Below are positions 1 through 64,000 of a stretch of DNA of 64,000 bases, piece by piece. The notes under the pieces are model-generated. The model was not told the origin of the DNA. It did no database searches and saw only the letters and a list, made by a program, of their open reading frames with translations. This DNA is from Thermopolyspora flexuosa (GTDB taxonomy: Bacteria > Actinomycetota > Actinomycetes > Streptosporangiales > Streptosporangiaceae). The stretch spans positions 372,001 to 436,000 of the forward strand of contig NZ_VFPQ01000002.1 in NCBI RefSeq assembly GCF_006716785.1. The letters are read 5' to 3'. Numbering within the stretch: position 1 is the first letter of the stretch; each line of letters opens with the position of its first letter. The position numbers were made by a program, and so were the translations under genes.

Positions 1-120
1 AGAATCACCGGCGTCATGACTTGTTCGCGAAGAACAGGTCCAAGATCAGTTGAGTACCGTCTGCTGTTAGCTCGTTCCTCGGCGATCAGCAGATAAGTAT
101 CGAGGCGCAGGGGGAGAGGT
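1..120. other. Left edge: possible gene end and leader of the restriction gene
   Basis: No complete gene fits here. On the plus strand two frames stay open from base 1 and stop near 51 and 93, so the 3' end of an upstream gene could lie here, but it is too short to identify. The last bases hold a good ribosome binding site (GGGGAGAGG) just before the ATG at 121. A DNA methyltransferase partner for the restriction enzyme, if there is one, must lie to the left of the window. Confidence 0.4.
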
Positions 121-867
121 ATGACCGCCAGTTTCGCCCGAGAGCTTCTAGGCTGGATTGAGAGTAAAGGCAAGTCGAAACTTGTGCCGAACTGTGCAGA
201 TACTGATAGTGATCAATCAGTCAGGTTGGCCAGCGAGATGCTCAATCAGCTCGAGGTTCCTGCGGGCGTCCCTAGCGCTGTCCCGAAAAACCCAGGACCG
301 GCTCTGGAAACCAGAGTAGAAGACGATTTAGCTAAGCAGCTCGTCCAGCGTCAGCCTGATCGAGAATGGCAGGTGAGCCGTGGCCGGGTAGTTACAGACT
401 TTCTGCAGTACCGGCACCTCGATGAGGTGGACACCCTCGTGAAGCGCGATCCAGCGCTTGCTGTTACTATTGGTCGCGATTATCTGATCAGGCCAGACGT
501 TACGGTAGGCATCGCTAGTCCGGACGCGGGATTTCCGTTCCTGCATGCAGCTATTTCCTGCAAGTGGACCATCAGATCTGATCGTGTCCAGAATATTCGT
601 CACGAATTTAACCAGCTGATTCGTCATAGGCGTGGGCGATTGCCTCATCTTGTCACGGTGACTGCGGAGCCGCTTCCGAGCCGTCTACAGGCCATCGCCC
701 GGGGTACCGGCGAGGTTGATGCTGTCTATCACATTGCCTATGACGCACTCGCTGCCGCCGTTGAGAAGGTTGGGAACGCAACACAAAGAGCTGCATGGCA
801 CGAATGCACGCAGCAGCGTCGAGTGCTTAGTTATGAGCACCTTGTGTCAACACTTGTAACCTGGTAA
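121..867 (+). CDS. NgoMIV-like type II restriction endonuclease
   Basis: Predicted type II restriction endonuclease of the NgoMIV/Cfr10I group, a tetrameric family. NgoMIV itself cuts GCCGGC; that this protein has the same specificity is inference. The 248-residue protein carries the family's split PD-(D/E)xK site: Pro125-Asp126, then Ser146-Cys147-Lys148, then Glu162 exactly 13 residues after the Lys, as in the K-X13-E arrangement. Glu63 is a candidate for the extra N-terminal acidic residue. The spacing between Asp126 and Lys148 is shorter than I recall for the founding members. The ATG at 121 follows GGGGAGAGG. The gene is visibly less GC-rich than the rest of the window and uses codons such as ATT, TTA and AGT freely, which suggests recent transfer. 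No methyltransferase is visible next to it. Confidence 0.8.
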   Translation: MTASFARELLGWIESKGKSKLVPNCADTDSDQSVRLASEMLNQLEVPAGVPSAVPKNPGPALETRVEDDLAKQLVQRQPDREWQVSRGRVVTDFLQYRHLDEVDTLVKRDPALAVTIGRDYLIRPDVTVGIASPDAGFPFLHAAISCKWTIRSDRVQNIRHEFNQLIRHRRGRLPHLVTVTAEPLPSRLQAIARGTGEVDAVYHIAYDALAAAVEKVGNATQRAAWHECTQQRRVLSYEHLVSTLVTW

Positions 868-1050
868 TCCGCCCATCTGCGCTCCTCGATTTACTCTCAT
901 ACCGCTTGTCGGTGCGCCTGAGGCGGACTTATATGAGCTTGCGAGTGCAGCGCCTTCATCGTCCGTCCGAGGTCGCTCGTGGCCCCCCATGCGGATTCGG
1001 CGTCATGCAGCTGCTTGATGTTAGGCAGACCCACCTTGTCGGCTGATCTC
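868..1050. other. Stretch without a recognisable gene
   Basis: It separates the restriction gene from the decayed DUF397 copies. A short open frame on the minus strand runs through it from copy 3, but its sequence resembles nothing I know and it has no ribosome binding site. I read it as degenerate DNA. Confidence 0.4.
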
Positions 1051-1150
1051 ATGGGTTGGGCCTGTAAGCTCTCGGATAGCGGATACCGATCCTGCCCTGA
1101 TGGGAAACTGCGACCCGGCTCAGTTGCCGGCGTCGCCGCTGTAGGTGCTT
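1051..1150 (-). pseudogene. Decayed third DUF397 copy
   Basis: Read on the minus strand, this begins with KSTYSGDAGN, the start of the DUF397 core. It then meets TGA where the intact paralogue has the Cys codon TGC of the NCVEV motif. Later pieces of the domain (a GRIGIR-like segment) appear only in another frame. It is therefore a broken tandem copy of the intact gene at 1314-1541. It lies directly downstream of copy 2 in the same orientation, which shows a history of tandem duplication at this locus. Confidence 0.6.
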
Positions 1151-1318
1151 TCACACCCTTGCATTGGCGCGCATCCGGGTAACAAAGTCACGCCAGTCGC
1201 TTTCGCTCACCTCGAGTACGGGGCCTGTGGGGTTCTTCGAGTCGCGGATGGCGACTTGGCCTGATGGGAGGAGAGCGACTTCAACGCAGTTGCCGTTGCT
1301 GCTGTAGCTGCTCTTACG
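1151..1318 (-). pseudogene. DUF397 copy 2 without a start codon
   Basis: An open frame encodes almost a full DUF397 domain: RKSSYSSNGNCVEVALLPSG, then an IRDSKNPTGP segment, then a C-terminal SDWRDFVTRMRANARV. The frame is closed immediately upstream by TGA at 1319-1321, and no start codon precedes the conserved core. It overlaps the last bases of copy 1 in another frame: copy 1 ends ATG-ACG-TAA while copy 2 reads TGA-CGT-AAG. A one-base slip would join the two into a double-domain protein. More simply, a duplication joined the tail of copy 1 to a headless copy 2. Confidence 0.65.
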
Positions 1319-1541
1319 TCATTTCATTCGTACGCATCCAGTTGATGAAGTCACGCCAGTCGCTGCCGTGGATCTCGAGTATGGGGCCTGTGGGGTTCTT
1401 CGAGTCGCGAACGCCGATTCGGCCGGAAGGGAGGAAAGCGACCTCAACGCAGTTACCGGTGTCGCCGCTGTGGCTACTCTTGCGCCACTGAATCCGGGAC
1501 GTACCGTCCCGGATTCTGGCCATCGGCTGAGGGCCGGTCAC
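1314..1541 (-). CDS. DUF397 protein (partner of Scr1/WhiJ-type regulator)
   Basis: Small DUF397 protein of 75 residues with the signature WRKSSHSGDTGNCVEVA, then an RDSKNPTGP segment and a C-terminal DWRDFINWMR helix. In Streptomyces such proteins are encoded next to XRE/DUF5753 regulators (WhiJ-like, Scr1/Scr2) and act as their partner, in a toxin-antitoxin-like or regulatory pair. I chose the GTG at 1541 because GAGGAG lies seven bases upstream. This start overlaps the end of the regulator gene by 68 bases, so translation is probably coupled. An internal ATG at 1523 would still retain the whole domain. Two degraded copies follow immediately downstream. Confidence 0.8.
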   Translation of the reverse strand: MTGPQPMARIRDGTSRIQWRKSSHSGDTGNCVEVAFLPSGRIGVRDSKNPTGPILEIHGSDWRDFINWMRTNEMT

Positions 1542-2391
1542 TACTCATCTCCTCTGCGATCATTGTGATCATTTTTAGCGAATCGGCCTCGGGCAGCGCC
1601 GATGCGCGTAGGTGTTGGAACGCCAACCTATACCTGTGTACCTCAGTTTCGTTCTCCAGATAAAGACCGCCGAGGAGATTCTCCAGGTAGACGACCTCGG
1701 TGACTCCGGGACCGGGGAATTCGAGGACCTCGAACGGGCCGAACATGCCCGTTGATGCGCCGGCGGAGAACGGCAGGACCTGGATCGTGAGGTTCGGTAG
1801 TTCGGCCAGCGTGAGGAGGTGGCGGAGCTGATCGTGCATGACCGTTGGTCCGCCGACCATCTGCCGAAGCGCGGCTTCGCCAAGAACCACCCATAGGTTG
1901 AGCGGATCGGACCGGGTGAGGACGCTCTGGCGAGCGGTTCTGATCTGGACGAACTTCTCGACGTCCTCTCTTCGCTCCCAGGCCCGGCTGCCGCCGACCA
2001 TGGCGAGGGCGTACTCCTTCGTCTGGAGCAGGCCGGGGATGACCTGGTTCTCGTATGACCAGATCTCTTTCGAGGTCGTCTCCAGGCTGAGGAGGTCGGC
2101 GAAGGGGTGGGCGAGGTTCGCTCCGTAGGAGTGCCACCAGCCGCGTTCGCGGGCGCTCTTGGCGAGGGCGATGAGGGCTTTGCGCTGGTCGGGGTCGTCG
2201 AAGGCGTAGAGGTCGAGGAGGTCCTGGATGTCGCCCCAGTGGGCGCGGATCATGCCGTTCTCGATGCGGCTGATCTTGGATTGGGGCCAGTGGAGGCGTT
2301 CGGCGGCGGCTTCGATGGTGAGGCCGGCTTCTCTTCGGATCTTGTTGAGGGCGCTGCCGAGCCACTTGAGGCGGATGGAGTAGTGCGGCAT
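1474..2391 (-). CDS. XRE-family regulator with DUF5753 (Scr1/WhiJ type)
   Basis: Predicted transcription regulator of 305 residues. The N-terminal helix-turn-helix covers about residues 10-65 (AGLTIEAAAERLHWPQSKIS, then a RIENG turn). The remainder matches the DUF5753 ligand-sensor-like domain typical of Streptomyces WhiJ and the antitoxin-like member of the Scr1 system. The ATG at 2391 follows GGGAGGAC. The gene overlaps the DUF397 gene at its 3' end and is divergent from the small ORF plus ATP-binding protein at 2628-3709. This arrangement recalls whiJ/abaA-type loci, where regulator, DUF397 protein and SpoIIAB-like ATPase occur together. Confidence 0.85.
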   Translation of the reverse strand: MPHYSIRLKWLGSALNKIRREAGLTIEAAAERLHWPQSKISRIENGMIRAHWGDIQDLLDLYAFDDPDQRKALIALAKSARERGWWHSYGANLAHPFADLLSLETTSKEIWSYENQVIPGLLQTKEYALAMVGGSRAWERREDVEKFVQIRTARQSVLTRSDPLNLWVVLGEAALRQMVGGPTVMHDQLRHLLTLAELPNLTIQVLPFSAGASTGMFGPFEVLEFPGPGVTEVVYLENLLGGLYLENETEVHRYRLAFQHLRASALPEADSLKMITMIAEEMSSDRPSADGQNPGRYVPDSVAQE

Positions 2392-2627
2392 CGAGTCCTC
2401 CCGTGGGGGTTCACGCCGAGGCGGCGATGCGGGTAGGCAACCTTTCGACGCAAAGGGCTTGCGAGTCGTGAAGCCTTCGGTCATTGTGACAGACGCAGTC
2501 ACTGATCGTGCTTGAACACATTCATTGGGTGACTGCAATGTCCAGGTCTGGGAGCGAGTGACCGAAAAGCCGCGCCCTGTCGGTTGCTCGGCCAGGCCAA
2601 CGATCGGTACCTGCGAAAGGCTTCACG

Positions 2628-3137
2628 ATGGTGAGAACCGTGAGGGAGGCCGACTGCGTCGGCGCGGGGCCGTCGGCCGGGTGGCCGCATGGAAGGCCGC
2701 CTGCGGGGATCGCGGGGGAGAGGCCACAGGGGTCGGGCTCGTCCGGCGGTGGTACGGCGGGGCATTTCGGGCCTGCGGCGCAGGGCGCCTCGGCTCGCCA
2801 CGACGGGGACGCCGGGCACGCCGCGGATGGTGAGGCCGGGGGATCACCGGAGTGGCCGGGGGAGCGGTTATCCGAGTGGATCGTGTGGTACGGGCGGGCC
2901 ACGCGCAGATGGTGGGCCCTGCCGCCAGAGCGGTACCGGCACACGGGTAGCCTCATCGAAGCGGGCGGTCCAGGAGAACTGGCGGAGCGTATCCGGCAAA
3001 TCGAGTGGGTCCGTTCGCGGTTCGACCAACGCAGGGACGGGCCGTCGCGTACCGGCTCGGCGGACCGGAGGCCGCGGTCGTACGGCGGGCCGGCCTGGCG
3101 CGCGGGCCGCGAGGCGGACGGGCGGTGCCGGGCATGA
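2628..3137 (+). CDS. Hypothetical protein coupled to ATP-binding protein
   Basis: Open frame of 169 residues beginning with ATG seven bases after GAAAGG. The first ~75 residues are low-complexity Gly/Ala/Pro. The central part (WIVWYGRATRRWWALP, then GSLIEAGGPGELAERIRQIE) resembles short actinobacterial proteins found next to SpoIIAB-like ATPases and XRE regulators; this resemblance is from memory. Its stop overlaps an ATG of the next frame as ATGA at 3134-3137, suggesting translational coupling. The low-complexity ends may be an annotation artefact. Function unknown. Confidence 0.5.
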   Translation: MVRTVREADCVGAGPSAGWPHGRPPAGIAGERPQGSGSSGGGTAGHFGPAAQGASARHDGDAGHAADGEAGGSPEWPGERLSEWIVWYGRATRRWWALPPERYRHTGSLIEAGGPGELAERIRQIEWVRSRFDQRRDGPSRTGSADRRPRSYGGPAWRAGREADGRCRA

Positions 3138-3709
3138 AGGGCGCGTTGTCGCACATGGCGACGCGCGTCCGAGGGATGGGGCTCGCCGTCGAGGCCGTCG
3201 TCGTCCGGTTCCGCCGGGGGCGGACACGGGGGCACGGACACGCAGCCGGTACGGCGCTGCCGTACCGGCGGGGGGAGCAGGGGCGGGACCCGGTGACGAT
3301 CAGCCGAACGTTCGCTGCGGCGTACGACCAGGTGAGGGCCGCACGGGAGTTCGTGCGAGAGCAGGTGGGGGATCACCCGCGTGCGTACGACCTCATGCTG
3401 GTCACCAGCGAACTCGCGGGCAACGCGGTACAGCACGGCGGGCGGCGCGACGGGACCGCGCAGGAGTTCGTGGTGTCGGTGACCGTCGCCACCGACCGGG
3501 TGATCGTCGCCGTGCGGGACGGGGGCATGACGGGCATTCCGCACGTGCTGCCGTACGACGAGGGGTCGATCGGCGGCCGCGGTCTCGCCCTGGTGGAGAT
3601 GCTGTCGAAGCGGTGGGGGTTCGAGCGGGACACGGACGGCACCGTGGTGTGGGCCGAGCTCGACGAGTCCGGCGGCGAGGAGGTGCCCGCCCCGATCATC
3701 CCCTGGTGA
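3134..3709 (+). CDS. SpoIIAB/RsbW-like ATP-binding protein
   Basis: Predicted GHKL ATP-binding protein of the anti-sigma-factor/serine-kinase type common in actinomycetes. The ATP site is visible: N-box TSELAGNAVQHG, G1 box VRDGG and G2 box GGRGLALVEML. The domain starts near the sequence TISRTF encoded from 3293, so a GTG start at 3293 (138 residues) is possible. I list the ATG at 3134 (191 residues) because it overlaps the preceding stop as ATGA. The extra N-terminal 53 residues are Arg-rich and without a known domain. Together with the divergent XRE/DUF397 pair it may form a whiJ/abaA-like developmental regulatory locus. Confidence 0.75.
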   Translation: MKGALSHMATRVRGMGLAVEAVVVRFRRGRTRGHGHAAGTALPYRRGEQGRDPVTISRTFAAAYDQVRAAREFVREQVGDHPRAYDLMLVTSELAGNAVQHGGRRDGTAQEFVVSVTVATDRVIVAVRDGGMTGIPHVLPYDEGSIGGRGLALVEMLSKRWGFERDTDGTVVWAELDESGGEEVPAPIIPW

Positions 3710-3768
3710 TCCGGCCACGCGTCGTCACACCGTCGACGAGGCCGGTGTGGCGCGCCCGGGACTCGCTC

Positions 3769-4152
3769 CTACTCGAGGAACACGAAGGACAGCGCGAGCA
3801 TCCCGAGAGCGACGAGCAGGGACAACACCGCCCCCAGAATCCGGCGTATCCGAGCGGCCCGCGTCAGCCGCGGCGGCGCCGACGGGTCCGTCTCGTCCGA
3901 GGACTCGCCGGTCCGCGCGTCGGCGGCGTCGCCCGCGGGGAGGGCACCGCGCCGCTCGCCCTCGCCGTCCCGGCCTGCCGGCCGTACCTCTCCGACGTGT
4001 TCCTCAGCTTCGTCGGGTTCCCGAGGCCCGACCTCCGCCACACCGCCTCCCGGCACGACTTCCCTCGCCTGCCGCCATCCCACGGCCGACAGCACTGTAG
4101 CCGCTCGTCGCGATCGGCGGCCGGGATTCGGCCGAGCCTCCGGCGGGGCCAC
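3769..4152 (-). CDS. Small C-terminally anchored membrane protein, unknown function
   Basis: Open frame of up to 127 residues. The N-terminal two thirds are polar and rich in Glu, Arg, Gly and Pro. The C-terminus is a clear transmembrane helix (LGAVLSLLVALGMLALSFVF) ending one residue later, with basic residues just before it (RAARIRR), so the N-terminus probably stays in the cytoplasm. The GTG start used here lacks a strong ribosome binding site and a later start is possible. I do not recognise a family. Confidence 0.45.
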   Translation of the reverse strand: MAPPEARPNPGRRSRRAATVLSAVGWRQAREVVPGGGVAEVGPREPDEAEEHVGEVRPAGRDGEGERRGALPAGDAADARTGESSDETDPSAPPRLTRAARIRRILGAVLSLLVALGMLALSFVFLE

Positions 4153-4266
4153 ATCGGCCCAGGTCGCGGCGGGTGGCCGACCCGTCCGAGGCGAACCCGC
4201 CGGTCCCGGCGCGGTACGGCACGGCGGTGCCGGCCACGGGCGCGAACGGCCGGCGGCCGGGCAAGG

Positions 4267-4698
4267 TCAGCGGACCTTGGCTCCGTACACGTGGTCGACC
4301 GTCATCTTCACGAGCACCCTGCGATCGGAGACCATGGCGGCCCGGTACTCCTCCCAGTCCGGGTGCTCCCCGGCGGCCTTGCGGTAGTACTCCACCAGGG
4401 CCTCGACCTCCGGGCCGTACGGATCGGTGCTCGGCCCGATGATCGTCACCGTGCCCTCGGCGGTCGCCCACGACCAGCCGTCCGCGCTGGTGACCTCGAG
4501 CGCCGCGCGGGGGTCGCGGCGCAGGTTCTTCGTCTTGATCCGGTCCTCGGTCGTCGAGATGTAGATGACGTTCGCCTCGCGGTCGTAGTACGGCGTCACG
4601 GGCGAGAGCTGCGGACGGCCGTCCGGCTTGATCGTCGCGAGCACGCCGAGCCTGCTCTGCGCGAGCAGGTCGCGGAGATCGTAGGACGCGTCACTCAT
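4267..4698 (-). CDS. PPOX-class F420/FMN-dependent oxidoreductase-like protein
   Basis: A 143-residue split beta-barrel flavin/deazaflavin-binding protein of the pyridoxamine-5'-phosphate-oxidase-like superfamily, most like the F420-dependent actinobacterial members related to Rv1155. Typical features are LGVLATIKPDGRPQLSPV at residues 16-33, the IYISTTEDRIKTKNLRRDPR segment that forms the cofactor phosphate site, and the short C-terminal strand ending HVYGAKVR. The ATG at 4698 begins at the normal family position; a longer frame to 4758 has no homology-like sequence. Substrate unknown. It stands alone, on the same strand as the VOC/DinB pair. Confidence 0.8.
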   Translation of the reverse strand: MSDASYDLRDLLAQSRLGVLATIKPDGRPQLSPVTPYYDREANVIYISTTEDRIKTKNLRRDPRAALEVTSADGWSWATAEGTVTIIGPSTDPYGPEVEALVEYYRKAAGEHPDWEEYRAAMVSDRRVLVKMTVDHVYGAKVR

Positions 4699-4833
4699 GT
4701 CCGGAGCAACAGCGAGATCGCGCCGGCTTGTTCCAGGGGCCGCGCGACGGCCGGCCACCCGCCGCCCGCCACCGGGGCGGCCAGGCGGGTGACCGGCCGT
4801 GTCGCCGGGCCGTACGGCTGTCGCCCGGGCGGG

Positions 4834-5295
4834 TCAGTCGAGGCAGAACTCGTTGCCCTCGGGGTCGGCCATGACGATGTGGCCCGCGTCGAGCGGAGGC
4901 CGCGGGTCGTGGCGGTGGAGGCGCTTGGCGCCGAGGGCGACGAGGCGGTCGCACTCGGCCTCGAGGGCGGCCATGCGTTCCTCGCCCCGCAGGCCGGGGG
5001 CGACGCGAACGTCCAGGTGGACACGGTTCTTGACCGTCTTGCCCTCGGGCACCCGCTGGAAGAACAGGCGCGGGCCGCGGCCCTCCGGGTCCTCGATCGC
5101 CGAGCGGGAGTTGCGCTGTTCCTCGGGTACGCCGATGCGGGCGAGGAACTCGTCCCAGGCGGCGAGCGGGTCGGCGCCCTCGGGGAGGTCGACGCCGGGC
5201 GGGGCCGGGTGCACGTAGCCGAGCACCTCGCGCCAGAAGATCGACAGGGCGCGCGGGTCGTGGCAGTCGAAGGTGATCTGGATCCGGCGGCTCAT
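4834..5295 (-). CDS. VOC-family (glyoxalase-like) protein
   Basis: A 153-residue glyoxalase-like domain protein. It begins with IQITFDCHDPRALSIFWREVLGY and ends with the typical ADPEGNEFCLD. The central VHLDVRV strand and the two half-repeats fit the vicinal-oxygen-chelate fold. The enzyme activity cannot be assigned; metal-dependent resistance or isomerase functions occur in the family. The ATG at 5295 overlaps the stop of the upstream DinB gene as ATGA, so the two are translationally coupled. Confidence 0.85.
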   Translation of the reverse strand: MSRRIQITFDCHDPRALSIFWREVLGYVHPAPPGVDLPEGADPLAAWDEFLARIGVPEEQRNSRSAIEDPEGRGPRLFFQRVPEGKTVKNRVHLDVRVAPGLRGEERMAALEAECDRLVALGAKRLHRHDPRPPLDAGHIVMADPEGNEFCLD

Positions 5296-5882
5296 CGGTT
5301 CGCTCCCGTGGTGGTGGCGGCGTTCGTGTGCAGGTACAGGTCGCGCAGCAGGCACACCTCGGCGAGGTGGTGGATCAGCTCGCGGTGGATGTGCAGCACC
5401 AGGTCGGCCATGGTCAGCTCGGGGTAGGGCTCCTTCGGGCCGACCTTGGCCCGCAGCTCGTGGTCACCGAGGCCGCGTACCCCGGCCAGCCAGGTCTCGA
5501 CCTGGGCGTCGAGCTGCTCGAGCGCGGCCGCGGCCGTGCCCGCGTACGCCCACGTCTCGTACGACGCCGGCGGCGCGCCGAAGTGGGCGGCGTTGCGCAC
5601 GGCGAGCACGCCGACGATGACGTGGCCGAGCCGCCAGGCGATCGTGGTGAACGGCGACGGGTCGGGCTGCGGGAAGGCGTAGTCGATGGTGAAGTCGCCG
5701 GCGCCCGCCTGCACGGGGGCGGTCGAGGTGCCGCGCGGCCGTACGCTCCAGGCGTCCGGCACCGGTGACCAGAGGTACTCGTCGTCGGTGAGGCCCGCGA
5801 GCCGGTCCCGGATCTGGTGGTTCCAGTGCCATTCCCACTGGTCGCACAGGATGCGGTTCCAGCCGCGTTCGGTTGTGTCCAT
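5292..5882 (-). CDS. DinB-family protein
   Basis: A 196-residue DinB/YfiT-like four-helix-bundle protein, a superfamily that includes metal-dependent thiol transferases such as mycothiol-dependent maleylpyruvate isomerase. Histidines that could form the metal site are seen near the middle (RLGHVIVGVL) and near the C-terminus (LHIHRELIHHLAEVCLLRDL). Substrate unknown. It is divergent from the WYL regulator at 5936 across 53 bases and is coupled to the VOC gene. The WYL protein may therefore control this pair. Confidence 0.8.
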   Translation of the reverse strand: MDTTERGWNRILCDQWEWHWNHQIRDRLAGLTDDEYLWSPVPDAWSVRPRGTSTAPVQAGAGDFTIDYAFPQPDPSPFTTIAWRLGHVIVGVLAVRNAAHFGAPPASYETWAYAGTAAAALEQLDAQVETWLAGVRGLGDHELRAKVGPKEPYPELTMADLVLHIHRELIHHLAEVCLLRDLYLHTNAATTTGANR

Positions 5883-5935
5883 GCGGCCACTCTTCCCCGT
5901 GAAGCGGACAGGATCGGTCCGCTATCGTCGGCGAC

Positions 5936-6952
5936 ATGGACGGCACGGCACCGGTGGGCGACGAGCGGGGCACGACCGAGCGGGTGCTCGCCCTGCTCGG
6001 GCTGCTCCAGCAGCGGCAGGTGTGGAGCGGCCCGGAGCTCGCCGAGCGGCTCGGGGTCACGCCGCGCACGGTACGGCGGGACGTGGAACGGCTGCGCGCG
6101 CTCGGCTACCCGGTGCACGCCGAGCGCGGCGCCGGCGGCGGCTACCGGCTCGGCCGCGGCCAGGACCTGCCGCCGCTGCTGCTCGACGACGAGGAGGCGA
6201 TCGCCACGGCGGTCTCGCTGCTCGCGGGCGCGGGCGGCGCGGTCGCGGGGGCCGGGGAGGCCGCGCTGCGCGCGCTGACCAAGCTCGACCGGGTGCTGCC
6301 CACCCGGCTGCGGCACGAGGTGCGCGCGCTCGCCGCGTCGGTGGAGTCGTTCGGCGGCGGGGGCCGCACCCCGGTGGACGCCGAGACGCTGATGACGCTG
6401 GCCCGGGCGTGCCGGGACGAGGTGGAGGTCGAGTTCGCCTACCCGTCCGGGGGCGAGGTGCGCCGCCGGCGGGTCGAGCCGTACCGGCTGGTCACCTCCG
6501 ACCGGCGCTGGTACCTGTTCGCCTACGACCTCGACCGCGCCGACTGGCGCAGCTTCCGGGTCGATCGCATGTCGGACGTGTCGGCACGAACCTGGCGGTT
6601 CCGGCCGCGCCCGGCCCCGGACGCCGCCGCCTACGTGCAGGAGGGCGTGACGAGCCGCGTCTATCCGCACCAGGCGCGGTTCCTCGTGCACGCGCCCGCC
6701 GAGACGGTGCGCGCGCAGATCCCGCCGTCGGCCGCCGTGGTACGGCCGAGCGGGCCCGGCCGCTGCGAGGTCCAGGCCGGTGCCGCCGACCTCGACCTCC
6801 TGCTCCTGCACATGGCCCGGCTCGGGCACGACTTCGAGGTGCTCGACCCGCCCGAGCTCGCCGAACGCTGCCACGCGCTCGCCCGGCGGCTGCTCGCGGC
6901 CGCGGACCCGCGGGCGCCGGAGCCCGCGGCACGGGCCTCCGCATCCGGATGA
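5936..6952 (+). CDS. YafY/PafBC-type WYL-domain transcription regulator
   Basis: A 338-residue DeoR/HTH_11 plus WYL regulator. The winged helix covers about residues 10-75 (GPELAERLGVTPRTVRRDVE) and is followed by GAGGGYRLGRG. The WYL domain runs over about residues 155-240 (VEFAYPSGGEV, then RRWYLFAYDLDRADWRSFRV) with a WCX-like C-terminal domain after it. WYL domains sense ligands or single-stranded nucleic acid. The gene is divergent from the DinB/VOC pair, its likely target. It uses the GTA-CGG Val-Arg codon pair twice (near 6070 and 6748), part of the window-wide hexamer bias. Confidence 0.88.
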   Translation: MDGTAPVGDERGTTERVLALLGLLQQRQVWSGPELAERLGVTPRTVRRDVERLRALGYPVHAERGAGGGYRLGRGQDLPPLLLDDEEAIATAVSLLAGAGGAVAGAGEAALRALTKLDRVLPTRLRHEVRALAASVESFGGGGRTPVDAETLMTLARACRDEVEVEFAYPSGGEVRRRRVEPYRLVTSDRRWYLFAYDLDRADWRSFRVDRMSDVSARTWRFRPRPAPDAAAYVQEGVTSRVYPHQARFLVHAPAETVRAQIPPSAAVVRPSGPGRCEVQAGAADLDLLLLHMARLGHDFEVLDPPELAERCHALARRLLAAADPRAPEPAARASASG

Positions 6953-6965
6953 ACCCGGCGCGGCG

Positions 6966-7249
6966 TCACGTCGGCAGGGCCGGGTGCTCGTAGGTGAGCG
7001 CCACGCCGCCCAGCGCGCCGATCTTCTCGCTCAGGTACGCGTACCGGTCCGCGGTGGTACGGCACGGCACCGAGACGACCGGGTTTCGCCCCGCCGGTGA
7101 TCGCCGCCTGCGAACCGCACCTCGCGGCAGGCCGCCACCGCCCGGCCGGTCTCGGCGAGGGCGTGCGGGGCGACGGTGTGCCGGCGCATCGCCTCGACCC
7201 CGTGGCCGAGCGGCGCGTGGTCGTACGCCACGTCGGCCGTTCCGGCCAT
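6966..7249 (-). pseudogene. Possible frameshifted small gene
   Basis: On the minus strand a frame from 7249 starts with MAGTADVAYDHAPLGHGVEA and reads a protein-like stretch up to about 7100, then turns into Arg-rich nonsense. A second frame takes over with protein-like sequence (TADRYAYLSEKIGALGGVAL) up to a stop at 6966. The switch suggests one gene of about 95 residues broken by a frameshift, natural or a sequencing error. I do not recognise the family. Confidence 0.3.
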
Positions 7250-7755
7250 TGCCGCACCACCGGCGGGAACGGAAAACGGGACGCCAGGGGGTATGCGGCA
7301 GGGTGGCCGAAAGGCATTCCCGGCCGTTCCACGGCCGATTTCGGAAAGGCGGCGGCCCGGGGTGTGTCATGTCGTGTCAGGCGAACGTCACGCCGCCGGA
7401 TACGGCGAGGCCAGGCAGGAAAGCCGTGGGTACGGCCCGTGTTTTCGCAGACGGCGATTCTCCGGTTCGGGCGACGTGTCCCGCCAAGTCGCCGGTGGCC
7501 CTCGGTCCTGCCGTACCGTGCCGGACGGTCCATGGCACTCGCAGGCCGGCCTGCGGCGATGGGCGTGACGCGCGGGTTCGCGGGTGACGGTGCCATACCG
7601 ACGCGCATCAGGAGGGCCGGGGATCAGGGCGGTGGCGGGAACCCGACAGGCCATCGGCGCGGCATATCACAGGGGGCGCGGAACGGCAACTCAATTATTC
7701 GATGGCCCAAAAATTCAGTTTAGCCGGAAAGGACACACGATCTAGGCTTCCCGAT
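7250..7755. other. Intergenic region upstream of the vWA/ARPP-1 pair
   Basis: About 500 bases without a gene I can support. The right end (about 7685-7730) is locally AT-rich (AACTCAATTATTCGATGG) and probably holds the promoter of the vWA gene. A GGAAAGGA lies near 7725-7732 but is too far from the ATG at 7756 to decide the start. Confidence 0.4.
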
Positions 7756-9072
7756 ATGAACATGTCGGAGCTGCTCACGCATTTCCGCACGCACGGCACG
7801 CCGCTGACGCTTTCGCGCCGCGGCGAACTGGCGTGGGACGACGCGGAAGTCCACCGGGAGGCATGGGAGGCCGACCCGGAGGGCTACGCCCTGCTCGCGC
7901 TCGTCCCCGGCGTGCGGCAGTGGCAGCGCGCCCGGGTGTTGCTGCGCATCCTCGCCTCCTCCCAGGCGCACCTCGCCGACCCCGCCCGCGCCGTGCTCGC
8001 CAAGGCGACCCGGGCGCTGCTGTTCGGCCTCGCCCCGGACCAGGCCGTCACGGCGCTGCTCGCGGTGCGCCGCCTGCGGGCGAACCACAAGCACACCACC
8101 CGGGCGATGGTCGCGTTCGCGCTGGAGCACCCGGACGGCGACGCGCTCGTCGCGGCCCGGCGCCCCGCCCTCGTCGACTGCCTCGAGCACGCGCTCGGCA
8201 AGTCGACGGCCCGCGCCTGCGCCCGCCTGATCGCCGAGGGCGACGTCGGCTCGCCGTACCTGCGGAGCCGCCTGCTGCGGTTCACCCGGGACCCGGAGAC
8301 CGCGATGCGCCGGGTCCGCGCCCTGTACGGCCCGGGCACACCCAACGCGCCGGTGCCGCAGGAGCCGCCGGTCCCGATCGACCCGCCGCGCGAGGACCCG
8401 GAGGTGGTGACGGTGACCAACCGGGGCGACATCGCCGCGACGCTCGTCCACCTCTACCGGGGCGGCCCGGAGTCCGAGCTGCGCCCGGCGCTCGCCCGGT
8501 ACGTCGCCGAGGCGACCCGCGGCCTGCCGCGCCTGGAAGCGCACGTCGCCCTCGTGCTCGACACCTCGGCGTCGATGCGCGGGTACGGCGAGCGGGAGTG
8601 GGCGATCATGTCGCAGGCCGAGGCGCTGCGCCTGGTGCTCGCGGAGGTGTGCGAGCGGCTCACCGTGATCGAGACCGGCGGGCGGCCGGACGCCCCCGCG
8701 GGCGCCACCGACCTCGCCACCGGCCTGCTCGACGCCCTCGCCGCCGGGCCGGACCTCGTGGCGATCGTCACCGACGGGTACGAGAACACGCTGCCGGGCG
8801 ACCTCGCCCGGGTGGCGGCGAGCCTGCCGGGCGCGGGCGTGACCACGCCGGTGGTGCTGTGCCAGGCGACCTTCGCCCGCAGCGACGACCTGACCTTCCG
8901 TACCCCGGCCCCTGACCTGCCCCGCGCGCGGTTCTGGCACCAGGACGACTTCGCCGAGCTGCTGCCGTGGCTGCTGTGTCACTGCGCCCCCGGCCGGGCC
9001 TGGATCCGGCGGGCGGTGCTCGACCGGCTGTCCGGCCGCGCCGCGGCGGCACTGGAAGGAGGACGTGCATGA
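7756..9072 (+). CDS. Ro60-like protein: helical repeats plus vWA domain
   Basis: A 438-residue protein. Residues ~1-200 are predicted all-helical and repeat-like, and residues ~260-430 form a von Willebrand A domain with a complete MIDAS: Asp269-Thr-Ser-Ala-Ser273, Thr318 and Asp340 (VTDGYEN). A HEAT-like helical ring followed by a vWA domain is the architecture of the RNA-binding Ro60/TROVE proteins. I cannot show TROVE homology by eye, so the link is architectural. The start is uncertain: ATG 7756 is used, ATG 7702 is in frame upstream. The stop overlaps the next ATG (ATGA at 9069-9072), so both proteins are probably made together. Function unproven; RNA quality control or repair is one possibility. 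Confidence 0.7.
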   Translation: MNMSELLTHFRTHGTPLTLSRRGELAWDDAEVHREAWEADPEGYALLALVPGVRQWQRARVLLRILASSQAHLADPARAVLAKATRALLFGLAPDQAVTALLAVRRLRANHKHTTRAMVAFALEHPDGDALVAARRPALVDCLEHALGKSTARACARLIAEGDVGSPYLRSRLLRFTRDPETAMRRVRALYGPGTPNAPVPQEPPVPIDPPREDPEVVTVTNRGDIAATLVHLYRGGPESELRPALARYVAEATRGLPRLEAHVALVLDTSASMRGYGEREWAIMSQAEALRLVLAEVCERLTVIETGGRPDAPAGATDLATGLLDALAAGPDLVAIVTDGYENTLPGDLARVAASLPGAGVTTPVVLCQATFARSDDLTFRTPAPDLPRARFWHQDDFAELLPWLLCHCAPGRAWIRRAVLDRLSGRAAAALEGGRA

Positions 9073-10034
9073 CCGAGCTCGCGACGCTGATGCCCGCGCC
9101 GGTCGACCTGACGGGCTACCGTCTCGGCCCGCCCCAGCAGGCCGGCGCGCTCACCGTGGTGCCGGTATGGGGGCCCGAGCACGCCGGTCTGGTGCCGCCG
9201 CGCGGCGGGCTCAAGCTCCGGCGGGTCGTCGGCTACGGCGACCTCGAGCTGCACAACGGCGCGCCGGAGGGCGTGGCGGTCGTGCCGCTGCACATCGGCT
9301 ACATCCAGCACGGCGCGCAGAACCACGCGCTCTGCTCGGCCGCGCTGATCGCCGCCGGGCAGACCCGCCGGTTCGAGAACGCCTGCTGCGTGCAGGCCGG
9401 GCAGGGCGGCTACCTGCAGGGCCGCGACCAGTGGTTCTTCGTGCTGCCGCTCGAGCTGCGCGCCGAGGCGCTGCGGCTGCGCGGCACCCTGGGCTTCGCC
9501 AAGCTGTGGGACGCCATCGCCAGGCTGAACGAGGCGTACGGCCTGCCGAAGCGCGGCCACCTGGAGCAGATCCTCACCCGCAAGCGGCCGATCCTGACCC
9601 AGTGGCAGAGCCGGCTGGAGCCGCTGCCGGGCCAGGTCGGGGCGCTGTTCTTCGTCGGCGAGCGGTTCGCCGGGATGGAGATCACGCCCAGCCCGCGGTA
9701 CTTCGCCGACATGTGGATGCCGCTGGTCTGCTTCGCGTACGGCGTGGCCGCCTGGCAGGCCGAGCCCGAGCCGCGGCCGGCCGAGCCGTACCGGGCCGGG
9801 AGCCTCGCCGGGCTGCGCGCGGAGCTGGAGCGTGACCGGGCGGCCCGGATGGAGCGGGTGGCGTCCTGGCTCGCCGAGCCCGCGGCCGGCGGCGAGTGGA
9901 CGGTCGAGGAGGAGGAGCGCTACCTCGACCTGCGGCTGTCCACCGTGACCGGGAACGGGATCGCCGGGCAGGTGGTCACCCGCGACGGGCGGCCGGTGTA
10001 CGCGTCGCTGTTCTCCACCCGCTGGGAGCGGTGA
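9069..10034 (+). CDS. ARPP-1/DUF6569-like protein
   Basis: A 321-residue protein without signal peptide or membrane segment. The core (LHIGYIQHGAQNHALCSAAL, an RRFENACCVQAGQGGY stretch, then ALFFVGERFAGMEI) resembles the ARPP-1 (DUF6569) family, whose activity is not established. The double Cys in NACCVQ and the conserved GQGGY are candidates for function. The C-terminal 70 residues are charged. The ATG at 9069 follows GGAAGGAGGACG and overlaps the vWA stop. The conserved neighbour relation suggests a joint function with the Ro60-like protein. The 3' end of the gene lies inside the left copy of a long direct repeat. Confidence 0.65.
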   Translation: MTELATLMPAPVDLTGYRLGPPQQAGALTVVPVWGPEHAGLVPPRGGLKLRRVVGYGDLELHNGAPEGVAVVPLHIGYIQHGAQNHALCSAALIAAGQTRRFENACCVQAGQGGYLQGRDQWFFVLPLELRAEALRLRGTLGFAKLWDAIARLNEAYGLPKRGHLEQILTRKRPILTQWQSRLEPLPGQVGALFFVGERFAGMEITPSPRYFADMWMPLVCFAYGVAAWQAEPEPRPAEPYRAGSLAGLRAELERDRAARMERVASWLAEPAAGGEWTVEEEERYLDLRLSTVTGNGIAGQVVTRDGRPVYASLFSTRWER

Positions 10035-10292
10035 GCCGGGAAAACGCGTTGCGCCGGGGCGGCGGCCTCGGGTTGGATGATCACTGCGGGAACTGCGCCG
10101 GGCATGGCGGTCCCACTCCACTCATTCCAGGTGAGTTCGTTAGGAGACGTGGTCTCCTCTTTCGTTGTGCGGAGGCTCGTCACCGGAGTCCGCCAGGGCG
10201 CCGGCCGCCCGTCCCGCACCCGAGCGGTCCCTCACGCGACGAGGGCCGGACGCGGCCCGGAAGGATCACCGGGCCACCCGGCTCACGCCTCC
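10024..10292. repeat. Long imperfect direct repeat, left copy
   Basis: This block is repeated in order at 10349-10607. Shared segments include GGGAGCGGTGAGCCGGG, GAAAACGCGT, GGGAACTGCGCCGGGCATGG, CTCATTCCAG, GCGCCGGCCGCCCGTCCCGC and TCACCGGGCCACCCGGCTCA. Its left end is the 3' end of the ARPP-1-like gene. Its right end reads, on the minus strand, like the last residues of a gene (REREA then stop), similar to the true end (LLEQEA) of the gene at 10598. Otherwise no gene is seen between 10035 and 10597. Confidence 0.75.
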
Positions 10293-10348
10293 CGCTCCCG
10301 CATGCCGCGGCATCGCCCCCACGTCCCGGCCTGCGGCCGTTCGTCGCC

Positions 10349-10607
10349 GGGAGCGGTGAGCCGGGGAGGGCACGGAAAACGCGTCGCGGCAGGGTGGCGG
10401 CCCGGGTTGAAATGATCAGCACGCGGGAACTGCGCCGGGCATGGCGGTCACGCTCCCTCATTCCAGATGAGTGACGGCGATGCCGAGCCACGGACTCGGT
10501 TTCGATGGAGACCCGTCAGCGCGCCGGCCGCCCGTCCCGCACCCGGTCGCCGGCCTCGTGGCCGAAGGTGGCCCGAAGGGTCACCGGGCCACCCGGCTCA
10601 CGCCTCC
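10349..10607. repeat. Long imperfect direct repeat, right copy
   Basis: Right copy of the block at 10024-10292, in the same orientation. It includes the last codons of the gene at 10598-11008. The two copies differ by small insertions and substitutions, so the duplication is not very recent. The 56 bases between the copies hold a GC-rich stretch with no obvious feature. Confidence 0.75.
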
Positions 10608-11008
10608 TGTTCCAGCAGGTCGCGGTACCGCTCGTACTCGGAGTCGGCGGGGTCGAGCAGCTCGGCCTGCACCATCGCCTTGCCGAGTTCCTTTTTCAGG
10701 TCCTCGTCGTCGCATTCGAGGCTGCTCTGGATGATTTCCGCCACGATCGTGGTCGTCCCGGCCTCGAATATGGCGCCGGAGTCCTTCTGGTAGAACCACG
10801 CCTCGTAGACGACCACGTCGTCGTCGACCACGTCCCAGAGTTCCACGAAGTTCAGGACGCTTTCGCCGTCCTCGCCCGGAGCGAGCAGCTCTTCGGCGCT
10901 CAGGTCCGAGCCGTCGTAGGCGTTCCCGCAGGCCCGGAGCTGCTCGGCCTGGTGAGGGCTGAGCTGGTCCGCGGAAGTGACCTCACGTTTGTTCGTGAAC
11001 TCGAGCAT
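10598..11008 (-). CDS. Acidic hypothetical protein
   Basis: A 136-residue, strongly acidic soluble protein (for example LSAEELLAPGEDGESVLNF and SSLECDDEDLKKELGKAM) with no signal peptide. I do not recognise the family. Composition and length recall immunity or small regulatory proteins, but nothing in the sequence proves this. It is monocistronic. Its 3' end lies inside the right copy of the direct repeat, whose left copy carries a second, similar gene end, as if a paralogue had been lost between them. Confidence 0.65.
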   Translation of the reverse strand: MLEFTNKREVTSADQLSPHQAEQLRACGNAYDGSDLSAEELLAPGEDGESVLNFVELWDVVDDDVVVYEAWFYQKDSGAIFEAGTTTIVAEIIQSSLECDDEDLKKELGKAMVQAELLDPADSEYERYRDLLEQEA

Positions 11009-11230
11009 GGCGGCACATTAACAGCCTTTCCGCGGCCGTTGAAACGATTGTGGAACAGGCCGTGGGCCCACTTGGTGAAGGAGTGGCGGGCCGTACCGTT
11101 TGAGCCGTTGACGCCCCCTTACCGGGTACGGCGAGCCGACCTGAAGGAAACCGTAAGGGGTGCCCGGCAGGCTCGTGGTCATCGAGAGCGGCGGCACCGG
11201 GCCGCCGCCGAGGGCCACCGGGAGCCGGTC

Positions 11231-11800
11231 ATGCGCAAGCTCATCGAGTCCACCTTCGTCTCGCTCGACGGCGTCATCGACGACACCACCCCGTCCACCG
11301 CGTCCCGCGCGGAACCGCAGCACTGGGGCCACCCGTACTGGGACGAGCAGCACGCCGCCTACTCGGCCCGGCTCATGGCGGAGGCGGACGCCCTGCTGCT
11401 CGGCCGGGTGACGTTCGAGGCGTTCGCCCGGTCCTGGGGATCGATGGACACGCCCGAGGCGAAGCCGATGAACGAGATGCCCAAGTACGTCGCCTCGCGC
11501 ACCCTCACCGAGATCACCACGTGGAACGGCACCCTCATCAAGGGCGACGTCGCCGAGGAGGTCGCCAAACTGAAGGAGCAGCCGGGCAGGCACATCCTCA
11601 AGTGGGGCACCGGCGAGCTCGACACCACCCTGGTACGGCACGGCCTGGTCGACGAGTTCCACTTCTGGTACTTCCCGGTGATCGTGGGCGCGGGCAAGCA
11701 CCTGTTCGAGGGTGTCGGCTTCGACACGACCCACCTGCGGCTCGCCGACGTGGAGCGCTTCGACTCCGGGATCGTCGTGCACATCTACGTGCCCAAGTGA
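11231..11800 (+). CDS. Dihydrofolate-reductase-like (RibD C-terminal) family protein
   Basis: A 189-residue protein of the RibD_C/YyaP-like group, which shares the dihydrofolate reductase fold. It opens with KLIESTFVSLDGVIDD and continues with ADALLLGRVTFEAFARSWGS, the nucleotide-phosphate contact region. It ends with FHFWYFPVIVGAGKHLFEGV. These proteins are common in actinomycetes. They are not folate biosynthesis enzymes as far as known, and their substrate is unknown. The ATG at 11231 fixes the domain start; the frame continues upstream without family sequence. It stands alone between two minus-strand genes. Confidence 0.85.
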   Translation: MRKLIESTFVSLDGVIDDTTPSTASRAEPQHWGHPYWDEQHAAYSARLMAEADALLLGRVTFEAFARSWGSMDTPEAKPMNEMPKYVASRTLTEITTWNGTLIKGDVAEEVAKLKEQPGRHILKWGTGELDTTLVRHGLVDEFHFWYFPVIVGAGKHLFEGVGFDTTHLRLADVERFDSGIVVHIYVPK

Positions 11801-11866
11801 GATCGCCGGGGCCGCCGGTACGGCAGGGCGGCCGGTCGCCGGAGCACGCGAGCCGGACGGGGAGCG

Positions 11867-14800
11867 TCAGCCGGACGCCGCCGGGCCGGGCGCATCGAGC
11901 AGGGCACGTGCCTGCTCGGGGGAGAGCCGGGCGCCCTGGGCGAACAGCTCCGGAAAGCCCGGCACCGCGGCCTCGGCGGCGGCGGTGATCCGGGCGAGGT
12001 CGTCCCGGTCACGGGGCGCGAGGCGCTGCCCGGCCGCCCTCCGGGCCGCGTCGGCCGCGCCGAGGAGCAGCGCGGCGAGCCGAGGCCGCCCGTCCGCCAC
12101 GAGCGCGCCCGCCATGCCGACCAGCGCCCACGCCATCTCCGGCGCCGACCCCAGCTCGCGGGCCACCTCGAACCCCTCGCGGAAACGGTCGAGCGCGCCC
12201 GCCGCGTCGCCCCGGTCCACGGCGAGCAGCCCCAGCTCGGCGAGGACCATCGCCAGGTAGGGCGGCGGCCCGTCCCCGCCCCGCCGCCGGGCGGCCGCGA
12301 GCAGCCCGCGCAGGTGCTCCTCGGCCTCGTCCACGTCCCCGGCCCGGCGCGCGGCGACCGCGAGGGCGAGGCGGGCGAGCACCTCCTCCGCGCGCAGCCC
12401 CTGCCGGGCGGCGAGCCGCCGCGCCCGCTCGCCGTACTCCCGGGCGCCCGGCACGTCCCCCGCCTGCACGGACAGCCAGGCGAGCCAGCCGAGCCGCCCG
12501 GCCACGTCCGGCCACAGGCCCAGCTCCTCGGCGAGCCGCAGCCCGTCCCGGCAGAGCCGTACCGCCTCGGCGTGGTCGCCGGTCAGGTCGGCGAGGCCGA
12601 TCAGCCAGTCGGTGCCCCGCAGCACGCCCCACGCGTCGCCGAGCGCGTCGAACAGCTCGGCGCTTCGCCGGGCGTCGCGCTCGAGCGCGGCGAGGTCGTG
12701 CCGCAGGTGTGCGAGCATCGCCCGGGTGCTCAGCGCGGCCGCCTCGCCCCACCGGTCGCCGGCGGCGCGGAACGCGGCGAGGGCCTGTTCCAGCAGCTCG
12801 GCGGCGGCCGTCCCGTCCCCGAGGCCGGCGAGCGCCATGGCGAGGAACCACTCGGCCCGCGCCCGCTCGGCCGGTCCGGCGACCTTCCGGTACGCCTCCA
12901 GCGCCTCGGCCGCCCGCTCCGGCCCGGCCTCCCCCTGCCAGATCGCGAGCCCGGTACGCCAGACCTCGGCCGCCGCCCGCAGCCCGTCCGGCGCCTCGCC
13001 GCCGACCGCGAGCGCGGCCTCCAGGGCGCGGCGGGCCTCGCCCACCCGGCCGCGCAGGAACCGGTACCAGGTGAGCGCGAGCGCGAGGCGCAGCGCCGGC
13101 TCGGCCGCGCCGTACCGGCGGAAGGTTTCCAGCGCGGCCCGCAGGTTCGCCGCCTCGGCGTCGAGCCGCCGCAGCCACTCGCCCTGCCCGGGGCCGCGCA
13201 GCGGCGGGTCGGCCCGCACGGCGAGCGCGAGACAGTGCTCGGCGTGGCGGCGCCGTACCGCCGCCTCCTCGCCGCTCTCCCGGAGCCGGTCGAGGCAGTA
13301 CGCGGCCACCGACTCCAGCAGCCGGAACCGCGGCCCGTCGCCGCGCACCACGAGCGACCGGTCGACCAGCCCGGCGAGCAGGTCGAGCACCTCGGCCCGG
13401 TCCACCCCGTCCCCGGCGCACACCGCCTCGGCCGCCTCCAGCGTGCAGCCGCCGGCGGGTACGGCGAGCCGCCGCAGCACCGCCCGCTCGGCGTCGGTGA
13501 GCAGCCGCCAGCTCCAGTCGATCACCGCGGCGAGGGTGCGCTGCCGGGCGGGCGCGTCCCGCGGCCCCTGGCCGAGCAGCCCGAACCGGTCCCGCGGCAC
13601 CTGCAGCCGGGCGGCGAGCTCGGCCACCCCGAGGACCGGGACCCGGGTGGCGGCGAGCTCCAGCGCGAGCGGGATGCCGTCGAGCCTGCGGCACACCTCC
13701 GCGACCGCGCCGACCTCGGCCTTCCCGTCGAGACCCGCCCGCGCCGCGAACAGCCGTACGGCGGGGCAGGCGGCGAGCCGCTCGGGGTCGTCGGTGTCCG
13801 GGATCTCCAGTGGCGGCACCTCCAGGCGGGCCTCGCCGCGCAGCCGCAGCGGCTCCCGGCCGGTGGCGAGCACGCGCAGGCCGGGCGCGGCGGCGAGCAG
13901 CGCTGCGACGAGGCCGGCCACCGGCTCGACCACGTGCTCGCAGTTGTCGAGCACGAGCAGGGTGCGCCGCTCCCGCAGCACGTCGGCGAGCCGGCCGGCG
14001 GGCGGGCGTGCCTCGCCGGGTGTGTCCGGTACGGCGAGCGCGGCGAGGACCGGCTCGGCGGCGTCCCCGGACCCGTCCCAGACGGCCAGGTCGACGAGCC
14101 ACACGCCGTCCGGGAAGGCGTCGACGAGGGTCCGGGCGGCGGCCACGGCGACGCTCGTCTTGCCGACCCCGCCCGGGCCGGTGAGCGTGACGAGCCGCCC
14201 GGCGCCGAGCAGCTCGCGTACCCGCGCGACCGTGTGCGTGCGGCCGATCAGCTCGGTCACCGGGGCGGGGAGGTTGGTGGCGGGCCGTGCGGCGCGCGCG
14301 GCCGGTGCCGGCGGGTCCTCGGCCGGGTCGCCGGTAAGGATCGCCTGGTGCAGCGCGGTCAGTTCCGGTCCCGGGTCGAGGCCGAGCTCGTCGGCGAGCA
14401 GCCGCCGCAGCTCCGCGAAGCGCTCGAGAGCCTCGGCGGTGCGGCCCGACCGGTGCAGGGCGCGCAGGTGGGCCGCGCGCAGCCGCTCCCGGAACGGGTG
14501 CCGGGCCACGAGCTCGCCCAGCTCGGCGACGAGCTCGCGGTGCTCGCCGAGCGCGAGCCGTACCTCGGCGTGGGCCTCGACGGCGGCGAGCCGCCGCTCC
14601 TCCCAGTGGTGGGCGGCCCGGCGGACGAACTCCTCGTCGGCGAGGTCGGCGAGGAACGGCCCGCGCCACAGCTTCAGCGCCTCGGCGAGCAGGGCCGCGC
14701 GTTCCCGCAGGCCGGGGGCGGTCCGGGCGCGTTCCACGAGGGCGGTGAACCGCGCCGCGTCGACCGCGCCCGGCGCGGCCCGCAGCGCGTACCCGGGCGG

Positions 14801-15067
14801 CCGGGAGACGACGAGGTCGCGTCCGCCCGGCTCGGCCGCGGCGAGCGCCCGCCGCAGCTGGGAGATCCGCACGTGCACGGCCGCGGCCGGGTCCGCGGGC
14901 GCCTCGTCGCCCCACAGGTCCTCGGCCAGCCGGTCCCGCGAGACCACGCGCCCCTCGTGGAGGAGCAGATCGGCGAGGAGCGCCCGCACCTTCCGCCCCG
15001 GGATCGCCACCGGCTCGCCGTCGTCGGTCCACACGGCGAGCGGGCCCAGCACGCCGAATCGCACCAC
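11867..15067 (-). CDS. AfsR/SARP-type regulator: BTAD, NB-ARC ATPase, TPR-like C-terminus
   Basis: A 1066-residue regulator. An OmpR-type winged helix covers about residues 1-90 (MVRFGVLGPLAVW, and the DRLAEDLWG helix). The bacterial transcriptional activator domain covers about 95-240. An NB-ARC ATPase covers about 260-520 with Walker A GPGGVGKTS near residue 295 and LLVLDNCEHV as Walker B. A long helical, TPR-like region rich in Ala, Leu and Arg reaches the C-terminus. Family members such as AfsR use ATP and often phosphorylation to activate secondary metabolism or stress genes. No biosynthetic cluster adjoins it, so its targets are unclear. Start: GTG at 15067, with a second GTG directly behind it. 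Confidence 0.9.
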   Translation of the reverse strand: MVRFGVLGPLAVWTDDGEPVAIPGRKVRALLADLLLHEGRVVSRDRLAEDLWGDEAPADPAAAVHVRISQLRRALAAAEPGGRDLVVSRPPGYALRAAPGAVDAARFTALVERARTAPGLRERAALLAEALKLWRGPFLADLADEEFVRRAAHHWEERRLAAVEAHAEVRLALGEHRELVAELGELVARHPFRERLRAAHLRALHRSGRTAEALERFAELRRLLADELGLDPGPELTALHQAILTGDPAEDPPAPAARAARPATNLPAPVTELIGRTHTVARVRELLGAGRLVTLTGPGGVGKTSVAVAAARTLVDAFPDGVWLVDLAVWDGSGDAAEPVLAALAVPDTPGEARPPAGRLADVLRERRTLLVLDNCEHVVEPVAGLVAALLAAAPGLRVLATGREPLRLRGEARLEVPPLEIPDTDDPERLAACPAVRLFAARAGLDGKAEVGAVAEVCRRLDGIPLALELAATRVPVLGVAELAARLQVPRDRFGLLGQGPRDAPARQRTLAAVIDWSWRLLTDAERAVLRRLAVPAGGCTLEAAEAVCAGDGVDRAEVLDLLAGLVDRSLVVRGDGPRFRLLESVAAYCLDRLRESGEEAAVRRRHAEHCLALAVRADPPLRGPGQGEWLRRLDAEAANLRAALETFRRYGAAEPALRLALALTWYRFLRGRVGEARRALEAALAVGGEAPDGLRAAAEVWRTGLAIWQGEAGPERAAEALEAYRKVAGPAERARAEWFLAMALAGLGDGTAAAELLEQALAAFRAAGDRWGEAAALSTRAMLAHLRHDLAALERDARRSAELFDALGDAWGVLRGTDWLIGLADLTGDHAEAVRLCRDGLRLAEELGLWPDVAGRLGWLAWLSVQAGDVPGAREYGERARRLAARQGLRAEEVLARLALAVAARRAGDVDEAEEHLRGLLAAARRRGGDGPPPYLAMVLAELGLLAVDRGDAAGALDRFREGFEVARELGSAPEMAWALVGMAGALVADGRPRLAALLLGAADAARRAAGQRLAPRDRDDLARITAAAEAAVPGFPELFAQGARLSPEQARALLDAPGPAASG

Positions 15068-15135
15068 CCCACGCTACGCAAACCACCGCGAAGGCGCCCC
15101 GCGATTTCGCCCGGTACGGCGTGCGGCCGGGGTGG

Positions 15136-15525
15136 TCAGGCCGCGAGGGCCTCGTGCCATTTGGCGGTGTCGGTGTACTGGTGCAGCGCGACGATCCGGT
15201 CGTCCCGCAGGCGCAGCACGTGGGCGAACTCGGCCTCGTACGGCCGGCCGGTGGCGACCGCGGTGCCGCGGTACCGCCCGGTGACGACGAACGTGCCGTC
15301 CGGGCCCGCGACGCAGGACTCGGCGTACGGCGCGGTCCGGTAATGCCGGGCGATCACGCCCCACACGTTGACGAGCATGTCCTCCGGGCCGCGGTGCACG
15401 CCGCCCACGCCGTACGGCATGCCGGGGGCGACGCGGCCCTCGAACTCGGGGTGGAGCAGCCGGACGAGCGCCTCCACGTCCGCCTCCTGCAGGGCGCGGT
15501 AGAACGCGGTGATCACGGGATGCAT
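15136..15525 (-). CDS. NTF2/SnoaL-like protein
   Basis: A 129-residue SnoaL-like/NTF2-fold protein: a short N-terminal helix (ITAFYRALQEADVEALVRLL), HPEFEGRVAPGMPY, and a closing sheet with YRGTAVATGRPYEAEFAHVL. Proteins of this type include polyketide cyclases, dehydratases and many of unknown role. The ATG at 15525 is divergent from the TetR-family gene at 15589. The palindrome at 15543-15566 lies in the short shared promoter region. This gene is therefore the likely target of that repressor. Confidence 0.85.
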   Translation of the reverse strand: MHPVITAFYRALQEADVEALVRLLHPEFEGRVAPGMPYGVGGVHRGPEDMLVNVWGVIARHYRTAPYAESCVAGPDGTFVVTGRYRGTAVATGRPYEAEFAHVLRLRDDRIVALHQYTDTAKWHEALAA

Positions 15526-15542
15526 CGGCTTCCCCTTTTTGG

Positions 15543-15566
15543 TGGCTTCATTCTAGAATGACGCCA
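15543..15566. promoter_or_regulatory. Palindromic operator between NTF2-like and TetR genes
   Basis: A near-perfect 24-base palindrome: TGGC-TT-CATTCTAGAATG-AC-GCCA, with the inner 12 bases fully symmetric around CTAG. It lies 18 bases upstream of the NTF2-like ATG and 22 bases upstream of the TetR-family GTG. It is the evident operator for autoregulation and control of the divergent gene. Confidence 0.8.
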
Positions 15567-15588
15567 CTAATATCACGAAGGGCGGACC

Positions 15589-16152
15589 GTGGGAAGACCG
15601 GCGAGATTCGACGAGGAGCGCATCCTCGACGCGGCGCTGCGCACGGTGGGGGAGGACGGCCCGGCGAAGACCACGATCGCGGCGGTCGCGAGACGGCTGG
15701 GCGCGCCGGTCGGGTCGATCTACCACCGGTTCGCCTCGCGTGACCTGCTCCTCGCCACGCTCTGGCTGCGCACGATCCGGCGCTTCCAGGAGGGCTTCCT
15801 CGCCGCGCTCGCCGCGGGGGATCTGGAGGGCGCGGCGGTGCACACGCCCCGCTGGTGCCGCCGGCACCCGGCCGAGGCCCGGGTGCTGCTGCTCCACCGT
15901 GCCACCGACCTCGTCGCCCGCTGGCCGGACGACCTCGGCGCGGAGCTCACCGCGCTCAACTCCCGGGTGGCCGCCGCCCTGCGCGCCCACGCGGCCACCG
16001 ACGAGGCCCGGGAACGGCTCGCCTTCGCCCTGATCGACGTCCCCTACGGCGCGGTCCGCCGCCACCTCGCCAGGGGCGAGCCGCCGCCGCCCCTCGTCGA
16101 CGAGCTGGTCATCGAGACGTGCCGTGCCGTACTCGGCCGCCCGGGCCGGTGA
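15589..16152 (+). CDS. TetR-family transcription regulator
   Basis: A 187-residue TetR-type repressor. The DNA-binding domain is at residues 8-52: FDEERILDAALRTVGEDG, then TTIAAVARRLGAPVGSIYHR with the recognition helix ending in the typical YHRF. The C-terminal ligand domain is Ala/Arg-rich and not assignable to a subfamily. The start is GTG at 15589, giving MGRPARFDEE, the usual distance to helix 1. The long palindrome just upstream is its likely binding site, controlling itself and the NTF2-like gene. Confidence 0.9.
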   Translation: MGRPARFDEERILDAALRTVGEDGPAKTTIAAVARRLGAPVGSIYHRFASRDLLLATLWLRTIRRFQEGFLAALAAGDLEGAAVHTPRWCRRHPAEARVLLLHRATDLVARWPDDLGAELTALNSRVAAALRAHAATDEARERLAFALIDVPYGAVRRHLARGEPPPPLVDELVIETCRAVLGRPGR

Positions 16153-16177
16153 TCGGCAGCGGGTACGGCCGGCCGCG

Positions 16178-16552
16178 TCAGCTCCGCGGCGCCTTCTGGA
16201 CGATCATGACCTCGTTGCCGTCCGGATCGGTCGCCTTGATGTAGGTGCCCCAGGGCTCCGCGACCGGGTCGGTGACCTTCACCCCGGCCTCGCCGAGCTG
16301 CCGGAACGTGGCCTGGATGTCGTCGCAGGCGAAGGTGAGGTAGGCGCCCTCGCCCGGCCGCTTGCCGAAGTCGGCGGCGGAGGACAGCACGATCGCGGTC
16401 TGCGCGCCGCGAGGGGCCACCTCCAGCCAGCGCGCGCCGGGCCACATCTCCTCGTCCCGCACCACCTCGAAGCCGAGCTTGTCCACGTAGAACTCGCGGG
16501 ACCGCTCCTGGTCGGCCACGTACATGACGGCCACGTTCACATGGGTGATCAT
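16178..16552 (-). CDS. VOC-family protein, copy 1 of a tandem pair
   Basis: A 124-residue glyoxalase/bleomycin-resistance-like protein: NVAVMYVADQERSREFYVDK, LGFEVVRDEE, TFACDDIQATFRQLGEAGVK and a closing TDPDGNEVMIVQK. The ATG at 16552 follows AGGGGGAC. The gene at 16784-17170 is a close paralogue, and the flanking DNA of the two is also similar, so a segment of about 600 bases was duplicated. Substrate unknown. It converges with the TetR gene. Confidence 0.85.
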   Translation of the reverse strand: MITHVNVAVMYVADQERSREFYVDKLGFEVVRDEEMWPGARWLEVAPRGAQTAIVLSSAADFGKRPGEGAYLTFACDDIQATFRQLGEAGVKVTDPVAEPWGTYIKATDPDGNEVMIVQKAPRS

Positions 16553-16783
16553 ATTGTCCCCCTGATCCGCCACACCGGATCGCCGTTCGAACATCTCTGC
16601 GAAAAACGGCTTGTATGCTCCCTACCCCGGGGTGGCAGGCGGAGGCAAGCGAATTCGGATTCGGGTATGCGTGCTTTCCGGCCGGGCGGGTCGGCCGGCC
16701 GAGGATTTCACGATCTCGCGGCGGCGCCTTCCGCGGTTCGAGGGGCGGTGAGGTCGGCCGCCGTACGGGTGAGGACGCCGGCG

Positions 16784-17170
16784 CTACGACACCCGCTGGG
16801 TGATCACCACGTCGTTGCCGTCCGGGTCGGTCGTCTTGGCGGCCACGATGGAGGTGCCGGTCCGGCCCCACGGCACCTCGAGCGGGTCGGTGATCCTCAC
16901 CCCGGCCTCGCGGAGCTGCCGCACCGTGGCGTGGATGTCGTCGCAGGCGAAGGCGAGTTCGGCGCCCTCGCCCGGCTGCCTGCCGAAGTCGGCCGCGGCG
17001 GCGAGCACGATCGAGGTCTGCCCGCCGGGCGGGACCACCTCCAGCCAGCGGTCGCCGGGCCCGATCTCCTCGTCCCGCACCACCCGGAAGCCGAGCTTGT
17101 CCACATAGAACGCGCGGGACGCGTCCTGGTCGGCCACGTACATGACCGTCCCGCTCACGTGGGTGATCAC
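16784..17170 (-). CDS. VOC-family protein, copy 2 of a tandem pair
   Basis: A 128-residue paralogue of the gene at 16178-16552 (SGTVMYVADQDASRAFYVDK, LGFRVVRDEE, AFACDDIHATVRQLREAGVR, TDPDGNDVVITQR). It has a four-residue insertion before the last strand (WGRTGTSIVAAKTTD). The GTG at 17170 follows AGGAGGGC at the same place as the ATG of copy 1. The upstream stretch of both copies shares a GATCCGCC...AATCGCCGTCCGAA-type sequence, so promoter and gene were copied together. Confidence 0.85.
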   Translation of the reverse strand: MITHVSGTVMYVADQDASRAFYVDKLGFRVVRDEEIGPGDRWLEVVPPGGQTSIVLAAAADFGRQPGEGAELAFACDDIHATVRQLREAGVRITDPLEVPWGRTGTSIVAAKTTDPDGNDVVITQRVS

Positions 17171-17407
17171 ATTGCCCTCCTGGTCCGCCGAGCCGAATCG
17201 CCGTCCGAATATCTCCGAAAACCGCTCACCTCTCAACTTCGGTTTCCGGGAGCGGCGGCTCGCGATTTCGGGCTCGGGCGTGGGCGTTTTCGGGCCCGGC
17301 CGGTCAACCGTCCGGCGGCCGTGCCGTACCCGGCCGGATCCGTGTCGCGGACCCGGCCGAGGACGGGAAATTTTCAGCTGTTCGGCGGCGGGCGCGGCCG
17401 GTCGTCG

Positions 17408-17755
17408 TCAGCCGTCGTCCGAGCCCCGCCGCTCGCCGCCCGGCGGGTCCTTGGCGACGTCGTGCTCGAGGATCTCCTGCAGCTCAAGCGCGGTGAGGTC
17501 GACCGCCGCGAGGGTGAGGATGTTGGCGACGCGCGAGGGGGAGAGGCCGGCGTCGGTGAGCTGGGTGATCGCGACGGCCGCGCGGAGCAGCACCCGGCCG
17601 ATCGTGACCTCGTCGACGTCCTCCAGGTCGGCCCGCCACAGGTCGGCGAACTGCTGGCCCAGTCTGCGGTCCCCGTCGATCCGGGGATCGTTCAGCTCCG
17701 GGCTGGACAGGATTCGAGCGAGGTCCTCGCGCTCATCCCTGGTGAGTTTGCTCAT
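17408..17755 (-). CDS. Hypothetical helical protein
   Basis: A 115-residue soluble, mostly helical protein (LTRDEREDLARILSSPELND, then RVLLRAAVAITQLTDAGLSP and VANILTLAAVDLTALELQEI). I do not recognise a family. The C-terminus is polar (GGERRGSDDG). No ribosome binding site of note; the ATG at 17755 is the first in frame. It stands alone next to a gene-free stretch. Confidence 0.6.
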   Translation of the reverse strand: MSKLTRDEREDLARILSSPELNDPRIDGDRRLGQQFADLWRADLEDVDEVTIGRVLLRAAVAITQLTDAGLSPSRVANILTLAAVDLTALELQEILEHDVAKDPPGGERRGSDDG

Positions 17756-18256
17756 CGGCCCTCTCGTTTCCCACCAATTTCTGAAGGCTCACCCACTTCA
17801 CTGATCGTATGCCCCGGTATGGAACGGTGCGGATGTGGCATGGGCGAATTCCCCCATTCCGCGCCAGGGCAATCCACGGGCGATCCCGTACGGCCCGGCC
17901 TGTGCGGTCGCCGGAACGGCCCCGTGGCCGGGGTCGCCGGGGGCGATGGCCGCGGTCCGGTCCGGCGGCCGCCGGACCGTTCCGGCGGTGGCGTGGCCTG
18001 GCGCGGGAACGCCGCCGCGGCGGGGCCGTACCGCGCTCTGCGTAGATATAGGCGATAAAGTCCACTGATGCCCACTTTTGCAGTTCCACCCCGGCGGCGA
18101 GCGCACCATCGGCTCCGCGCCGTGCCCGGGGATGAACGGGCCGTCTCCGGTCGGCGTGCCGCGAACCCGGCGGATACCGCGTACCAGCCACCCGGCATCT
18201 GACGACGCGAGACCATAAGAGCCGGCCGTTACTCGGGGGGCCTGGGAGGAGTTGCT
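17756..18256. other. Gene-free 500-base stretch with a perfect palindrome
   Basis: Several open frames cross this stretch, but all have proline/arginine-rich shadow composition and no ribosome binding site, so I call none. At 17959-17978 there is a perfect 20-base palindrome (GGTCCGGCGGCCGCCGGACC). The right end carries the ribosome binding site (GGGAGGAG) of the gene at 18257. Confidence 0.5.
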
Positions 18257-19216
18257 GTGAGTGAGCTGACGCCTGAGCAACAGGCCGAACTCGCCCTCGT
18301 GCGCGCCATCGCCGACAGCCTTCGCAGGCGCATGCCCGACCTCAACGACCGCACCCTCGGCAGGGTCGCCTTCCACATCGCCGACCTGCTCAACGGCGTC
18401 GCCGTGGTGCTCACCTCCGACGCCGGCTCCGTCGTGCCCGCGCGCACCGCGTCCACCGGCACCCCGCCCGCGGCCCCGGCGCCCGCGAACCCGGTGCCGC
18501 CGCGCCCGCAGCCGCTCGACGCCACCCAGCCCATGCCGCGCGCCACCGACCGGCCGCCCACCGGGTACCCCGCCACCGGGGTCACCGGCGACCCCGCGGC
18601 CCGGCCCCGCGCACGGTTCCCCGTCCGGCCCGCGCGCACCTCCGGCGAGTTCCCCGCCCAGCCGAGGCGGACCTCGGGCGAGTTCCCGGCCCAGCCGGTG
18701 GGCCCGATCCCGGGCACGTACCCGGTACGGCCCGCGCCGGACGACACCACCACCCAGCTTCCTGCGATCCGGGCGACCGGCGAGATCCCGGCGGTGCGCC
18801 CCACCGGCGAATACCCCGCGGTGCGGCGGCCCGCAGGCGGCGAGTACCCCGCCGTGCGGCGCCCGGGCGAGACCGGCACCCAGCGGCCGGCGCAGCCGCG
18901 GATCCGGTTCCCCTCGGCGTCCCGGCGGCCCACGCCGCCGCCACCGGCGCTCCCGCCGAGCGAGCCCGCCGACGGCGACTACCTCACCGAGGCGCCCAAG
19001 GGGCCGTGGATCGCCGAGTTCTTCCAGCTCGACGGCACCCCGCTGGAGGAGGCCCAGTGGGCCGAGCGGGACCAGGCGTTACGCGGCATCGCGGGCCGCA
19101 TCCGCTGGCTCGCCTTCGACGGCACCGAGGTCACCGTACGGCTGCGCGGCCCCGGCGGCATCGACATGGACCACGAGGCCGTGCTCGCCGCGATCGAACG
19201 CATGCGCCGCGGCTAG
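18257..19216 (+). CDS. Hypothetical protein with proline-rich repeat linker
   Basis: A 319-residue protein with two conserved-looking ends joined by a disordered centre. Residues 1-55 form a helical domain (LTPEQQAELALVRAIADSLR and RTLGRVAFHIADLLNGVAVV). Residues ~60-235 are Pro/Ala/Arg-rich with repeated short units: RTSGEFPAQP twice in a row, then variants of TGEYPAVR. Residues ~240-319 form a compact domain (GPWIAEFFQLDGTPLEEAQW to the C-terminus). No signal peptide or membrane segment. The GTG at 18257 follows GGGAGGAG. Function unknown; the repeat-rich linker suggests a protein-interaction scaffold. Confidence 0.7.
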   Translation: MSELTPEQQAELALVRAIADSLRRRMPDLNDRTLGRVAFHIADLLNGVAVVLTSDAGSVVPARTASTGTPPAAPAPANPVPPRPQPLDATQPMPRATDRPPTGYPATGVTGDPAARPRARFPVRPARTSGEFPAQPRRTSGEFPAQPVGPIPGTYPVRPAPDDTTTQLPAIRATGEIPAVRPTGEYPAVRRPAGGEYPAVRRPGETGTQRPAQPRIRFPSASRRPTPPPPALPPSEPADGDYLTEAPKGPWIAEFFQLDGTPLEEAQWAERDQALRGIAGRIRWLAFDGTEVTVRLRGPGGIDMDHEAVLAAIERMRRG

Positions 19217-19219
19217 GGG

Positions 19220-20830
19220 TCACCCGCGCGGCGTCAGGGAGTGCACGAACACCACGTTGGGATAGGCGGGGTTGTCGGTGTAGCCGCGGACCCCGCCGAG
19301 GAACGCCCGCAGGTGGTTGACCACCCAGGGCACGGCGACCACCGCGAGCTCGTCCACCAGCCGGGTCTGCAGGTCGGCGTAGGCCCGCTGGGCCGCGGTC
19401 CGGTCGGTGGCGAACAGGGTCGGCAGGGCGTCGATGCGGTCGTCCGTCTTCCGGTCCTTCAGGTAGGCGAAGTTGAGCGACGACGGGTCGTCGCCGTGGA
19501 ACAGGTTGCGGTACCAGGAGTAGGCGTCGGCGTAGTCCGGCCGCCAGTACATGACGAAGACGTCCTGGCGCCGCCCCGGCCGCTTGTCCCGTGCCCGGGC
19601 GAGCTGGGCCTCCCAGGACAGCGCCCGGGCGTCGAGCCGTACGTTCAGCCCGCGCAGCGCCGCCGCGAGCCGGGTGACGAGCATGCGCTGGTCGGCGTCG
19701 TCCGCGGCGTAGGTGAGGGTGAGCCGCAGCGGCCGGCGGCCGGGGCCGTACCCGGCCAGGGTGAGCAGCCGCGCCGCCTGCGTCAGGTTCTGCCGCGGCT
19801 GCCGGTCCCGCACGTGGCCGACGAGGCCGTCGGGCACGAGCCCGGTGGCGGGCTCGCCCGCCCCGTCGAGCGCCCGGATCAGGCCGTGGTAGTCGATCGC
19901 GTACTGCACGGCCCGGCGCACCCGCCGGTCGCGCAGCGGCCCCGAGGCGGTGTTGAACAGCAGCAGCAGGTTCTGGAAGGACGCCGTCTTCACGCTGCGC
20001 ACCCCGGGGGTGTTCTCCGCGCGCCGGTGGTACGCCGGGTCGAGCCGGGCCAGGAAGTTCGCCTCGCCCTGCAGCAGCCGCCGCCAGGCGGTCTCCTGGT
20101 CGGTCTCCACCCGGAACACCACGTTGCGGTAGCGCGGGCCGTCCCATCCGCCCCAGTAGCCGTCGAACGCCCGGAGCGTCAGCTCGGCGACCTTGCCCTT
20201 GTTCCACTCCGCGATCGTGTACGGCCCGGAGCCGGCGTCGCGGCCGGTGGCGAACCAGCGTTTCAGGTCGCCCGAGCCCGCCGCGGCGGTGTCGTAGATG
20301 TAGGCGCCGTAGCCGGAGGAGGCGATCAGGTCGAGCGGCGCCGCATAGCGCAGGTGGAACACGATCGTGGTGGGGTCCTCGACGGTGATGGTGCTCACCG
20401 GGTCCCAGATGTAGGCGGCGGGGCCGCCGAGCGACCGGGTGCGCTCGATCGACCGCTGCACGGCCTGCGCGTCGAGCGGCCTGCCGGTGTGGAAGCGCAC
20501 GTCCGGGCGCAGCCGGAAGGTCCAGGTGCGGCGGTCGGCGGAGGACCGCCAGGAGATCGCCAGGCGCGGTCCGGCCTTGCGCGTCACCGGGTTGTAGACG
20601 GTGAGCGTCTCGTAGATGTTCTGCAGCGCGATGATCTCGTTGCCGTACGCGGTGGCGGGGTCCCAGTCGTCGATCACCTCGGTGTCGCTGACGTAGACGA
20701 AGGTCGCCTCGCGCACCGAGAAGTCGGGGCTGGGCGGCGGCACCACGCGGGCGCCCTCGCCGGTGCACGCGGCAAGCAGCAACGCGATGAGGATCGCGCA
20801 CGCTGCTACCAACCGCGAGGACCTGCGCAC
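19220..20830 (-). CDS. Family-5 ABC transporter substrate-binding lipoprotein
   Basis: A 536-residue solute-binding protein of the peptide/nickel (SBP_bac_5) family. It has a lipoprotein signal peptide: Arg-rich start, hydrophobic core (AACAILIALLLAAC) and lipobox LAAC with Cys22 as the lipidated residue. The mature part has the usual landmarks (YETLTVYNP, WTFRLRPDVRFHTGRPLDAQ, DIDYHGL-like segment, final AYPNVVFVHSL). No permease or ATPase genes are adjacent, so it is an orphan or works with a distant transporter. It is divergent from the nitrate-sensing-type histidine kinase gene across about 125 bases. Binding protein and kinase may be linked in signalling. Confidence 0.85.
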   Translation of the reverse strand: MRRSSRLVAACAILIALLLAACTGEGARVVPPPSPDFSVREATFVYVSDTEVIDDWDPATAYGNEIIALQNIYETLTVYNPVTRKAGPRLAISWRSSADRRTWTFRLRPDVRFHTGRPLDAQAVQRSIERTRSLGGPAAYIWDPVSTITVEDPTTIVFHLRYAAPLDLIASSGYGAYIYDTAAAGSGDLKRWFATGRDAGSGPYTIAEWNKGKVAELTLRAFDGYWGGWDGPRYRNVVFRVETDQETAWRRLLQGEANFLARLDPAYHRRAENTPGVRSVKTASFQNLLLLFNTASGPLRDRRVRRAVQYAIDYHGLIRALDGAGEPATGLVPDGLVGHVRDRQPRQNLTQAARLLTLAGYGPGRRPLRLTLTYAADDADQRMLVTRLAAALRGLNVRLDARALSWEAQLARARDKRPGRRQDVFVMYWRPDYADAYSWYRNLFHGDDPSSLNFAYLKDRKTDDRIDALPTLFATDRTAAQRAYADLQTRLVDELAVVAVPWVVNHLRAFLGGVRGYTDNPAYPNVVFVHSLTPRG

Positions 20831-20955
20831 GAGGACCGAACTTACTCCACGTATCGCACAATGCGCAGCATGGCGGCCTATTTACCGCCTTCTGCCGCCC
20901 GAATGGCAAATTCCGTCGGCGCTGCTAGTCTCGTCAATTGTCTCCGACTTTCGCG

Positions 20956-22944
20956 ATGGGTGTGATGGGAGTGCCCGGCCGTACCCGGCGCAGGACGATC
21001 CGCTTCAAGATCTTCGGCCTGCTGCTCGTGCCGGTCGTCTCCATGATGGCGCTGTGGGCGGTGATCGTCGGCGTCACCACCCGCGACAGCCTGGAGCTGC
21101 GCACCTACACCACGCTCTGGACCACGCTGCGCGTGCCCGCGGACCGGCTCGCCGTCGAGCTCCAGCACGAACGGCTCACCGCCGCGCGCTACCTCGGCGG
21201 CCAGGGCGGCCGCGACGAGATGATCGCGCAGCGGCAGCACACCGACCGGGCGCTGAAGAACTTCCGCGAGCTCGCCCGGGACCAGGAGGCCGCCGGGACC
21301 ATCACCTCGGTGATGCGCGAGGACCTCGAGCACCTGCTCGACCGCACCTCCCGGCTCGACGCGATCCGGGGCGACATCGACGCGGGGCTCACCTCGGTAA
21401 TTCCGGCGATGGAGGCATATGACGCCATTTCCGATGCCGTCTTCCTGCTCCAGCGCAGCCTGTCGCGGATCGAGGAAATTCCCATTTACCAGCAGACCCG
21501 CATCGTGATCAACCTGGCGTACGCCAAGGAGCTGCTCGCCCGCGAGCAGGCGCTCGCCGCCGCGATGCTGAAGCCCGGCCGCGAGCCGATGCCGCAGGCC
21601 GAGCAGAAGCTGTTCACGCAGATCGCGGGCAACCGGCGGTTCATGATCGACCAGGCGCTCGCCGAGCTCGACCCCGAGCTGCGCGCCTACCACGTCAACC
21701 TCATCGCCTCGCCCGAGTACCAGCGGCTGCGCCTGCTCGAGGAGCGGATCTTCGCCAACAGCCCGCCGAGCTACACCGAGTGGCAGACCGTCGCGGGCCG
21801 GCTCGCCACCGCGTTCCAGCAGGCCCAGGACCAGGCGGGCGCCCGGCTCGCGCAGCGCGCCGAGCCGGTCGCCGACGACGTGCTCGCCCGCGCCGTCCTG
21901 CTCGCCGGCGCCGGGCTCGCCATCGTGCTCGTCACCGTCCTGGTGACCCTGCGGCTCGGCTCGCGGCTGTCCGTCGAGCTCGCCGCGCTGCGCCGGGCCG
22001 CGCAGGAGGTGGCCCAGGTGCGGCTGCCGAACGTGGTGGACAAGCTCCGCCGGGGCGAGCAGGTGGACACCGAGGCCGAGGCGCCGCCGATCAACACCAA
22101 GAGCTCCACCGCGGAGATCCAGGACGTGGAGGAGGCGTTCTCCGCGGTGCAGCACACCGCGATCGACGCCGCGGTCGGCCAGGCCCGGCTGCGCGCCGGG
22201 GTGAACCAGGTGTTCCTCAACCTCGCCCGGCGCAGCCAGGTGCTGCTGCACCGGCAGCGCATCCAGCTCGACGACATGCAGCGCCGGGCGACCGAACCGG
22301 AGACGCTCGACGACCTGTTCCGCCTCGACCACCTCACCACCCGGATGCGGCGGCACGCCGAGAACCTGATCATCCTCGCCGGGGAGGTGCCCGGCCGGGG
22401 CTGGAGCAAGCCCGTGCCCATCTTCGACGTGGCCCGCGGCGCCGCCGCCGAGGTCGAGGACTACGCGCGGGTGACCGTGCACAACATGTCCGACCACGCC
22501 CTCGTCGGCGAGGCCGTCGGGGACGTCATCCACCTCGTCGCCGAGCTGATCGAGAACGCCACGGTCTACTCCCCGGCGCACACCCAGGTGCACGTGCGCG
22601 GGGAGATGGCGGCGAACGGGTTCGTGATCGAGGTCGAGGACCGCGGTCTCGGCATACCGCGGGACGCACTCGAGGAATTCAATGATCGTCTTGCCAATCC
22701 GCCAGAATTTGATCTTGCGGACAGCGATAGGCTCGGTCTGTTCGTCGTCGGCCGTCTCGCGGCCCGGCACGACATCCGCGTCACGCTACGCCCCTCGCCG
22801 TACGGAGGAACCACCGCTATCGTGCTCATTCCGCTCGACCTGATCAGCACCCCGCAGCCCCCGGACACGCCACGCGGGCTGGTGCCGCTCACGCTGATCC
22901 CCGTCGACAACGACACGACCGCAGGAGAGGAGGGCGACCGATGA
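20956..22944 (+). CDS. CvnA-like sensor histidine kinase (nitrate/nitrite-sensing-type domain)
   Basis: A membrane kinase of about 662 residues. A membrane helix near residues 20-42 (IFGLLLVPVVSMMALWAVIV) leads into an extracytoplasmic helical NIT-type domain (~50-300). A second membrane helix (AVLLAGAGLAIVLVTVLVTL) is followed by a HAMP-like linker. The phospho-acceptor-like region contains LDHLTTRMRRHAENLIILAG and the ATPase domain ELIENATVYSP, EVEDRGLGIP and RLGLFVVGRLAARH. This is the CvnA type of actinobacterial conservons. The start is uncertain (TTG 20938, ATG 20956 or 20965). Its stop overlaps the DUF742 gene as ATGA. The usual roadblock and GTPase genes do not follow. Confidence 0.85.
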   Translation: MGVMGVPGRTRRRTIRFKIFGLLLVPVVSMMALWAVIVGVTTRDSLELRTYTTLWTTLRVPADRLAVELQHERLTAARYLGGQGGRDEMIAQRQHTDRALKNFRELARDQEAAGTITSVMREDLEHLLDRTSRLDAIRGDIDAGLTSVIPAMEAYDAISDAVFLLQRSLSRIEEIPIYQQTRIVINLAYAKELLAREQALAAAMLKPGREPMPQAEQKLFTQIAGNRRFMIDQALAELDPELRAYHVNLIASPEYQRLRLLEERIFANSPPSYTEWQTVAGRLATAFQQAQDQAGARLAQRAEPVADDVLARAVLLAGAGLAIVLVTVLVTLRLGSRLSVELAALRRAAQEVAQVRLPNVVDKLRRGEQVDTEAEAPPINTKSSTAEIQDVEEAFSAVQHTAIDAAVGQARLRAGVNQVFLNLARRSQVLLHRQRIQLDDMQRRATEPETLDDLFRLDHLTTRMRRHAENLIILAGEVPGRGWSKPVPIFDVARGAAAEVEDYARVTVHNMSDHALVGEAVGDVIHLVAELIENATVYSPAHTQVHVRGEMAANGFVIEVEDRGLGIPRDALEEFNDRLANPPEFDLADSDRLGLFVVGRLAARHDIRVTLRPSPYGGTTAIVLIPLDLISTPQPPDTPRGLVPLTLIPVDNDTTAGEEGDR

Positions 22945-23306
22945 CGCAAGAGCGCTGGCTGGACGAGGACGCCGGCCCGGTGGTGCCCGCCTATCTCCTC
23001 ACCCGGGGGCGGACCCAGTCGTCCAGCAAGGAGATCGACCTCGTCGCCGTCATCGTCACCGAGGGCGGTATCACCCCGCCGGCGGGCCTCGGCCCGGAGC
23101 ACCTCATCATCCTGCACCGGTGCACCCGCCCCACCGCCCTGGTGGACGTCGCCGCCGAGCTCGACCTGCCGATCGGTGTCGTCCGCGTGCTCGTCGGCGA
23201 CCTGCACGAGCAGGGTCTCGTCCGGGTCCGCCGTCCGTCCCCCGCGGCCCGTACCCCCAACGAGGGCCTCCTCCGGGAAGTCATCAACGGCCTGCGCGCC
23301 CTCTGA
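22941..23306 (+). CDS. DUF742 protein (CvnC-like)
   Basis: A 121-residue DUF742 protein: VVPAYLLTRGRTQS at the start, a winged-helix-like middle (LIILHRCTRPTALVDVAAEL, PIGVVRVLVGDLHEQGLVRV), and the typical C-terminus LLREVINGLRAL. In conservons this is CvnC, made together with the kinase CvnA, the roadblock protein CvnB and the GTPase CvnD. Here only A and C are present, with overlapping stop and start codons. CvnB and CvnD are missing between and after them. Confidence 0.88.
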   Translation: MTQERWLDEDAGPVVPAYLLTRGRTQSSSKEIDLVAVIVTEGGITPPAGLGPEHLIILHRCTRPTALVDVAAELDLPIGVVRVLVGDLHEQGLVRVRRPSPAARTPNEGLLREVINGLRAL

Positions 23307-23599
23307 TCGCGCGTCCTCCGATCCCGCACGCCCGCGTGCGACCGCGTCCGTGAGTCCGTCTTCCCCGTGAGCCCGCGCTTCCGGGCGGGTGCCGCGTGCC
23401 CGCGGGCGGTTCGCGTCCGCGGTCGCTCCGTGACGCGCGGTGGCGCCCTCCTCGTCCCGGTCGTGCCGCCCGCCGCTGCTCCGGCCCGCGCCCTGCGTGT
23501 GCGGTGGCGATTCGCTCCCCGATGACCACATGGCCGCAACGGCCCTGGGTAGGGGCGTGACTCGTCAAGGGTGTTGCGTGCGCGATGAGGGTGATTGCG

Positions 23600-24820
23600 A
23601 TGCCGGACAACAAGGCCGTTGTCTATCAGGGACCGGGCAAGGTGTCCGTGGAGGAGACCCCGTACCCCGAGTTCGAGGTCAAGGACGGGCCGGGGGTGAA
23701 CCCGGCGAACGTCGGCCGCAAGGTGCAGCACGGTGTGATCGTCAAGACGATCGCCACCAACATCTGCGGCAGCGACCAGCACATGGTGCGTGGCCGTACC
23801 ACCGCGCCGGTCGGGCTCACCCTCGGGCACGAGATCACCGGCGAGGTGGTGGAGACCGGCCGCGACGTGGAGTTCATCAAGGTCGGCGACCTGGTGTCGG
23901 TGCCGTTCAACATCGCCTGCGGCCGCTGCCGCAACTGCAAGGAGGGCAAGACCGACGTCTGCGAGAACGTCAACCCCGACCGCGCCGGGTCCGCGTACGG
24001 GTACGTGGACATGGGCGGCTGGGTGGGCGGCCAGGCCAAGTACGTGCTCGTGCCGTACGCGGACTGGAACCTGCTCAAGTTCCCGGACCGGGACCAGGCG
24101 ATGGAGAAGATCCTCGACCTGGCGATGCTCTCCGACATCTTCCCCACCGGCTTCCACGGCTGCGTCAGCGCCAAGGTCGGGCCCGGTTCCACGGTCTACA
24201 TCGCCGGCGCCGGACCCGTGGGGCTCGCCGCCGCGTGCTCGGCGTTCCTGCTCGGCGCCGCCGTCGTGATCGTCGGCGACCTCAACAAGGAACGCCTCGC
24301 CCAGGCGCGCAGCTTCGGCTGCGAGACCGTGGACGTGTCGGCCGGGGACCCCAAGGACCAGATCGAGCAGATCCTCGGCGTGCCCGAGGTGGACTGCGCG
24401 GTCGACGCGGTCGGCTTCGAGGCGCGCGGCCACGGCCGTGAGGCGCAGCAGGAGCGTCCGGCGACCGTGCTCAACACGCTGATGGACGTCGCCCGGGCGG
24501 GCGGCGCGCTCGGCATCCCCGGCCTGTACGTCACCGGCGACCCGGGCGCGGCGGACGAGGCCGCCAGGCACGGTTCGCTCTCGATCCGCATCGGCCTCGG
24601 CTGGTCGAAGTCCCACTCCTTCGTCACCGGCCAGTGCCCGGTGATGCGCTACCACCGCCGCCTCATGATGGCGATCCTCCACGACCGCGTCCAGATCGCC
24701 AAGGCCGTCAACGCCACACCGATCCCGCTCGAGGACGCCCCACGCGGCTACGCCGAGTTCGACCACGGCGCCGCCCGCAAGTACGTCCTCGACCCGCACG
24801 GCATGCTCGCCGCTGCCTGA
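23600..24820 (+). CDS. fdhA: Glutathione-independent formaldehyde dehydrogenase
   Basis: A 406-residue zinc-dependent medium-chain dehydrogenase of the formaldehyde dehydrogenase (FdhA) type, expected to oxidise formaldehyde to formate with NAD. Seen: the catalytic zinc region NICGSDQHMVRGR with GHEITGEV, four structural-zinc cysteines in CGRCRNCKEGKTDVC, and the Rossmann motif GAGPVGLAAA. The long insert typical of the Pseudomonas enzyme (VDAVGFEARGHG, VLNTLMDVARAGGALGIPGL) is present. ATG 23600 is preceded by AGGGTG; ATG 23585 is an in-frame alternative. It stands alone and is followed by a strong terminator at 25041. It may serve C1 detoxification. Confidence 0.88.
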   Translation: MPDNKAVVYQGPGKVSVEETPYPEFEVKDGPGVNPANVGRKVQHGVIVKTIATNICGSDQHMVRGRTTAPVGLTLGHEITGEVVETGRDVEFIKVGDLVSVPFNIACGRCRNCKEGKTDVCENVNPDRAGSAYGYVDMGGWVGGQAKYVLVPYADWNLLKFPDRDQAMEKILDLAMLSDIFPTGFHGCVSAKVGPGSTVYIAGAGPVGLAAACSAFLLGAAVVIVGDLNKERLAQARSFGCETVDVSAGDPKDQIEQILGVPEVDCAVDAVGFEARGHGREAQQERPATVLNTLMDVARAGGALGIPGLYVTGDPGAADEAARHGSLSIRIGLGWSKSHSFVTGQCPVMRYHRRLMMAILHDRVQIAKAVNATPIPLEDAPRGYAEFDHGAARKYVLDPHGMLAAA

Positions 24821-25040
24821 GGAGGCCATGCCCTGAGCCTCGGCCGGTCTCGGCGTAGGCGGCGATCGCACGCACGGCGCAGGCGCGATGTGACATCGTC
24901 CGCGTGATCGTCCGAGCAGGCGTGGGCGTAGGGCGACCCGGCGGCACATGCCCTACGAGGCACCCGCCGGGAGCCTTGCGACCACGCCTTCTTGTGTCGT
25001 CGCCGCAGGTGGCATGGCACGCGGTGTGCACCGACGAGAA

Positions 25041-25069
25041 TCCCGTCCGGGCTGAGATCCCGGACGGGA
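25041..25069. terminator. Strong bidirectional hairpin terminator after fdhA
   Basis: A perfect 11-base stem (TCCCGTCCGGG / CCCGGACGGGA) with a seven-base loop CTGAGAT. On the plus strand it is followed by GATGGATATTTTCT. It sits about 220 bases after the fdhA stop and would also stop transcription of the minus-strand micro-ORF. Confidence 0.75.
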
Positions 25070-25158
25070 GATGGATATTTTCTGGCGACGGCGCCGATGA
25101 TCGACGCTGAAGCCGATGGTATTTCTGTTTTTCCTTATTTATTTTGGTTTATCTCAAA

Positions 25159-25182
25159 TTACATGATCCAGAAGACGCGCAT
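25159..25182 (-). CDS. Seven-codon micro-ORF with perfect Shine-Dalgarno
   Basis: Minus strand: AAAGGAGG, six bases, then ATG and the codons for MRVFWIM followed by TAA. The ribosome binding site is the strongest by eye in the window, which makes chance less likely in this GC-rich genome. Downstream in the same direction come AT-rich sequence and then the hairpin at 25041-25069. No larger gene begins here. It could be a leader or signalling peptide, the stub of a lost gene, or nothing. It is divergent from a TPR-containing STAND regulator. Confidence 0.3.
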   Translation of the reverse strand: MRVFWIM

Positions 25183-25505
25183 GATGAACCTCCTTTCGCC
25201 ATGAGTGCCCGATCGGGTGGTTGGCGTGCGAACATTCCTGACGGATGATCGCGCGCCGGATCGGATTCGATGATCAGGGTACCTCATTGCGGGATGTGGA
25301 TGTGCAGAAAAGCTGACATTTTTGGATCTGGGTGGTAGATCCGAAATGCATTCGGATTCGAGGATGGGAGGTGCTCTTTTCGTCCAATGCACTGCTCGAA
25401 TGGTCCGTTGGTTCAACAAGTGGAAGCGAAGTGAATGTTTGACGTTTAAGTGAGATTTGTCCCTGTTGTGCTTTGGTGGCTGCCGGTGATGGGAGAGGCT
25501 GGTCA

Positions 25506-27662
25506 TTGAAGGGCGGCGAGAGAGGGGAGCACGGGTTCGTCCGGCCGCCGGGACACAACGAGGTGAGCGGCGTCGCGCAGGGGCCGGTGGTGCAGGCCGG
25601 GGCCGTCCACGGGGATGTGCGGATCACGGTCGCCGGGCAGGTGGGCCATCCGGTGCCGGCCCAGCTCGCGCCCGCACCAGCCGTCTTCGTCGACCGCCTG
25701 GCGGAGCTGCGGGAGCTGGGCGGGGTGCTGGAACAGGCGGACGGGGCGTCCGAGACGCCGGTCCTCATCGTGATCACAGGATTGGGCGGGGTGGGCAAGA
25801 GCTCGCTGGCGCTCCACTGGCTGCATCACGTTCGCGCTCGCTTTCCCGACGGTCAGCTCTATGCCGATCTGGGCGGATTCGCGGCGGAGCGGGAGCACCG
25901 CGCCGGGCAGGTGCTCGAACGCTTCCTCCGCGCGCTCGGCATCGCCCCGGAACGGGTCCCGGCGAGCCTGGAGGAGCAGGTCGCCCTGTTCCGCTCGGCG
26001 ACGGCCGGGCGGCGGCTGATCGTCATGCTCGACAACGCCGTGTCGGCGGCCCAGGTGCGTCTCTTCCTGCCCTCCTCGGGCGGGAGCCTGGTGCTGGTGA
26101 CCACGCGCTACCGGCTCTCCGGCCTCGTCGTGGACGGCGCCCGGTTCATCGAGCTGCGCCCGCTGCGGCGTGAGGCCGCGGTCGAGCTGCTCGCCCGCCT
26201 CCTCGGGTCCGAGCGGGTCCGCCGGGAGGCCGAGGCCGCCGGCTCGCTGGTGGACCGCTGCGGACGGCTGCCGATCGCGGTGTGCGCCTCGGCCGCCCGG
26301 CTCGCGCTGCGCCCGCACTGGTCGATCCGGCGGCTCGACCGCCAGCTCGCCGACGCCCACCATCGCCTCTCCGTGCTCGGCGACGACATCGACACCCCGA
26401 TCCGCGCGGTGTTCGACGTCTCCTACGCCGCGCTGTCGGACGAGGAGGCGCGCATGTACCGGATGCTCGGCCTGCATCCCGGCCCGACGTTCGGTACCGG
26501 CGTTGCCGCCGCGGTCGCGGATGTCGACGAGGAACGGGCGGCCGAGTTGCTCGACGCCCTGGCGGGCGCGAGCCTCGTCCAGGAGGAGGGAGAGGAACGC
26601 TACCGCTTCCATGACCTACTCCGATTACACGCCGAGGCCAAGGCGGCCGAGACGGAGCCCGACCAGGTGCGGAGGGCCGCCGAACGGCGGATCGTGCACT
26701 GGTTCCTGAAGAAGGCGGCCGCCGCCGACCTCGTCGTCATCCCCGGACGCTGGCACCTTGGACCGATCTACGAGACCGTCCGCGGCGAACCCCGGGCCTT
26801 CGCCGACCCGGCGGCGGCCCTCGACTGGCTCGAGGCGGAACTGCCGAACCTGCGCGCGGTCCTGCGCCTCGCCGAGCAGCGCGGCATGCACGAACTGGTC
26901 TGGCAGCTCTGCGAGACGCTCTGGGGCCTGTTCTACTCGCGCAAGCACTACGCCGAGTGGCTGGACATCCACGAGACGGGAATCGCGGCCGCCCGCCGGG
27001 CGGGCGACGTCCGCGCCGAGGCGCGCATGGTGACCGCGCTCGCCCACGCCCACTACGAGCTGCACCACTTCACCGAGGCGGCGGACCTCTACCGGCGGGC
27101 GGCCGGGCTGCTCACCGGGGTGGATCACCCGCTCGGCGAGGCCGCCGCGCTCGAGGGCCTCGGCTCCACCTGCCTGGCGCTCGGCAGGCCGGACGAGGCG
27201 ATCGACCACTTCGAGCGCTCCCGGGCGATCCATGAGCGGCTCGGCCGTCCCAGAGGCGTGGCGCGGATGCTGCGTCGGCTCGCCGAGGCCCACCTGCAGG
27301 CCGGCCGGGTCGACGAGGCGATCGACCTGATCAGCCGTTCCCGGGACGCGTTCGCCCGGCTCGGCGAGCCCTTGGAACAGACACGCATCCTCACCTGGCT
27401 CGGCCGGGCCCTGGTCGCGGCGGGCCGCGCCGCCGAGGCGCTGGAGCCGCTGCGGCGGGCCCGCGACACCGCCGTGGAGATCGGTGCCCGGCACGCGGGC
27501 GCCGAGGCGGCCATGCACCTCGCCGACGCGCTCGTGGCCACCGGCGATCCGGGTGCGGCGCACGCGGAGCTCACCCGGGCGCAGGAGATCTTCGTCGATC
27601 TCCGGTCGCCGCTCGCCGACCAGGTACGCCGACGGCTTGAGGAGCTGGGGCCGCCCGGGTGA
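25506..27662 (+). CDS. STAND NTPase with TPR repeats and N-terminal VVQAG motif
   Basis: A predicted NB-ARC-type NTPase of 718 residues without a DNA-binding domain. Residues 18-41 hold NEVSGVAQGPVVQAG followed by AVHGDVRIT, a motif I have seen at the N-terminus of many actinobacterial STAND proteins. Walker A (GLGGVGKSS) is near residue 95, Walker B-like LIVMLDNA near 175, then a winged-helix region. TPR-like repeats follow from ~470 to the end (for example GSTCLALGRPDEAIDHFERS). I chose TTG 25506 because GGGAGAGG lies seven bases before it; a longer frame begins at 25473. The last 92 bases are antisense to the gene at 27571. Signal-transduction or conflict-related role inferred. Confidence 0.8.
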   Translation: MKGGERGEHGFVRPPGHNEVSGVAQGPVVQAGAVHGDVRITVAGQVGHPVPAQLAPAPAVFVDRLAELRELGGVLEQADGASETPVLIVITGLGGVGKSSLALHWLHHVRARFPDGQLYADLGGFAAEREHRAGQVLERFLRALGIAPERVPASLEEQVALFRSATAGRRLIVMLDNAVSAAQVRLFLPSSGGSLVLVTTRYRLSGLVVDGARFIELRPLRREAAVELLARLLGSERVRREAEAAGSLVDRCGRLPIAVCASAARLALRPHWSIRRLDRQLADAHHRLSVLGDDIDTPIRAVFDVSYAALSDEEARMYRMLGLHPGPTFGTGVAAAVADVDEERAAELLDALAGASLVQEEGEERYRFHDLLRLHAEAKAAETEPDQVRRAAERRIVHWFLKKAAAADLVVIPGRWHLGPIYETVRGEPRAFADPAAALDWLEAELPNLRAVLRLAEQRGMHELVWQLCETLWGLFYSRKHYAEWLDIHETGIAAARRAGDVRAEARMVTALAHAHYELHHFTEAADLYRRAAGLLTGVDHPLGEAAALEGLGSTCLALGRPDEAIDHFERSRAIHERLGRPRGVARMLRRLAEAHLQAGRVDEAIDLISRSRDAFARLGEPLEQTRILTWLGRALVAAGRAAEALEPLRRARDTAVEIGARHAGAEAAMHLADALVATGDPGAAHAELTRAQEIFVDLRSPLADQVRRRLEELGPPG

Positions 27663-28023
27663 CGACGGCGCCGGGCGGCACGCCGTCGAGGGCGTCGAAC
27701 GGCAGGCCCGCCCGGACCCACGCATGCACGACCGAGCCGAGCGTGGCCGGGTCCCCGGTGGCGAAGCGCCGCACCCGGCCGTGCCGTTCCCCGACCACGC
27801 AGCCGCCGCCGGTGTCGGGTGCGACCGCGACGAGGCAGCCCGGGTGGCGGATGAGCAGCGCCCGGACACGCGCCGCGGCCGGGCCTGCGGCGTCCGTGCC
27901 GACGACCACGTCGGCGATCTCCGCCCAGGGCGTCTCGTCGCTCGCGGCGACGAGGTGTTCGTCGACGACGCCGTCTTGGGGACCAGGCTGTCGGGCCGGG
28001 AGGAACACACGCGCCAGGTTCAT
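27571..28023 (-). CDS. Hypothetical protein coupled to GT-B-like protein
   Basis: A 150-residue protein starting with ATG at 28023, whose first bases overlap the stop of the upstream gene (ATGA). The sequence (EIADVVVGTDAAGPAAARVR, then LLIRHPGCLVAVAPDTGGGC) looks like a small domain with alternating strands and helices. I do not recognise it. The last ~30 residues are Arg/Pro-rich and lie antisense to the end of the STAND gene, so the natural end may have been altered. Linked to the following GT-B-like protein by coupling. Confidence 0.55.
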   Translation of the reverse strand: MNLARVFLPARQPGPQDGVVDEHLVAASDETPWAEIADVVVGTDAAGPAAARVRALLIRHPGCLVAVAPDTGGGCVVGERHGRVRRFATGDPATLGSVVHAWVRAGLPFDALDGVPPGAVVTRAAPAPQAVGVPGRRAATGDRRRSPAPG

Positions 28024-29258
28024 CGCACGCCCACCCCGATCGGCCGCGGGTACGGGACGGGCTCGGCCACGGGCGGGGACTCGGGCTCGTCGAGGCCGAG
28101 CATCCGGTAGATCTCGCCGCGGATGATCGCGGCGGAGCGCCCGGGGACCGAGGTGAGCGACTCGCGCAGAGCGGCGACGTCTACGCCAGACCAAGCGGCC
28201 CCGGCCGAGGCGAGCTGCGCGGCGAGCGGGGCGTCCGGGTCGAGCCGCGGGGCCGTCTCGGCGAGGAGCGCGTACTGGGTGCCGGGGATCACCGCGTCGT
28301 CGCCCGGGGTCAGCAGGACCGGCAGGCCGAGCGCGGCGCCGTACCGGGTGACCGAGCACCGGTCGCCGACGACCACGTCGGCCGCGACGAGCGCGGCCCG
28401 CCAGCCCTCCTCGGGCGGCAGCACGAGCACGCCGGACCGGATCGCGTCGGCGAGCCAGGCCGCGACCTGGCGACGCCCGTGCCACACCCACACGTGCGGA
28501 TGGAGGATCGCCACGACGCGGGCGCCCTCGTCGGCGAGCTCGGCCGCGAGCCTCCGGGGCAGCCCGGGCCACCGGGCGAACAGCGAGCCCGCGCCCCAGT
28601 GCGAGGTCACGACCACCAACCGCTGCCCCGCGCCGGCCCCGAGCGCGTCGCGGTAGGCGTCGCGGTACGGCCGGCTCGCGAGCAGGCGGTCGTAGCAGGG
28701 GTCACCGCCGACCACGGTGATCGGGACCGCCTCCGGGCAATCGCGGGCGAGCAGCTCGCGGTGCCGCTCGTGCGCCAGCACGATCGACGACGGGATGACC
28801 CGCCCGCGCACGACCAGGCCGCGCAGGCCGAGACCCTCCATCCGGCAGGGTGCGGCCGGGCCGTCCCCGGGCAGCCGCCGGGCGTGGATGGCCGGCCCCG
28901 CGCCGTGCGGGAACGTCATGATCGGGCCGTGGAGGTGCTCGAGCGACCCCTGGCCCGCCGCCAGGATCAGGTCGAAGCGCCGCTGGGTCGCCTGGCCCCA
29001 CGGGATCATCAGCGCCCCGGTGTCCCGGAGGAACTCGTGCGCGCCCCGGGAGAAGATCGACGACGGGGGGACGGTGTAGACGACCTGGATGCGGTGGTCG
29101 CTCTCGATCAGCGGGACGATGTCCATCAGACGGGTGGCGGCGGTGAAGTAGTGCACCGCCACCAGGACGGTGCGCTCGATGTCGCGGGTGTTGCCGTACG
29201 CCGCCTCCAGGGAGAACGGGCCCGCGGCGATCTGTGCACAGGTCACGACGGCCTCCAT
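28020..29258 (-). CDS. GT-B-fold protein resembling CDP-glycerol glycerophosphotransferases
   Basis: A 412-residue soluble protein with two Rossmann-like halves. The N-terminal half holds LVAVHYFTAATRLMDIVPLI, FDLILAAGQGSLEHLHGPIM and FPHGAG. The C-terminal half holds VVVTSHWGAGSLFARWPGLP, VVAILHPHVWVWHGRRQVAA and ADVVVGDRCSVTRYGAALGLP. The HPH and GDRCSVTRYG motifs recall the TagB/TagF (CDP-glycerol:polyol phosphotransferase) family, but it lacks the membrane-associated N-terminus and the rest of a teichoic acid cluster. Similar proteins of unknown role are frequent in actinomycetes. ATG 29258 is used; the frame continues upstream to 29390 without protein-like sequence. Confidence 0.6.
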   Translation of the reverse strand: MEAVVTCAQIAAGPFSLEAAYGNTRDIERTVLVAVHYFTAATRLMDIVPLIESDHRIQVVYTVPPSSIFSRGAHEFLRDTGALMIPWGQATQRRFDLILAAGQGSLEHLHGPIMTFPHGAGPAIHARRLPGDGPAAPCRMEGLGLRGLVVRGRVIPSSIVLAHERHRELLARDCPEAVPITVVGGDPCYDRLLASRPYRDAYRDALGAGAGQRLVVVTSHWGAGSLFARWPGLPRRLAAELADEGARVVAILHPHVWVWHGRRQVAAWLADAIRSGVLVLPPEEGWRAALVAADVVVGDRCSVTRYGAALGLPVLLTPGDDAVIPGTQYALLAETAPRLDPDAPLAAQLASAGAAWSGVDVAALRESLTSVPGRSAAIIRGEIYRMLGLDEPESPPVAEPVPYPRPIGVGVR

Positions 29259-29821
29259 GCTCGTCCGTGTGAGTCCGGTGGGATCGGGCCGAGCATGCGG
29301 GCGCACACCGGATGGTTCGCCCCCGGAAAACCGGGAGGTTCGCCGGATGGAGGGATTCGGTCGCAGGCCGGCGGGGCACTCTGCGGACATAAGTGAGTTC
29401 CCCTCGGGTCAGGGCCGTGCCGTGGGCGTCCCTCAGGCGGGTCGTGCGCGTGATATGGGGATCTGAGCTGCGGTGATTTCTGTCTGTGGCCGGTATGTGA
29501 CTCGTTCGGCCGGGTCCGAGCTGACCTTCGAGTAAACCCCCTCGCTGCCCGCCGGGGAGGGGGATCTACCTCTCTAGAGATGTTTGCACGGGATGTGATC
29601 GCGTACGTACGCCGCGTTTCCCGTGATTCGACCGGAGCGCGGCCGCGTTTCTTGCGGCCGAAACGCTTTCTGGTGGCACGGAAATCCGCGTGCGATCCGA
29701 TATGGGTGGCCGTCCGTAAATTAATCATATCGTATAACAAGGTTGTCTTGGATTTTTGTTCGCGAAGACGAGAAACTTTCGGTATCGGGAAATCCGGACA
29801 TGGGAGTGTGTGGAACACCGG
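29259..29821. other. Divergent promoter region
   Basis: About 560 bases between two divergent genes. It contains the imperfect hairpin ACCCCCTC...GAGGGGGAT near 29537-29563 and an AT-rich zone around 29715-29760 (TAAATTAATCATATCG), a plausible promoter for the AfsR-type gene at 29822. Short open frames here have no convincing start or homology. Confidence 0.45.
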
Positions 29822-32800
29822 ATGAGCGGGGTTCTTTTCCGGCTTCTCGCGCGGGGGCCGGGCCTCTGGCTCGAAGCCGGAGGCCGTGGCGAGAAGGCCG
29901 GTACGCCGAAGGAGCAATCTCTGCTGGCAATCTTGTTGCTGTCGCCGAACAAGGCGGTGTCCGTCGACAAGATCAGCGATCACGTTTGGGATGAGAGCCC
30001 GTGCCGCGCGAGCCGCGAAACCATCGAAAGGTACGTCACGAAGATTCGCGGCCGGCTGCGCGGGCTATTCGGTGACCGCGTGAAGATCATCGGCAAACAG
30101 GGCACGTACCGGCTGGAGACCGCCCCCGAGACGATCGACGTCCACCTATTCGACCTGCGACGGCGTGAGGCGATCGCAGCGGAGCGGCAGGGTTGTTTGG
30201 AACGTGCCATCAAGCTGTACCGGGAGGCGGAGGGCCTCTTCGACGGCGAACCGCTGTCGGGGTTCACCAGCGCCTGGGCCCGCGAGGTGAGGCAGGACCT
30301 CGAAGAGAAGTTCTTTCAGGTCCGCAAGAGGCGCACGGCGCTGCAGGTACGGCTGGGCCGGTACGACGAGGTGCTCGACGAGCTGGCCGATCTGGTGGAG
30401 CAGCGTCCGGACGATCACGTGCTGGTCGGGAACCTCATGACCGCCCTTGCCGCCACCGGCCGGAGAGCGGATGCACTCAAGGCCTACCGGCGGCATCGCG
30501 ATCACCTGGTCGAGACCCAGGGCATCGAGCCGGACCGAAGCCTTCGTGAGCTGCAACGACGCATCCTTCAGGGGGATGGCGACGTGACCGGCGCCGGCCG
30601 CCGGAAGGTGCCCGGCCCGTGCCGGCTGCCCGCGGACATCCCCCACTTCGTGGGGAGGAAAGCGGAACTCGAACAGGTCGGCATCGTGCTCGCCGATCGG
30701 CCGGGCGGCGGAGTCGTGGTCATCGAGGGCATGCCGGGGGTCGGCAAGACCGCTCTCGCGGTGCACGCCGCGCACCGGCTCGCCGCGGACTACCCGGACG
30801 CGCAGCTCTACCTCGACCTGAAAGCCCACGATCGCACGTCCCCACCGCTCACCCCACGGGTCGCGATCACCCGGCTCCTGGCGATGCTCGGGGACACCCA
30901 GGCCCGGCCGTCGCTCTCGCTCGACGAGCTGTCCGCGCGGTGGCGGGCACGGATGGCGGATTCGCGTGCCCTGCTGGTGCTCGACGACGCCGCCGGCCTC
31001 GAGCAGGTGCGCCCGCTCCTGCCCGCCGACCCCGAGCACTGGGACGGGCTCGTCATCGTCACCACGCGCGACCGGGTCGAACCTCGCGGGGTACGGCGCA
31101 TCCCCCTTGGCACGTTGGCCGCCGACGAGGTCGCGGAGATGTGGCACCACCTCACCGGTGAGCGCCTCGACCCTGCCCTGCGCCGGCGGCTGTGGTCAGG
31201 CTGCGCCGGGCTGCCCCTCGCCGTCGAGGCCCTCGCCCGCCGCGGTGGCGTGCCGGGAGGAGACCCACACCGACCGATCCGGGAGGTCTGCGAAGCCGTG
31301 GAACGCTCCTACCGGCGGCTCACCCCCGAGCGACAACGGGCCTTCCGCCGCCTCGGGCTGCTCCCCGGCGACGACACGGCCATGGACGTGGCGACCCAGG
31401 TCATCGATCCGACTGCGCAGGACCCTCGTGCAGAGATCGCCGCGCTGGCCCGCAGCCACCTGGTCGACCTTGCCGGCGAAGGCGCCACCGAGAGAGTCCG
31501 CCTCCATCCCCTGATCCGCGCCGCCGCGGCCGAGCTCGCCCGAAACACCGAGACCACAGGCGACATCCGAGCCCTCGGCAGCCGCGTGCTCCGCCACTAC
31601 CTGCGAACCGCCGAGGCCGACGACGGCGCGCTGTTTCCCCATCGGTGGCGGATGATCTCGCTTTCGGACCGCGAAAGGTTCACCCGGCCGACCGTCGCCG
31701 ACGCATTCGCGTGGTTCGAGGCCGAGTGGCGCACCATCCTCAGCCTGGCCAAGTACGCGGCCGAGCACGAGTGGCAGGCCGAGTGCGCCGATCTCATGCA
31801 CCTGGTGGCCGAGTACCTCGACTTCCGGGGCCGCCACGCCGAGGCCGCCGAGGGGCACGAGCGGGCCGTACGCGCCTGCCGTGACATCGGCGACCGGCTT
31901 GGACGGGCCCGGGCCCTGCTCGACCTCGCGTTCGCTCGGTTCCGCACCGCGAACTGCGAGGAAGCGGTGAATCACCTGTGGGCGGCGCAGCGCATCTTCT
32001 CAGCGGAGAGACGTCCGCGGGAGATCGGCAGGTGCCTGGAGCTTCACGGGCTCGTTCGCTGGTCGCAGGAAGAGCACAGGCGGGCGCTGGCGCTGTTCGA
32101 GGATGCGGAGGAGTACTACCGGAAGGCGGGCGACCGGAAAGGGGTCGCGGACACCCTCCGGCACAAGGGGATGGCGAAGTGGAGCACCGGCCGGTACCCC
32201 GACGCGGAGCGGCTCTTCGACGAAGCCCTTGGCATCTATCGCGAACTCGGTGATCGCATCGGCGAGATGAAGGCGCTCACCGGCAAGGGGCATGTGGCGC
32301 AACACATGGCGCGCCATCGGGACGCCGACAGGCTGTTCCGCGAATCGTCGGCGATCTATCGGGAGCTCACCGGCGAGGAGAACCACGCCATCCTCGATCA
32401 CAACCAGGGAGACCTGCACAAGTACAAGCGGCGGTACGAGACCGCGCTGGAGTGCTACGAACGGGCCCTTTGCTCGTACCGGAGCGCAGGCAACCGCCGG
32501 TACGAGGCGGAGGTACTCAACGCGATAGGCGAAGCCTGTTTGGGCCTGGGACGAACGAACGAGGCGCTTGAGCATTTCAAGCGGGCGCAGCGTCTGGCGG
32601 AGGAGATCTCCTGTCGCTCGCAGCTCGCCAGAGCGCTGGTCGGACTGGCCGATATCGACCGCGAGCTGGGAAGGCACGAGGACGCCACGCGTCTGTACAT
32701 GGACGCCCACAATCTCGCCAGGACGATCGACGACCTCCGGCAGCTGGCCTTGATCATCGACCGTCTTGCCCACGTACGGCTGGACGAAGACCACCGGGAC

Positions 32801-32923
32801 GAGGCGCGGTGGCTGTGGTGGGAGGCTCGCTATCTCTACCGGCAAATCGGCCTGCACGCTTTCGCCGAGGAGATCGACCTCAAGCTCAAGATGCTGGGCG
32901 ACCGCGCGTTCGACGACAAGTAG
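29822..32923 (+). CDS. AfsR/SARP-type regulator: wHTH, BTAD, NB-ARC, TPR
   Basis: A 1033-residue regulator. Winged helix at ~25-100 (PKEQSLLAILLLSPNKAVSV, then VTKIRGRLRGLFGD and GTYRLE). Bacterial transcriptional activator domain at ~105-250. NB-ARC ATPase from ~275 with Walker A GMPGVGKTA near residue 305 and LLVLDDAA as Walker B. At least seven TPR units from ~660 to the end (for example EALGIYRELGDRIGEMKALT, ALECYERALCSYRSAGNRRY). ATG 29822 gives the usual short lead before the wHTH. It is the third large STAND protein in 20 kb. No metabolic gene cluster adjoins it, so the target is unknown. The transcript probably ends at the hairpin at 32976. Confidence 0.9.
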   Translation: MSGVLFRLLARGPGLWLEAGGRGEKAGTPKEQSLLAILLLSPNKAVSVDKISDHVWDESPCRASRETIERYVTKIRGRLRGLFGDRVKIIGKQGTYRLETAPETIDVHLFDLRRREAIAAERQGCLERAIKLYREAEGLFDGEPLSGFTSAWAREVRQDLEEKFFQVRKRRTALQVRLGRYDEVLDELADLVEQRPDDHVLVGNLMTALAATGRRADALKAYRRHRDHLVETQGIEPDRSLRELQRRILQGDGDVTGAGRRKVPGPCRLPADIPHFVGRKAELEQVGIVLADRPGGGVVVIEGMPGVGKTALAVHAAHRLAADYPDAQLYLDLKAHDRTSPPLTPRVAITRLLAMLGDTQARPSLSLDELSARWRARMADSRALLVLDDAAGLEQVRPLLPADPEHWDGLVIVTTRDRVEPRGVRRIPLGTLAADEVAEMWHHLTGERLDPALRRRLWSGCAGLPLAVEALARRGGVPGGDPHRPIREVCEAVERSYRRLTPERQRAFRRLGLLPGDDTAMDVATQVIDPTAQDPRAEIAALARSHLVDLAGEGATERVRLHPLIRAAAAELARNTETTGDIRALGSRVLRHYLRTAEADDGALFPHRWRMISLSDRERFTRPTVADAFAWFEAEWRTILSLAKYAAEHEWQAECADLMHLVAEYLDFRGRHAEAAEGHERAVRACRDIGDRLGRARALLDLAFARFRTANCEEAVNHLWAAQRIFSAERRPREIGRCLELHGLVRWSQEEHRRALALFEDAEEYYRKAGDRKGVADTLRHKGMAKWSTGRYPDAERLFDEALGIYRELGDRIGEMKALTGKGHVAQHMARHRDADRLFRESSAIYRELTGEENHAILDHNQGDLHKYKRRYETALECYERALCSYRSAGNRRYEAEVLNAIGEACLGLGRTNEALEHFKRAQRLAEEISCRSQLARALVGLADIDRELGRHEDATRLYMDAHNLARTIDDLRQLALIIDRLAHVRLDEDHRDEARWLWWEARYLYRQIGLHAFAEEIDLKLKMLGDRAFDDK

Positions 32924-33391
32924 CCCTGAACGAATACGGCGCCGGACATGACGGGTGCCGCCCGTCCGCGGTGACGCCGGTGGCCGGGCGGCGCCCGTCC
33001 GGCCACCGGCTGCGGTGACGGACACGGGTGTGGTGGTGGACTTCCCGGGATTCACGCGGTGAATCCATGCGCTCGCACACGGTGAGATATGGCCGGGCAA
33101 TGTCCGTCCGGTACGGGCCGGCGGGTGGGGGAGGGAAAGGGTTACGAATGGTGCACGATTCCTGAACGTCCCATGCCGGAGGTTGGTGCGGGATTCGCCG
33201 CCGCGGCGTACGGGCGCAGGGGAGGGATCGAGCCAGATCGAACCGGGTCCCGGCGGTACGACAGGCGATCGGCAAGATCATTGAATGGCCGCGACCGCGG
33301 CACGGGCGGGCGCCCGTGGGGCCCGCCTGTGTTAGCCATCCGTGTCGTATTCGGTCTCCGGGCCACCGGGGAACGCAATAACCTGGTTGAC
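32924..33391. other. Intergenic region before the penicillin-binding protein
   Basis: After the terminator at 32976-33010 I see no supported gene. An in-frame extension of the next gene back to 33089 exists but has no domain sequence, so I treat it as leader and promoter DNA of the penicillin-binding protein. Confidence 0.5.
32976..33010. terminator. Perfect 12-base-stem hairpin after the AfsR-type gene
   Basis: GCCGGTGGCCGG and CCGGCCACCGGC form a perfect stem around an 11-base loop. It lies about 50 bases after the stop of the AfsR-type gene. There is no T-run, which is usual for actinobacterial terminators. Confidence 0.65.
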
Positions 33392-35629
33392 ATGCCAAAT
33401 CGGGGAAAAGGTCCGGCTTGGGGTGGGTCAACGGTGGTGATGCGCCTGTTGGGGGCGGGCGCGGTCGCGGGGCTGCTCGTCGCAGGCCTCGCGTTCCCTG
33501 CCGTTGGTGGTGCCGGACTGGGCGTCCGGACCGTCGCTGACGAGCTCAACCTCAAACCGGAGGAGCTGAAGGAACCGCCGCTCGCGGAGAAGACGACCGT
33601 CCTCGACTCCACGGGCAAGCCGATCGCGCAGTTCTACGAGCAGTACCGCGAGGTCATCCCGCTCAGCGAGGTCTCGGACATCATGAAGACCGCGATCGTC
33701 GCGATCGAGGACGAGCGGTTCTACGAGCACGGCGCGATCGACATCGAGGGCACCCTCCGTGCCGCGATCAGGAACATCACGTCCGGCGGCGTGAGCGAGG
33801 GTGGCTCCGGCATCACCCAGCAGCTCGTCAAGCAGATTCTGCTCAACCAGGCCGAGACCCTGGAGGAGAAGAACAAGGCGGTCGAGGCCAGCATCTCGCG
33901 CAAGCTCAACGAGCTGCGCTACGCGATGGCGATCGAGCAGAAGTACACCAAGGACCAGATCCTCGAGAAGTACCTCAACATCGCCTACTTCGGCGCGGGC
34001 GCCAACGGCATCGAGGCGGCGGCCAAGCGGTTCTTCGGCAAGCGGGCGAAGGACCTCAACCTGGTGGAGGCGGCCACGCTGGCGGGAGCCGTACAGGACC
34101 CCAACCGCACCGACCCGGCGCTGGGCAAGAAGAACCGGGACCGCCTGCTGGCGCGGCGTAACGTCGTGCTCGACAAGATGGCCAAGCTCGGCAAGATCAC
34201 CCCGGAGGAGGCCGAGAAGGCGAAGAAGCAGAAGCTCGGGTACAAGGGCACCCCGCTGCCCGGCGGTTGCGGCGCGAGCAAGTACCCGTACTTCTGCCTC
34301 TACGTCCGGTACGAGATCCTCAACAACCCGATCTTCGGCAAGACCCGCAAGGCGCGGGAGCGCCTGCTCAACCGCGGCGGGCTCACGATCAAGACCACGA
34401 TCGACCCGAAGATGCAGGCGGCCGCCGAGAAGGTGATCCGCAAGTACGTGTACCCCACGGACAAGCCGGTCGCCGCCCAGGCGCTCGTCGAGCCGGGCAC
34501 GGGTGCGATCAAGGCGATGGCGGCGAGCCGTAAGTACGGCACGAACAAGCGGAAGAACGAGATCTCCTACAACCTCGTCGCCGACGCGGCGCACGGTGGG
34601 GGCATCGGCTTCCAGAACGGCTCCACGAACAAGGTCTTCGCGCTGATCACAGCCCTGAAGAAGGGCATGAAGATCAACGACGGCATCACCGTCGGCGCCT
34701 CCTACAGCGCGCCCGGCTACTACGCGTTCAAGAACTGCAAGGGCAACAACGTCGGCGAGCCGAGCCACGTGGTCACCAACGCCGACGGCGGCGGCGCCGG
34801 GTTCTACTCGCTGCAGACCGGAACCTGGGCGTCGTCGAACACCTTCTTCATGGCGCTCGAGCAGCGGGTCGGCCTCTGCGACACGATCAAGACCGCCAAG
34901 TCACTCGGCCTGAAGCGGGCCGACGGCCAGCCGCTCACCGAGTACTCGACGTTCGTCCTCGGCACGAACGAGACCGACCCGGTGACCGTGGCGAGCGCGT
35001 ACGCGGCGATCGCCGCGCGCGGCAAGTACTGCCAGCCCATGGCGATCACCGAGATCATCGACCGGTACGGCAAGAGCACCAAGTACCGGCCCAAGTGCCG
35101 GCAGGCGCTCGACCCCGAGGTCGCCGACGCCGCCACCCACATCCTCGAAGGCGTGTTCACCAGGGGCACGATGCGGGGTGTGGGCGGCATCGGGCGGCCC
35201 GCGGCCGGGAAGACCGGCACCACCGACGCGTACGCCACCGCGTGGTTCGCCGGCTTCACCCCGAACCTCGCCGGCGCGGTGAGCATCGGGGACCCGCGCG
35301 GCGCGAACGTGCACCGGCTGAGCAACGTCACCATCGGCGGGAAGTACTACCCGGCGGTGTTCGGCGCCTCCATTCCGGGCCCGATCTGGAAGGAGACCTT
35401 CATCGAGGCGCTCAAGGGCGTGCCTGCCGAGGACTTCGTCCCGATCAACTCGGCCCGCTTCGGCGGCTGCAGCACGAGCTGCCAGCCGGTGAAGCGGGAG
35501 AAGGACGACGAGGACGGCGACCGCGGCGACGAGGAGTTCCGTGACGACCGCGGGCCCGGCGGCGGTCCGTTCGGCCGCCCGGGAGGCGGCGGCTTCGGCC
35601 GAGGCCGCGGCGGCTTCGGCGACGACTGA
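33392..35629 (+). CDS. Bifunctional class A penicillin-binding protein
   Basis: A 745-residue peptidoglycan synthase. A single N-terminal membrane anchor (VVMRLLGAGAVAGLLVAGLA) places the catalytic part outside the cell. The GT51 transglycosylase domain has IVAIEDERFYEHGAID (catalytic Glu near 106) and GSGITQQLVKQ. The transpeptidase motifs are Ser411-Thr-Asn-Lys (STNK), SSN near 481 and Lys607-Thr-Gly (KTGTT). The STNK motif has Asn where Phe/Met is more usual. The C-terminus is an acidic then Gly/Phe/Arg-rich disordered tail (for example GRPGGGGFGRGRGGFGDD). ATG 33392 is the best start by family length; later starts at 33434-33440 are possible. A clean terminator follows. Confidence 0.9.
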   Translation: MPNRGKGPAWGGSTVVMRLLGAGAVAGLLVAGLAFPAVGGAGLGVRTVADELNLKPEELKEPPLAEKTTVLDSTGKPIAQFYEQYREVIPLSEVSDIMKTAIVAIEDERFYEHGAIDIEGTLRAAIRNITSGGVSEGGSGITQQLVKQILLNQAETLEEKNKAVEASISRKLNELRYAMAIEQKYTKDQILEKYLNIAYFGAGANGIEAAAKRFFGKRAKDLNLVEAATLAGAVQDPNRTDPALGKKNRDRLLARRNVVLDKMAKLGKITPEEAEKAKKQKLGYKGTPLPGGCGASKYPYFCLYVRYEILNNPIFGKTRKARERLLNRGGLTIKTTIDPKMQAAAEKVIRKYVYPTDKPVAAQALVEPGTGAIKAMAASRKYGTNKRKNEISYNLVADAAHGGGIGFQNGSTNKVFALITALKKGMKINDGITVGASYSAPGYYAFKNCKGNNVGEPSHVVTNADGGGAGFYSLQTGTWASSNTFFMALEQRVGLCDTIKTAKSLGLKRADGQPLTEYSTFVLGTNETDPVTVASAYAAIAARGKYCQPMAITEIIDRYGKSTKYRPKCRQALDPEVADAATHILEGVFTRGTMRGVGGIGRPAAGKTGTTDAYATAWFAGFTPNLAGAVSIGDPRGANVHRLSNVTIGGKYYPAVFGASIPGPIWKETFIEALKGVPAEDFVPINSARFGGCSTSCQPVKREKDDEDGDRGDEEFRDDRGPGGGPFGRPGGGGFGRGRGGFGDD

Positions 35630-35672
35630 CCTCGTCGCAGACGCGGTGCCACAGCGGCTGACGACGTTCTCT

Positions 35673-35701
35673 CACCGGCCTCCCGTCCGGGGAGGCCGGT
35701 G
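35673..35701. terminator. Hairpin terminator between convergent genes
   Basis: CACCGGCCTCC and GGAGGCCGGTG form an 11-base stem with a seven-base loop, followed by AACGCTTTCT. It lies between the stops of the penicillin-binding protein gene and the convergent SRPBCC gene and can serve both. Confidence 0.8.
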
Positions 35702-35709
35702 AACGCTTT

Positions 35710-36165
35710 CTAACGCGCCGCGGCCCCGGTCCGTTCGCACAGCCGCGCGAGGCGGCGCAGGGACAGCCGCAGGAAGGCGGTGAACACCGGCCCGGCCACC
35801 GGCAGGCCGAGGCGGCCCAGCGGGCCGAACGGCGGCTCGAGGTGCTCCTCCCACCGGACCGTCGCGCCGCCGCCGGGGCCGGGCCGTACCCGGAAGGCAC
35901 CGGTGCCGCGCACCACGCGCCCGGTGTGCCGCACCTCGACCGTGTGCGGCGGCTCCCACCGCGTGATCTCCATCGTGTCGTGGAAGCCCACCGGCCCGAT
36001 CCCGGTGAACGCGGTGATCCCGCTCCCCGCGCCGCGCCCGTCCCCGTGCGTCACCCGCGCCCGGGTCAGCAGCATCCACTCGTGCTGCCGCTCCCAGTCG
36101 GCGAGCACGGCGAAGACCCGCTCCGGGCTCGCCGCGACCTCCATCGTCTCCGTCAGCTCGATCAT
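35710..36165 (-). CDS. SRPBCC (polyketide cyclase/START-like) protein
   Basis: A 151-residue START-like protein: IELTETMEVAASPERVFAVL, ADWERQHEWM at the start, MEITRWEPPHTVEVRHTGRV in the middle and a long C-terminal helix (FTAFLRLSLRRLARLCERTG). Such proteins bind hydrophobic ligands in a cavity; the ligand is unknown. The ATG at 36165 is 38 bases downstream of the EndoQ-UvrD gene stop, so the two may form one operon. Confidence 0.85.
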   Translation of the reverse strand: MIELTETMEVAASPERVFAVLADWERQHEWMLLTRARVTHGDGRGAGSGITAFTGIGPVGFHDTMEITRWEPPHTVEVRHTGRVVRGTGAFRVRPGPGGGATVRWEEHLEPPFGPLGRLGLPVAGPVFTAFLRLSLRRLARLCERTGAAAR

Positions 36166-36203
36166 GCCCTGGCCACTTCCCCGCCGCGCCCGCGGCAGGC
36201 GTC

Positions 36204-39455
<3,252 letters not shown>

Positions 39456-39545
39456 CCGCGAGATTGTGCCACAGCCGGATCAACCCGCGCGGCCGAATGA
39501 TTACCCCGCGATATCCGCCGAGGCCGGGCCGTACGGCGAGCCGCG

Positions 39546-40184
39546 TCAGCCCCCGCCGTACGCGGTGCGCAGCCGTACGAACCAGGCCTGCGAGACGAGC
39601 CGGCGCTCCTCCAGCCGGTCGCCGACCCGCTCGAACAACGTCACCCGCTCGTGCCCGCCCGGCCCGATCGGCTGCACGAGCCGCCCGCCGGGGCGAAGCT
39701 GCTCGACCAGCGGCGGAGGGACGGCGGGGTAGGCGGCCGACACGATGATCGCGTCGTACGGCGCGCGGTCCGGCACCCCGGCGCTGCCGTCGCCGACCCG
39801 CGACTCGACGTTGCGGACGCCCTGCCGGTCGAGGGCGCGCCGCGCCTGCTCGGCCAGGTCGGGCCAGATGTCGATGGTGACCACGTCGGCGGCGAGGGCG
39901 GCGAGCAGCGCGGTCTGGAAACCCAGCCCGGTGCCGACCTCCAGCACGTGCTCGGTGCCAGTGAGCTCCAGGCTCTCGATCATCGCCGCGGAGAGCGACG
40001 GCTGGGTGGTCACCTGGCCGTGCCCGATCGGGATCGGCTGGTCGCGGTAGGCGAGCGAAACGCCCGAATCCGGAACGAACTCGGCGCGGGGGATCGTCCG
40101 GATCGCCTGCAGCAGGCGCTCGTCGGTGACCCCGGCCTGCCGTACCGTCTCGGCCAGGTCCTCGGGGGCGAGGGCGAAGCCCAT
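39546..40184 (-). CDS. pcm: Protein-L-isoaspartate O-methyltransferase
   Basis: A 212-residue PCMT-family enzyme that methylates isoaspartyl residues in damaged proteins using S-adenosylmethionine. Landmarks: RAEFVPDSGVSLAYRDQPIP, the substrate-site GQVTTQPSLSAAMIESLEL, SAM motif I HVLEVGTGLGFQTALLAALA, and a later VSAAYPAVPPPLVEQLRPGG motif. It lies seven bases behind the CapA-like gene on the same strand, so they are probably cotranscribed. The closest family form is the short bacterial Pcm. Confidence 0.88.
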   Translation of the reverse strand: MGFALAPEDLAETVRQAGVTDERLLQAIRTIPRAEFVPDSGVSLAYRDQPIPIGHGQVTTQPSLSAAMIESLELTGTEHVLEVGTGLGFQTALLAALAADVVTIDIWPDLAEQARRALDRQGVRNVESRVGDGSAGVPDRAPYDAIIVSAAYPAVPPPLVEQLRPGGRLVQPIGPGGHERVTLFERVGDRLEERRLVSQAWFVRLRTAYGGG

Positions 40185-40191
40185 GCTCGGG

Positions 40192-41307
40192 TCACCCGGC
40201 CCGCAGCGCGAGCATGCCGTCGGCGCCGAGGCCGACCCGGGAGCCCAGCCGCCGCCCGGTGCGGTCGAGCATCGCCGCGAGCCACTCGGCGTCCCCGCGC
40301 CCGGCCCGCTCCAGGCGCATCCGCCGGGCGCGCAGCGGCACCATCCGCAGCCGGGCTGGCGCTTCGTCGCCGAGCGTGACCAGGTAGAGCAGCCGCAACT
40401 CGTCCCGGTACTCCTCGTAGCCCGGGATGCCCTCGTAGTCGTCGATGAGGTCGCCGCAGCCGTACAGCACCAGCCCGTTCCGGTACCGCTCGATCGGGCG
40501 CGGATGGTGCGAGGAGTGCCCGTGCACCACGTCCACCCCCGAGTCGATCAGGATGTGGGCGAACTGGATGTGGTCGCGGGGCACCTCGTACCCCCAGTTC
40601 GACCCCCAGTGCACGGACGCGACCACTGTGTCGCCTGCGTCGCCCGGCCGCTTCGCCCGCCGTACCCGCTCGCCGACCTCCGCCGCCCGCCCCGGCGACG
40701 GCGCCGGCACATAGGCGACACCGGGCCGCCCCGGCCTCGCCGCCCAGCCCGGCGGGATGCCGCTCGACGGCATGCCGAACGCGAACACCAGCACCCGCCG
40801 CCCCGCACCGGCCTCCACGATCGCGGGCCGCCAGGCCTCCTCCTCGTCGCGCCCCGCCCCGGCCGCCCGCACCCCCGCGCCCGCCAGCACGTCGAGCGTC
40901 TCCACCAGCCCACGCTCGCCGAAGTCGAGCACGTGGTTGTTCGCCAGCACGCACACATCCGGCCGCGCCGCCAACAGGCCAGGCAGATTCTCCGGGTTCA
41001 TCCGATAGTGCACGCTCTTGTCGGGCGCGAAGTCGCCGCTGCGCGTGACCCCGGTCTCCAGGTTCACCACCCACACATCCGGCGCCGCCTCCCGCAGCAC
41101 CCGCAACGCGTCGCCCCACGGCCAGTCGAAGCCCACCGGCTGTGGAATCGCGCCGCTCGCCTCCTCGGCCAGCATCACGTACTCGCGCGCGTCCCCGACG
41201 TACGGCTCGCACAGTTCCGGATCCCCCGGATGCGGCAGGATCTGATCAACCCCCCGGCCGAGCATGACGTCGCCGCCGAGGGCCAGTGTCAGCAGGTCAG
41301 ACCCCAT
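40192..41307 (-). CDS. CapA/PgsA-family metallophosphatase-like protein
   Basis: A 371-residue CapA-like protein. It shows the calcineurin-like pattern of the family: LTLALGGDVMLGRGVD at the start, VVNLETGVT, VCVLANNHVLDFGERGLVET and VVASVHWGSNWGYEVP, then VVHGHSSHHPRPIERYRNGL. There is no signal peptide, unlike poly-gamma-glutamate synthesis CapA proteins, so a cytoplasmic role is likely. Similar proteins in actinomycetes have no assigned substrate. Start ATG 41307. Followed closely by pcm. Confidence 0.85.
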   Translation of the reverse strand: MGSDLLTLALGGDVMLGRGVDQILPHPGDPELCEPYVGDAREYVMLAEEASGAIPQPVGFDWPWGDALRVLREAAPDVWVVNLETGVTRSGDFAPDKSVHYRMNPENLPGLLAARPDVCVLANNHVLDFGERGLVETLDVLAGAGVRAAGAGRDEEEAWRPAIVEAGAGRRVLVFAFGMPSSGIPPGWAARPGRPGVAYVPAPSPGRAAEVGERVRRAKRPGDAGDTVVASVHWGSNWGYEVPRDHIQFAHILIDSGVDVVHGHSSHHPRPIERYRNGLVLYGCGDLIDDYEGIPGYEEYRDELRLLYLVTLGDEAPARLRMVPLRARRMRLERAGRGDAEWLAAMLDRTGRRLGSRVGLGADGMLALRAG

Positions 41308-41720
41308 GTCGTCACCCAGAGACGATCACTTGCGGACGTTTTCCCGACCACGGACGCGCCGAGGCCGCCACTCACCACCGCTGCCCGGCATGAGCGGGCC
41401 TTACACCGGCAGCACGGCACCCGCCGCCGCCACGCGACCCGGGGGTCGTCGAACCACGGCCGATCACCACACCGGCACCGATCGATCATTTCAGGGGGCC
41501 GCGCGGACCGCCTTGACCGACTTCGACACCGCCAGAGCCGAGCACCTCGCGTAACCGTTGCCACCCGGACCGTTGACGCCGTCGGCTATCCTGAGTCGCG
41601 GGCGTATGACCGCCGGATGACTTCCGGCTAGCCGACGTCCTCGGCGAAAAGCTGTCATAGACGCGCAGGACGGTAACTTCGTCGCCGAGGGCGGGGATGG
41701 CTTTGTATCCTTGCCCACGA
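41308..41720. other. Promoter region of capA-like gene and tRNA-Lys
   Basis: About 410 bases. Open frames here have shadow composition and no ribosome binding site. A TATCCT at 41706-41711, ten bases before the tRNA, may be a -10 box. I see no other feature. Confidence 0.4.
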
Positions 41721-41795
41721 GGGGCGTTAGCTCAATGGTAGAGCTGCAGACTTTTAATCTGTAGGTTCAGGGTTCGAGCCCCTGGCGCCCCACCA
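41721..41795 (+). tRNA. tRNA-Lys (anticodon UUU), CCA encoded
   Basis: A complete cloverleaf: acceptor GGGGCGT with GCGCCCC, D-arm GCTC-AATGGTA-GAGC, anticodon arm GCAGA-CTTTTAA-TCTGT with anticodon TTT, five-base variable loop AGGTT, and T-arm CAGGG-TTCGAGC-CCCTG. The discriminator A is at 41792 and CCA is encoded at 41793-41795. It reads AAA/AAG lysine codons. The 3' half is not repeated elsewhere in the window, so there is no sign of element integration here. Confidence 0.97.
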
Positions 41796-41805
41796 CTTCC
41801 GACCA

Positions 41806-41836
41806 GCGCATCCCTTGATCAAACCCCGGGATGCGC
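41806..41836 (+). terminator. Terminator after tRNA-Lys
   Basis: GCGCATCCC and GGGATGCGC form a nine-base stem with a 13-base loop, followed by CCTGCCCTTTTCC. It starts ten bases after the encoded CCA. The following stretch to the GNAT gene end at 42137 (300 bases) contains nothing else I can support. Confidence 0.8.
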
Positions 41837-42136
41837 CTGCCCTTTTCCGGGTGCCGACACCGGTGTCCGACCGTTGCGTCCCAGGACGGCGGCCCGATGG
41901 AGACGGGACACGACCAGGGCGTGTTGCCGACCGGACGACGGTCGCCGGGCCGTCCCGCGGCCGAATAAACCGCCCGCCCGTGCACGGCATTTGATCCAAG
42001 CCGTGGGCAGGATCCGCCGTCAGGGTACCCGTCGTCCGCGCGGGCCGGCGGATTCAGCGGGAGGGGCCGGCAGGGGTTCCATCGGCCGAGTCGGTCCGCC
42101 TGCCATGCCGTCCGGGGCGGGCCGGACGCGAGGACG

Positions 42137-42700
42137 TCAGCGTTTGTACATGATCACCCGGCTCGGCGCGGGTACGGCGACGACCCGCCAGCCGCGGCGC
42201 CGGTAGAGCCCCATCGCGGCGTGCGCGGCCGGATGGGTCGACAGCCAGTAGGGGCCGCCCTCGGCCGCGGCGAGGACGGTGTCGTGCAGGGCGAGGCCGA
42301 GCCTTATGCCGCACAGCTCCGGGGTGACGGCGAGTTCCTTGAGGGTGAAGTCGTCACCCGCGGGGCGCGCGGCACACCGGGCCAGCGCCGAGCACCGGAG
42401 CCCGTAGGCGAAGCCGTACACCTCGTCGCGGCACAGCGCGAGGGCGAGGACGAAGCCGGGCCGCCCGCTGTCGGCGAGCACGCGCGCGGCGACGCTCCTC
42501 GCCAGCGGGTACGGCTCGCACCACGGCGGGCGGGTGAAGCACCGTCCGCCCACGTCGGCGATCGACGCGAGATAACACGACAGGTCCGCGGCCGGGACGA
42601 GCCGGATCTCGGCGCCCGCCCGCCCGGCCGAACCGGCCGAAGCGGCTGAAGCGGCCGAGGTGGCCGAAGCCGCTCGCGGATGGGCGGGCGCCGTGGTCAT
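42137..42700 (-). CDS. GNAT-family N-acetyltransferase
   Basis: A 187-residue GNAT-fold protein. Residues 8-30 are a low-complexity Ala/Ser/Gly run produced by a short GCGGCC-type nucleotide repeat. Acetyl-CoA motif A is DFTLKELAVTPELCGIRLGL, and the C-terminal strand/helix is LYRRRGWRVVAVPAPSRVIM. Substrate unknown. The start is only four bases from the stop of sodF on the same strand, so it is probably cotranscribed with sodF and shares its control. Confidence 0.8.
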   Translation of the reverse strand: MTTAPAHPRAASATSAASAASAGSAGRAGAEIRLVPAADLSCYLASIADVGGRCFTRPPWCEPYPLARSVAARVLADSGRPGFVLALALCRDEVYGFAYGLRCSALARCAARPAGDDFTLKELAVTPELCGIRLGLALHDTVLAAAEGGPYWLSTHPAAHAAMGLYRRRGWRVVAVPAPSRVIMYKR

Positions 42701-42704
42701 CGGG

Positions 42705-43307
42705 TCACGCGCCCTTGGCCGCGTTGTACCGGGCGATCACGTCGTTCCAGTTGATCAGGTCCCAGAGCTTCTCGACGTAGTCCGGGCGCACGTTGCGGTA
42801 CTGCAGGTAGTAGGCGTGCTCCCAGGCGTCGAAGACCAGCAGCGGCGTGGTGTTCATGCCGACGTTGCCGTGGTGGTCGTAGACCTGCTCGACCACGAGC
42901 CGGCGGCCGAGCGGCTCCCAGGCGAGCACGCCCCAGCCGGAGCCCTGCACCGTCACGGTCGCGGTGGTGAGCTGCTTCTTGAACGCCTCGAAGGAGCCGA
43001 AGTGCTCGTCGATGGCGTCGGCGAACTCGCCGTCGGGACGGTCGCCCCCGTCGGGGGAGAGGTTCTGCCAGAAGATCGAGTGCAGCACGTGGCCGGACAG
43101 GTTGAACGCGAAGGTCTTCTCCAGCCCCACGAGGCCGCCGAACTCGCCCTTCTCCCGCGCCTCGGCGAGCTTCTCCAGGGTGTCGTTGGCGCCCTTGACG
43201 TAGGCGGCGTGGTGCTTGGCGTGGTGCAGCTCCAGGATCTCCCCGCTGATGGCGGGCTCCAGGGCCGCGTAGTCGTAGGGCATGTCGGGCAGCGTGTACT
43301 GACCCAC
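42705..43307 (-). CDS. sodF: Iron-type superoxide dismutase
   Basis: A 200-residue Fe/Mn-type superoxide dismutase: [66 protein letters not shown] and the metal-site [20 protein letters not shown]. Metal ligands are His in LHHAKHH and in NLSGH, Asp and His in DAWEH. I call it iron-type because of the Nur-like box; in Streptomyces the nickel-responsive regulator Nur represses Fe-SOD when nickel allows a Ni-SOD. The sequence alone does not exclude manganese. Start GTG 43307 follows GAGGAG. GNAT follows four bases downstream. Confidence 0.92.
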
Positions 43308-43325
43308 AGCTACTCCTCATCGGCA

Positions 43326-43344
43326 GTTGCAAGTATTTTGCAAC
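43326..43344. promoter_or_regulatory. Nur-like operator of sodF
   Basis: A perfect inverted repeat GTTGCAA-GTATT-TTGCAAC, 18 bases upstream of the sodF start codon, where it would block transcription. It matches the TGCAA-N5-TTGCA pattern known for the Streptomyces nickel-responsive Fur homologue Nur. The regulator gene is not in the window. Confidence 0.8.
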
Positions 43345-43404
43345 AACGGTACTACCGCAACAGTGGGCCGGACAGGCTTGACCGCGCATCCGGCCGGACC
43401 TAAT

Positions 43405-43421
43405 TTGCGAATAGTTTGCAG
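43405..43421. promoter_or_regulatory. Second Nur-like box, before the metal-uptake operon
   Basis: TTGCGA-ATAGT-TTGCAG has the same half-site and five-base spacing as the sodF box with two mismatched positions. It lies 32 bases before the ATG of the substrate-binding lipoprotein. Another TTGCGA half-site follows at 43433-43438. It suggests that the transporter is under the same nickel-dependent control as sodF. Confidence 0.6.
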
Positions 43422-43453
43422 ATGAAAGTTACTTGCGAAGAGATTCAGTGATC

Positions 43454-44467
43454 ATGAGGCGGTTGGTCCTGCTGCTGGTGTCCGTGCTCGTCGTGGCGGG
43501 CTGCGGCAGCCGCCCCGCGACGCATCAGGCGGCCGCCGACCGATCCGGCGCGCAACATCCGGGCTTCCCGGTCACGATCGAGAACTGCGGCCGGACCTAC
43601 ACCTTCGACAAGCCTCCGACCAAGGTCGTCACCGGCTACCACCCCGCCCTGGAGACCCTGATCGCGCTCGGCCTGCAGGACCGCGTCGCCGGCCGTACCA
43701 ACTTCTCCGAAAGCGCGTTCCTGCCGGGGCAGAAGGAGCACTACGACAAGATCCCGGAGATCTCTCCGACGATCATGCTGCCGCAGAAGGAGATCATGCT
43801 CTCCCAGGGCGCGGACCTCGTGATCGACAACTCCCCCGCCAGCTTCGACCCGGCGGGCGGGTACGCCACGATCGACGAGCTCGCCGCGGCCGGAACCCCC
43901 GTCTACCTGCTCGGCAACTGGTGCGACCCGGAGAGCCAGCTCGAATTCGACATCGAGCAGATCTTCACCGACCTGCGCAACCTCGGCGCGATCTTCGGCG
44001 TGCCCGACCGGGCCGAGAAGCTCATCACCGAGCTGCGTGCCCAGCTCGACGACGCGACCAGGCGGGTCGCCGACCGGCCCAAGGTCAGGGTCCTCGCCAC
44101 CGACGGCGGCAAGGGCCCGGTCAACGCGTACGGCGGTACCGGCCTCACCAACGAGTTGATCAGGCTCGCCGGCGGCGAGAACGTGCTCGCCGACGTGCGG
44201 GCCGACTACACGGAGGTGAGCGCCGAGAAGATCGCCGCCACCGACCCGGAGGCACTGATCGTCAGCGAGTACGCCACGCTGCGCGGTGAGCCCATGCCCA
44301 CCGCGCCGCAGAAGGCCGCGGACACCTTCGCGATCGCCAGGAACAGCACCGCCGCCAAGGAACGGCGCTACCTGCCCCTGCCCGTCGCGGCCCAGCACCC
44401 CGGCTACCGCAACGTCCTGGCCGTCATCGAGATCGCCAAGTTCCTGCACCCCGAAGCGTTCTCCTGA
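43454..44467 (+). CDS. FecB/BtuF-type substrate-binding lipoprotein
   Basis: A 337-residue binding protein for an iron-siderophore-, cobalamin- or other metal-complex ABC importer. The signal peptide is MRRLVLLLVSVLVVAGC with lipobox VAGC. The mature domain starts FPVTIENCGRTYTFDKPPTK and carries VVTGYHPALETLIALGLQDR, the usual opening of the cluster. It ends LAVIEIAKFLHPEAF. ATG 43454 is used (GTG 43448 and TTG 43433 are alternatives). The stop overlaps the permease start. The substrate is not readable from the sequence; the Nur-like box points to nickel or a nickel/metallophore complex. Confidence 0.85.
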   Translation: MRRLVLLLVSVLVVAGCGSRPATHQAAADRSGAQHPGFPVTIENCGRTYTFDKPPTKVVTGYHPALETLIALGLQDRVAGRTNFSESAFLPGQKEHYDKIPEISPTIMLPQKEIMLSQGADLVIDNSPASFDPAGGYATIDELAAAGTPVYLLGNWCDPESQLEFDIEQIFTDLRNLGAIFGVPDRAEKLITELRAQLDDATRRVADRPKVRVLATDGGKGPVNAYGGTGLTNELIRLAGGENVLADVRADYTEVSAEKIAATDPEALIVSEYATLRGEPMPTAPQKAADTFAIARNSTAAKERRYLPLPVAAQHPGYRNVLAVIEIAKFLHPEAFS

Positions 44468-45521
44468 TGAGCCAGGCGAGAGCACTGCGGCCGGCCCTCG
44501 CGGCCCGCGCCTCCGGCCGGCTTTGGGTGATCAACATCGCGCTCGGCCTCGCCGCCGTCGCCTCGACGCTGCTCGCGGTGAGCATCGGCGCGGTGCAGGT
44601 GAGCCCGGCACAGGTGTGGGGCATCGTCGCCGACCGGCTCGCGCCCGGCACGGTGGCGGCCGACTGGACGGCCGCGCAGGCCCAGATCGTCTGGGAGTTC
44701 CGCCTGCCCCGAGCCCTGCTCGCGCTGCTCGTGGGGGCCGGGCTGGCGGTGGTCGGCGCGGTGCTGCAGGCGCTGGTGCGCAACCCGCTCGCGGACCCGT
44801 TCCTGCTCGGCGTCTCCTCCGGCGCGTCGCTGGGGGCGGTGCTCGTCTTCATCCTCGGCACGTCCGCGCTCGGCGGGCTGTCGCTGTCGATGGCCGCGTT
44901 CCTCGGCGCGCTGCTCGCCATGGCGCTCGTCTACCTGCTGGCGCAGCGGTCGGGCCGGATCACCCCGGCCCGCCTCGTGCTCGCCGGGGTCGCCCTGGCG
45001 TACCTGTTCCAGGCGCTGTACAGCTTCGTGCTGCAGCGGGCGCAGAGCGGCCGGGCCGCCCAGCAGGTGCTGTTCTGGCTCATGGGCAGCCTCGGCGGGG
45101 CCCGCTGGGAGACGCTGCCGATCCCTGCGGTCGTGCTCCTCGCCGGCCTGCTCTACCTGCTCGTGCAGCATCGCCCGCTCAACGCGCTGAGCGCCGGCGA
45201 GGACACCGCGATCTCCCTCGGCGTCGGCGTCGCCTCGCTGCGCGTTCGGCTCTTCGTGCTCACCTCGCTGCTCGTCGGCGTCATGGTCGCCGTCACCGGC
45301 GCCATCGCCTTCGTCGGCCTCATCGTCCCGCACGCCGCGCGGCTGCTCGTCGGCGCCGACCACCGCCGGGTCCTGCCGGTCTCCGCCCTGCTCGGCGCGG
45401 TCTTCCTGCAACTCGTCGACGTCGCGGCCCGGACCATCGCCGCCCCGCAGGAGCTCGCCCTGAGCATCGTCACCGCCGTCTTCGGCGTGCCGTTCTTCCT
45501 CTGGCTGCTGCGGAGGCGCGG

Positions 45522-45525
<4 letters not shown>
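44467..45525 (+). CDS. FecCD-family ABC importer permease
   Basis: A 352-residue integral membrane protein with about ten helices. It has the family sequences LRLPRALLALLVGAGLAVVG-like near residue 80, ALVRNPLADPFLLGVSSGAS and the cytoplasmic coupling region around GIAFVGLIVPHAAR-like (AIAFVGLIVPHAARLLVGAD). It functions as a homodimer with the following ATPase and the preceding lipoprotein. ATG 44467 overlaps the previous stop by one base (TGATG), and its own stop overlaps the ATPase start as ATGA. Confidence 0.92.
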
Positions 45526-46270
<745 letters not shown>

Positions 46271-46274
<4 letters not shown>

Positions 46275-47973
46275 TCACCCGGCTGCTGAGCCTGTCGCCC
46301 GCGGTCCGGCCACGCCTGGCGGCGCTGGTCGTCCTGCTGATCACGATCACCGCGACCTACGTCGGCCAGGGTGTGCTGGTCGCCCAGTCGCTCGCCCGGA
46401 TCTTCGCCGGACGGCCGGTCTCCTCGATCGTCTGGTTCCTCGCCGGCATCGCCGCCCTGCAGCTCGTGCGCAGCGCGGCGCTGGCCGTACGGGAGAGCGT
46501 GGCGCTGCGCGCCTCCGGCGCCGTCAAGGCCGAGCTGCGCCGCCGCCTCACCGCCAAGCTGCTGCTGCTGGGGCCGGGCTGGACGCAGCGCGGCCGGACC
46601 GGCTCCACCCAGACCTCGCTCGTCGACGGCATCGAAACCGTGGACGCCTACATCGGCAGGTTCCTGCCGCAGACGATCGCCTCGCTGCTCGGCGCGGTCG
46701 GGGTCACCTCGTTCCTGTTCGTGCTCGATCCGATCATCGGCGTGGCCGTGCTGGCGTGCGCGGTGCTGATGGCGGTGCTGCCGCTGGCGTCGAACCGGGT
46801 GCTCAAGGACCGCAACGACGCCTGGCTGCGCGGCTACCGGGGCCTGTACGCCGAGAACCTGGACGCGTTGCAGGGCATGGCCACGCTCAAGGCGTTCAAC
46901 GCCAGCGGCCGGCGCGGCCGGGAGCTCGCCGCGTTCGCCGAGCGGTTCTGCCGTGACTCGATCCGGCTGATGGCGATCGTCGTGGCCTACGTGGGCGGCA
47001 TGGCGTTCGTCATCGGCCTGGGGACCGCCGTGGCGCTCGGCGTGGGCGCGATGCGGCTGGTCGCGGGCGAGCTGAGCGCGACCGAGCTGCTGCTGATCCT
47101 CATGCTCACCGCCGAGTGCTTCCGGCCGTTGAAGGAGCTGGAGTCCGCCTACCACTCCAGCTACAACGCCGTCCCCGCGCTGACCGCGATCTTCGAGGTG
47201 CTGGACGCCCCGGCACCGGCTCAGGGCTCGGGGACCGCCTCCCGCCACGACGTCGGCTTCCACGACGTCACCTTCACCTACCGGGACCGGGACCGGCCCG
47301 CCCTCGACGGGTTCACGCTGCGGGTCGCCCCCGGCGAGCGCGTCGCGCTCGTCGGCCGCTCCGGCGCGGGCAAGACCACCGTCGCCGCCCTGCTGCTGCG
47401 CTTCTTCGACCCCCAGCAGGGGCGGATCACGATCGGCGGCACCGACATCAGGGACCTGCCGCTCGACGAGCTGCGCTCGCTCATCGCCGTGGTGTCGCAG
47501 GACACCTACCTCTTCCACGGCACGGTACGGCACAACCTCACGCTGGCCAGGCCGGACGCCACCGACGCCGAGCTCGAGGCGGCGATCCGGGCGGCGCGCG
47601 CCGGCTTCGTGCACGACCTGCCCCAGGGCCTCGACACGATCGTCGGCGAACGCGGCCTCAAGCTGTCGGGCGGCGAGCGGCAGCGCATCGCGATCGCCCG
47701 CGCCCTGCTCAAGGACGCCCCGATCCTGATCCTGGACGAGGCCACCTCCAGCGTGGACGCGGCGAACGAGTCCGGCATCCAGCAGGCCCTCGACGCGCTC
47801 ACCGGCGGCCGCACCACGATCATGATCGCGCACCGGCTCTCCACGGTCCGCGACGCCGACCGCGTCATCGTCATGGCCGACGGCCGGATCGTCGAGGAGG
47901 GCGACCACGCCGGCCTGCTCGACCGGGGCGGCGCCTACGCCCGCCTCGTCGCCGCCCAGGAAGGAGCCGTCTG

Positions 47974-47974
<1 letters not shown>
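46271..47974 (+). CDS. Exporter-fold ABC half-transporter, subunit 1 (CydD/IrtA-like)
   Basis: A 567-residue half-transporter: a six-helix membrane domain (residues ~10-310) and an ATPase domain with Walker A GRSGAGKTT, signature LSGGERQRIAIARALL, Walker B ILILDEATSSVD and His in IAHRLST. The membrane domain resembles CydD. Heterodimers of this fold next to FecBCD genes include the siderophore importers IrtAB and YbtPQ, so import or processing of a metal complex is a reasonable inference. Cysteine/glutathione export (CydDC) is the alternative, though no cytochrome bd genes are near. Start GTG 46271 overlaps the ATPase stop. Confidence 0.85.
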
Positions 47975-49716
<1,742 letters not shown>

Positions 49717-49747
49717 CCGCGGGCTTGCGGTACACCAGAGGGCGACA

Positions 49748-49795
49748 TCACGACATGTAGGTGCGTGACGGTGTCAGAGGCACAAGATATAGTGG
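49748..49795 (+). promoter_or_regulatory. Pair of NrdR-like boxes in the nrdAB promoter
   Basis: The box at 49780-49795 (core CACAAGATATAGTG) matches the NrdR palindrome closely. A weaker copy at 49748-49763 (core CACGACATGTAGGTG) starts 32 bases upstream, the three-helical-turn spacing typical for paired NrdR boxes. The TATAGT inside the strong box could be the -10 element. NrdR represses ribonucleotide reductase genes when dATP/ATP levels are high. Confidence 0.65.
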
Positions 49796-49801
49796 CCCGC
49801 G

Positions 49802-49993
49802 TAGCCGGTTCGGCCGGGCATCCAGTCCGGCCGGGGTAACAGGGAACCCGGTGCGAGTCCGGGACTGCCCCGCAGCGGTGAGCGGGAACGACCGTCGTCG
49901 AGCACACTGGGCCCGTCGTGGCCTGGGAAGTGACGGCCAGTAGGTGACCGGAGTGATCCGGTCGTGCCCGCGAGTCCGAAGACCTGCCGGCTA
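49802..49993 (+). promoter_or_regulatory. Cobalamin (B12) riboswitch upstream of nrdAB
   Basis: The closing stem is TAGCCGG (49802-49808) with CCGGCTA (49987-49993). Between them lie the conserved elements: GGTAACAGGGAACCCGGTGC, GAGTCCGGGACTGCCCCGCA with GCGGTGAGCG, and the terminal GCGAGTCCGAAGACCTGCC. The nrdA start is 155 bases downstream, leaving a GC-rich expression platform. As described for Streptomyces, it should switch off class Ia reductase when B12 allows the B12-dependent class II enzyme (not in this window) to work. Confidence 0.95.
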
Positions 49994-50148
49994 TGCCGTG
50001 CCCGCCGAGCCGAGACGGGTGCGGCGGTCCGAGGCCGCGCGGGACGGCCGACGGCTGCGACGGCATCATGCGTTCGCGCGCGGTGGCGTCCCGGCCTGTC
50101 CGCGTCCGCGTGGCCTTCCGTGGCGGGAGACACGAGGAGAGCGAACAG

Positions 50149-52524
50149 GTGACGATTACGCGACCCCTGGCGGCGGGCGGGCCCACCACCGGTGAGCCGG
50201 AGCGGCGGCGCGTGCGCGGGCACGACGGCGCGCTCGGGTACGTCGAGGTCCACACGGTCGTCAAGACGGTCGAGCGATGGACCGGCGATCTGGACGACGT
50301 CGACCCGCTGCGGGTGGCGACGAAGACGATCAACGGCCTGTACGACGGCGCCACCGCCGACGAGCTGGACCGGCTGACCATCCAGACCGCCGCCGACCTG
50401 ATCGGCGAGGAGCCGCAGTACTCGCGGCTCGCCGCCCGGCTGCTGGCGGACCGCATCGACCGGGAGGTCCGCGGCCAGGGCATCACCTCGTTCAGCGAGG
50501 CGATCCGGACCGGCCACGCCGAGGGCCTCATCGGCGACGCCACCGCGGCGTTCGTCGCGGGCGTCGCGCGGGAGCTGGACGACGCCGTGGACCCGGCGGG
50601 GGATCTGCGCTTCGAGTACTTCGGGCTGCGCACCGTCTACGACCGGTACCTGCTCCGGCACCCGACATCCCGGCTGGTGATCGAGACACCGCAGTACTGG
50701 CTGCTGCGGGTCGCCTGCGGCCTGTCGCGCACCCCGGCCGAGGCGATCGAGTTCTACCGGCTCATGTCGAGCCTGGCGTACCTGCCCAGCTCGCCGACGT
50801 TGTTCAACTCCGGCACCGCGCATCCGCAGATGTCCTCGTGCTTCCTGGTCGACTCGCCGCGCGACGAGCTCGACTCCATCTACGAGCGGTACGCGCAGGT
50901 GGCGAAGCTGTCCAAGTTCGCCGGCGGCATCGGCATCGCCTGGTCGCGGGTCCGGTCGCGCGGCGCGCTGATCCGCGGCACCAACGGCAGGTCGAACGGC
51001 ATCGTGCCGTGGCTGCGCACCCTCGACGCCAGCGTCGCCGCGGTCAACCAGGGCGGCCGGCGCAAGGGCGCCGCCTGCGTCTACCTGGAGCCGTGGCATC
51101 CCGACATCGAGGAGTTCCTGGAGCTGCGCGACAACACCGGCGAGGACGCCCGCCGTACCCACAACCTCAACCTCGCCAACTGGATCCCGGACGAGTTCAT
51201 GCGCCGGGTCGAGGCCGACGAGATGTGGTCGCTGTTCGACCCGTCCGAGGTGCCCGAGCTCGTCGACCTGTACGGCGAGGCGTTCGACGCCGCCTACCGC
51301 GCCGCCGAGCGGGACGGCCGGTACGTGCGGCAGGTGCGGGCCCGCGACCTGTACGGGCGGATGATGCGCACGCTGGCGCAGACCGGCAACGGGTGGATGA
51401 CCTTCAAGGACACCGCGAACCGGCGGTGCAACCAGACCGGGCGCCCGGGCAACGTGGTGCACCTGTCCAATCTGTGCACCGAGATCATCGAGGTGAGCTC
51501 CGACGCGGAGACCGCGGTGTGCAACCTCGGCTCGGTGAACCTCGCCGCCCACCTCGGCGGCGACGACATCGACTGGCCGCGCCTGCGGGAGACCGTGCGC
51601 ACCGCGACGGTGTTCCTGGACCGGGTGATCGACCTCAACCACTACCCGACCCCGCAGGCGGCCGCGTCGAACGCGCGCTGGCGTCCGGTGGGGCTCGGCG
51701 TGATGGGCCTGCAGGACGTGTTCTTCGCGTTGCGCCTGCCGTTCGACTCGGCGGCGGCGAGGGAGCTGTCCACCCGGATCGCGGAGGAGATCTACCTCAC
51801 CGCCCTGGAGACCTCCGCGGACCTCGCCGAACGGTACGGCCCGCACTCCGCCTTCCCCGAGACCCGGGCCGCCCAGGGCCTGCTCCAGCCCGACCTGTGG
51901 GGGGTCACGCCCACCCAGACCGCCCGGTGGGCGGCGGTGCGCGAGCGCATCGCCCGGCACGGGCTGCGGAACTCGCTGCTGGTCGCGATCGCGCCGACCG
52001 CGACCATCGCCTCGATCGCCGGCTGCTACGAGTGCGTCGAGCCGCAGGTGTCGAACCTGTTCAAGCGGGAGACCCTGTCCGGCGAGTTCCTGCAGATCAA
52101 CACCGCGCTCGTGCGCGAGCTCAAGGCGCGCGGGCTGTGGACGGAGAGCATCCGGGCCGAGATCAAACGGGCCGACGGATCCGTCCAGCACATCGCCGCC
52201 CTCCCCGCCGACCTGCGCGAACTGTTCCGCACCGCGTGGGAGCTGCCGCAGCGCGCGCTGATCGACCTCGCCGCCGCCCGCGGCCCCTACGTGGACCAGT
52301 CCCAGTCGCTCAACCTGTTCATGGCGGCGCCGACCATCGGCAAGCTCTCGTCGATGTACCTGTACGCGTGGAAGGCGGGCCTGAAGACCACCTACTACCT
52401 GCGGTCCCGCCCGGCGACCCGGATCCAGCAGGCGACCGTCGCCCCCGCCGAGACGGCGCGCACGCCGGCCGCGGACGTGTCGTGCTCACTGGAGAACCCC
52501 GAGATCTGCGACGCCTGCCAGTGA
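50149..52524 (+). CDS. nrdA: Ribonucleoside-diphosphate reductase, class Ia large subunit
   Basis: A 791-residue alpha subunit. Active-site residues are in place: SSCFLVDSP (first redox Cys), SNLCTEI (radical Cys and Glu), VCNLGSVNL (second redox Cys) and the C-terminal CDAC pair in ENPEICDACQ that relays electrons from thioredoxin. The N-terminal ~90 residues look like a reduced ATP-cone. The GTG at 50149 follows ACGAGGAGAG. Expression is apparently under NrdR-like and cobalamin-riboswitch control. nrdB follows after 47 bases. Confidence 0.95.
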   Translation: MTITRPLAAGGPTTGEPERRRVRGHDGALGYVEVHTVVKTVERWTGDLDDVDPLRVATKTINGLYDGATADELDRLTIQTAADLIGEEPQYSRLAARLLADRIDREVRGQGITSFSEAIRTGHAEGLIGDATAAFVAGVARELDDAVDPAGDLRFEYFGLRTVYDRYLLRHPTSRLVIETPQYWLLRVACGLSRTPAEAIEFYRLMSSLAYLPSSPTLFNSGTAHPQMSSCFLVDSPRDELDSIYERYAQVAKLSKFAGGIGIAWSRVRSRGALIRGTNGRSNGIVPWLRTLDASVAAVNQGGRRKGAACVYLEPWHPDIEEFLELRDNTGEDARRTHNLNLANWIPDEFMRRVEADEMWSLFDPSEVPELVDLYGEAFDAAYRAAERDGRYVRQVRARDLYGRMMRTLAQTGNGWMTFKDTANRRCNQTGRPGNVVHLSNLCTEIIEVSSDAETAVCNLGSVNLAAHLGGDDIDWPRLRETVRTATVFLDRVIDLNHYPTPQAAASNARWRPVGLGVMGLQDVFFALRLPFDSAAARELSTRIAEEIYLTALETSADLAERYGPHSAFPETRAAQGLLQPDLWGVTPTQTARWAAVRERIARHGLRNSLLVAIAPTATIASIAGCYECVEPQVSNLFKRETLSGEFLQINTALVRELKARGLWTESIRAEIKRADGSVQHIAALPADLRELFRTAWELPQRALIDLAAARGPYVDQSQSLNLFMAAPTIGKLSSMYLYAWKAGLKTTYYLRSRPATRIQQATVAPAETARTPAADVSCSLENPEICDACQ

Positions 52525-52571
52525 AATCCGGCCTCGGCACGGCCACCACCGCCCCCAAGGAGACACGAACG

Positions 52572-53567
52572 ATGCTGCTCGATCCCGGTATGAACCTGAC
52601 CCTGCGGCCCATGCGCTACCCGCACTTCTTCGACCGCTTCCGTGACGCGATCAAGAACACCTGGACGGTGGAGGAGGTGGACCTCCACTCCGACCTCGCC
52701 GACCTGCACAAGCTCGGCCCGGCCGAGCGGCACCTGGTGAGCCGGCTGGTCGCCTTCTTCGCCACCGGCGACACGATCGTCGCCAACAACCTCGTGCTCA
52801 ACCTGTACCAGCACATCAACTCGCCGGAGGCGCGCCTGTACCTGTCCCGGCAACTGTTCGAGGAGGCGGTGCACGTCCAGTTCTACCTGAACCTGCTCGA
52901 CACCTACGTCTCCGACGAGGCCGAACGGTCCGCGGCCTTCGCCGCGATCGAGAACATCCCCTCGATCAAGCGCAAGGCGGACTTCTGCTTCCGCTGGATC
53001 GACTCCATCTTCGAGCTGCGCGAGCTGCGGACCCGTGAGGACCGGCGGGCGTTCCTGCTCAACCTGATCTGCTTCGCCGCCTGCATCGAGGGCCTGTTCT
53101 TCTACGGCGCGTTCGCCTACGTGTACTTCCTCCGCTCCCGCGGGCTGCTGCACGGCCTGGCGTCCGGCACCAACTGGGTGTTCCGCGACGAGTCCATGCA
53201 CATGGCGTTCGCGTTCGACGTCGTCGACACCGTGCGCCGGGAGGAGCCCGAGCTGTTCGACGAGCGCATGGCCGCACAGGTCGAGGAGATGCTCGCCGAG
53301 GCGGTCGAGTGCGAGGTCCAGTTCGCCGAGGACCTGCTCGGCCGGGGCGTGCCCGGAATGTCGCTCGCCGACATGCGGGAATACCTCCAGCACGTGGCCG
53401 ACCGGCGCCTGGCCCAGCTCGGCATCCCGCCCCGGTACGGCTCGCGCAACCCGTTCGCCTTCATGGAGCTGCAGGACGTCCAGGAGCTGTCCAACTTCTT
53501 CGAGCGCCGGGTATCCGCCTACCAGATCGCCGTCCCCGGAACGGTCACCTTCGACGACGACTTCTGA
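52572..53567 (+). CDS. nrdB: Ribonucleotide reductase class Ia small subunit
   Basis: A 331-residue ferritin-like beta subunit holding the diiron-tyrosyl radical. The helix FEEAVHVQFYLNLLDTY places Glu, His and the candidate radical Tyr at the same spacing as E115, H118 and Y122 of the Escherichia coli protein. A second metal helix contains NWVFRDESMHMAFAF. The C-terminus is acidic (TFDDDF), as needed for docking to NrdA. The ATG at 52572 follows AAGGAG. It ends the nrdAB operon; the nitrilase-type cluster converges from the other side. Confidence 0.95.
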   Translation: MLLDPGMNLTLRPMRYPHFFDRFRDAIKNTWTVEEVDLHSDLADLHKLGPAERHLVSRLVAFFATGDTIVANNLVLNLYQHINSPEARLYLSRQLFEEAVHVQFYLNLLDTYVSDEAERSAAFAAIENIPSIKRKADFCFRWIDSIFELRELRTREDRRAFLLNLICFAACIEGLFFYGAFAYVYFLRSRGLLHGLASGTNWVFRDESMHMAFAFDVVDTVRREEPELFDERMAAQVEEMLAEAVECEVQFAEDLLGRGVPGMSLADMREYLQHVADRRLAQLGIPPRYGSRNPFAFMELQDVQELSNFFERRVSAYQIAVPGTVTFDDDF

Positions 53568-53608
53568 TCCGGCCGGCGGGCCCGGCGGCCGGACGGGCGG
53601 CACCTCGG

Positions 53609-54682
53609 TCAGCGAAGCGAGCGGTAGAAGGCGAGGTGCCGCTCGGCGGCGGCCTGCCAGGTGTGGCGGGCGGCGAGGGCGCGGCCTTCGCGGCGCCGTA
53701 CCGGGTCGTCGCCGGTGAGGGCGGCGGCGAGCTCGGTGGCGAAGTCGTACGGCGTGGCGGCGAAGCGGGCGGCGGGAGAGAAGATCTCGCGGAAGACCGG
53801 GAGGTCGCGGACGACCACGGGGACGCCCGCGGCGAGGGCCTCCATCGCGGCGAGGCCGAAGCCCTCCTTCACCGAAGGGAAGGCGAAGACGTCGGCGGCG
53901 GCGACCAGTGGCGGCAGATCGTCGTCGGGGACCGGGCCGAGCACGATCGGCTCGACGCCCAGCTCGGCGGCGCGCGCCTCCCAGCGGGCGCGGTAGTCGC
54001 GGTAGTCGAAGAGCGTCTCGCCTCCCGCGATGACCAGGCGCACGTCCGGGTGCCGGGCGCGCAGCAGCGCGTACGCCTCGAGCAGGTCGAGGGAGCCCTT
54101 GCGCGGCTCGATGCCGCCGACGGTGAGGACGTAGCGGCCGAGGCGGTCCCGCCGGCGGGCGCGGGCCGCCGGGTCGGTGGTGGCGAAGCGGTCGTACGCC
54201 ACGCCGTTCGGGATGACCGTGGCCTTGATGCCCCAGCCTTCGGCGAGCTCGGCGGCGACCGCCGCTGACACGCAGATGTGCGCGTACGGGGTGACGATAG
54301 CCCGCTCGTGGCAGGCGGCGAGTTCGGGCGTGGTGAAGTGGTCGATGTGGTGGACGGTGCGTACGCAGTGGGGCACCGCGTTCGCGCTGATGCAGTCCTG
54401 GGCGTGCACGATGTCGTACGGCCCGGCGTCGAACGCCTCGCGCAGCGTCGCGATCGATCGCAGCACCCGCTCGCCCACGCCCTCGCCGGGCCGGTCGGGG
54501 AAGGGGACGACGCGCAGCCGTACCGCCGGGTCGACCGGCCGGTAGAACCCCGTGTCGCCGCCCCGGCCCAGCGTCCACACCGTGACGTCCTGCCCGGCGG
54601 CGGCGAGCGCCTCCGCCAGGGCGAGCGTGTGCACGACGCCGCCGCGCGGCTTGGTCGAGTAGCTGAGCAGGGCGATCCTCAT
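53609..54682 (-). CDS. MSMEG_0565-family glycosyltransferase
   Basis: A 357-residue GT4-type (GT-B fold) glycosyltransferase: RIALLSYSTKPRGGVVHTLA at the N-terminus, HICVSAAVAAELAEGWGIKA in the middle, YVLTVGGIEPRKGSLDLLEA and the nucleotide-sugar-binding VFAFPSVKEGFGLAAMEALA. It is the last gene of the MSMEG_0565-0572/Nit1C-like cluster, where this family is a constant member. The sugar and acceptor are unknown. ATG 54682 overlaps the stop of a small upstream frame (ATGA). About 38 bases around the start codon are repeated imperfectly at 54747-54785. Confidence 0.9.
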   Translation of the reverse strand: MRIALLSYSTKPRGGVVHTLALAEALAAAGQDVTVWTLGRGGDTGFYRPVDPAVRLRVVPFPDRPGEGVGERVLRSIATLREAFDAGPYDIVHAQDCISANAVPHCVRTVHHIDHFTTPELAACHERAIVTPYAHICVSAAVAAELAEGWGIKATVIPNGVAYDRFATTDPAARARRRDRLGRYVLTVGGIEPRKGSLDLLEAYALLRARHPDVRLVIAGGETLFDYRDYRARWEARAAELGVEPIVLGPVPDDDLPPLVAAADVFAFPSVKEGFGLAAMEALAAGVPVVVRDLPVFREIFSPAARFAATPYDFATELAAALTGDDPVRRREGRALAARHTWQAAAERHLAFYRSLR

Positions 54683-54999
54683 CGCTCACCTCCCCGGGAC
54701 CGCGATGCCGGCGGGACCAGAGCATCGGCCGGGCCGCGCTCGCCGACATCGCTCACCTCTCTGGGACCCTCGATGCCGGACGGCGAGGAACCAACGTCCC
54801 CGGAGCCCGTCGTGCCACGCGCGCTGTGCGCAGAGGGGCCACGCTGGCCTCCCGCCGGTCCATCGGGAGGTACCGCCAGGTCCCAGCGCTCACGGGAACC
54901 TCTCCGGTTCGCGGCCGGTGGGCCGTCGTCGCCCATGCTCACGAACTCGGCGGCCTCCCGCGGATCGGCGGGAGGCCGCCGCCGCCAGGACAGCTTCAC
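54679..54999 (-). CDS. Small Gly/Pro/Arg-rich ORF, coupled at both ends
   Basis: A 106-residue frame from GTG 54999 that starts six bases after the stop of the nitrilase-like gene (TGAGGACGC as possible ribosome binding site) and ends overlapping the glycosyltransferase ATG. The sequence is low complexity (for example GPAGGQRGPSAHSARGTTGS) and unlike any family I know. The imperfect duplicate of the glycosyltransferase start region lies inside it. It is either a real linker gene or spacer DNA that happens to stay open. Confidence 0.3.
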   Translation of the reverse strand: MKLSWRRRPPADPREAAEFVSMGDDGPPAANRRGSRERWDLAVPPDGPAGGQRGPSAHSARGTTGSGDVGSSPSGIEGPREVSDVGERGPADALVPPASRSRGGER

Positions 55000-55005
55000 G
55001 CGTCC

Positions 55006-55854
55006 TCACGGCGGGCCTCCCCGGTACGCCGTGGGGCGGCGTTCGTCGAGGTGGCGCAGGACGCGGCGGGCGCGGGCGATCTCGGCTTCGACGTCCACCT
55101 CGGCGACGGCGAGGCCGGCCTTCGCCCAGGTGCGGGCGAGGATGTCGCCGCCCGGCCCGACCACCTTGGCCTGGCCGAGGAAACGCATGCCGCCCATCGA
55201 GCCGGTCTGGTTCGCCGAGGCGAGCACCACCTGGTTCTCGGCCGCGCGCGCCTGGTCGTACAGGTCGAACAGCCTCGCCTGCCGGTCCTGGGCCATGCGC
55301 GGGGCCCGGTTGGTGAGGCTCGCCGGCCACGCGGACAGGCAGGCGAGGATGCGCGCGCCGTCGAGGGCGAGGGAGCGGGCGGACTCCGGGAACGTCTTGT
55401 CGTAGTCGATCATCATGCCGATGCGGCCGACCGGGGTGTCGAAGGCATTGAAGCGGTCGCCGGGCGCGTACGCGGCGACCTCGCCGGCGGGCAGGTGCAC
55501 CTTGCGGTGGCGGCCGAGCACGCCGTCGCCGTTGACGCAGACGGCCGCGTTGTAGCGCTCGTCGCCGGCGTCCTCGCAGTAGCCGACGCACACCACCATC
55601 TCGGCCGCGAGCCGGGCCACCCGCTGGATCACCGGGTCGTCCGGCTTCAGCGCGGGCGGCAGCGCCTCCGGGTCGGGGTGCCGCAGGTCCGCCAGGTAGC
55701 CGCCGAGGGCGGCGTCGGGCAGCACGAGCAGCCGCGCGCCCTCCCGGCGGGCGTCGTCGATGAGCTTCGCGATCCGGGCCAGGTCGAACTCCAGGTCGCG
55801 GCCGAAGTGCGCGGCGGCGGCCGCGATCCGGATCGGGCCGGTGGGACCGCTCAT
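55006..55854 (-). CDS. Nitrilase-family paralogue with catalytic Glu and Cys replaced
   Basis: A 282-residue carbon-nitrogen hydrolase family protein, clearly a paralogue of the one at 56219-57070. The catalytic triad is broken. Where the paralogue has PEACLGGYL this protein has PDAALGGYL (Asp47 for the catalytic Glu). HRKVHLP keeps Lys118. Where the paralogue has MMICYDKAFPES this one has MMIDYDKTFPES (Asp150 for the catalytic Cys; codon GAC against TGC). The frame is intact and conserved over its length, so it is a retained pseudoenzyme rather than a decayed gene. It could be a regulatory or structural partner in mixed nitrilase filaments. ATG 55854. Confidence 0.85.
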   Translation of the reverse strand: MSGPTGPIRIAAAAAHFGRDLEFDLARIAKLIDDARREGARLLVLPDAALGGYLADLRHPDPEALPPALKPDDPVIQRVARLAAEMVVCVGYCEDAGDERYNAAVCVNGDGVLGRHRKVHLPAGEVAAYAPGDRFNAFDTPVGRIGMMIDYDKTFPESARSLALDGARILACLSAWPASLTNRAPRMAQDRQARLFDLYDQARAAENQVVLASANQTGSMGGMRFLGQAKVVGPGGDILARTWAKAGLAVAEVDVEAEIARARRVLRHLDERRPTAYRGGPP

Positions 55855-55940
55855 CCGGTCCCGCCGTTCGGCGGCGACAGGCACGCCCGTTTGCGTCCGG
55901 TCCCTGTCGGTACGGCCAAGCGCCGCGCCACAGCGGCGAG

Positions 55941-56120
55941 GCGGAGGCGGCCTCCCGGCCGGAAGGCCACGCGGGGAGTCACCTCGGGTTCGCCACGTCG
56001 TGGGTGGCGGAGGGGGTCTCCTGGCCGGATGGCCGCGCGGGGAGTCGCCCCGGTCTCGCTACGTCGTGGGTGGCGGAGGGGGTCTCCTGGCCGGATGGCC
56101 AGGAGGGGAGACGCCACCCC
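55941..56120. repeat. Three tandem 66-base repeats between the two nitrilase paralogues
   Basis: Units start at 55941, 56007 and 56073, the third being about 48 bases long. Units 2 and 3 are identical over their first 36 bases (GCGGAGGGGGTCTCCTGGCC, then GGATGGCC). The period is exactly 66. The repeats make up much of the 364-base gap between the two paralogues, a gap unusual in this otherwise overlapping cluster. A minus-strand frame with repeated IRPGDPLRHPRR-type residues crosses them but has no convincing start. Confidence 0.85.
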
Positions 56121-56218
56121 GTGGGCACGGGCACCCGCCACCTGCTCGACCGTACGGCGGCCAGGCGGCGGAGTGCGGCGGAGGCTCTCCCCCGGGCAGG
56201 GACGGCCGACGATCGGGG

Positions 56219-57070
56219 TCACGGGTTCGCCGCCGTGGCCAGGGCGTAGGTCTCGGGACGCCGGTCGCGCAGGTGGGCCATGGAGCGCCGGGCGGTCTCC
56301 AGGGCTCGGGCCACGTCGACGTCGGCGATCGCCATGCCGGGGGCGACGCCGGTTCCGGCGAGGATCTCGCCGCCGGGGTCGACCACCTTGGCGCTGGCGA
56401 CGAAGCGCAGCGAGCCGAACGTGCCCGACTGGTTGGCCGACAGCCACACGATCTGGTTCTCCAGCGCGCGCACCCGGTCGAACAGGTCGAACCGCCGGGT
56501 CCAGCGGTCCTCGGCGAGGTCGCGCGCGGCGTTCGTGCGGGAGCACGGCCAGGCCGAGACGCACACGCCGATCTCCGCGCCGTCGAGGGCGATCGCCCGG
56601 GCCGACTCCGGGAACGCCTTGTCGTAGCAGATCATCATGCCGATGCGGCCGACCGGCGTGTCGAAGGCGTGGAACCGGTCACCGGAGGAGTAGCTGGCGT
56701 GCTCGCCGAGCGGCTGGTGCACCTTGCGGTGGTTGCCGAGCACGCCGTCGCCGGTGACGCAGACCACGCTGTTGTAGCGTTCGCCGCCGTCGGCCTCGCA
56801 GTACCCGGCGATCACCGTCATCTCCCCGGCGAGCGCGGCGAGCCGCTGGATCTCCGGCCCGTCGAGGGCGAGCGCGGGCGGCCCCTCGTCGCGGCCGTCG
56901 GCGTCGCCGTCGAGGCTGAGCAGGTAGCCGCCGAGGCACGCCTCGGGCAGCGCGAGCAGCCGTACGCCCGCGTCCCGGGCCCGCGCGATCAGCCACTCGA
57001 TGGTCGCGAAGTCCGCCTCCAGGTCGCGTCCGAACTCGGCGGCGACGGCCGCCATGCGAACGGTGCTCAT
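56219..57070 (-). CDS. Nit6803/Nit1C-type nitrilase
   Basis: A 283-residue nitrilase-superfamily enzyme with intact triad: Glu43 (LPEACLGGYL), Lys116 (NHRKVHQP) and Cys148 (MMICYDKAFPES). It matches the nitrilase conserved in MSMEG_0565-type clusters of mycobacteria, cyanobacteria and others (Nit1C), whose natural nitrile is not firmly known and which has been linked to nitrile or cyanide metabolism. ATG 57070 overlaps the stop of the GNAT-AIRS gene as ATGA. The non-catalytic paralogue follows after a repeat-filled gap. Confidence 0.9.
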   Translation of the reverse strand: MSTVRMAAVAAEFGRDLEADFATIEWLIARARDAGVRLLALPEACLGGYLLSLDGDADGRDEGPPALALDGPEIQRLAALAGEMTVIAGYCEADGGERYNSVVCVTGDGVLGNHRKVHQPLGEHASYSSGDRFHAFDTPVGRIGMMICYDKAFPESARAIALDGAEIGVCVSAWPCSRTNAARDLAEDRWTRRFDLFDRVRALENQIVWLSANQSGTFGSLRFVASAKVVDPGGEILAGTGVAPGMAIADVDVARALETARRSMAHLRDRRPETYALATAANP

Positions 57071-58749
57071 GCCGTCCCCATCCCGGTCACCGGCCCGGCG
57101 ACCGCCTCGGTGATCTCTCCGTCCGGCCAGCGCAGCGCCACGCCGCGGCCCGCGACGAGCTCCCCGCACTCGGCGCTCGCCGCCGGTCCGGCGGGCGGCG
57201 GCGGCGCGCCCGGCTCGGCCGCGGTGAGCATCGCGAACCCGGGGAAGCAGGTGAGCCAGTCGCCGGCGGTCGCGCCCGCCGGGCGGGGTACGGCGGCGAC
57301 GTCGAGTACGGCACCGCAGCCGCTCGCCTCGGCGAGCATGCCGAGCGTGCCGGCGATCCCGGCCATCGACACGTCCTTGGCGGCGGCGGGCCGGGCGGCG
57401 GCCACCGCGCCGAGCATCGCCCGCAGCTCCCCGGTACGGCGATGCGTCGTCGAATCCCACTGCCGCCCGCGATAGCCCGGCCGCCACCCGCCGCCGAGGT
57501 CGGCGGTGAGCCGGACCCGGTGCCCGGGCCGCCCGCCGCCCCCGGGCACCGGATGATCGGTACGGCCCAGCGCGGTGACCGCGAGCGCCGCGGGCACCCC
57601 GAGCTGGGTGTGGCCGCCGAGCACCGCCACGCCGTACGCGTCGGCGGCCCGCCGCAGCCCGGCGAGCACCCGCGCGGCGTGCGAGGCGTCCCGGGCGGCG
57701 AGCGCGTCGAGCAGCCCGATCGGCTCGGCCCCCATCGCGGCGAGGTCGTTGAGGTTCACCAGCACCGAGCACCAGCCCGCCCACTCCGGATCCCGCTCGA
57801 TCATCGACGGCACGATCGCGTCGCACGCCGCGACCAGATCCGTCCCGGGCACCGGCGCCCCGTCGTCGCCGACGAACCCCGGCCCGCCGAGCATGGCCCG
57901 GCCGCATGCCGGAGCCGGGCCCGTGCCGGGCATAGGAGCACTGTCGCCGCCGAGGAAACCCGCTTCGTCGGGCATGGCCCGGTCGACTGCCGCTGTCAGG
58001 TCGGGCACTGGGGCCTTATCGATGGACCCCGGCCCGTCGAGCGTGGCCCCGGCGACGGCGGAGTGGTCGGCGACGGCGGCCCGCGCCCCTGCCAGGCCGT
58101 GCCACTCGCCCGGCGCCCCCAAGGCCCCGGCTACAGCGCCCGGGGCGCCGCCGAGCAGCAGCCGCCCGAGCAGCGGCCCGAGCGCGGACTTGGCCGACGC
58201 GGCCTGGGCGGCGATGCGGCCGATGGGCCAGCGCATGAGCACGTGCGGCGCGCCCGCGACCGTGACCGGCCGCACCGGCCGCCAGCCGAGCCGCCGGAAG
58301 AACACCTCGTTGCGGGCCTGCACGGTGGCGTCGAAGCGCAGCGCCCCCTCGGCCTCGGCCCGGGCGCACGCGGCCCGCACGAGGGCCGCGCCGACGCCCG
58401 CCCCGCTCCGCCGGGCGGCGGGCGCGACCGCGAGCCGCCCGCCGGTCCACCAGCCGATGTCCGGCCCGGCGTCGGCGGGGCCGAGCCGTACCCCGCCGAT
58501 GATCTCGCCGTCGCGGTCGCGGGCGACGAGCACCACGGTGCGCGGGTCGTCGTCCCGGTCGTCGAGGTCGTGCCCCTGGTAGAGGCCCTGCTCGTGCACG
58601 AACACCTGCCGCCGGAGCCGCCGGTAGGCGGCGTGCGCCGCGGCGTCCTCGGCCGGTTCGACGCGGAACGCGGGCTCGGGCTGCCGGGCGAGGGTGGCGC
58701 GGTCGCCGAGCAGGAGCAGGATGTCCCCGCCGGGGAACTCGTGGGCCAT
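57067..58749 (-). CDS. MSMEG_0567-type fusion: GNAT acetyltransferase and AIR-synthase-like domain
   Basis: A 560-residue two-domain protein. Residues ~25-190 are a GNAT domain (AYRRLRRQVFVHEQGLYQGH, DIGWWTGGRLAVAPAARRSG, EVFFRRLGWRPV). Residues ~315-555 are a PurM-like AIR synthase domain (LNDLAAMGAEPIGLLDALAA, VLGGHTQLGVPAALAVTALG, VSMAGIAGTLGMLAEASGCG). The linker (~243-313) contains three diverged repeats of about 29 residues (PVPDLTAAVDRAMPDEAGF, then APMPGTGPAPACGRAMLGGP and APVPGTDLVAACDAIVPS). In other genomes the two parts can be separate genes. Substrates unknown. The stop overlaps the nitrilase start. Confidence 0.88.
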   Translation of the reverse strand: MAHEFPGGDILLLLGDRATLARQPEPAFRVEPAEDAAAHAAYRRLRRQVFVHEQGLYQGHDLDDRDDDPRTVVLVARDRDGEIIGGVRLGPADAGPDIGWWTGGRLAVAPAARRSGAGVGAALVRAACARAEAEGALRFDATVQARNEVFFRRLGWRPVRPVTVAGAPHVLMRWPIGRIAAQAASAKSALGPLLGRLLLGGAPGAVAGALGAPGEWHGLAGARAAVADHSAVAGATLDGPGSIDKAPVPDLTAAVDRAMPDEAGFLGGDSAPMPGTGPAPACGRAMLGGPGFVGDDGAPVPGTDLVAACDAIVPSMIERDPEWAGWCSVLVNLNDLAAMGAEPIGLLDALAARDASHAARVLAGLRRAADAYGVAVLGGHTQLGVPAALAVTALGRTDHPVPGGGGRPGHRVRLTADLGGGWRPGYRGRQWDSTTHRRTGELRAMLGAVAAARPAAAKDVSMAGIAGTLGMLAEASGCGAVLDVAAVPRPAGATAGDWLTCFPGFAMLTAAEPGAPPPPAGPAASAECGELVAGRGVALRWPDGEITEAVAGPVTGMGTA

Positions 58750-58754
58750 GCGCG

Positions 58755-59858
58755 TCACCCGCCCGCCGTGCTCAGCACGCCGCACGCGCCGCACGCGGCG
58801 CAGCCCGCCCGCTGGTCGGCCCCGCGCATGCCGGCGGCCCGCAGCCGCAGCGCGACCTGCTCGGTGACCCGGCGCAGCAGCTCGGGGTCGGGCCCGGTGA
58901 CGCCGTCGCGGGCGGCGAGGGTGCCGCGCATCGGCCGGAACGGCACCACGAACGGGTACACGCCGCGCTCGATCAGCCGTCTCGCGCCCTCCACCAGCTC
59001 GTCGGGGTCCTCGCCGAGGCCGACGAGCAGATAGGTGGAGACGCGGTTGCGGCCGAACACGCGCACCGCCTCGTCCCAGGCCGCCTCGTACTCGGCGATC
59101 GGCACCCGCGACTTGCCGGGCATCCAGCTCCGCCGTACCTCCTCGTCGAGGGACTCCACGTGGATGCCGATCGACGTCGCCCCGGCGTCGCGCAGCTCGC
59201 GGATCCAGGCGAGGTCGCCGGGCGGCTCGCACTGCACCTGGATCGGCAGGCCGGGCACGGCCGCGAGCACCGCCCGCACGCACCGGGCGAGGTGGCGGGC
59301 GCCGCGGTCCGGCCCGGCCGTGGTGCCGGTGGTCATCACCATCTGCCGCACGCCGTCGAGCCGGACCGCCGCCTCGGCCACCTCGGCGAGCTGCTCGGGC
59401 CTCTTCACCGCGATGGTGGCGCCGGACCGCAGCGACTCCTCGATCGTGCAGAACCGGCAGCGCTCCGGCTCCGCGTAGCGCACGCAGGTCTGCACCACGG
59501 TGGTGGCGAGCACGTCGGCGCCGTGCAGGCGGGCGATGTGCTCGTACGGCACGCCGTCCGCGGTGGCCAGATCGTAGAACCGGGGCCGCCGCACCGGCGT
59601 CAGGGTGAGGCCGGTGTCGGCGTCGCCGAGCCACACCCGACCGTCGCGGACCGCGTAGGGGCTCTCCGGGTTGATGGGCAGGGCGGCGTTCGCCCCGTCG
59701 ACGAGCACGTGCCCGTCGTCGCTGGGGCCCGCGCCCTCCGGCCGCCGCACCGGGGCCGGCGTGCGCACGCCGTACAGGGCCAGCTCGGCACGGGTGAGGA
59801 TGCGCACGTCCACGGCCGTGCCGGCGGAGGCGCCCGCCGCCGGGGTGCCGACGCTCAC
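58755..59858 (-). CDS. MSMEG_0568-family radical SAM protein
   Basis: A 367-residue radical S-adenosylmethionine enzyme. The cluster-binding cysteines have the unusual spacing C-X8-C-X2-C (Cys125, Cys134, Cys137 in TCVRYAEPERCRFC) in place of the common CX3CX2C. The TIM-barrel part follows (VMTTGTTAGPDRGARHLARC, IGIHVESLDEEVRRSWMPGK). A C-terminal CAACGAC holds three more Cys that may bind a second cluster or zinc. It is the probable key chemistry of the cluster; the reaction is unknown. Encoded five bases before the GNAT-AIRS gene. Confidence 0.92.
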   Translation of the reverse strand: MSVGTPAAGASAGTAVDVRILTRAELALYGVRTPAPVRRPEGAGPSDDGHVLVDGANAALPINPESPYAVRDGRVWLGDADTGLTLTPVRRPRFYDLATADGVPYEHIARLHGADVLATTVVQTCVRYAEPERCRFCTIEESLRSGATIAVKRPEQLAEVAEAAVRLDGVRQMVMTTGTTAGPDRGARHLARCVRAVLAAVPGLPIQVQCEPPGDLAWIRELRDAGATSIGIHVESLDEEVRRSWMPGKSRVPIAEYEAAWDEAVRVFGRNRVSTYLLVGLGEDPDELVEGARRLIERGVYPFVVPFRPMRGTLAARDGVTGPDPELLRRVTEQVALRLRAAGMRGADQRAGCAACGACGVLSTAGG

Positions 59859-59871
59859 TCGATCACCCCCC

Positions 59872-60399
59872 TTACAGCTGGTAGGTGGAGTTGATGATCG
59901 CGCCCTTGCGCGCGTAGTGGATGAGCGCGTCCTGGACGTCGAGCGGGTGGGTCGGGATGACGCCCTCGATGAGGTCCTCCTCGCGGGCGCCGTGCAGCGA
60001 GAGGCCGAACCGGCAGCAGTACACCTTGCCGCCCTCGGCGATGAACGTCTTCAGCTGGTTGTTGATGTTGTGCTCGCCGGGGAACGCGGAGGTGCCGGTG
60101 GTCGGGTAGCCGCGGGTGGCGAGGCAGTTGAGCGCGCCCGGCCCGTAGAAGTAGATCGCGCTCTCGAAGCCCTTCCGCAGCGCCCGGGTGGCCTGCAGGA
60201 TCGCCACGAAGCTCACCGAGGACTCGTGCGCGATGCCGTGGATGAGGGTGAAGTACGCCTCGCCGTTCTCCGCCTTGTAGTCGGGGAACACCTTGGTGCT
60301 GCCGTACAGGCTGGAGCCCTCGGGCAGCGACGGGTGCGGGATCTCGTTGAGGGACTGCTTCTCCAGCTCGGTGAGCTCGGCGCGGACGGCCTCGGACAT
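59872..60399 (-). CDS. MSMEG_0572/Sll0783-family nitrogen starvation response protein
   Basis: A 175-residue protein with DsrE-like alpha/beta character (EAYFTLIHGIAHESSVSFVA, ESAIYFYGPGALNCLATRGY, KVYCCRFGLSLHGAREEDLI). The cyanobacterial homologue Sll0783 is induced by nitrogen starvation, hence the family name. Cys in LNCLAT and YCCRFG could be functional. The ATG at 60399 has an excellent AAAGGAGG. It is the fourth gene of the cluster and lies 13 bases before the radical SAM gene. Confidence 0.92.
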   Translation of the reverse strand: MSEAVRAELTELEKQSLNEIPHPSLPEGSSLYGSTKVFPDYKAENGEAYFTLIHGIAHESSVSFVAILQATRALRKGFESAIYFYGPGALNCLATRGYPTTGTSAFPGEHNINNQLKTFIAEGGKVYCCRFGLSLHGAREEDLIEGVIPTHPLDVQDALIHYARKGAIINSTYQL

Positions 60400-60485
60400 G
60401 GATGCCTCCTTTGTGGCTTGTGTGTGGTTGTGCCGGTGCGCAGGGGTTTGGGAGAAAGCCGGGACGGGGTCGTCGTACGGGAGGG

Positions 60486-61301
60486 TCAGTCGTAGAGGGC
60501 GGCGAAGGTGTCGTGGAACACCCGCTTGGCGAGCTCGCCGTCGCCGAACGCGGCCGCCGCCCGGGCGTGCTCGCCGGCGAAGTCGCCCCACGGCCGGTCG
60601 CTGGCGAACAGCACCCGGTCGTGGCCGATGCCGCGGCGCTCGATCTCCCGGGCGAGCCAGTACGGCGCGAAGCCGATCGACCAGGACAGGTCGGTGTAGA
60701 CCCGCTTGCCCGCCGCGATCCAGTCGAAGAACCGGGATCCGGCGAGCTTGATGTGGCCGCTCATGCCGCCGCCGAAGTGCACCAGGTGGATCGGCACGCG
60801 GTCGCCGTACCACTCGACGAGGTGGCCGACCTCGTCGATGTCGGACGCCGCGCCGGGGGAGGTGTGCACGTGCACGACGAGGCCGTGGCGCTCGGCCGCG
60901 TCGAAGATCCGGTCCAGGTGCGGGCGGCACTCCGGGTCGGTGGGGCGGCCGCCGAGCAGGAAGCTGAGCTTGAGCGCCCGCACCCCCGGCTCGGTGGCGA
61001 GAGCGAGCGCCGAGGCGGTGCGCTCGGTGTCCCGGGGCAGCGGGGACACCCACAGCCCGGCCCGGATGCGGTCGTCGGCCTGGGCGGCCTCGAGGGCGAG
61101 CGCGTTGAGGGAGAACGCCACCTCCGGGTCCGGCACGCCGTAGTTCGGCAGCACGAGGGCGCGCTCGACGCCCTCGGCGTCGAGGTCGGCGAGCAGCTGC
61201 CGGACCGTGCCGCGCGCGGTGACGTCCGGGTTGACCGGCGGGCCGCCGTAGAACGGGTACGCCGGGAGGATCCCGATGTGGCGGTGTGCGTCGAAGACCA
61301 T
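60486..61301 (-). CDS. Amidohydrolase-family protein
   Basis: A 271-residue amidohydrolase-2 type TIM-barrel. Metal-site candidates are the N-terminal FDAHRHIGI (His-Arg-His instead of HxH with other middle residues), VVHVHTSPGA, IHLVHFGGGMSGH and the late LFASDRPWGDFAGEH. The fold includes decarboxylases and hydrolases of cyclic acids. Position inside the nitrilase-type cluster suggests it acts on a product of the same pathway. ATG 61301, 13 bases after the flavin oxidoreductase stop. Confidence 0.87.
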   Translation of the reverse strand: MVFDAHRHIGILPAYPFYGGPPVNPDVTARGTVRQLLADLDAEGVERALVLPNYGVPDPEVAFSLNALALEAAQADDRIRAGLWVSPLPRDTERTASALALATEPGVRALKLSFLLGGRPTDPECRPHLDRIFDAAERHGLVVHVHTSPGAASDIDEVGHLVEWYGDRVPIHLVHFGGGMSGHIKLAGSRFFDWIAAGKRVYTDLSWSIGFAPYWLAREIERRGIGHDRVLFASDRPWGDFAGEHARAAAAFGDGELAKRVFHDTFAALYD

Positions 61302-61314
61302 CGCCCGCCTCCGC

Positions 61315-62619
61315 TCAGCCCGCCGCCGCACCGGTGAGGATGCGGCAGACGTCGGCGGGCCGCGCCCGGTCGGCGATGCGGTCGGCGAGGTACGCCGCGT
61401 CGCGGCCGACCGCCTCCAGCCGGCCCGAGCCCCAGGTGTGGAGCCAGGGCAGGCCGAGGAAGTACAGGCCAGGGCAGCCGGTGACGCCGCGCCAGTGCAC
61501 CACGTCGCCGCGGCCGTCGAAGACCGGCACCTCGATCCAGCGGTGGTCGCGGGTGAACCCGGTCGCCCAGATCACCGTGGTGATCCCGGCCTCGGCCAGG
61601 TCGAGCGTGCGCGGATGGTCGGCGGGCGGCTCCCACACCGGGACGTACCGCGGCTCGGCCGGGGCGTCGATGCCGTTCGCGGCGATGTGCGCGTCGATCG
61701 CGTCCTTGATGCCCTCGGCGACCGCGTCGGCCCGGTCGAGGTTCTCCTTGAGGTCGCCGGCGAACTCCAGGACCGTGCCGCCGGGGCCGGTGGTGATGCC
61801 GGTGAGGTGGCCGTACAGCCGCATGCCGTCGCGGGCGAAGGCGCGCAGGTCGACGTCGCGCCCGCCGTCGCGGCCGGTGACGTAGTGGTTGGCCCGCTCG
61901 CGCACCTCCTCGGGGTCGTCGAACTCGTCGATCGTCTTGGCGTAGTGGCCCATCTCGTCGAGCCAGGCGACGCAGTCGCGGCCCCGGTAGAACCGGGCCA
62001 CCCGCGGGGCGCTGCCGACCGCGAGGTGCACCTGCCGCCCGGCGAGGTGGAGGTCCTCGGCGATCTGGCAGCCGGACTGGCCGCTGCCCACCACGAGCAC
62101 CGCGCCCTCCGGCAGCGCGTCCGGGTTGCGGTACTCCGAGGAGTGCAGCTGGGTGACGGTCGCGGGCAGCCGCTCGGCCATCCGGGGGATCTTCGGGCCG
62201 TGGTACGGGCCGGTGGCGACCACCACCTGGTCGGCGGTGAGCGTGCCCGCGGTGGTGGCCAGCTCGAACGCGCCGGACACGGCGCGGCGCAGCCGGGTGA
62301 CCCGCACGCCCTCGGCCAGCGGCGGCCGCACGAACGCGGCGTACTCCTCGATGTACCGGATGATCTCCGCGCGGTTCATGAACCCGTCGGGGTCGGGCCC
62401 GCGGTAGGGGAAGCCGGGCAGGCGGCACTGCCAGTTCGGGGTCACCAGGAAGAAGTTGTCCCAGCGCCGTTCCCGCCACTCGTACGCGACCCGCTCGGCC
62501 TCGAGCACGATGTGCCGGATGCCGCGTTCGCGCAGGTGGTAGCTGATCGACAGGCCGGCCTGGCCGCCGCCGACGACCGCGACCGGGTAGCGGGCCCCGG
62601 CCACGCGCGGCGCGCTCAC
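61315..62619 (-). CDS. MSMEG_0569-family flavin-dependent oxidoreductase
   Basis: A 434-residue class B-type flavin monooxygenase-like protein. FAD motif VAVVGGGQAGLSISYHLRER at the N-terminus, VVVATGPYHGP, NADPH motif VLVVGSGQSGCQIAEDLHLA near 185 and the C-terminal ATGFTRDHRWI. This arrangement occurs in N-hydroxylating and Baeyer-Villiger enzymes. An N-hydroxylation step leading to a nitrile-type product would fit the nitrilase downstream, but this is inference. Start GTG 62619 overlaps the stop of the MSMEG_0570 gene (GTGA). Confidence 0.9.
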   Translation of the reverse strand: MSAPRVAGARYPVAVVGGGQAGLSISYHLRERGIRHIVLEAERVAYEWRERRWDNFFLVTPNWQCRLPGFPYRGPDPDGFMNRAEIIRYIEEYAAFVRPPLAEGVRVTRLRRAVSGAFELATTAGTLTADQVVVATGPYHGPKIPRMAERLPATVTQLHSSEYRNPDALPEGAVLVVGSGQSGCQIAEDLHLAGRQVHLAVGSAPRVARFYRGRDCVAWLDEMGHYAKTIDEFDDPEEVRERANHYVTGRDGGRDVDLRAFARDGMRLYGHLTGITTGPGGTVLEFAGDLKENLDRADAVAEGIKDAIDAHIAANGIDAPAEPRYVPVWEPPADHPRTLDLAEAGITTVIWATGFTRDHRWIEVPVFDGRGDVVHWRGVTGCPGLYFLGLPWLHTWGSGRLEAVGRDAAYLADRIADRARPADVCRILTGAAAG

Positions 62620-62936
62620 CGGGCGCTCCCGCCTGGAACGTTCCCGCCGGGGGAGTACAGCCGCTCCACGGTCACCGCCGCCCCGGGGGCCGAGCCGTAC
62701 CCGGCGGCGATCCGCTCGATCTCGGCGAGCTGGGCCTCCGCGGCGGTGCACGCGACGCCGAACTTGGCCCGCACCCGTTCGCTCGCGATCCGCAGCGCGG
62801 TCCGGCTGCGTGCCACGAAGTCCGCCACGTCGTACGACTCACCCGGGGCCAGGTGGTCGGCGACGACGGTGGAGGGGGAGTAACAGCGCTGGGTCCGGCC
62901 GTCCGGCCAGCGCACGTCGAAGTAGAGCTCAGGCAT
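62616..62936 (-). CDS. MSMEG_0570-family nitrogen starvation response protein
   Basis: A 106-residue protein: MPELYFDVRWPDGRTQRCYS, then STVVADHLAPGESYDVADFV, then VRAKFGVACTAAEAQLAEIE. It is the first gene of the cluster and a constant member of the MSMEG_0565-0572 set; the biochemical role is unknown. The ATG at 62936 follows GGAGGAAC. The promoter should lie in the 167 bases between it and the phosphatase gene, where a GlnR-like site is seen. Confidence 0.92.
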   Translation of the reverse strand: MPELYFDVRWPDGRTQRCYSPSTVVADHLAPGESYDVADFVARSRTALRIASERVRAKFGVACTAAEAQLAEIERIAAGYGSAPGAAVTVERLYSPGGNVPGGSAR

Positions 62937-63028
62937 GGTTCCTCCACGCGCGACCTGCCTCGCCGTCGCGCTGAGCACTACTTCAACCTGCGGCGATTAC
63001 CGAACGGGGTCATCCGGAATAACCCGCT

Positions 63029-63064
63029 GTTACTCGACCTGACGCAACGTGACGGGAGCGTAAC
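63029..63064. promoter_or_regulatory. Possible GlnR-type site upstream of the nitrilase cluster
   Basis: GTGAC-GGGAGC-GTAAC at 63049-63064 has the pentamer-N6-pentamer geometry of actinobacterial GlnR half-sites, and a further GTTAC lies at 63029-63033. It is about 95-130 bases upstream of the MSMEG_0570 start. Nitrogen control of this cluster would fit the behaviour of its cyanobacterial homologues. The match is short and could be chance. Confidence 0.35.
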
Positions 63065-63103
63065 GATGATCTTGCCTGCGCAGGATCGGGGCTGTGCGGG
63101 CCG

Positions 63104-63865
63104 TCACAACGGGATCCACACCGCGGTGGCGTCGTCGTGGACCTTCGCCGTGCCGCGCGGCCCGTGGGTGCGCTCGGCCTCGCGTACCAGCTCGACGAGC
63201 CGGGCCGGGCCGTACTTCTCCGCGATCGTGACAACCTGCGCCCAGGTGTGGCCGTACCACTCGACCAGCCGGTGGACGCCGTCCGTGCAGACCAGCACGC
63301 CGTCGAGGTCCGTGACCGGCACCGCGCCGGTGAGCGCCTCGCGGGCCGCCTCGGGCCTCGTCGACGCCACCCAGAAGCCGCCCGGCCGGTTGCGCATCGC
63401 GTCCACCAGCCCCGGCGGGTACGGCCGGCCACCGGGCAACCGGGCGACGCGGTCGTCGAGCACCTCCCGCACGCTGCCGTCGCGGTGGCGCAGCACGATC
63501 GGGGAGTCGCACAGGGCCAGGTAGTCGAGGGTGTCGCCGCGGCGGCGGACGATCGACACCGTGGCCGAGGGGGAGCGCGGGTTGGCCAGGTCGCAGGTGC
63601 CGGCGTGGGCGGCCATGGTGTCCCGGATCGCCTCCTCGAGGATCTCTGCCAGGCCGGCCTGGGGGCCGGTGGCGAGGGCGAGGGCGAGCGCGCCGCCGAG
63701 GCGGCCGACCAGCCACGGCACGCCGTGGCGGCACCCGGTGTCGGCGCCGGGGACGGGGGTGGCCCCGTCGAGCACGACGGCCCAATCCGGGCCGCAGACC
63801 ACGTAGTCCTCGTTGGGGCGGGGCGGGCTCGCCGGGGCGGCCTCGGTCGTATAGCTGATCGTCAT
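63104..63865 (-). CDS. PP2C-like protein phosphatase
   Basis: A 253-residue PPM-family Ser/Thr phosphatase-like protein. Acidic metal-binding motifs: RPNEDYVVCG and AVVLDGAT (motifs 1 and 2), LDGVLVCTDGVHRLVE and the final KVHDDATAVWIPL. It is short, with no sensor or membrane part. ATG 63865 gives the usual start; the frame runs further upstream without domain sequence. It lies upstream of the nitrilase-type cluster on the same strand, with a 167-base gap, so it is probably a separate unit. Confidence 0.85.
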   Translation of the reverse strand: MTISYTTEAAPASPPRPNEDYVVCGPDWAVVLDGATPVPGADTGCRHGVPWLVGRLGGALALALATGPQAGLAEILEEAIRDTMAAHAGTCDLANPRSPSATVSIVRRRGDTLDYLALCDSPIVLRHRDGSVREVLDDRVARLPGGRPYPPGLVDAMRNRPGGFWVASTRPEAAREALTGAVPVTDLDGVLVCTDGVHRLVEWYGHTWAQVVTIAEKYGPARLVELVREAERTHGPRGTAKVHDDATAVWIPL

Positions 63866-64000
63866 CCGTGCCCTTCCGTTCGGGGATCGTCGTGGATGCG
63901 CGGCGCCGTACGGCTCGGCGCCCACACCGGCATACCCCGCCGGGCGGTGCCGGCCTCCGCGCGGGCCGGGAAGTGTCGGACCCGTGTGCGATGCTGCGGG

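What the first reader, a model, noticed from the sequence alone, without database searches (positions are those of the whole stretch)
7756..10034. Two-gene unit: Ro60-like helical-repeat/vWA protein plus ARPP-1-like protein
A helical N-terminus followed by a MIDAS-competent vWA domain is the architecture of Ro60, the RNA quality-control protein. Here it is translationally coupled (ATGA) to an ARPP-1/DUF6569-like protein of unknown activity. No Y RNA, RtcB or PNPase gene is nearby, so this would be a minimal and possibly undescribed RNA- or protein-handling module.
Basis: partly seen in the sequence, partly recalled or inferred. Interest (0 to 1): 0.65.

Follow-up and report, generated by a model that had tools for sequence, protein, structure and literature searches.

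The report
Ro60-like two-gene module with Y-like RNA
Next to a bacterial gene pair (a Ro60-like protein and an uncharacterised likely enzyme) lie two copies of a small structured RNA that is in no RNA family library searched, and the pair recurs in many bacteria and phages beside such RNAs or tRNA genes, which suggests an RNA-handling machine not described before.

Summary
In detail: two genes overlapping by ATGA (7756-9072, 9069-10034), the first helical plus MIDAS-complete vWA, the second ARPP-1 (Pfam E 2e-34). The Ro60 idea is largely right by fold: the AlphaFold model (pLDDT 95) finds only Ro60/Rsr in the PDB at E<=0.001 (six chains). By sequence it is not a TROVE protein (no match below E 0.09 in 66 homologues). 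The pair is conserved: an ARPP gene lies directly downstream in 75 of 80 bacterial and 70 of 80 viral loci. 'No Y RNA nearby' is wrong. Two copies of a structured RNA follow the pair (10087-10217, 10424-10540). It has no Rfam match, covaries strongly (22 of 26 pairs in the cross-phylum set), and recurs in Actinobacteria, Cyanobacteria, a Firmicute, an acidobacterium, an armatimonadote and, weakly, a myxobacterium. Among 198 related genomes it was found in 4, the same 4 with the full-length protein. Elsewhere the pair sits in tRNA arrays or, more rarely, beside an RNA ligase, and Y-like stems that can enclose a tRNA are suggested. Most likely a Ro60-type RNP with a new enzymatic partner, acting on tRNA-like or damaged RNA. 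RNA binding and catalysis are inferred, not shown.

The parts
7756..9072 (+). Ro60-like protein: helical N-terminus (about 1-253) plus MIDAS-competent vWA domain (about 260-420), 438 aa
   Evidence: translation; AlphaFold pLDDT 95.3, pTM 0.93; the six Foldseek PDB hits at E<=0.001 are all Ro60/Rsr; MIDAS residues
9069..10034 (+). ARPP-1 family protein (PF20208), 321 aa, putative enzyme; conserved Q84, H86, C107, Q112
   Evidence: Pfam E 2.2e-34; AlphaFold pLDDT 94.3; no PDB match at E<=0.001, best VIA Z 2.6; residue counts
9069..9072 (+). ATGA start/stop overlap of the two genes (translational coupling inferred)
   Evidence: a 4-base overlap also in 19 of 75 bacterial and 4 of 70 viral pairs
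10087..10217 (+). Y-RNA-like noncoding RNA, copy 1: 5' CGGGAACUGnGCCGG pairs with 3' GCCGGCCnCCnGUCCCG; hairpins in the head
   Evidence: conserved across loci; covariation; fold z -2.6, 1 of 200 shuffles as stable; no Rfam match
10424..10540 (+). Y-RNA-like noncoding RNA, copy 2
   Evidence: found by covariance model R1, 72.6 bits, E 1e-12; same closing stem in the minimum-energy fold, but z only -1.4, 15 of 200 shuffles as stable

Best explanation
The locus encodes a Ro60-type ribonucleoprotein with a new enzymatic partner. Step 1 (inferred from fold and genetics): the helical domain and vWA of ORF 1 bind the closing stem, with its GAACU bulge, of the small RNAs encoded beside it, as Ro60 binds Y RNA. 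Step 2 (inferred): the head of the RNA, which in some phage and planctomycete loci seems to be a whole predicted tRNA and in the window is a set of hairpins, presents or mimics a tRNA or gates access of damaged RNA. Step 3 (inferred, weakest): ARPP is the catalytic subunit and works on RNA, most likely on a ribose or end of damaged or non-functional tRNA, through its conserved Gln/His/Cys/Gln set. In some lineages an RNA ligase may complete repair. Shown here by computation: conserved gene pair, Ro60-like fold, dedicated covarying RNA element, recurrent link to tRNA genes. Not shown: transcription, RNA binding, complex formation, any catalysis, any phenotype.
For: Fold: the only PDB chains at E<=0.001 are six Ro60/Rsr chains; the Ro60-type VIA rows align 304-332 residues along the model (9kop Trove domain Z 13.8, rmsd 6.9, 332 aligned; 9l5y phage phiLo Ro60 Z 12.7), against at most 174 for the vWA-only rows shown. 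Pair: 75 of 80 bacterial and 70 of 80 viral loci; two paralogous pairs in the window's own genome, one with ARPP-1, one with ARPP-2. RNA: 13 of 26 pairs covary in 35 actinobacterial RNAs and 22 of 26 in 48 aligned matches, 0 of 500 shuffles as good. Model R1 gives 48 matches in 1.0 Mb, 47 on the pair's strand and downstream of it, one off-target at E 0.1. Co-occurrence: RNA in 4 of 198 related genomes, the same 4 with full-length ORF 1. tRNA link: 8 of 48 scanned loci carry 16-41 tRNA or tmRNA genes within 13.3 kb; in L114, L117, L147, L148 and L150 a predicted tRNA lies inside a Y-like closing stem. RNA ligase (PF09414 plus PF21189) near the pair in three related cyanobacteria, one planctomycete and phages L190 and L196; in the genomes of L090 and L106 it is the only PF21189 match.
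Against: No TROVE match below E 0.09 in 66 members. Query-normalised TM-scores to Ro60 are 0.26-0.42 and rmsd 7-10, so the ring may be of another shape or open; one vWA-only chain ties with Ro60 rows in Z (12.7); the N-terminal part was not folded or searched alone. R1 and R2 find no RNA in the planctomycete, Bacteroidetes, deltaproteobacterial, plasmid and phage loci searched, nor in some cyanobacterial and actinobacterial ones; there the Y-like RNA rests on a noisy pattern (phage group 2 upstream: 35 hits, 22 on the other strand, 10.4 simulated) and on sequence recurrence. In A11 the outer stem never varies, so it shows no covariation. Large phages often carry tRNA genes (recalled), so tRNAs near phage pairs say little. 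Two of four genomes with PF21189 have it outside the stretch held around the pair. The genome search with R1 used stricter filters that lose weak matches. Transcription is not shown; no sigma-70 match near the RNAs in the window.
Confidence: 0.62

Rival explanations
1. ADP-ribosylation countermeasure: the vWA protein is a Mg-dependent peptide-binding chaperone that presents ADP-ribosylated or damaged proteins, and ARPP processes the ADP-ribose sugar, as predicted for ARG-centred conflict systems. The RNA would be a separate regulator.
For: PMC9503650 section 3.8 (read in full) lists both vWA and ARPP as parts of ARG-centred systems and proposes that ARPP acts on ribose of ADPr. The window's genome has three ADP-ribosylglycohydrolase genes. 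A macro-domain gene lies about 3.5 kb from the pair in phage LR756500.1.
Against: The three ADP-ribosylglycohydrolase genes lie on another contig than the pair, and none is among the 20 flanking proteins scanned elsewhere. The closest solved folds are Ro60, an RNA-binding family, and the covarying RNA and tRNA arrays stay unexplained.
Confidence: 0.15
2. RNA-gated conflict module: the Y-like RNA keeps an ARPP or vWA effector silent; cleavage of its tRNA-like head by anticodon nucleases, or phage takeover, releases the effector. Phages carry the pair for superinfection exclusion or as counter-defence.
For: Patchy distribution (4 of 198 relatives), presence in large phages and on a plasmid, tRNA or tRNA-like moieties next to the pair. 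[quoted passage not shown]
Against: No PADLOC hit for either protein at E<=1; in phage group 2 the pair lies downstream of what look by eye like replication genes (not tested by profile), which suggests a housekeeping role there.
Confidence: 0.15
3. tRNA-array accessory: the pair matures or checks supernumerary tRNAs encoded in arrays, and the stand-alone RNA is a relic or regulator.
For: Large tRNA arrays around the pair in eight loci of planctomycetes, myxobacteria and other proteobacteria, and tRNA genes near the pair in 24 of 28 phage loci scanned.
Against: Actinobacterial members have the RNA, and the three scanned for tRNAs (L054, L061, L070) have 0, 1 and 0.
Confidence: 0.08

Closest known systems
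Ro60/Rsr (TROVE) with Y RNA, including the rsr-yrlBA-rtcBA operon
   Same: Helical part plus MIDAS vWA; best solved-structure matches; a small RNA element beside the protein gene whose two ends pair; tRNA-like head in some members; an RNA ligase sometimes adjacent.
   Different: Not in the TROVE Pfam family by the scan done; N-terminal part of about 250 residues, shorter than in Ro60 (recalled); constant partner is ARPP, not RtcB or PNPase; the RNA has no Rfam match; the ligase is of another family (PF09414, not RtcB).
ARPP / ARG-centred systems (Viruses 2022, PMC9503650, section 3.8 read in full)
   Same: ARPP with its conserved Cys and Gln; a vWA gene is named among the associated chaperones.
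   Different: No ARG gene near the pair in the window's genome; the paper's three ARG-free ARPP pairs are with HIRAN, WYL TF and a deacetylase, not with a vWA protein; no small RNA gene is described in that section. Its figures were not seen.
TROVE proteins of jumbo phages (PMC7824862, passages seen)
   Same: Ro60-type proteins in large phages, put into RNA repair by the authors.
   Different: Those are called ROT/TROVE; the phage members here do not match TROVE and come with ARPP.

Membership tests
Ro60/TROVE protein | Match to the TROVE sequence family (PF05731) | tested here: not met
   Not among the 25 of 46 families shown for 66 members; by the order of that list a TROVE match could be in one member only, at E above 0.089. 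ORF 1 itself: none at E<=1. The genome's own TROVE gene (L004) does match at 2.1e-16
Ro60/TROVE protein | Helical-repeat ring closed by a vWA domain | tested here: inconclusive
   Ro60/Rsr are the only PDB hits at E<=0.001 and align along the whole model, but query TM-scores are 0.26-0.42, rmsd 7-10 and ring closure was not examined
Ro60/TROVE protein | Profile similarity to TROVE proteins | tested here: inconclusive
   hhalign 92.7%, E 4e-7 for residues 229-372 only: helix before the vWA and the vWA
Ro60/TROVE protein | Intact MIDAS | tested here: met
   D269, S271, S273 in 66 of 66; D340 also, but the search pattern favoured it
Ro60/TROVE protein | Binds Y RNA and misfolded RNA | not testable with these tools
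   needs pull-down or structure
Bacterial Y RNA | Gene beside a Ro60-type gene; 5' and 3' ends pair in a stem with a bulge | tested here: met
   the definition is recalled
Bacterial Y RNA | tRNA-like module | tested here: inconclusive
   whole predicted tRNA enclosed in L114, L117, L147, L148, L150; T-arm-like sequence by eye in the second L086 copy; the window copies have hairpins only
Bacterial Y RNA | Match to a described RNA family | tested here: inconclusive
   no Rfam match at E<=10 for window 10030-10300, but whether Rfam 15 holds a bacterial Y RNA model was not established: none matched at the TROVE loci either
ARPP-1 (PF20208) | Pfam match over cut-off, conserved Cys and Gln | tested here: met
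   119.6 bits against cut-off 27; C107 61 of 65, Q112 59 of 65, Q84 60 of 65, H86 60 of 65
ARG-centred conflict system | ADP-ribosylglycohydrolase gene in the cluster | tested here: not met
   PF03747 matches three times in the genome, each on contig C1; the pair is on C2. Not scanned in every other locus

The most novel reading that the evidence does not exclude
A new class of RNA-guided or RNA-gated enzyme: a Ro60-like scaffold holds a Y-like RNA with a tRNA or tRNA-like head and delivers ARPP, an enzyme of unknown fold, to damaged tRNA. It is shared by bacteria of many phyla and by large phages as a tRNA repair or anti-anticodon-nuclease system.
Probability: 0.35. Interest if true: 0.92.

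Novelty: new variant of a known kind. Interest (0 to 1): 0.82.

Why it matters
What Ro60 and Y RNA do in bacteria is largely open, and no activity of ARPP was found in the papers seen. A compact locus in which a Ro60-like protein, an ARPP protein and a dedicated small RNA travel together gives a defined three-part system for testing both, and ties Ro60-type RNPs to tRNA arrays and large phages. The RNA has no match in Rfam 15, and ARPP-1 resembles no solved fold that was found here.

Tried and rejected
Chance pairing: rejected, 75 of 80 and 70 of 80 loci. Known labels for the two proteins: none in PADLOC, PHROGs at E<=0.01 or NCBIfam. WYL regulator at 5936-6952 as third partner: it lies beside a divergent DinB, glyoxalase and oxidase cluster; a WYL-like gene was clustered in 5 of 82 called loci, next to the pair only in L054, the nearest relative; not counted as a part. 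A first ORF clustering was spoilt by shadow ORFs and replaced by codon-usage gene calls. A first pattern for Y-like stems was too loose (bacteria 134 hits against 61 on the other strand, viral 31 against 82); a stricter one is still noisy outside actinobacteria. R2 found only L087, which was in its training set, in 58 sources. R1 gave no match in 55 of the 80 viral pair loci and 15 other loci, apart from the window's own two copies in L001. ARPP-1 fold searches gave no solved relative, which does not show the fold to be new. A scan of viral contigs with ORF 1 alone found no relative; the alignment-led scan did. Not done: trees, fold of the N-terminal domain alone, a profile scan of all flanking genes, an RNA search beside the ARPP-2 pairs beyond what searches covered.

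Full report
What is there. The window lies in an actinobacterial genome (G000, contig C2); the nearest named homologues are Streptosporangiaceae such as Nonomuraea. ORF 1 (7756-9072, 438 aa) and ORF 2 (9069-10034, 321 aa) overlap by ATGA. ORF 2 is ARPP-1, PF20208, E 2.2e-34. ORF 1 has no family match over threshold in Pfam and none in NCBIfam, PADLOC or PHROGs.

Fold. With 66 sequences as alignment, AlphaFold2 models ORF 1 at mean pLDDT 95.3 and pTM 0.93: thirteen helices to about residue 253, then a vWA fold. Foldseek against the PDB returns six chains at E<=0.001, all Ro60 or Rsr. VIA-align puts the crystal structure of a Trove domain (9kop) first, Z 13.8, rmsd 6.9, 332 residues from 1 to 426; the phage phiLo Ro60 (9l5y) has Z 12.7; vWA-only proteins also reach Z 12.7 but align at most 174 residues. 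Query TM-scores (0.26-0.42) are low and rmsd high, so the resemblance is of arrangement, not of exact shape. Profile comparison with six TROVE proteins reaches 92.7% probability, E 4e-7, over residues 229-372, that is the vWA and the helix before it. TROVE is not among the 25 of 46 families listed for the 66 members; by the order of that list it could match one member at most, at E above 0.089. So the protein is Ro60-like; membership in TROVE is not claimed.

ARPP. The ARPP-1 model (pLDDT 94.3) has no PDB match at E<=0.001 and a best VIA Z of 2.6. Q84, H86, C107 and Q112 are kept in 59 to 61 of 65 sequences, which fits the remark of conserved Cys and Gln in PMC9503650 (section 3.8 read in full).

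The pair is conserved. By their titles they come from Actinobacteria, Cyanobacteria, Bacteroidetes, Blastocatellia, a Firmicute, Planctomycetes, Armatimonadota, Myxobacteria, Deltaproteobacteria and Gammaproteobacteria. In 75 of 80 an ARPP-like gene follows on the same strand, 30 of them overlapping and 19 by exactly 4 bases. Six of the 75 (L124, L129-L133) have weak profile scores; three of these were checked and are ARPP-2 (L124, L130, L133), the other three were not. The five without are L074 (the contig ends 32 bases after the match, and no vWA call was made) and L076, L088, L108 and L128, with 20, 50, 501 and 236 bases left. Of 80 viral loci (30 clusters at 70% identity) 70 have the pair; 7 had no vWA call and 3 end within 400 bases of the vWA gene. 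The plasmid pB6464 of Alkaliphilus and the 462-kb phage LR756500.1 carry it too. A second version pairs the vWA protein with ARPP-2 (PF22549), one in the window's own genome (L003). The reverse does not hold: ARPP-1 occurs in 41 of 396 genomes of the phylum, and the vWA profile found nothing in the ARPP loci L024-L053, which have about 1.5 kb of flank.

The RNA. Aligning intergenic DNA showed a conserved non-coding block after ARPP in three actinobacterial groups. It is a 100-133 nt element whose ends pair: CGGGAACUGnGCCGG with GCCGGCCnCCnGUCCCG. In 35 sequences 13 of 26 pairs change on both sides and 96.1% of cells pair, 0 of 500 shuffles as good, and slid controls fall to 31-44%. Model R1 searched over 83 sources, 1.0 Mb, gives 48 matches in 43 sources, window included. 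One, in L085 on the other strand at E 0.1, is taken as false (that locus also has the real copy). Beyond the training set it finds a second copy in the window (10424-10540) and in L054, and copies in L101 (3.1 kb past ARPP), cyanobacteria L086 (two), L087, L089, L090 (two), the Firmicute L097, the acidobacterium L096, the armatimonadote L103 and, weakly (E 0.002), the myxobacterium L104; L086 and L104 had been seen before by motif. Over these 48 rows, the doubtful one included, 22 of 26 pairs change on both sides, 0 of 500 shuffles; that alignment was fitted to the model. The other 40 sources give no match. In L086 the first copy follows a TTGACA-18-TATGAT promoter-like pair and the second is followed by a hairpin and T-run (by eye). 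No such promoter match is in the window. Rfam has no match at E<=10 for window 10030-10300. Among 198 relatives the RNA was found in G000 (twice), G001, G004 and G062 (stricter filters), exactly the four with full-length ORF 1; in G109, with only an N-terminal part, it was not found.

tRNA and ligase links. ARAGORN on 48 loci finds 16 to 41 tRNA or tmRNA genes in L106, L107, L111, L113, L115, L118, L125 and L126, and 3 to 7 in L023, L088, L090, L091, L105, L119, L121 and L122; the other 32 have 0 to 2. In 28 phage loci 24 have at least one, up to 37. R1 or R2 find no RNA in the array and phage loci searched, L090 excepted. By eye and by pattern there are Y-like stems there: in L114, L117, L147, L148 and L150 the stem encloses a predicted tRNA, and 15 phage loci share an element upstream of the vWA gene with 23 predicted pairs, 6 with double changes, none of those in the outer stem. 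The pattern is noisy. Hits on the strand, on the other strand and simulated: actinobacteria downstream 28, 1, 1.7 and upstream 4, 1, 1.7; other loci upstream 16, 5, 6.6 and downstream 12, 6, 6.5; phage group 1 upstream 7, 3, 3.1 and downstream 5, 1, 2.2; phage group 2 upstream 35, 22, 10.4 and downstream 11, 5, 7.1. Of the flanking gene groups shared by at least four loci, all are confined to actinobacteria but two: one with a single Bacteroidetes member (L122), and an RNA ligase. That ligase (PF09414 with PF21189) lies near the pair in L088, L090, L091 (close relatives), L106, L190 and L196, with a fragment in L197. In 15 genomes searched for PF21189 four have one match each; in those of L090 and L106 it is the one at the pair, in the other two it is outside the stretch held.

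Reading. In Deinococcus Rsr is tethered by Y RNA to PNPase (PMC7790460, passages). By anatomy this module is the same kind of RNP with ARPP in place of the nuclease or ligase. That the RNA is bound by ORF 1 is inferred from adjacency, co-occurrence and fold. That ARPP acts on RNA is a guess, guided by the tRNA and ligase links. An ADP-ribose role as proposed in PMC9503650 remains possible; the genome has three ADP-ribosylglycohydrolase genes, all on another contig than the pair.

Print status. In the listings, and in the passages read, I saw no description of this pair with an RNA. DUF6569 is in no held paper. PMC7824862 and PMC11208441 mention TROVE proteins, and PMC7765460 a Ro60-related protein, in phages or Borgs (passages). 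The library lacks most subscription papers, among them the bacterial Y RNA survey, so the novelty claim is limited.

Noticed in passing
L003 (G000:C1, about 5003684): A paralogous vWA gene followed by an ARPP-2 gene in the same genome; similar vWA paralogues were hit in twelve of the related genomes (L009-L020).
   Followed up: partly
G000:C1:2940225 and G000:C1:2942964: Two TROVE/Ro60 genes lie within 3 kb of each other in the window's genome.
   Followed up: no
L106, L107, L111, L113, L115, L118, L125, L126: Long tRNA arrays (16-41 genes) around the pair in planctomycetes, myxobacteria and other proteobacteria.
   Followed up: partly
L148:7757-7883: A Y-like stem in a phage that seems to enclose a circularly permuted tRNA (3' half with CCA before the 5' half), seen by eye.
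   Followed up: no
L105:882-1884: Five tandem AAAGAACTGA...CTATCTTT elements among tRNA genes upstream of the pair in a Microscilla record.
   Followed up: no
window 5936-6952: WYL-domain regulator upstream of the pair, beside divergent DinB, glyoxalase and PNPOx-like genes.
   Followed up: partly
window 121-867: NgoMIV-family restriction enzyme gene at the window's edge, in DNA of lower GC.
   Followed up: no
window 49789-50005 and 41721-41792: Cobalamin riboswitch and a tRNA gene.
   Followed up: no
L022:2837-3604: A TerD gene lies upstream of the pair on the Alkaliphilus plasmid.
   Followed up: no
L008 (G109): A shortened ORF 1 homologue that keeps the N-terminal part only; no RNA found in that genome.
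   Followed up: no
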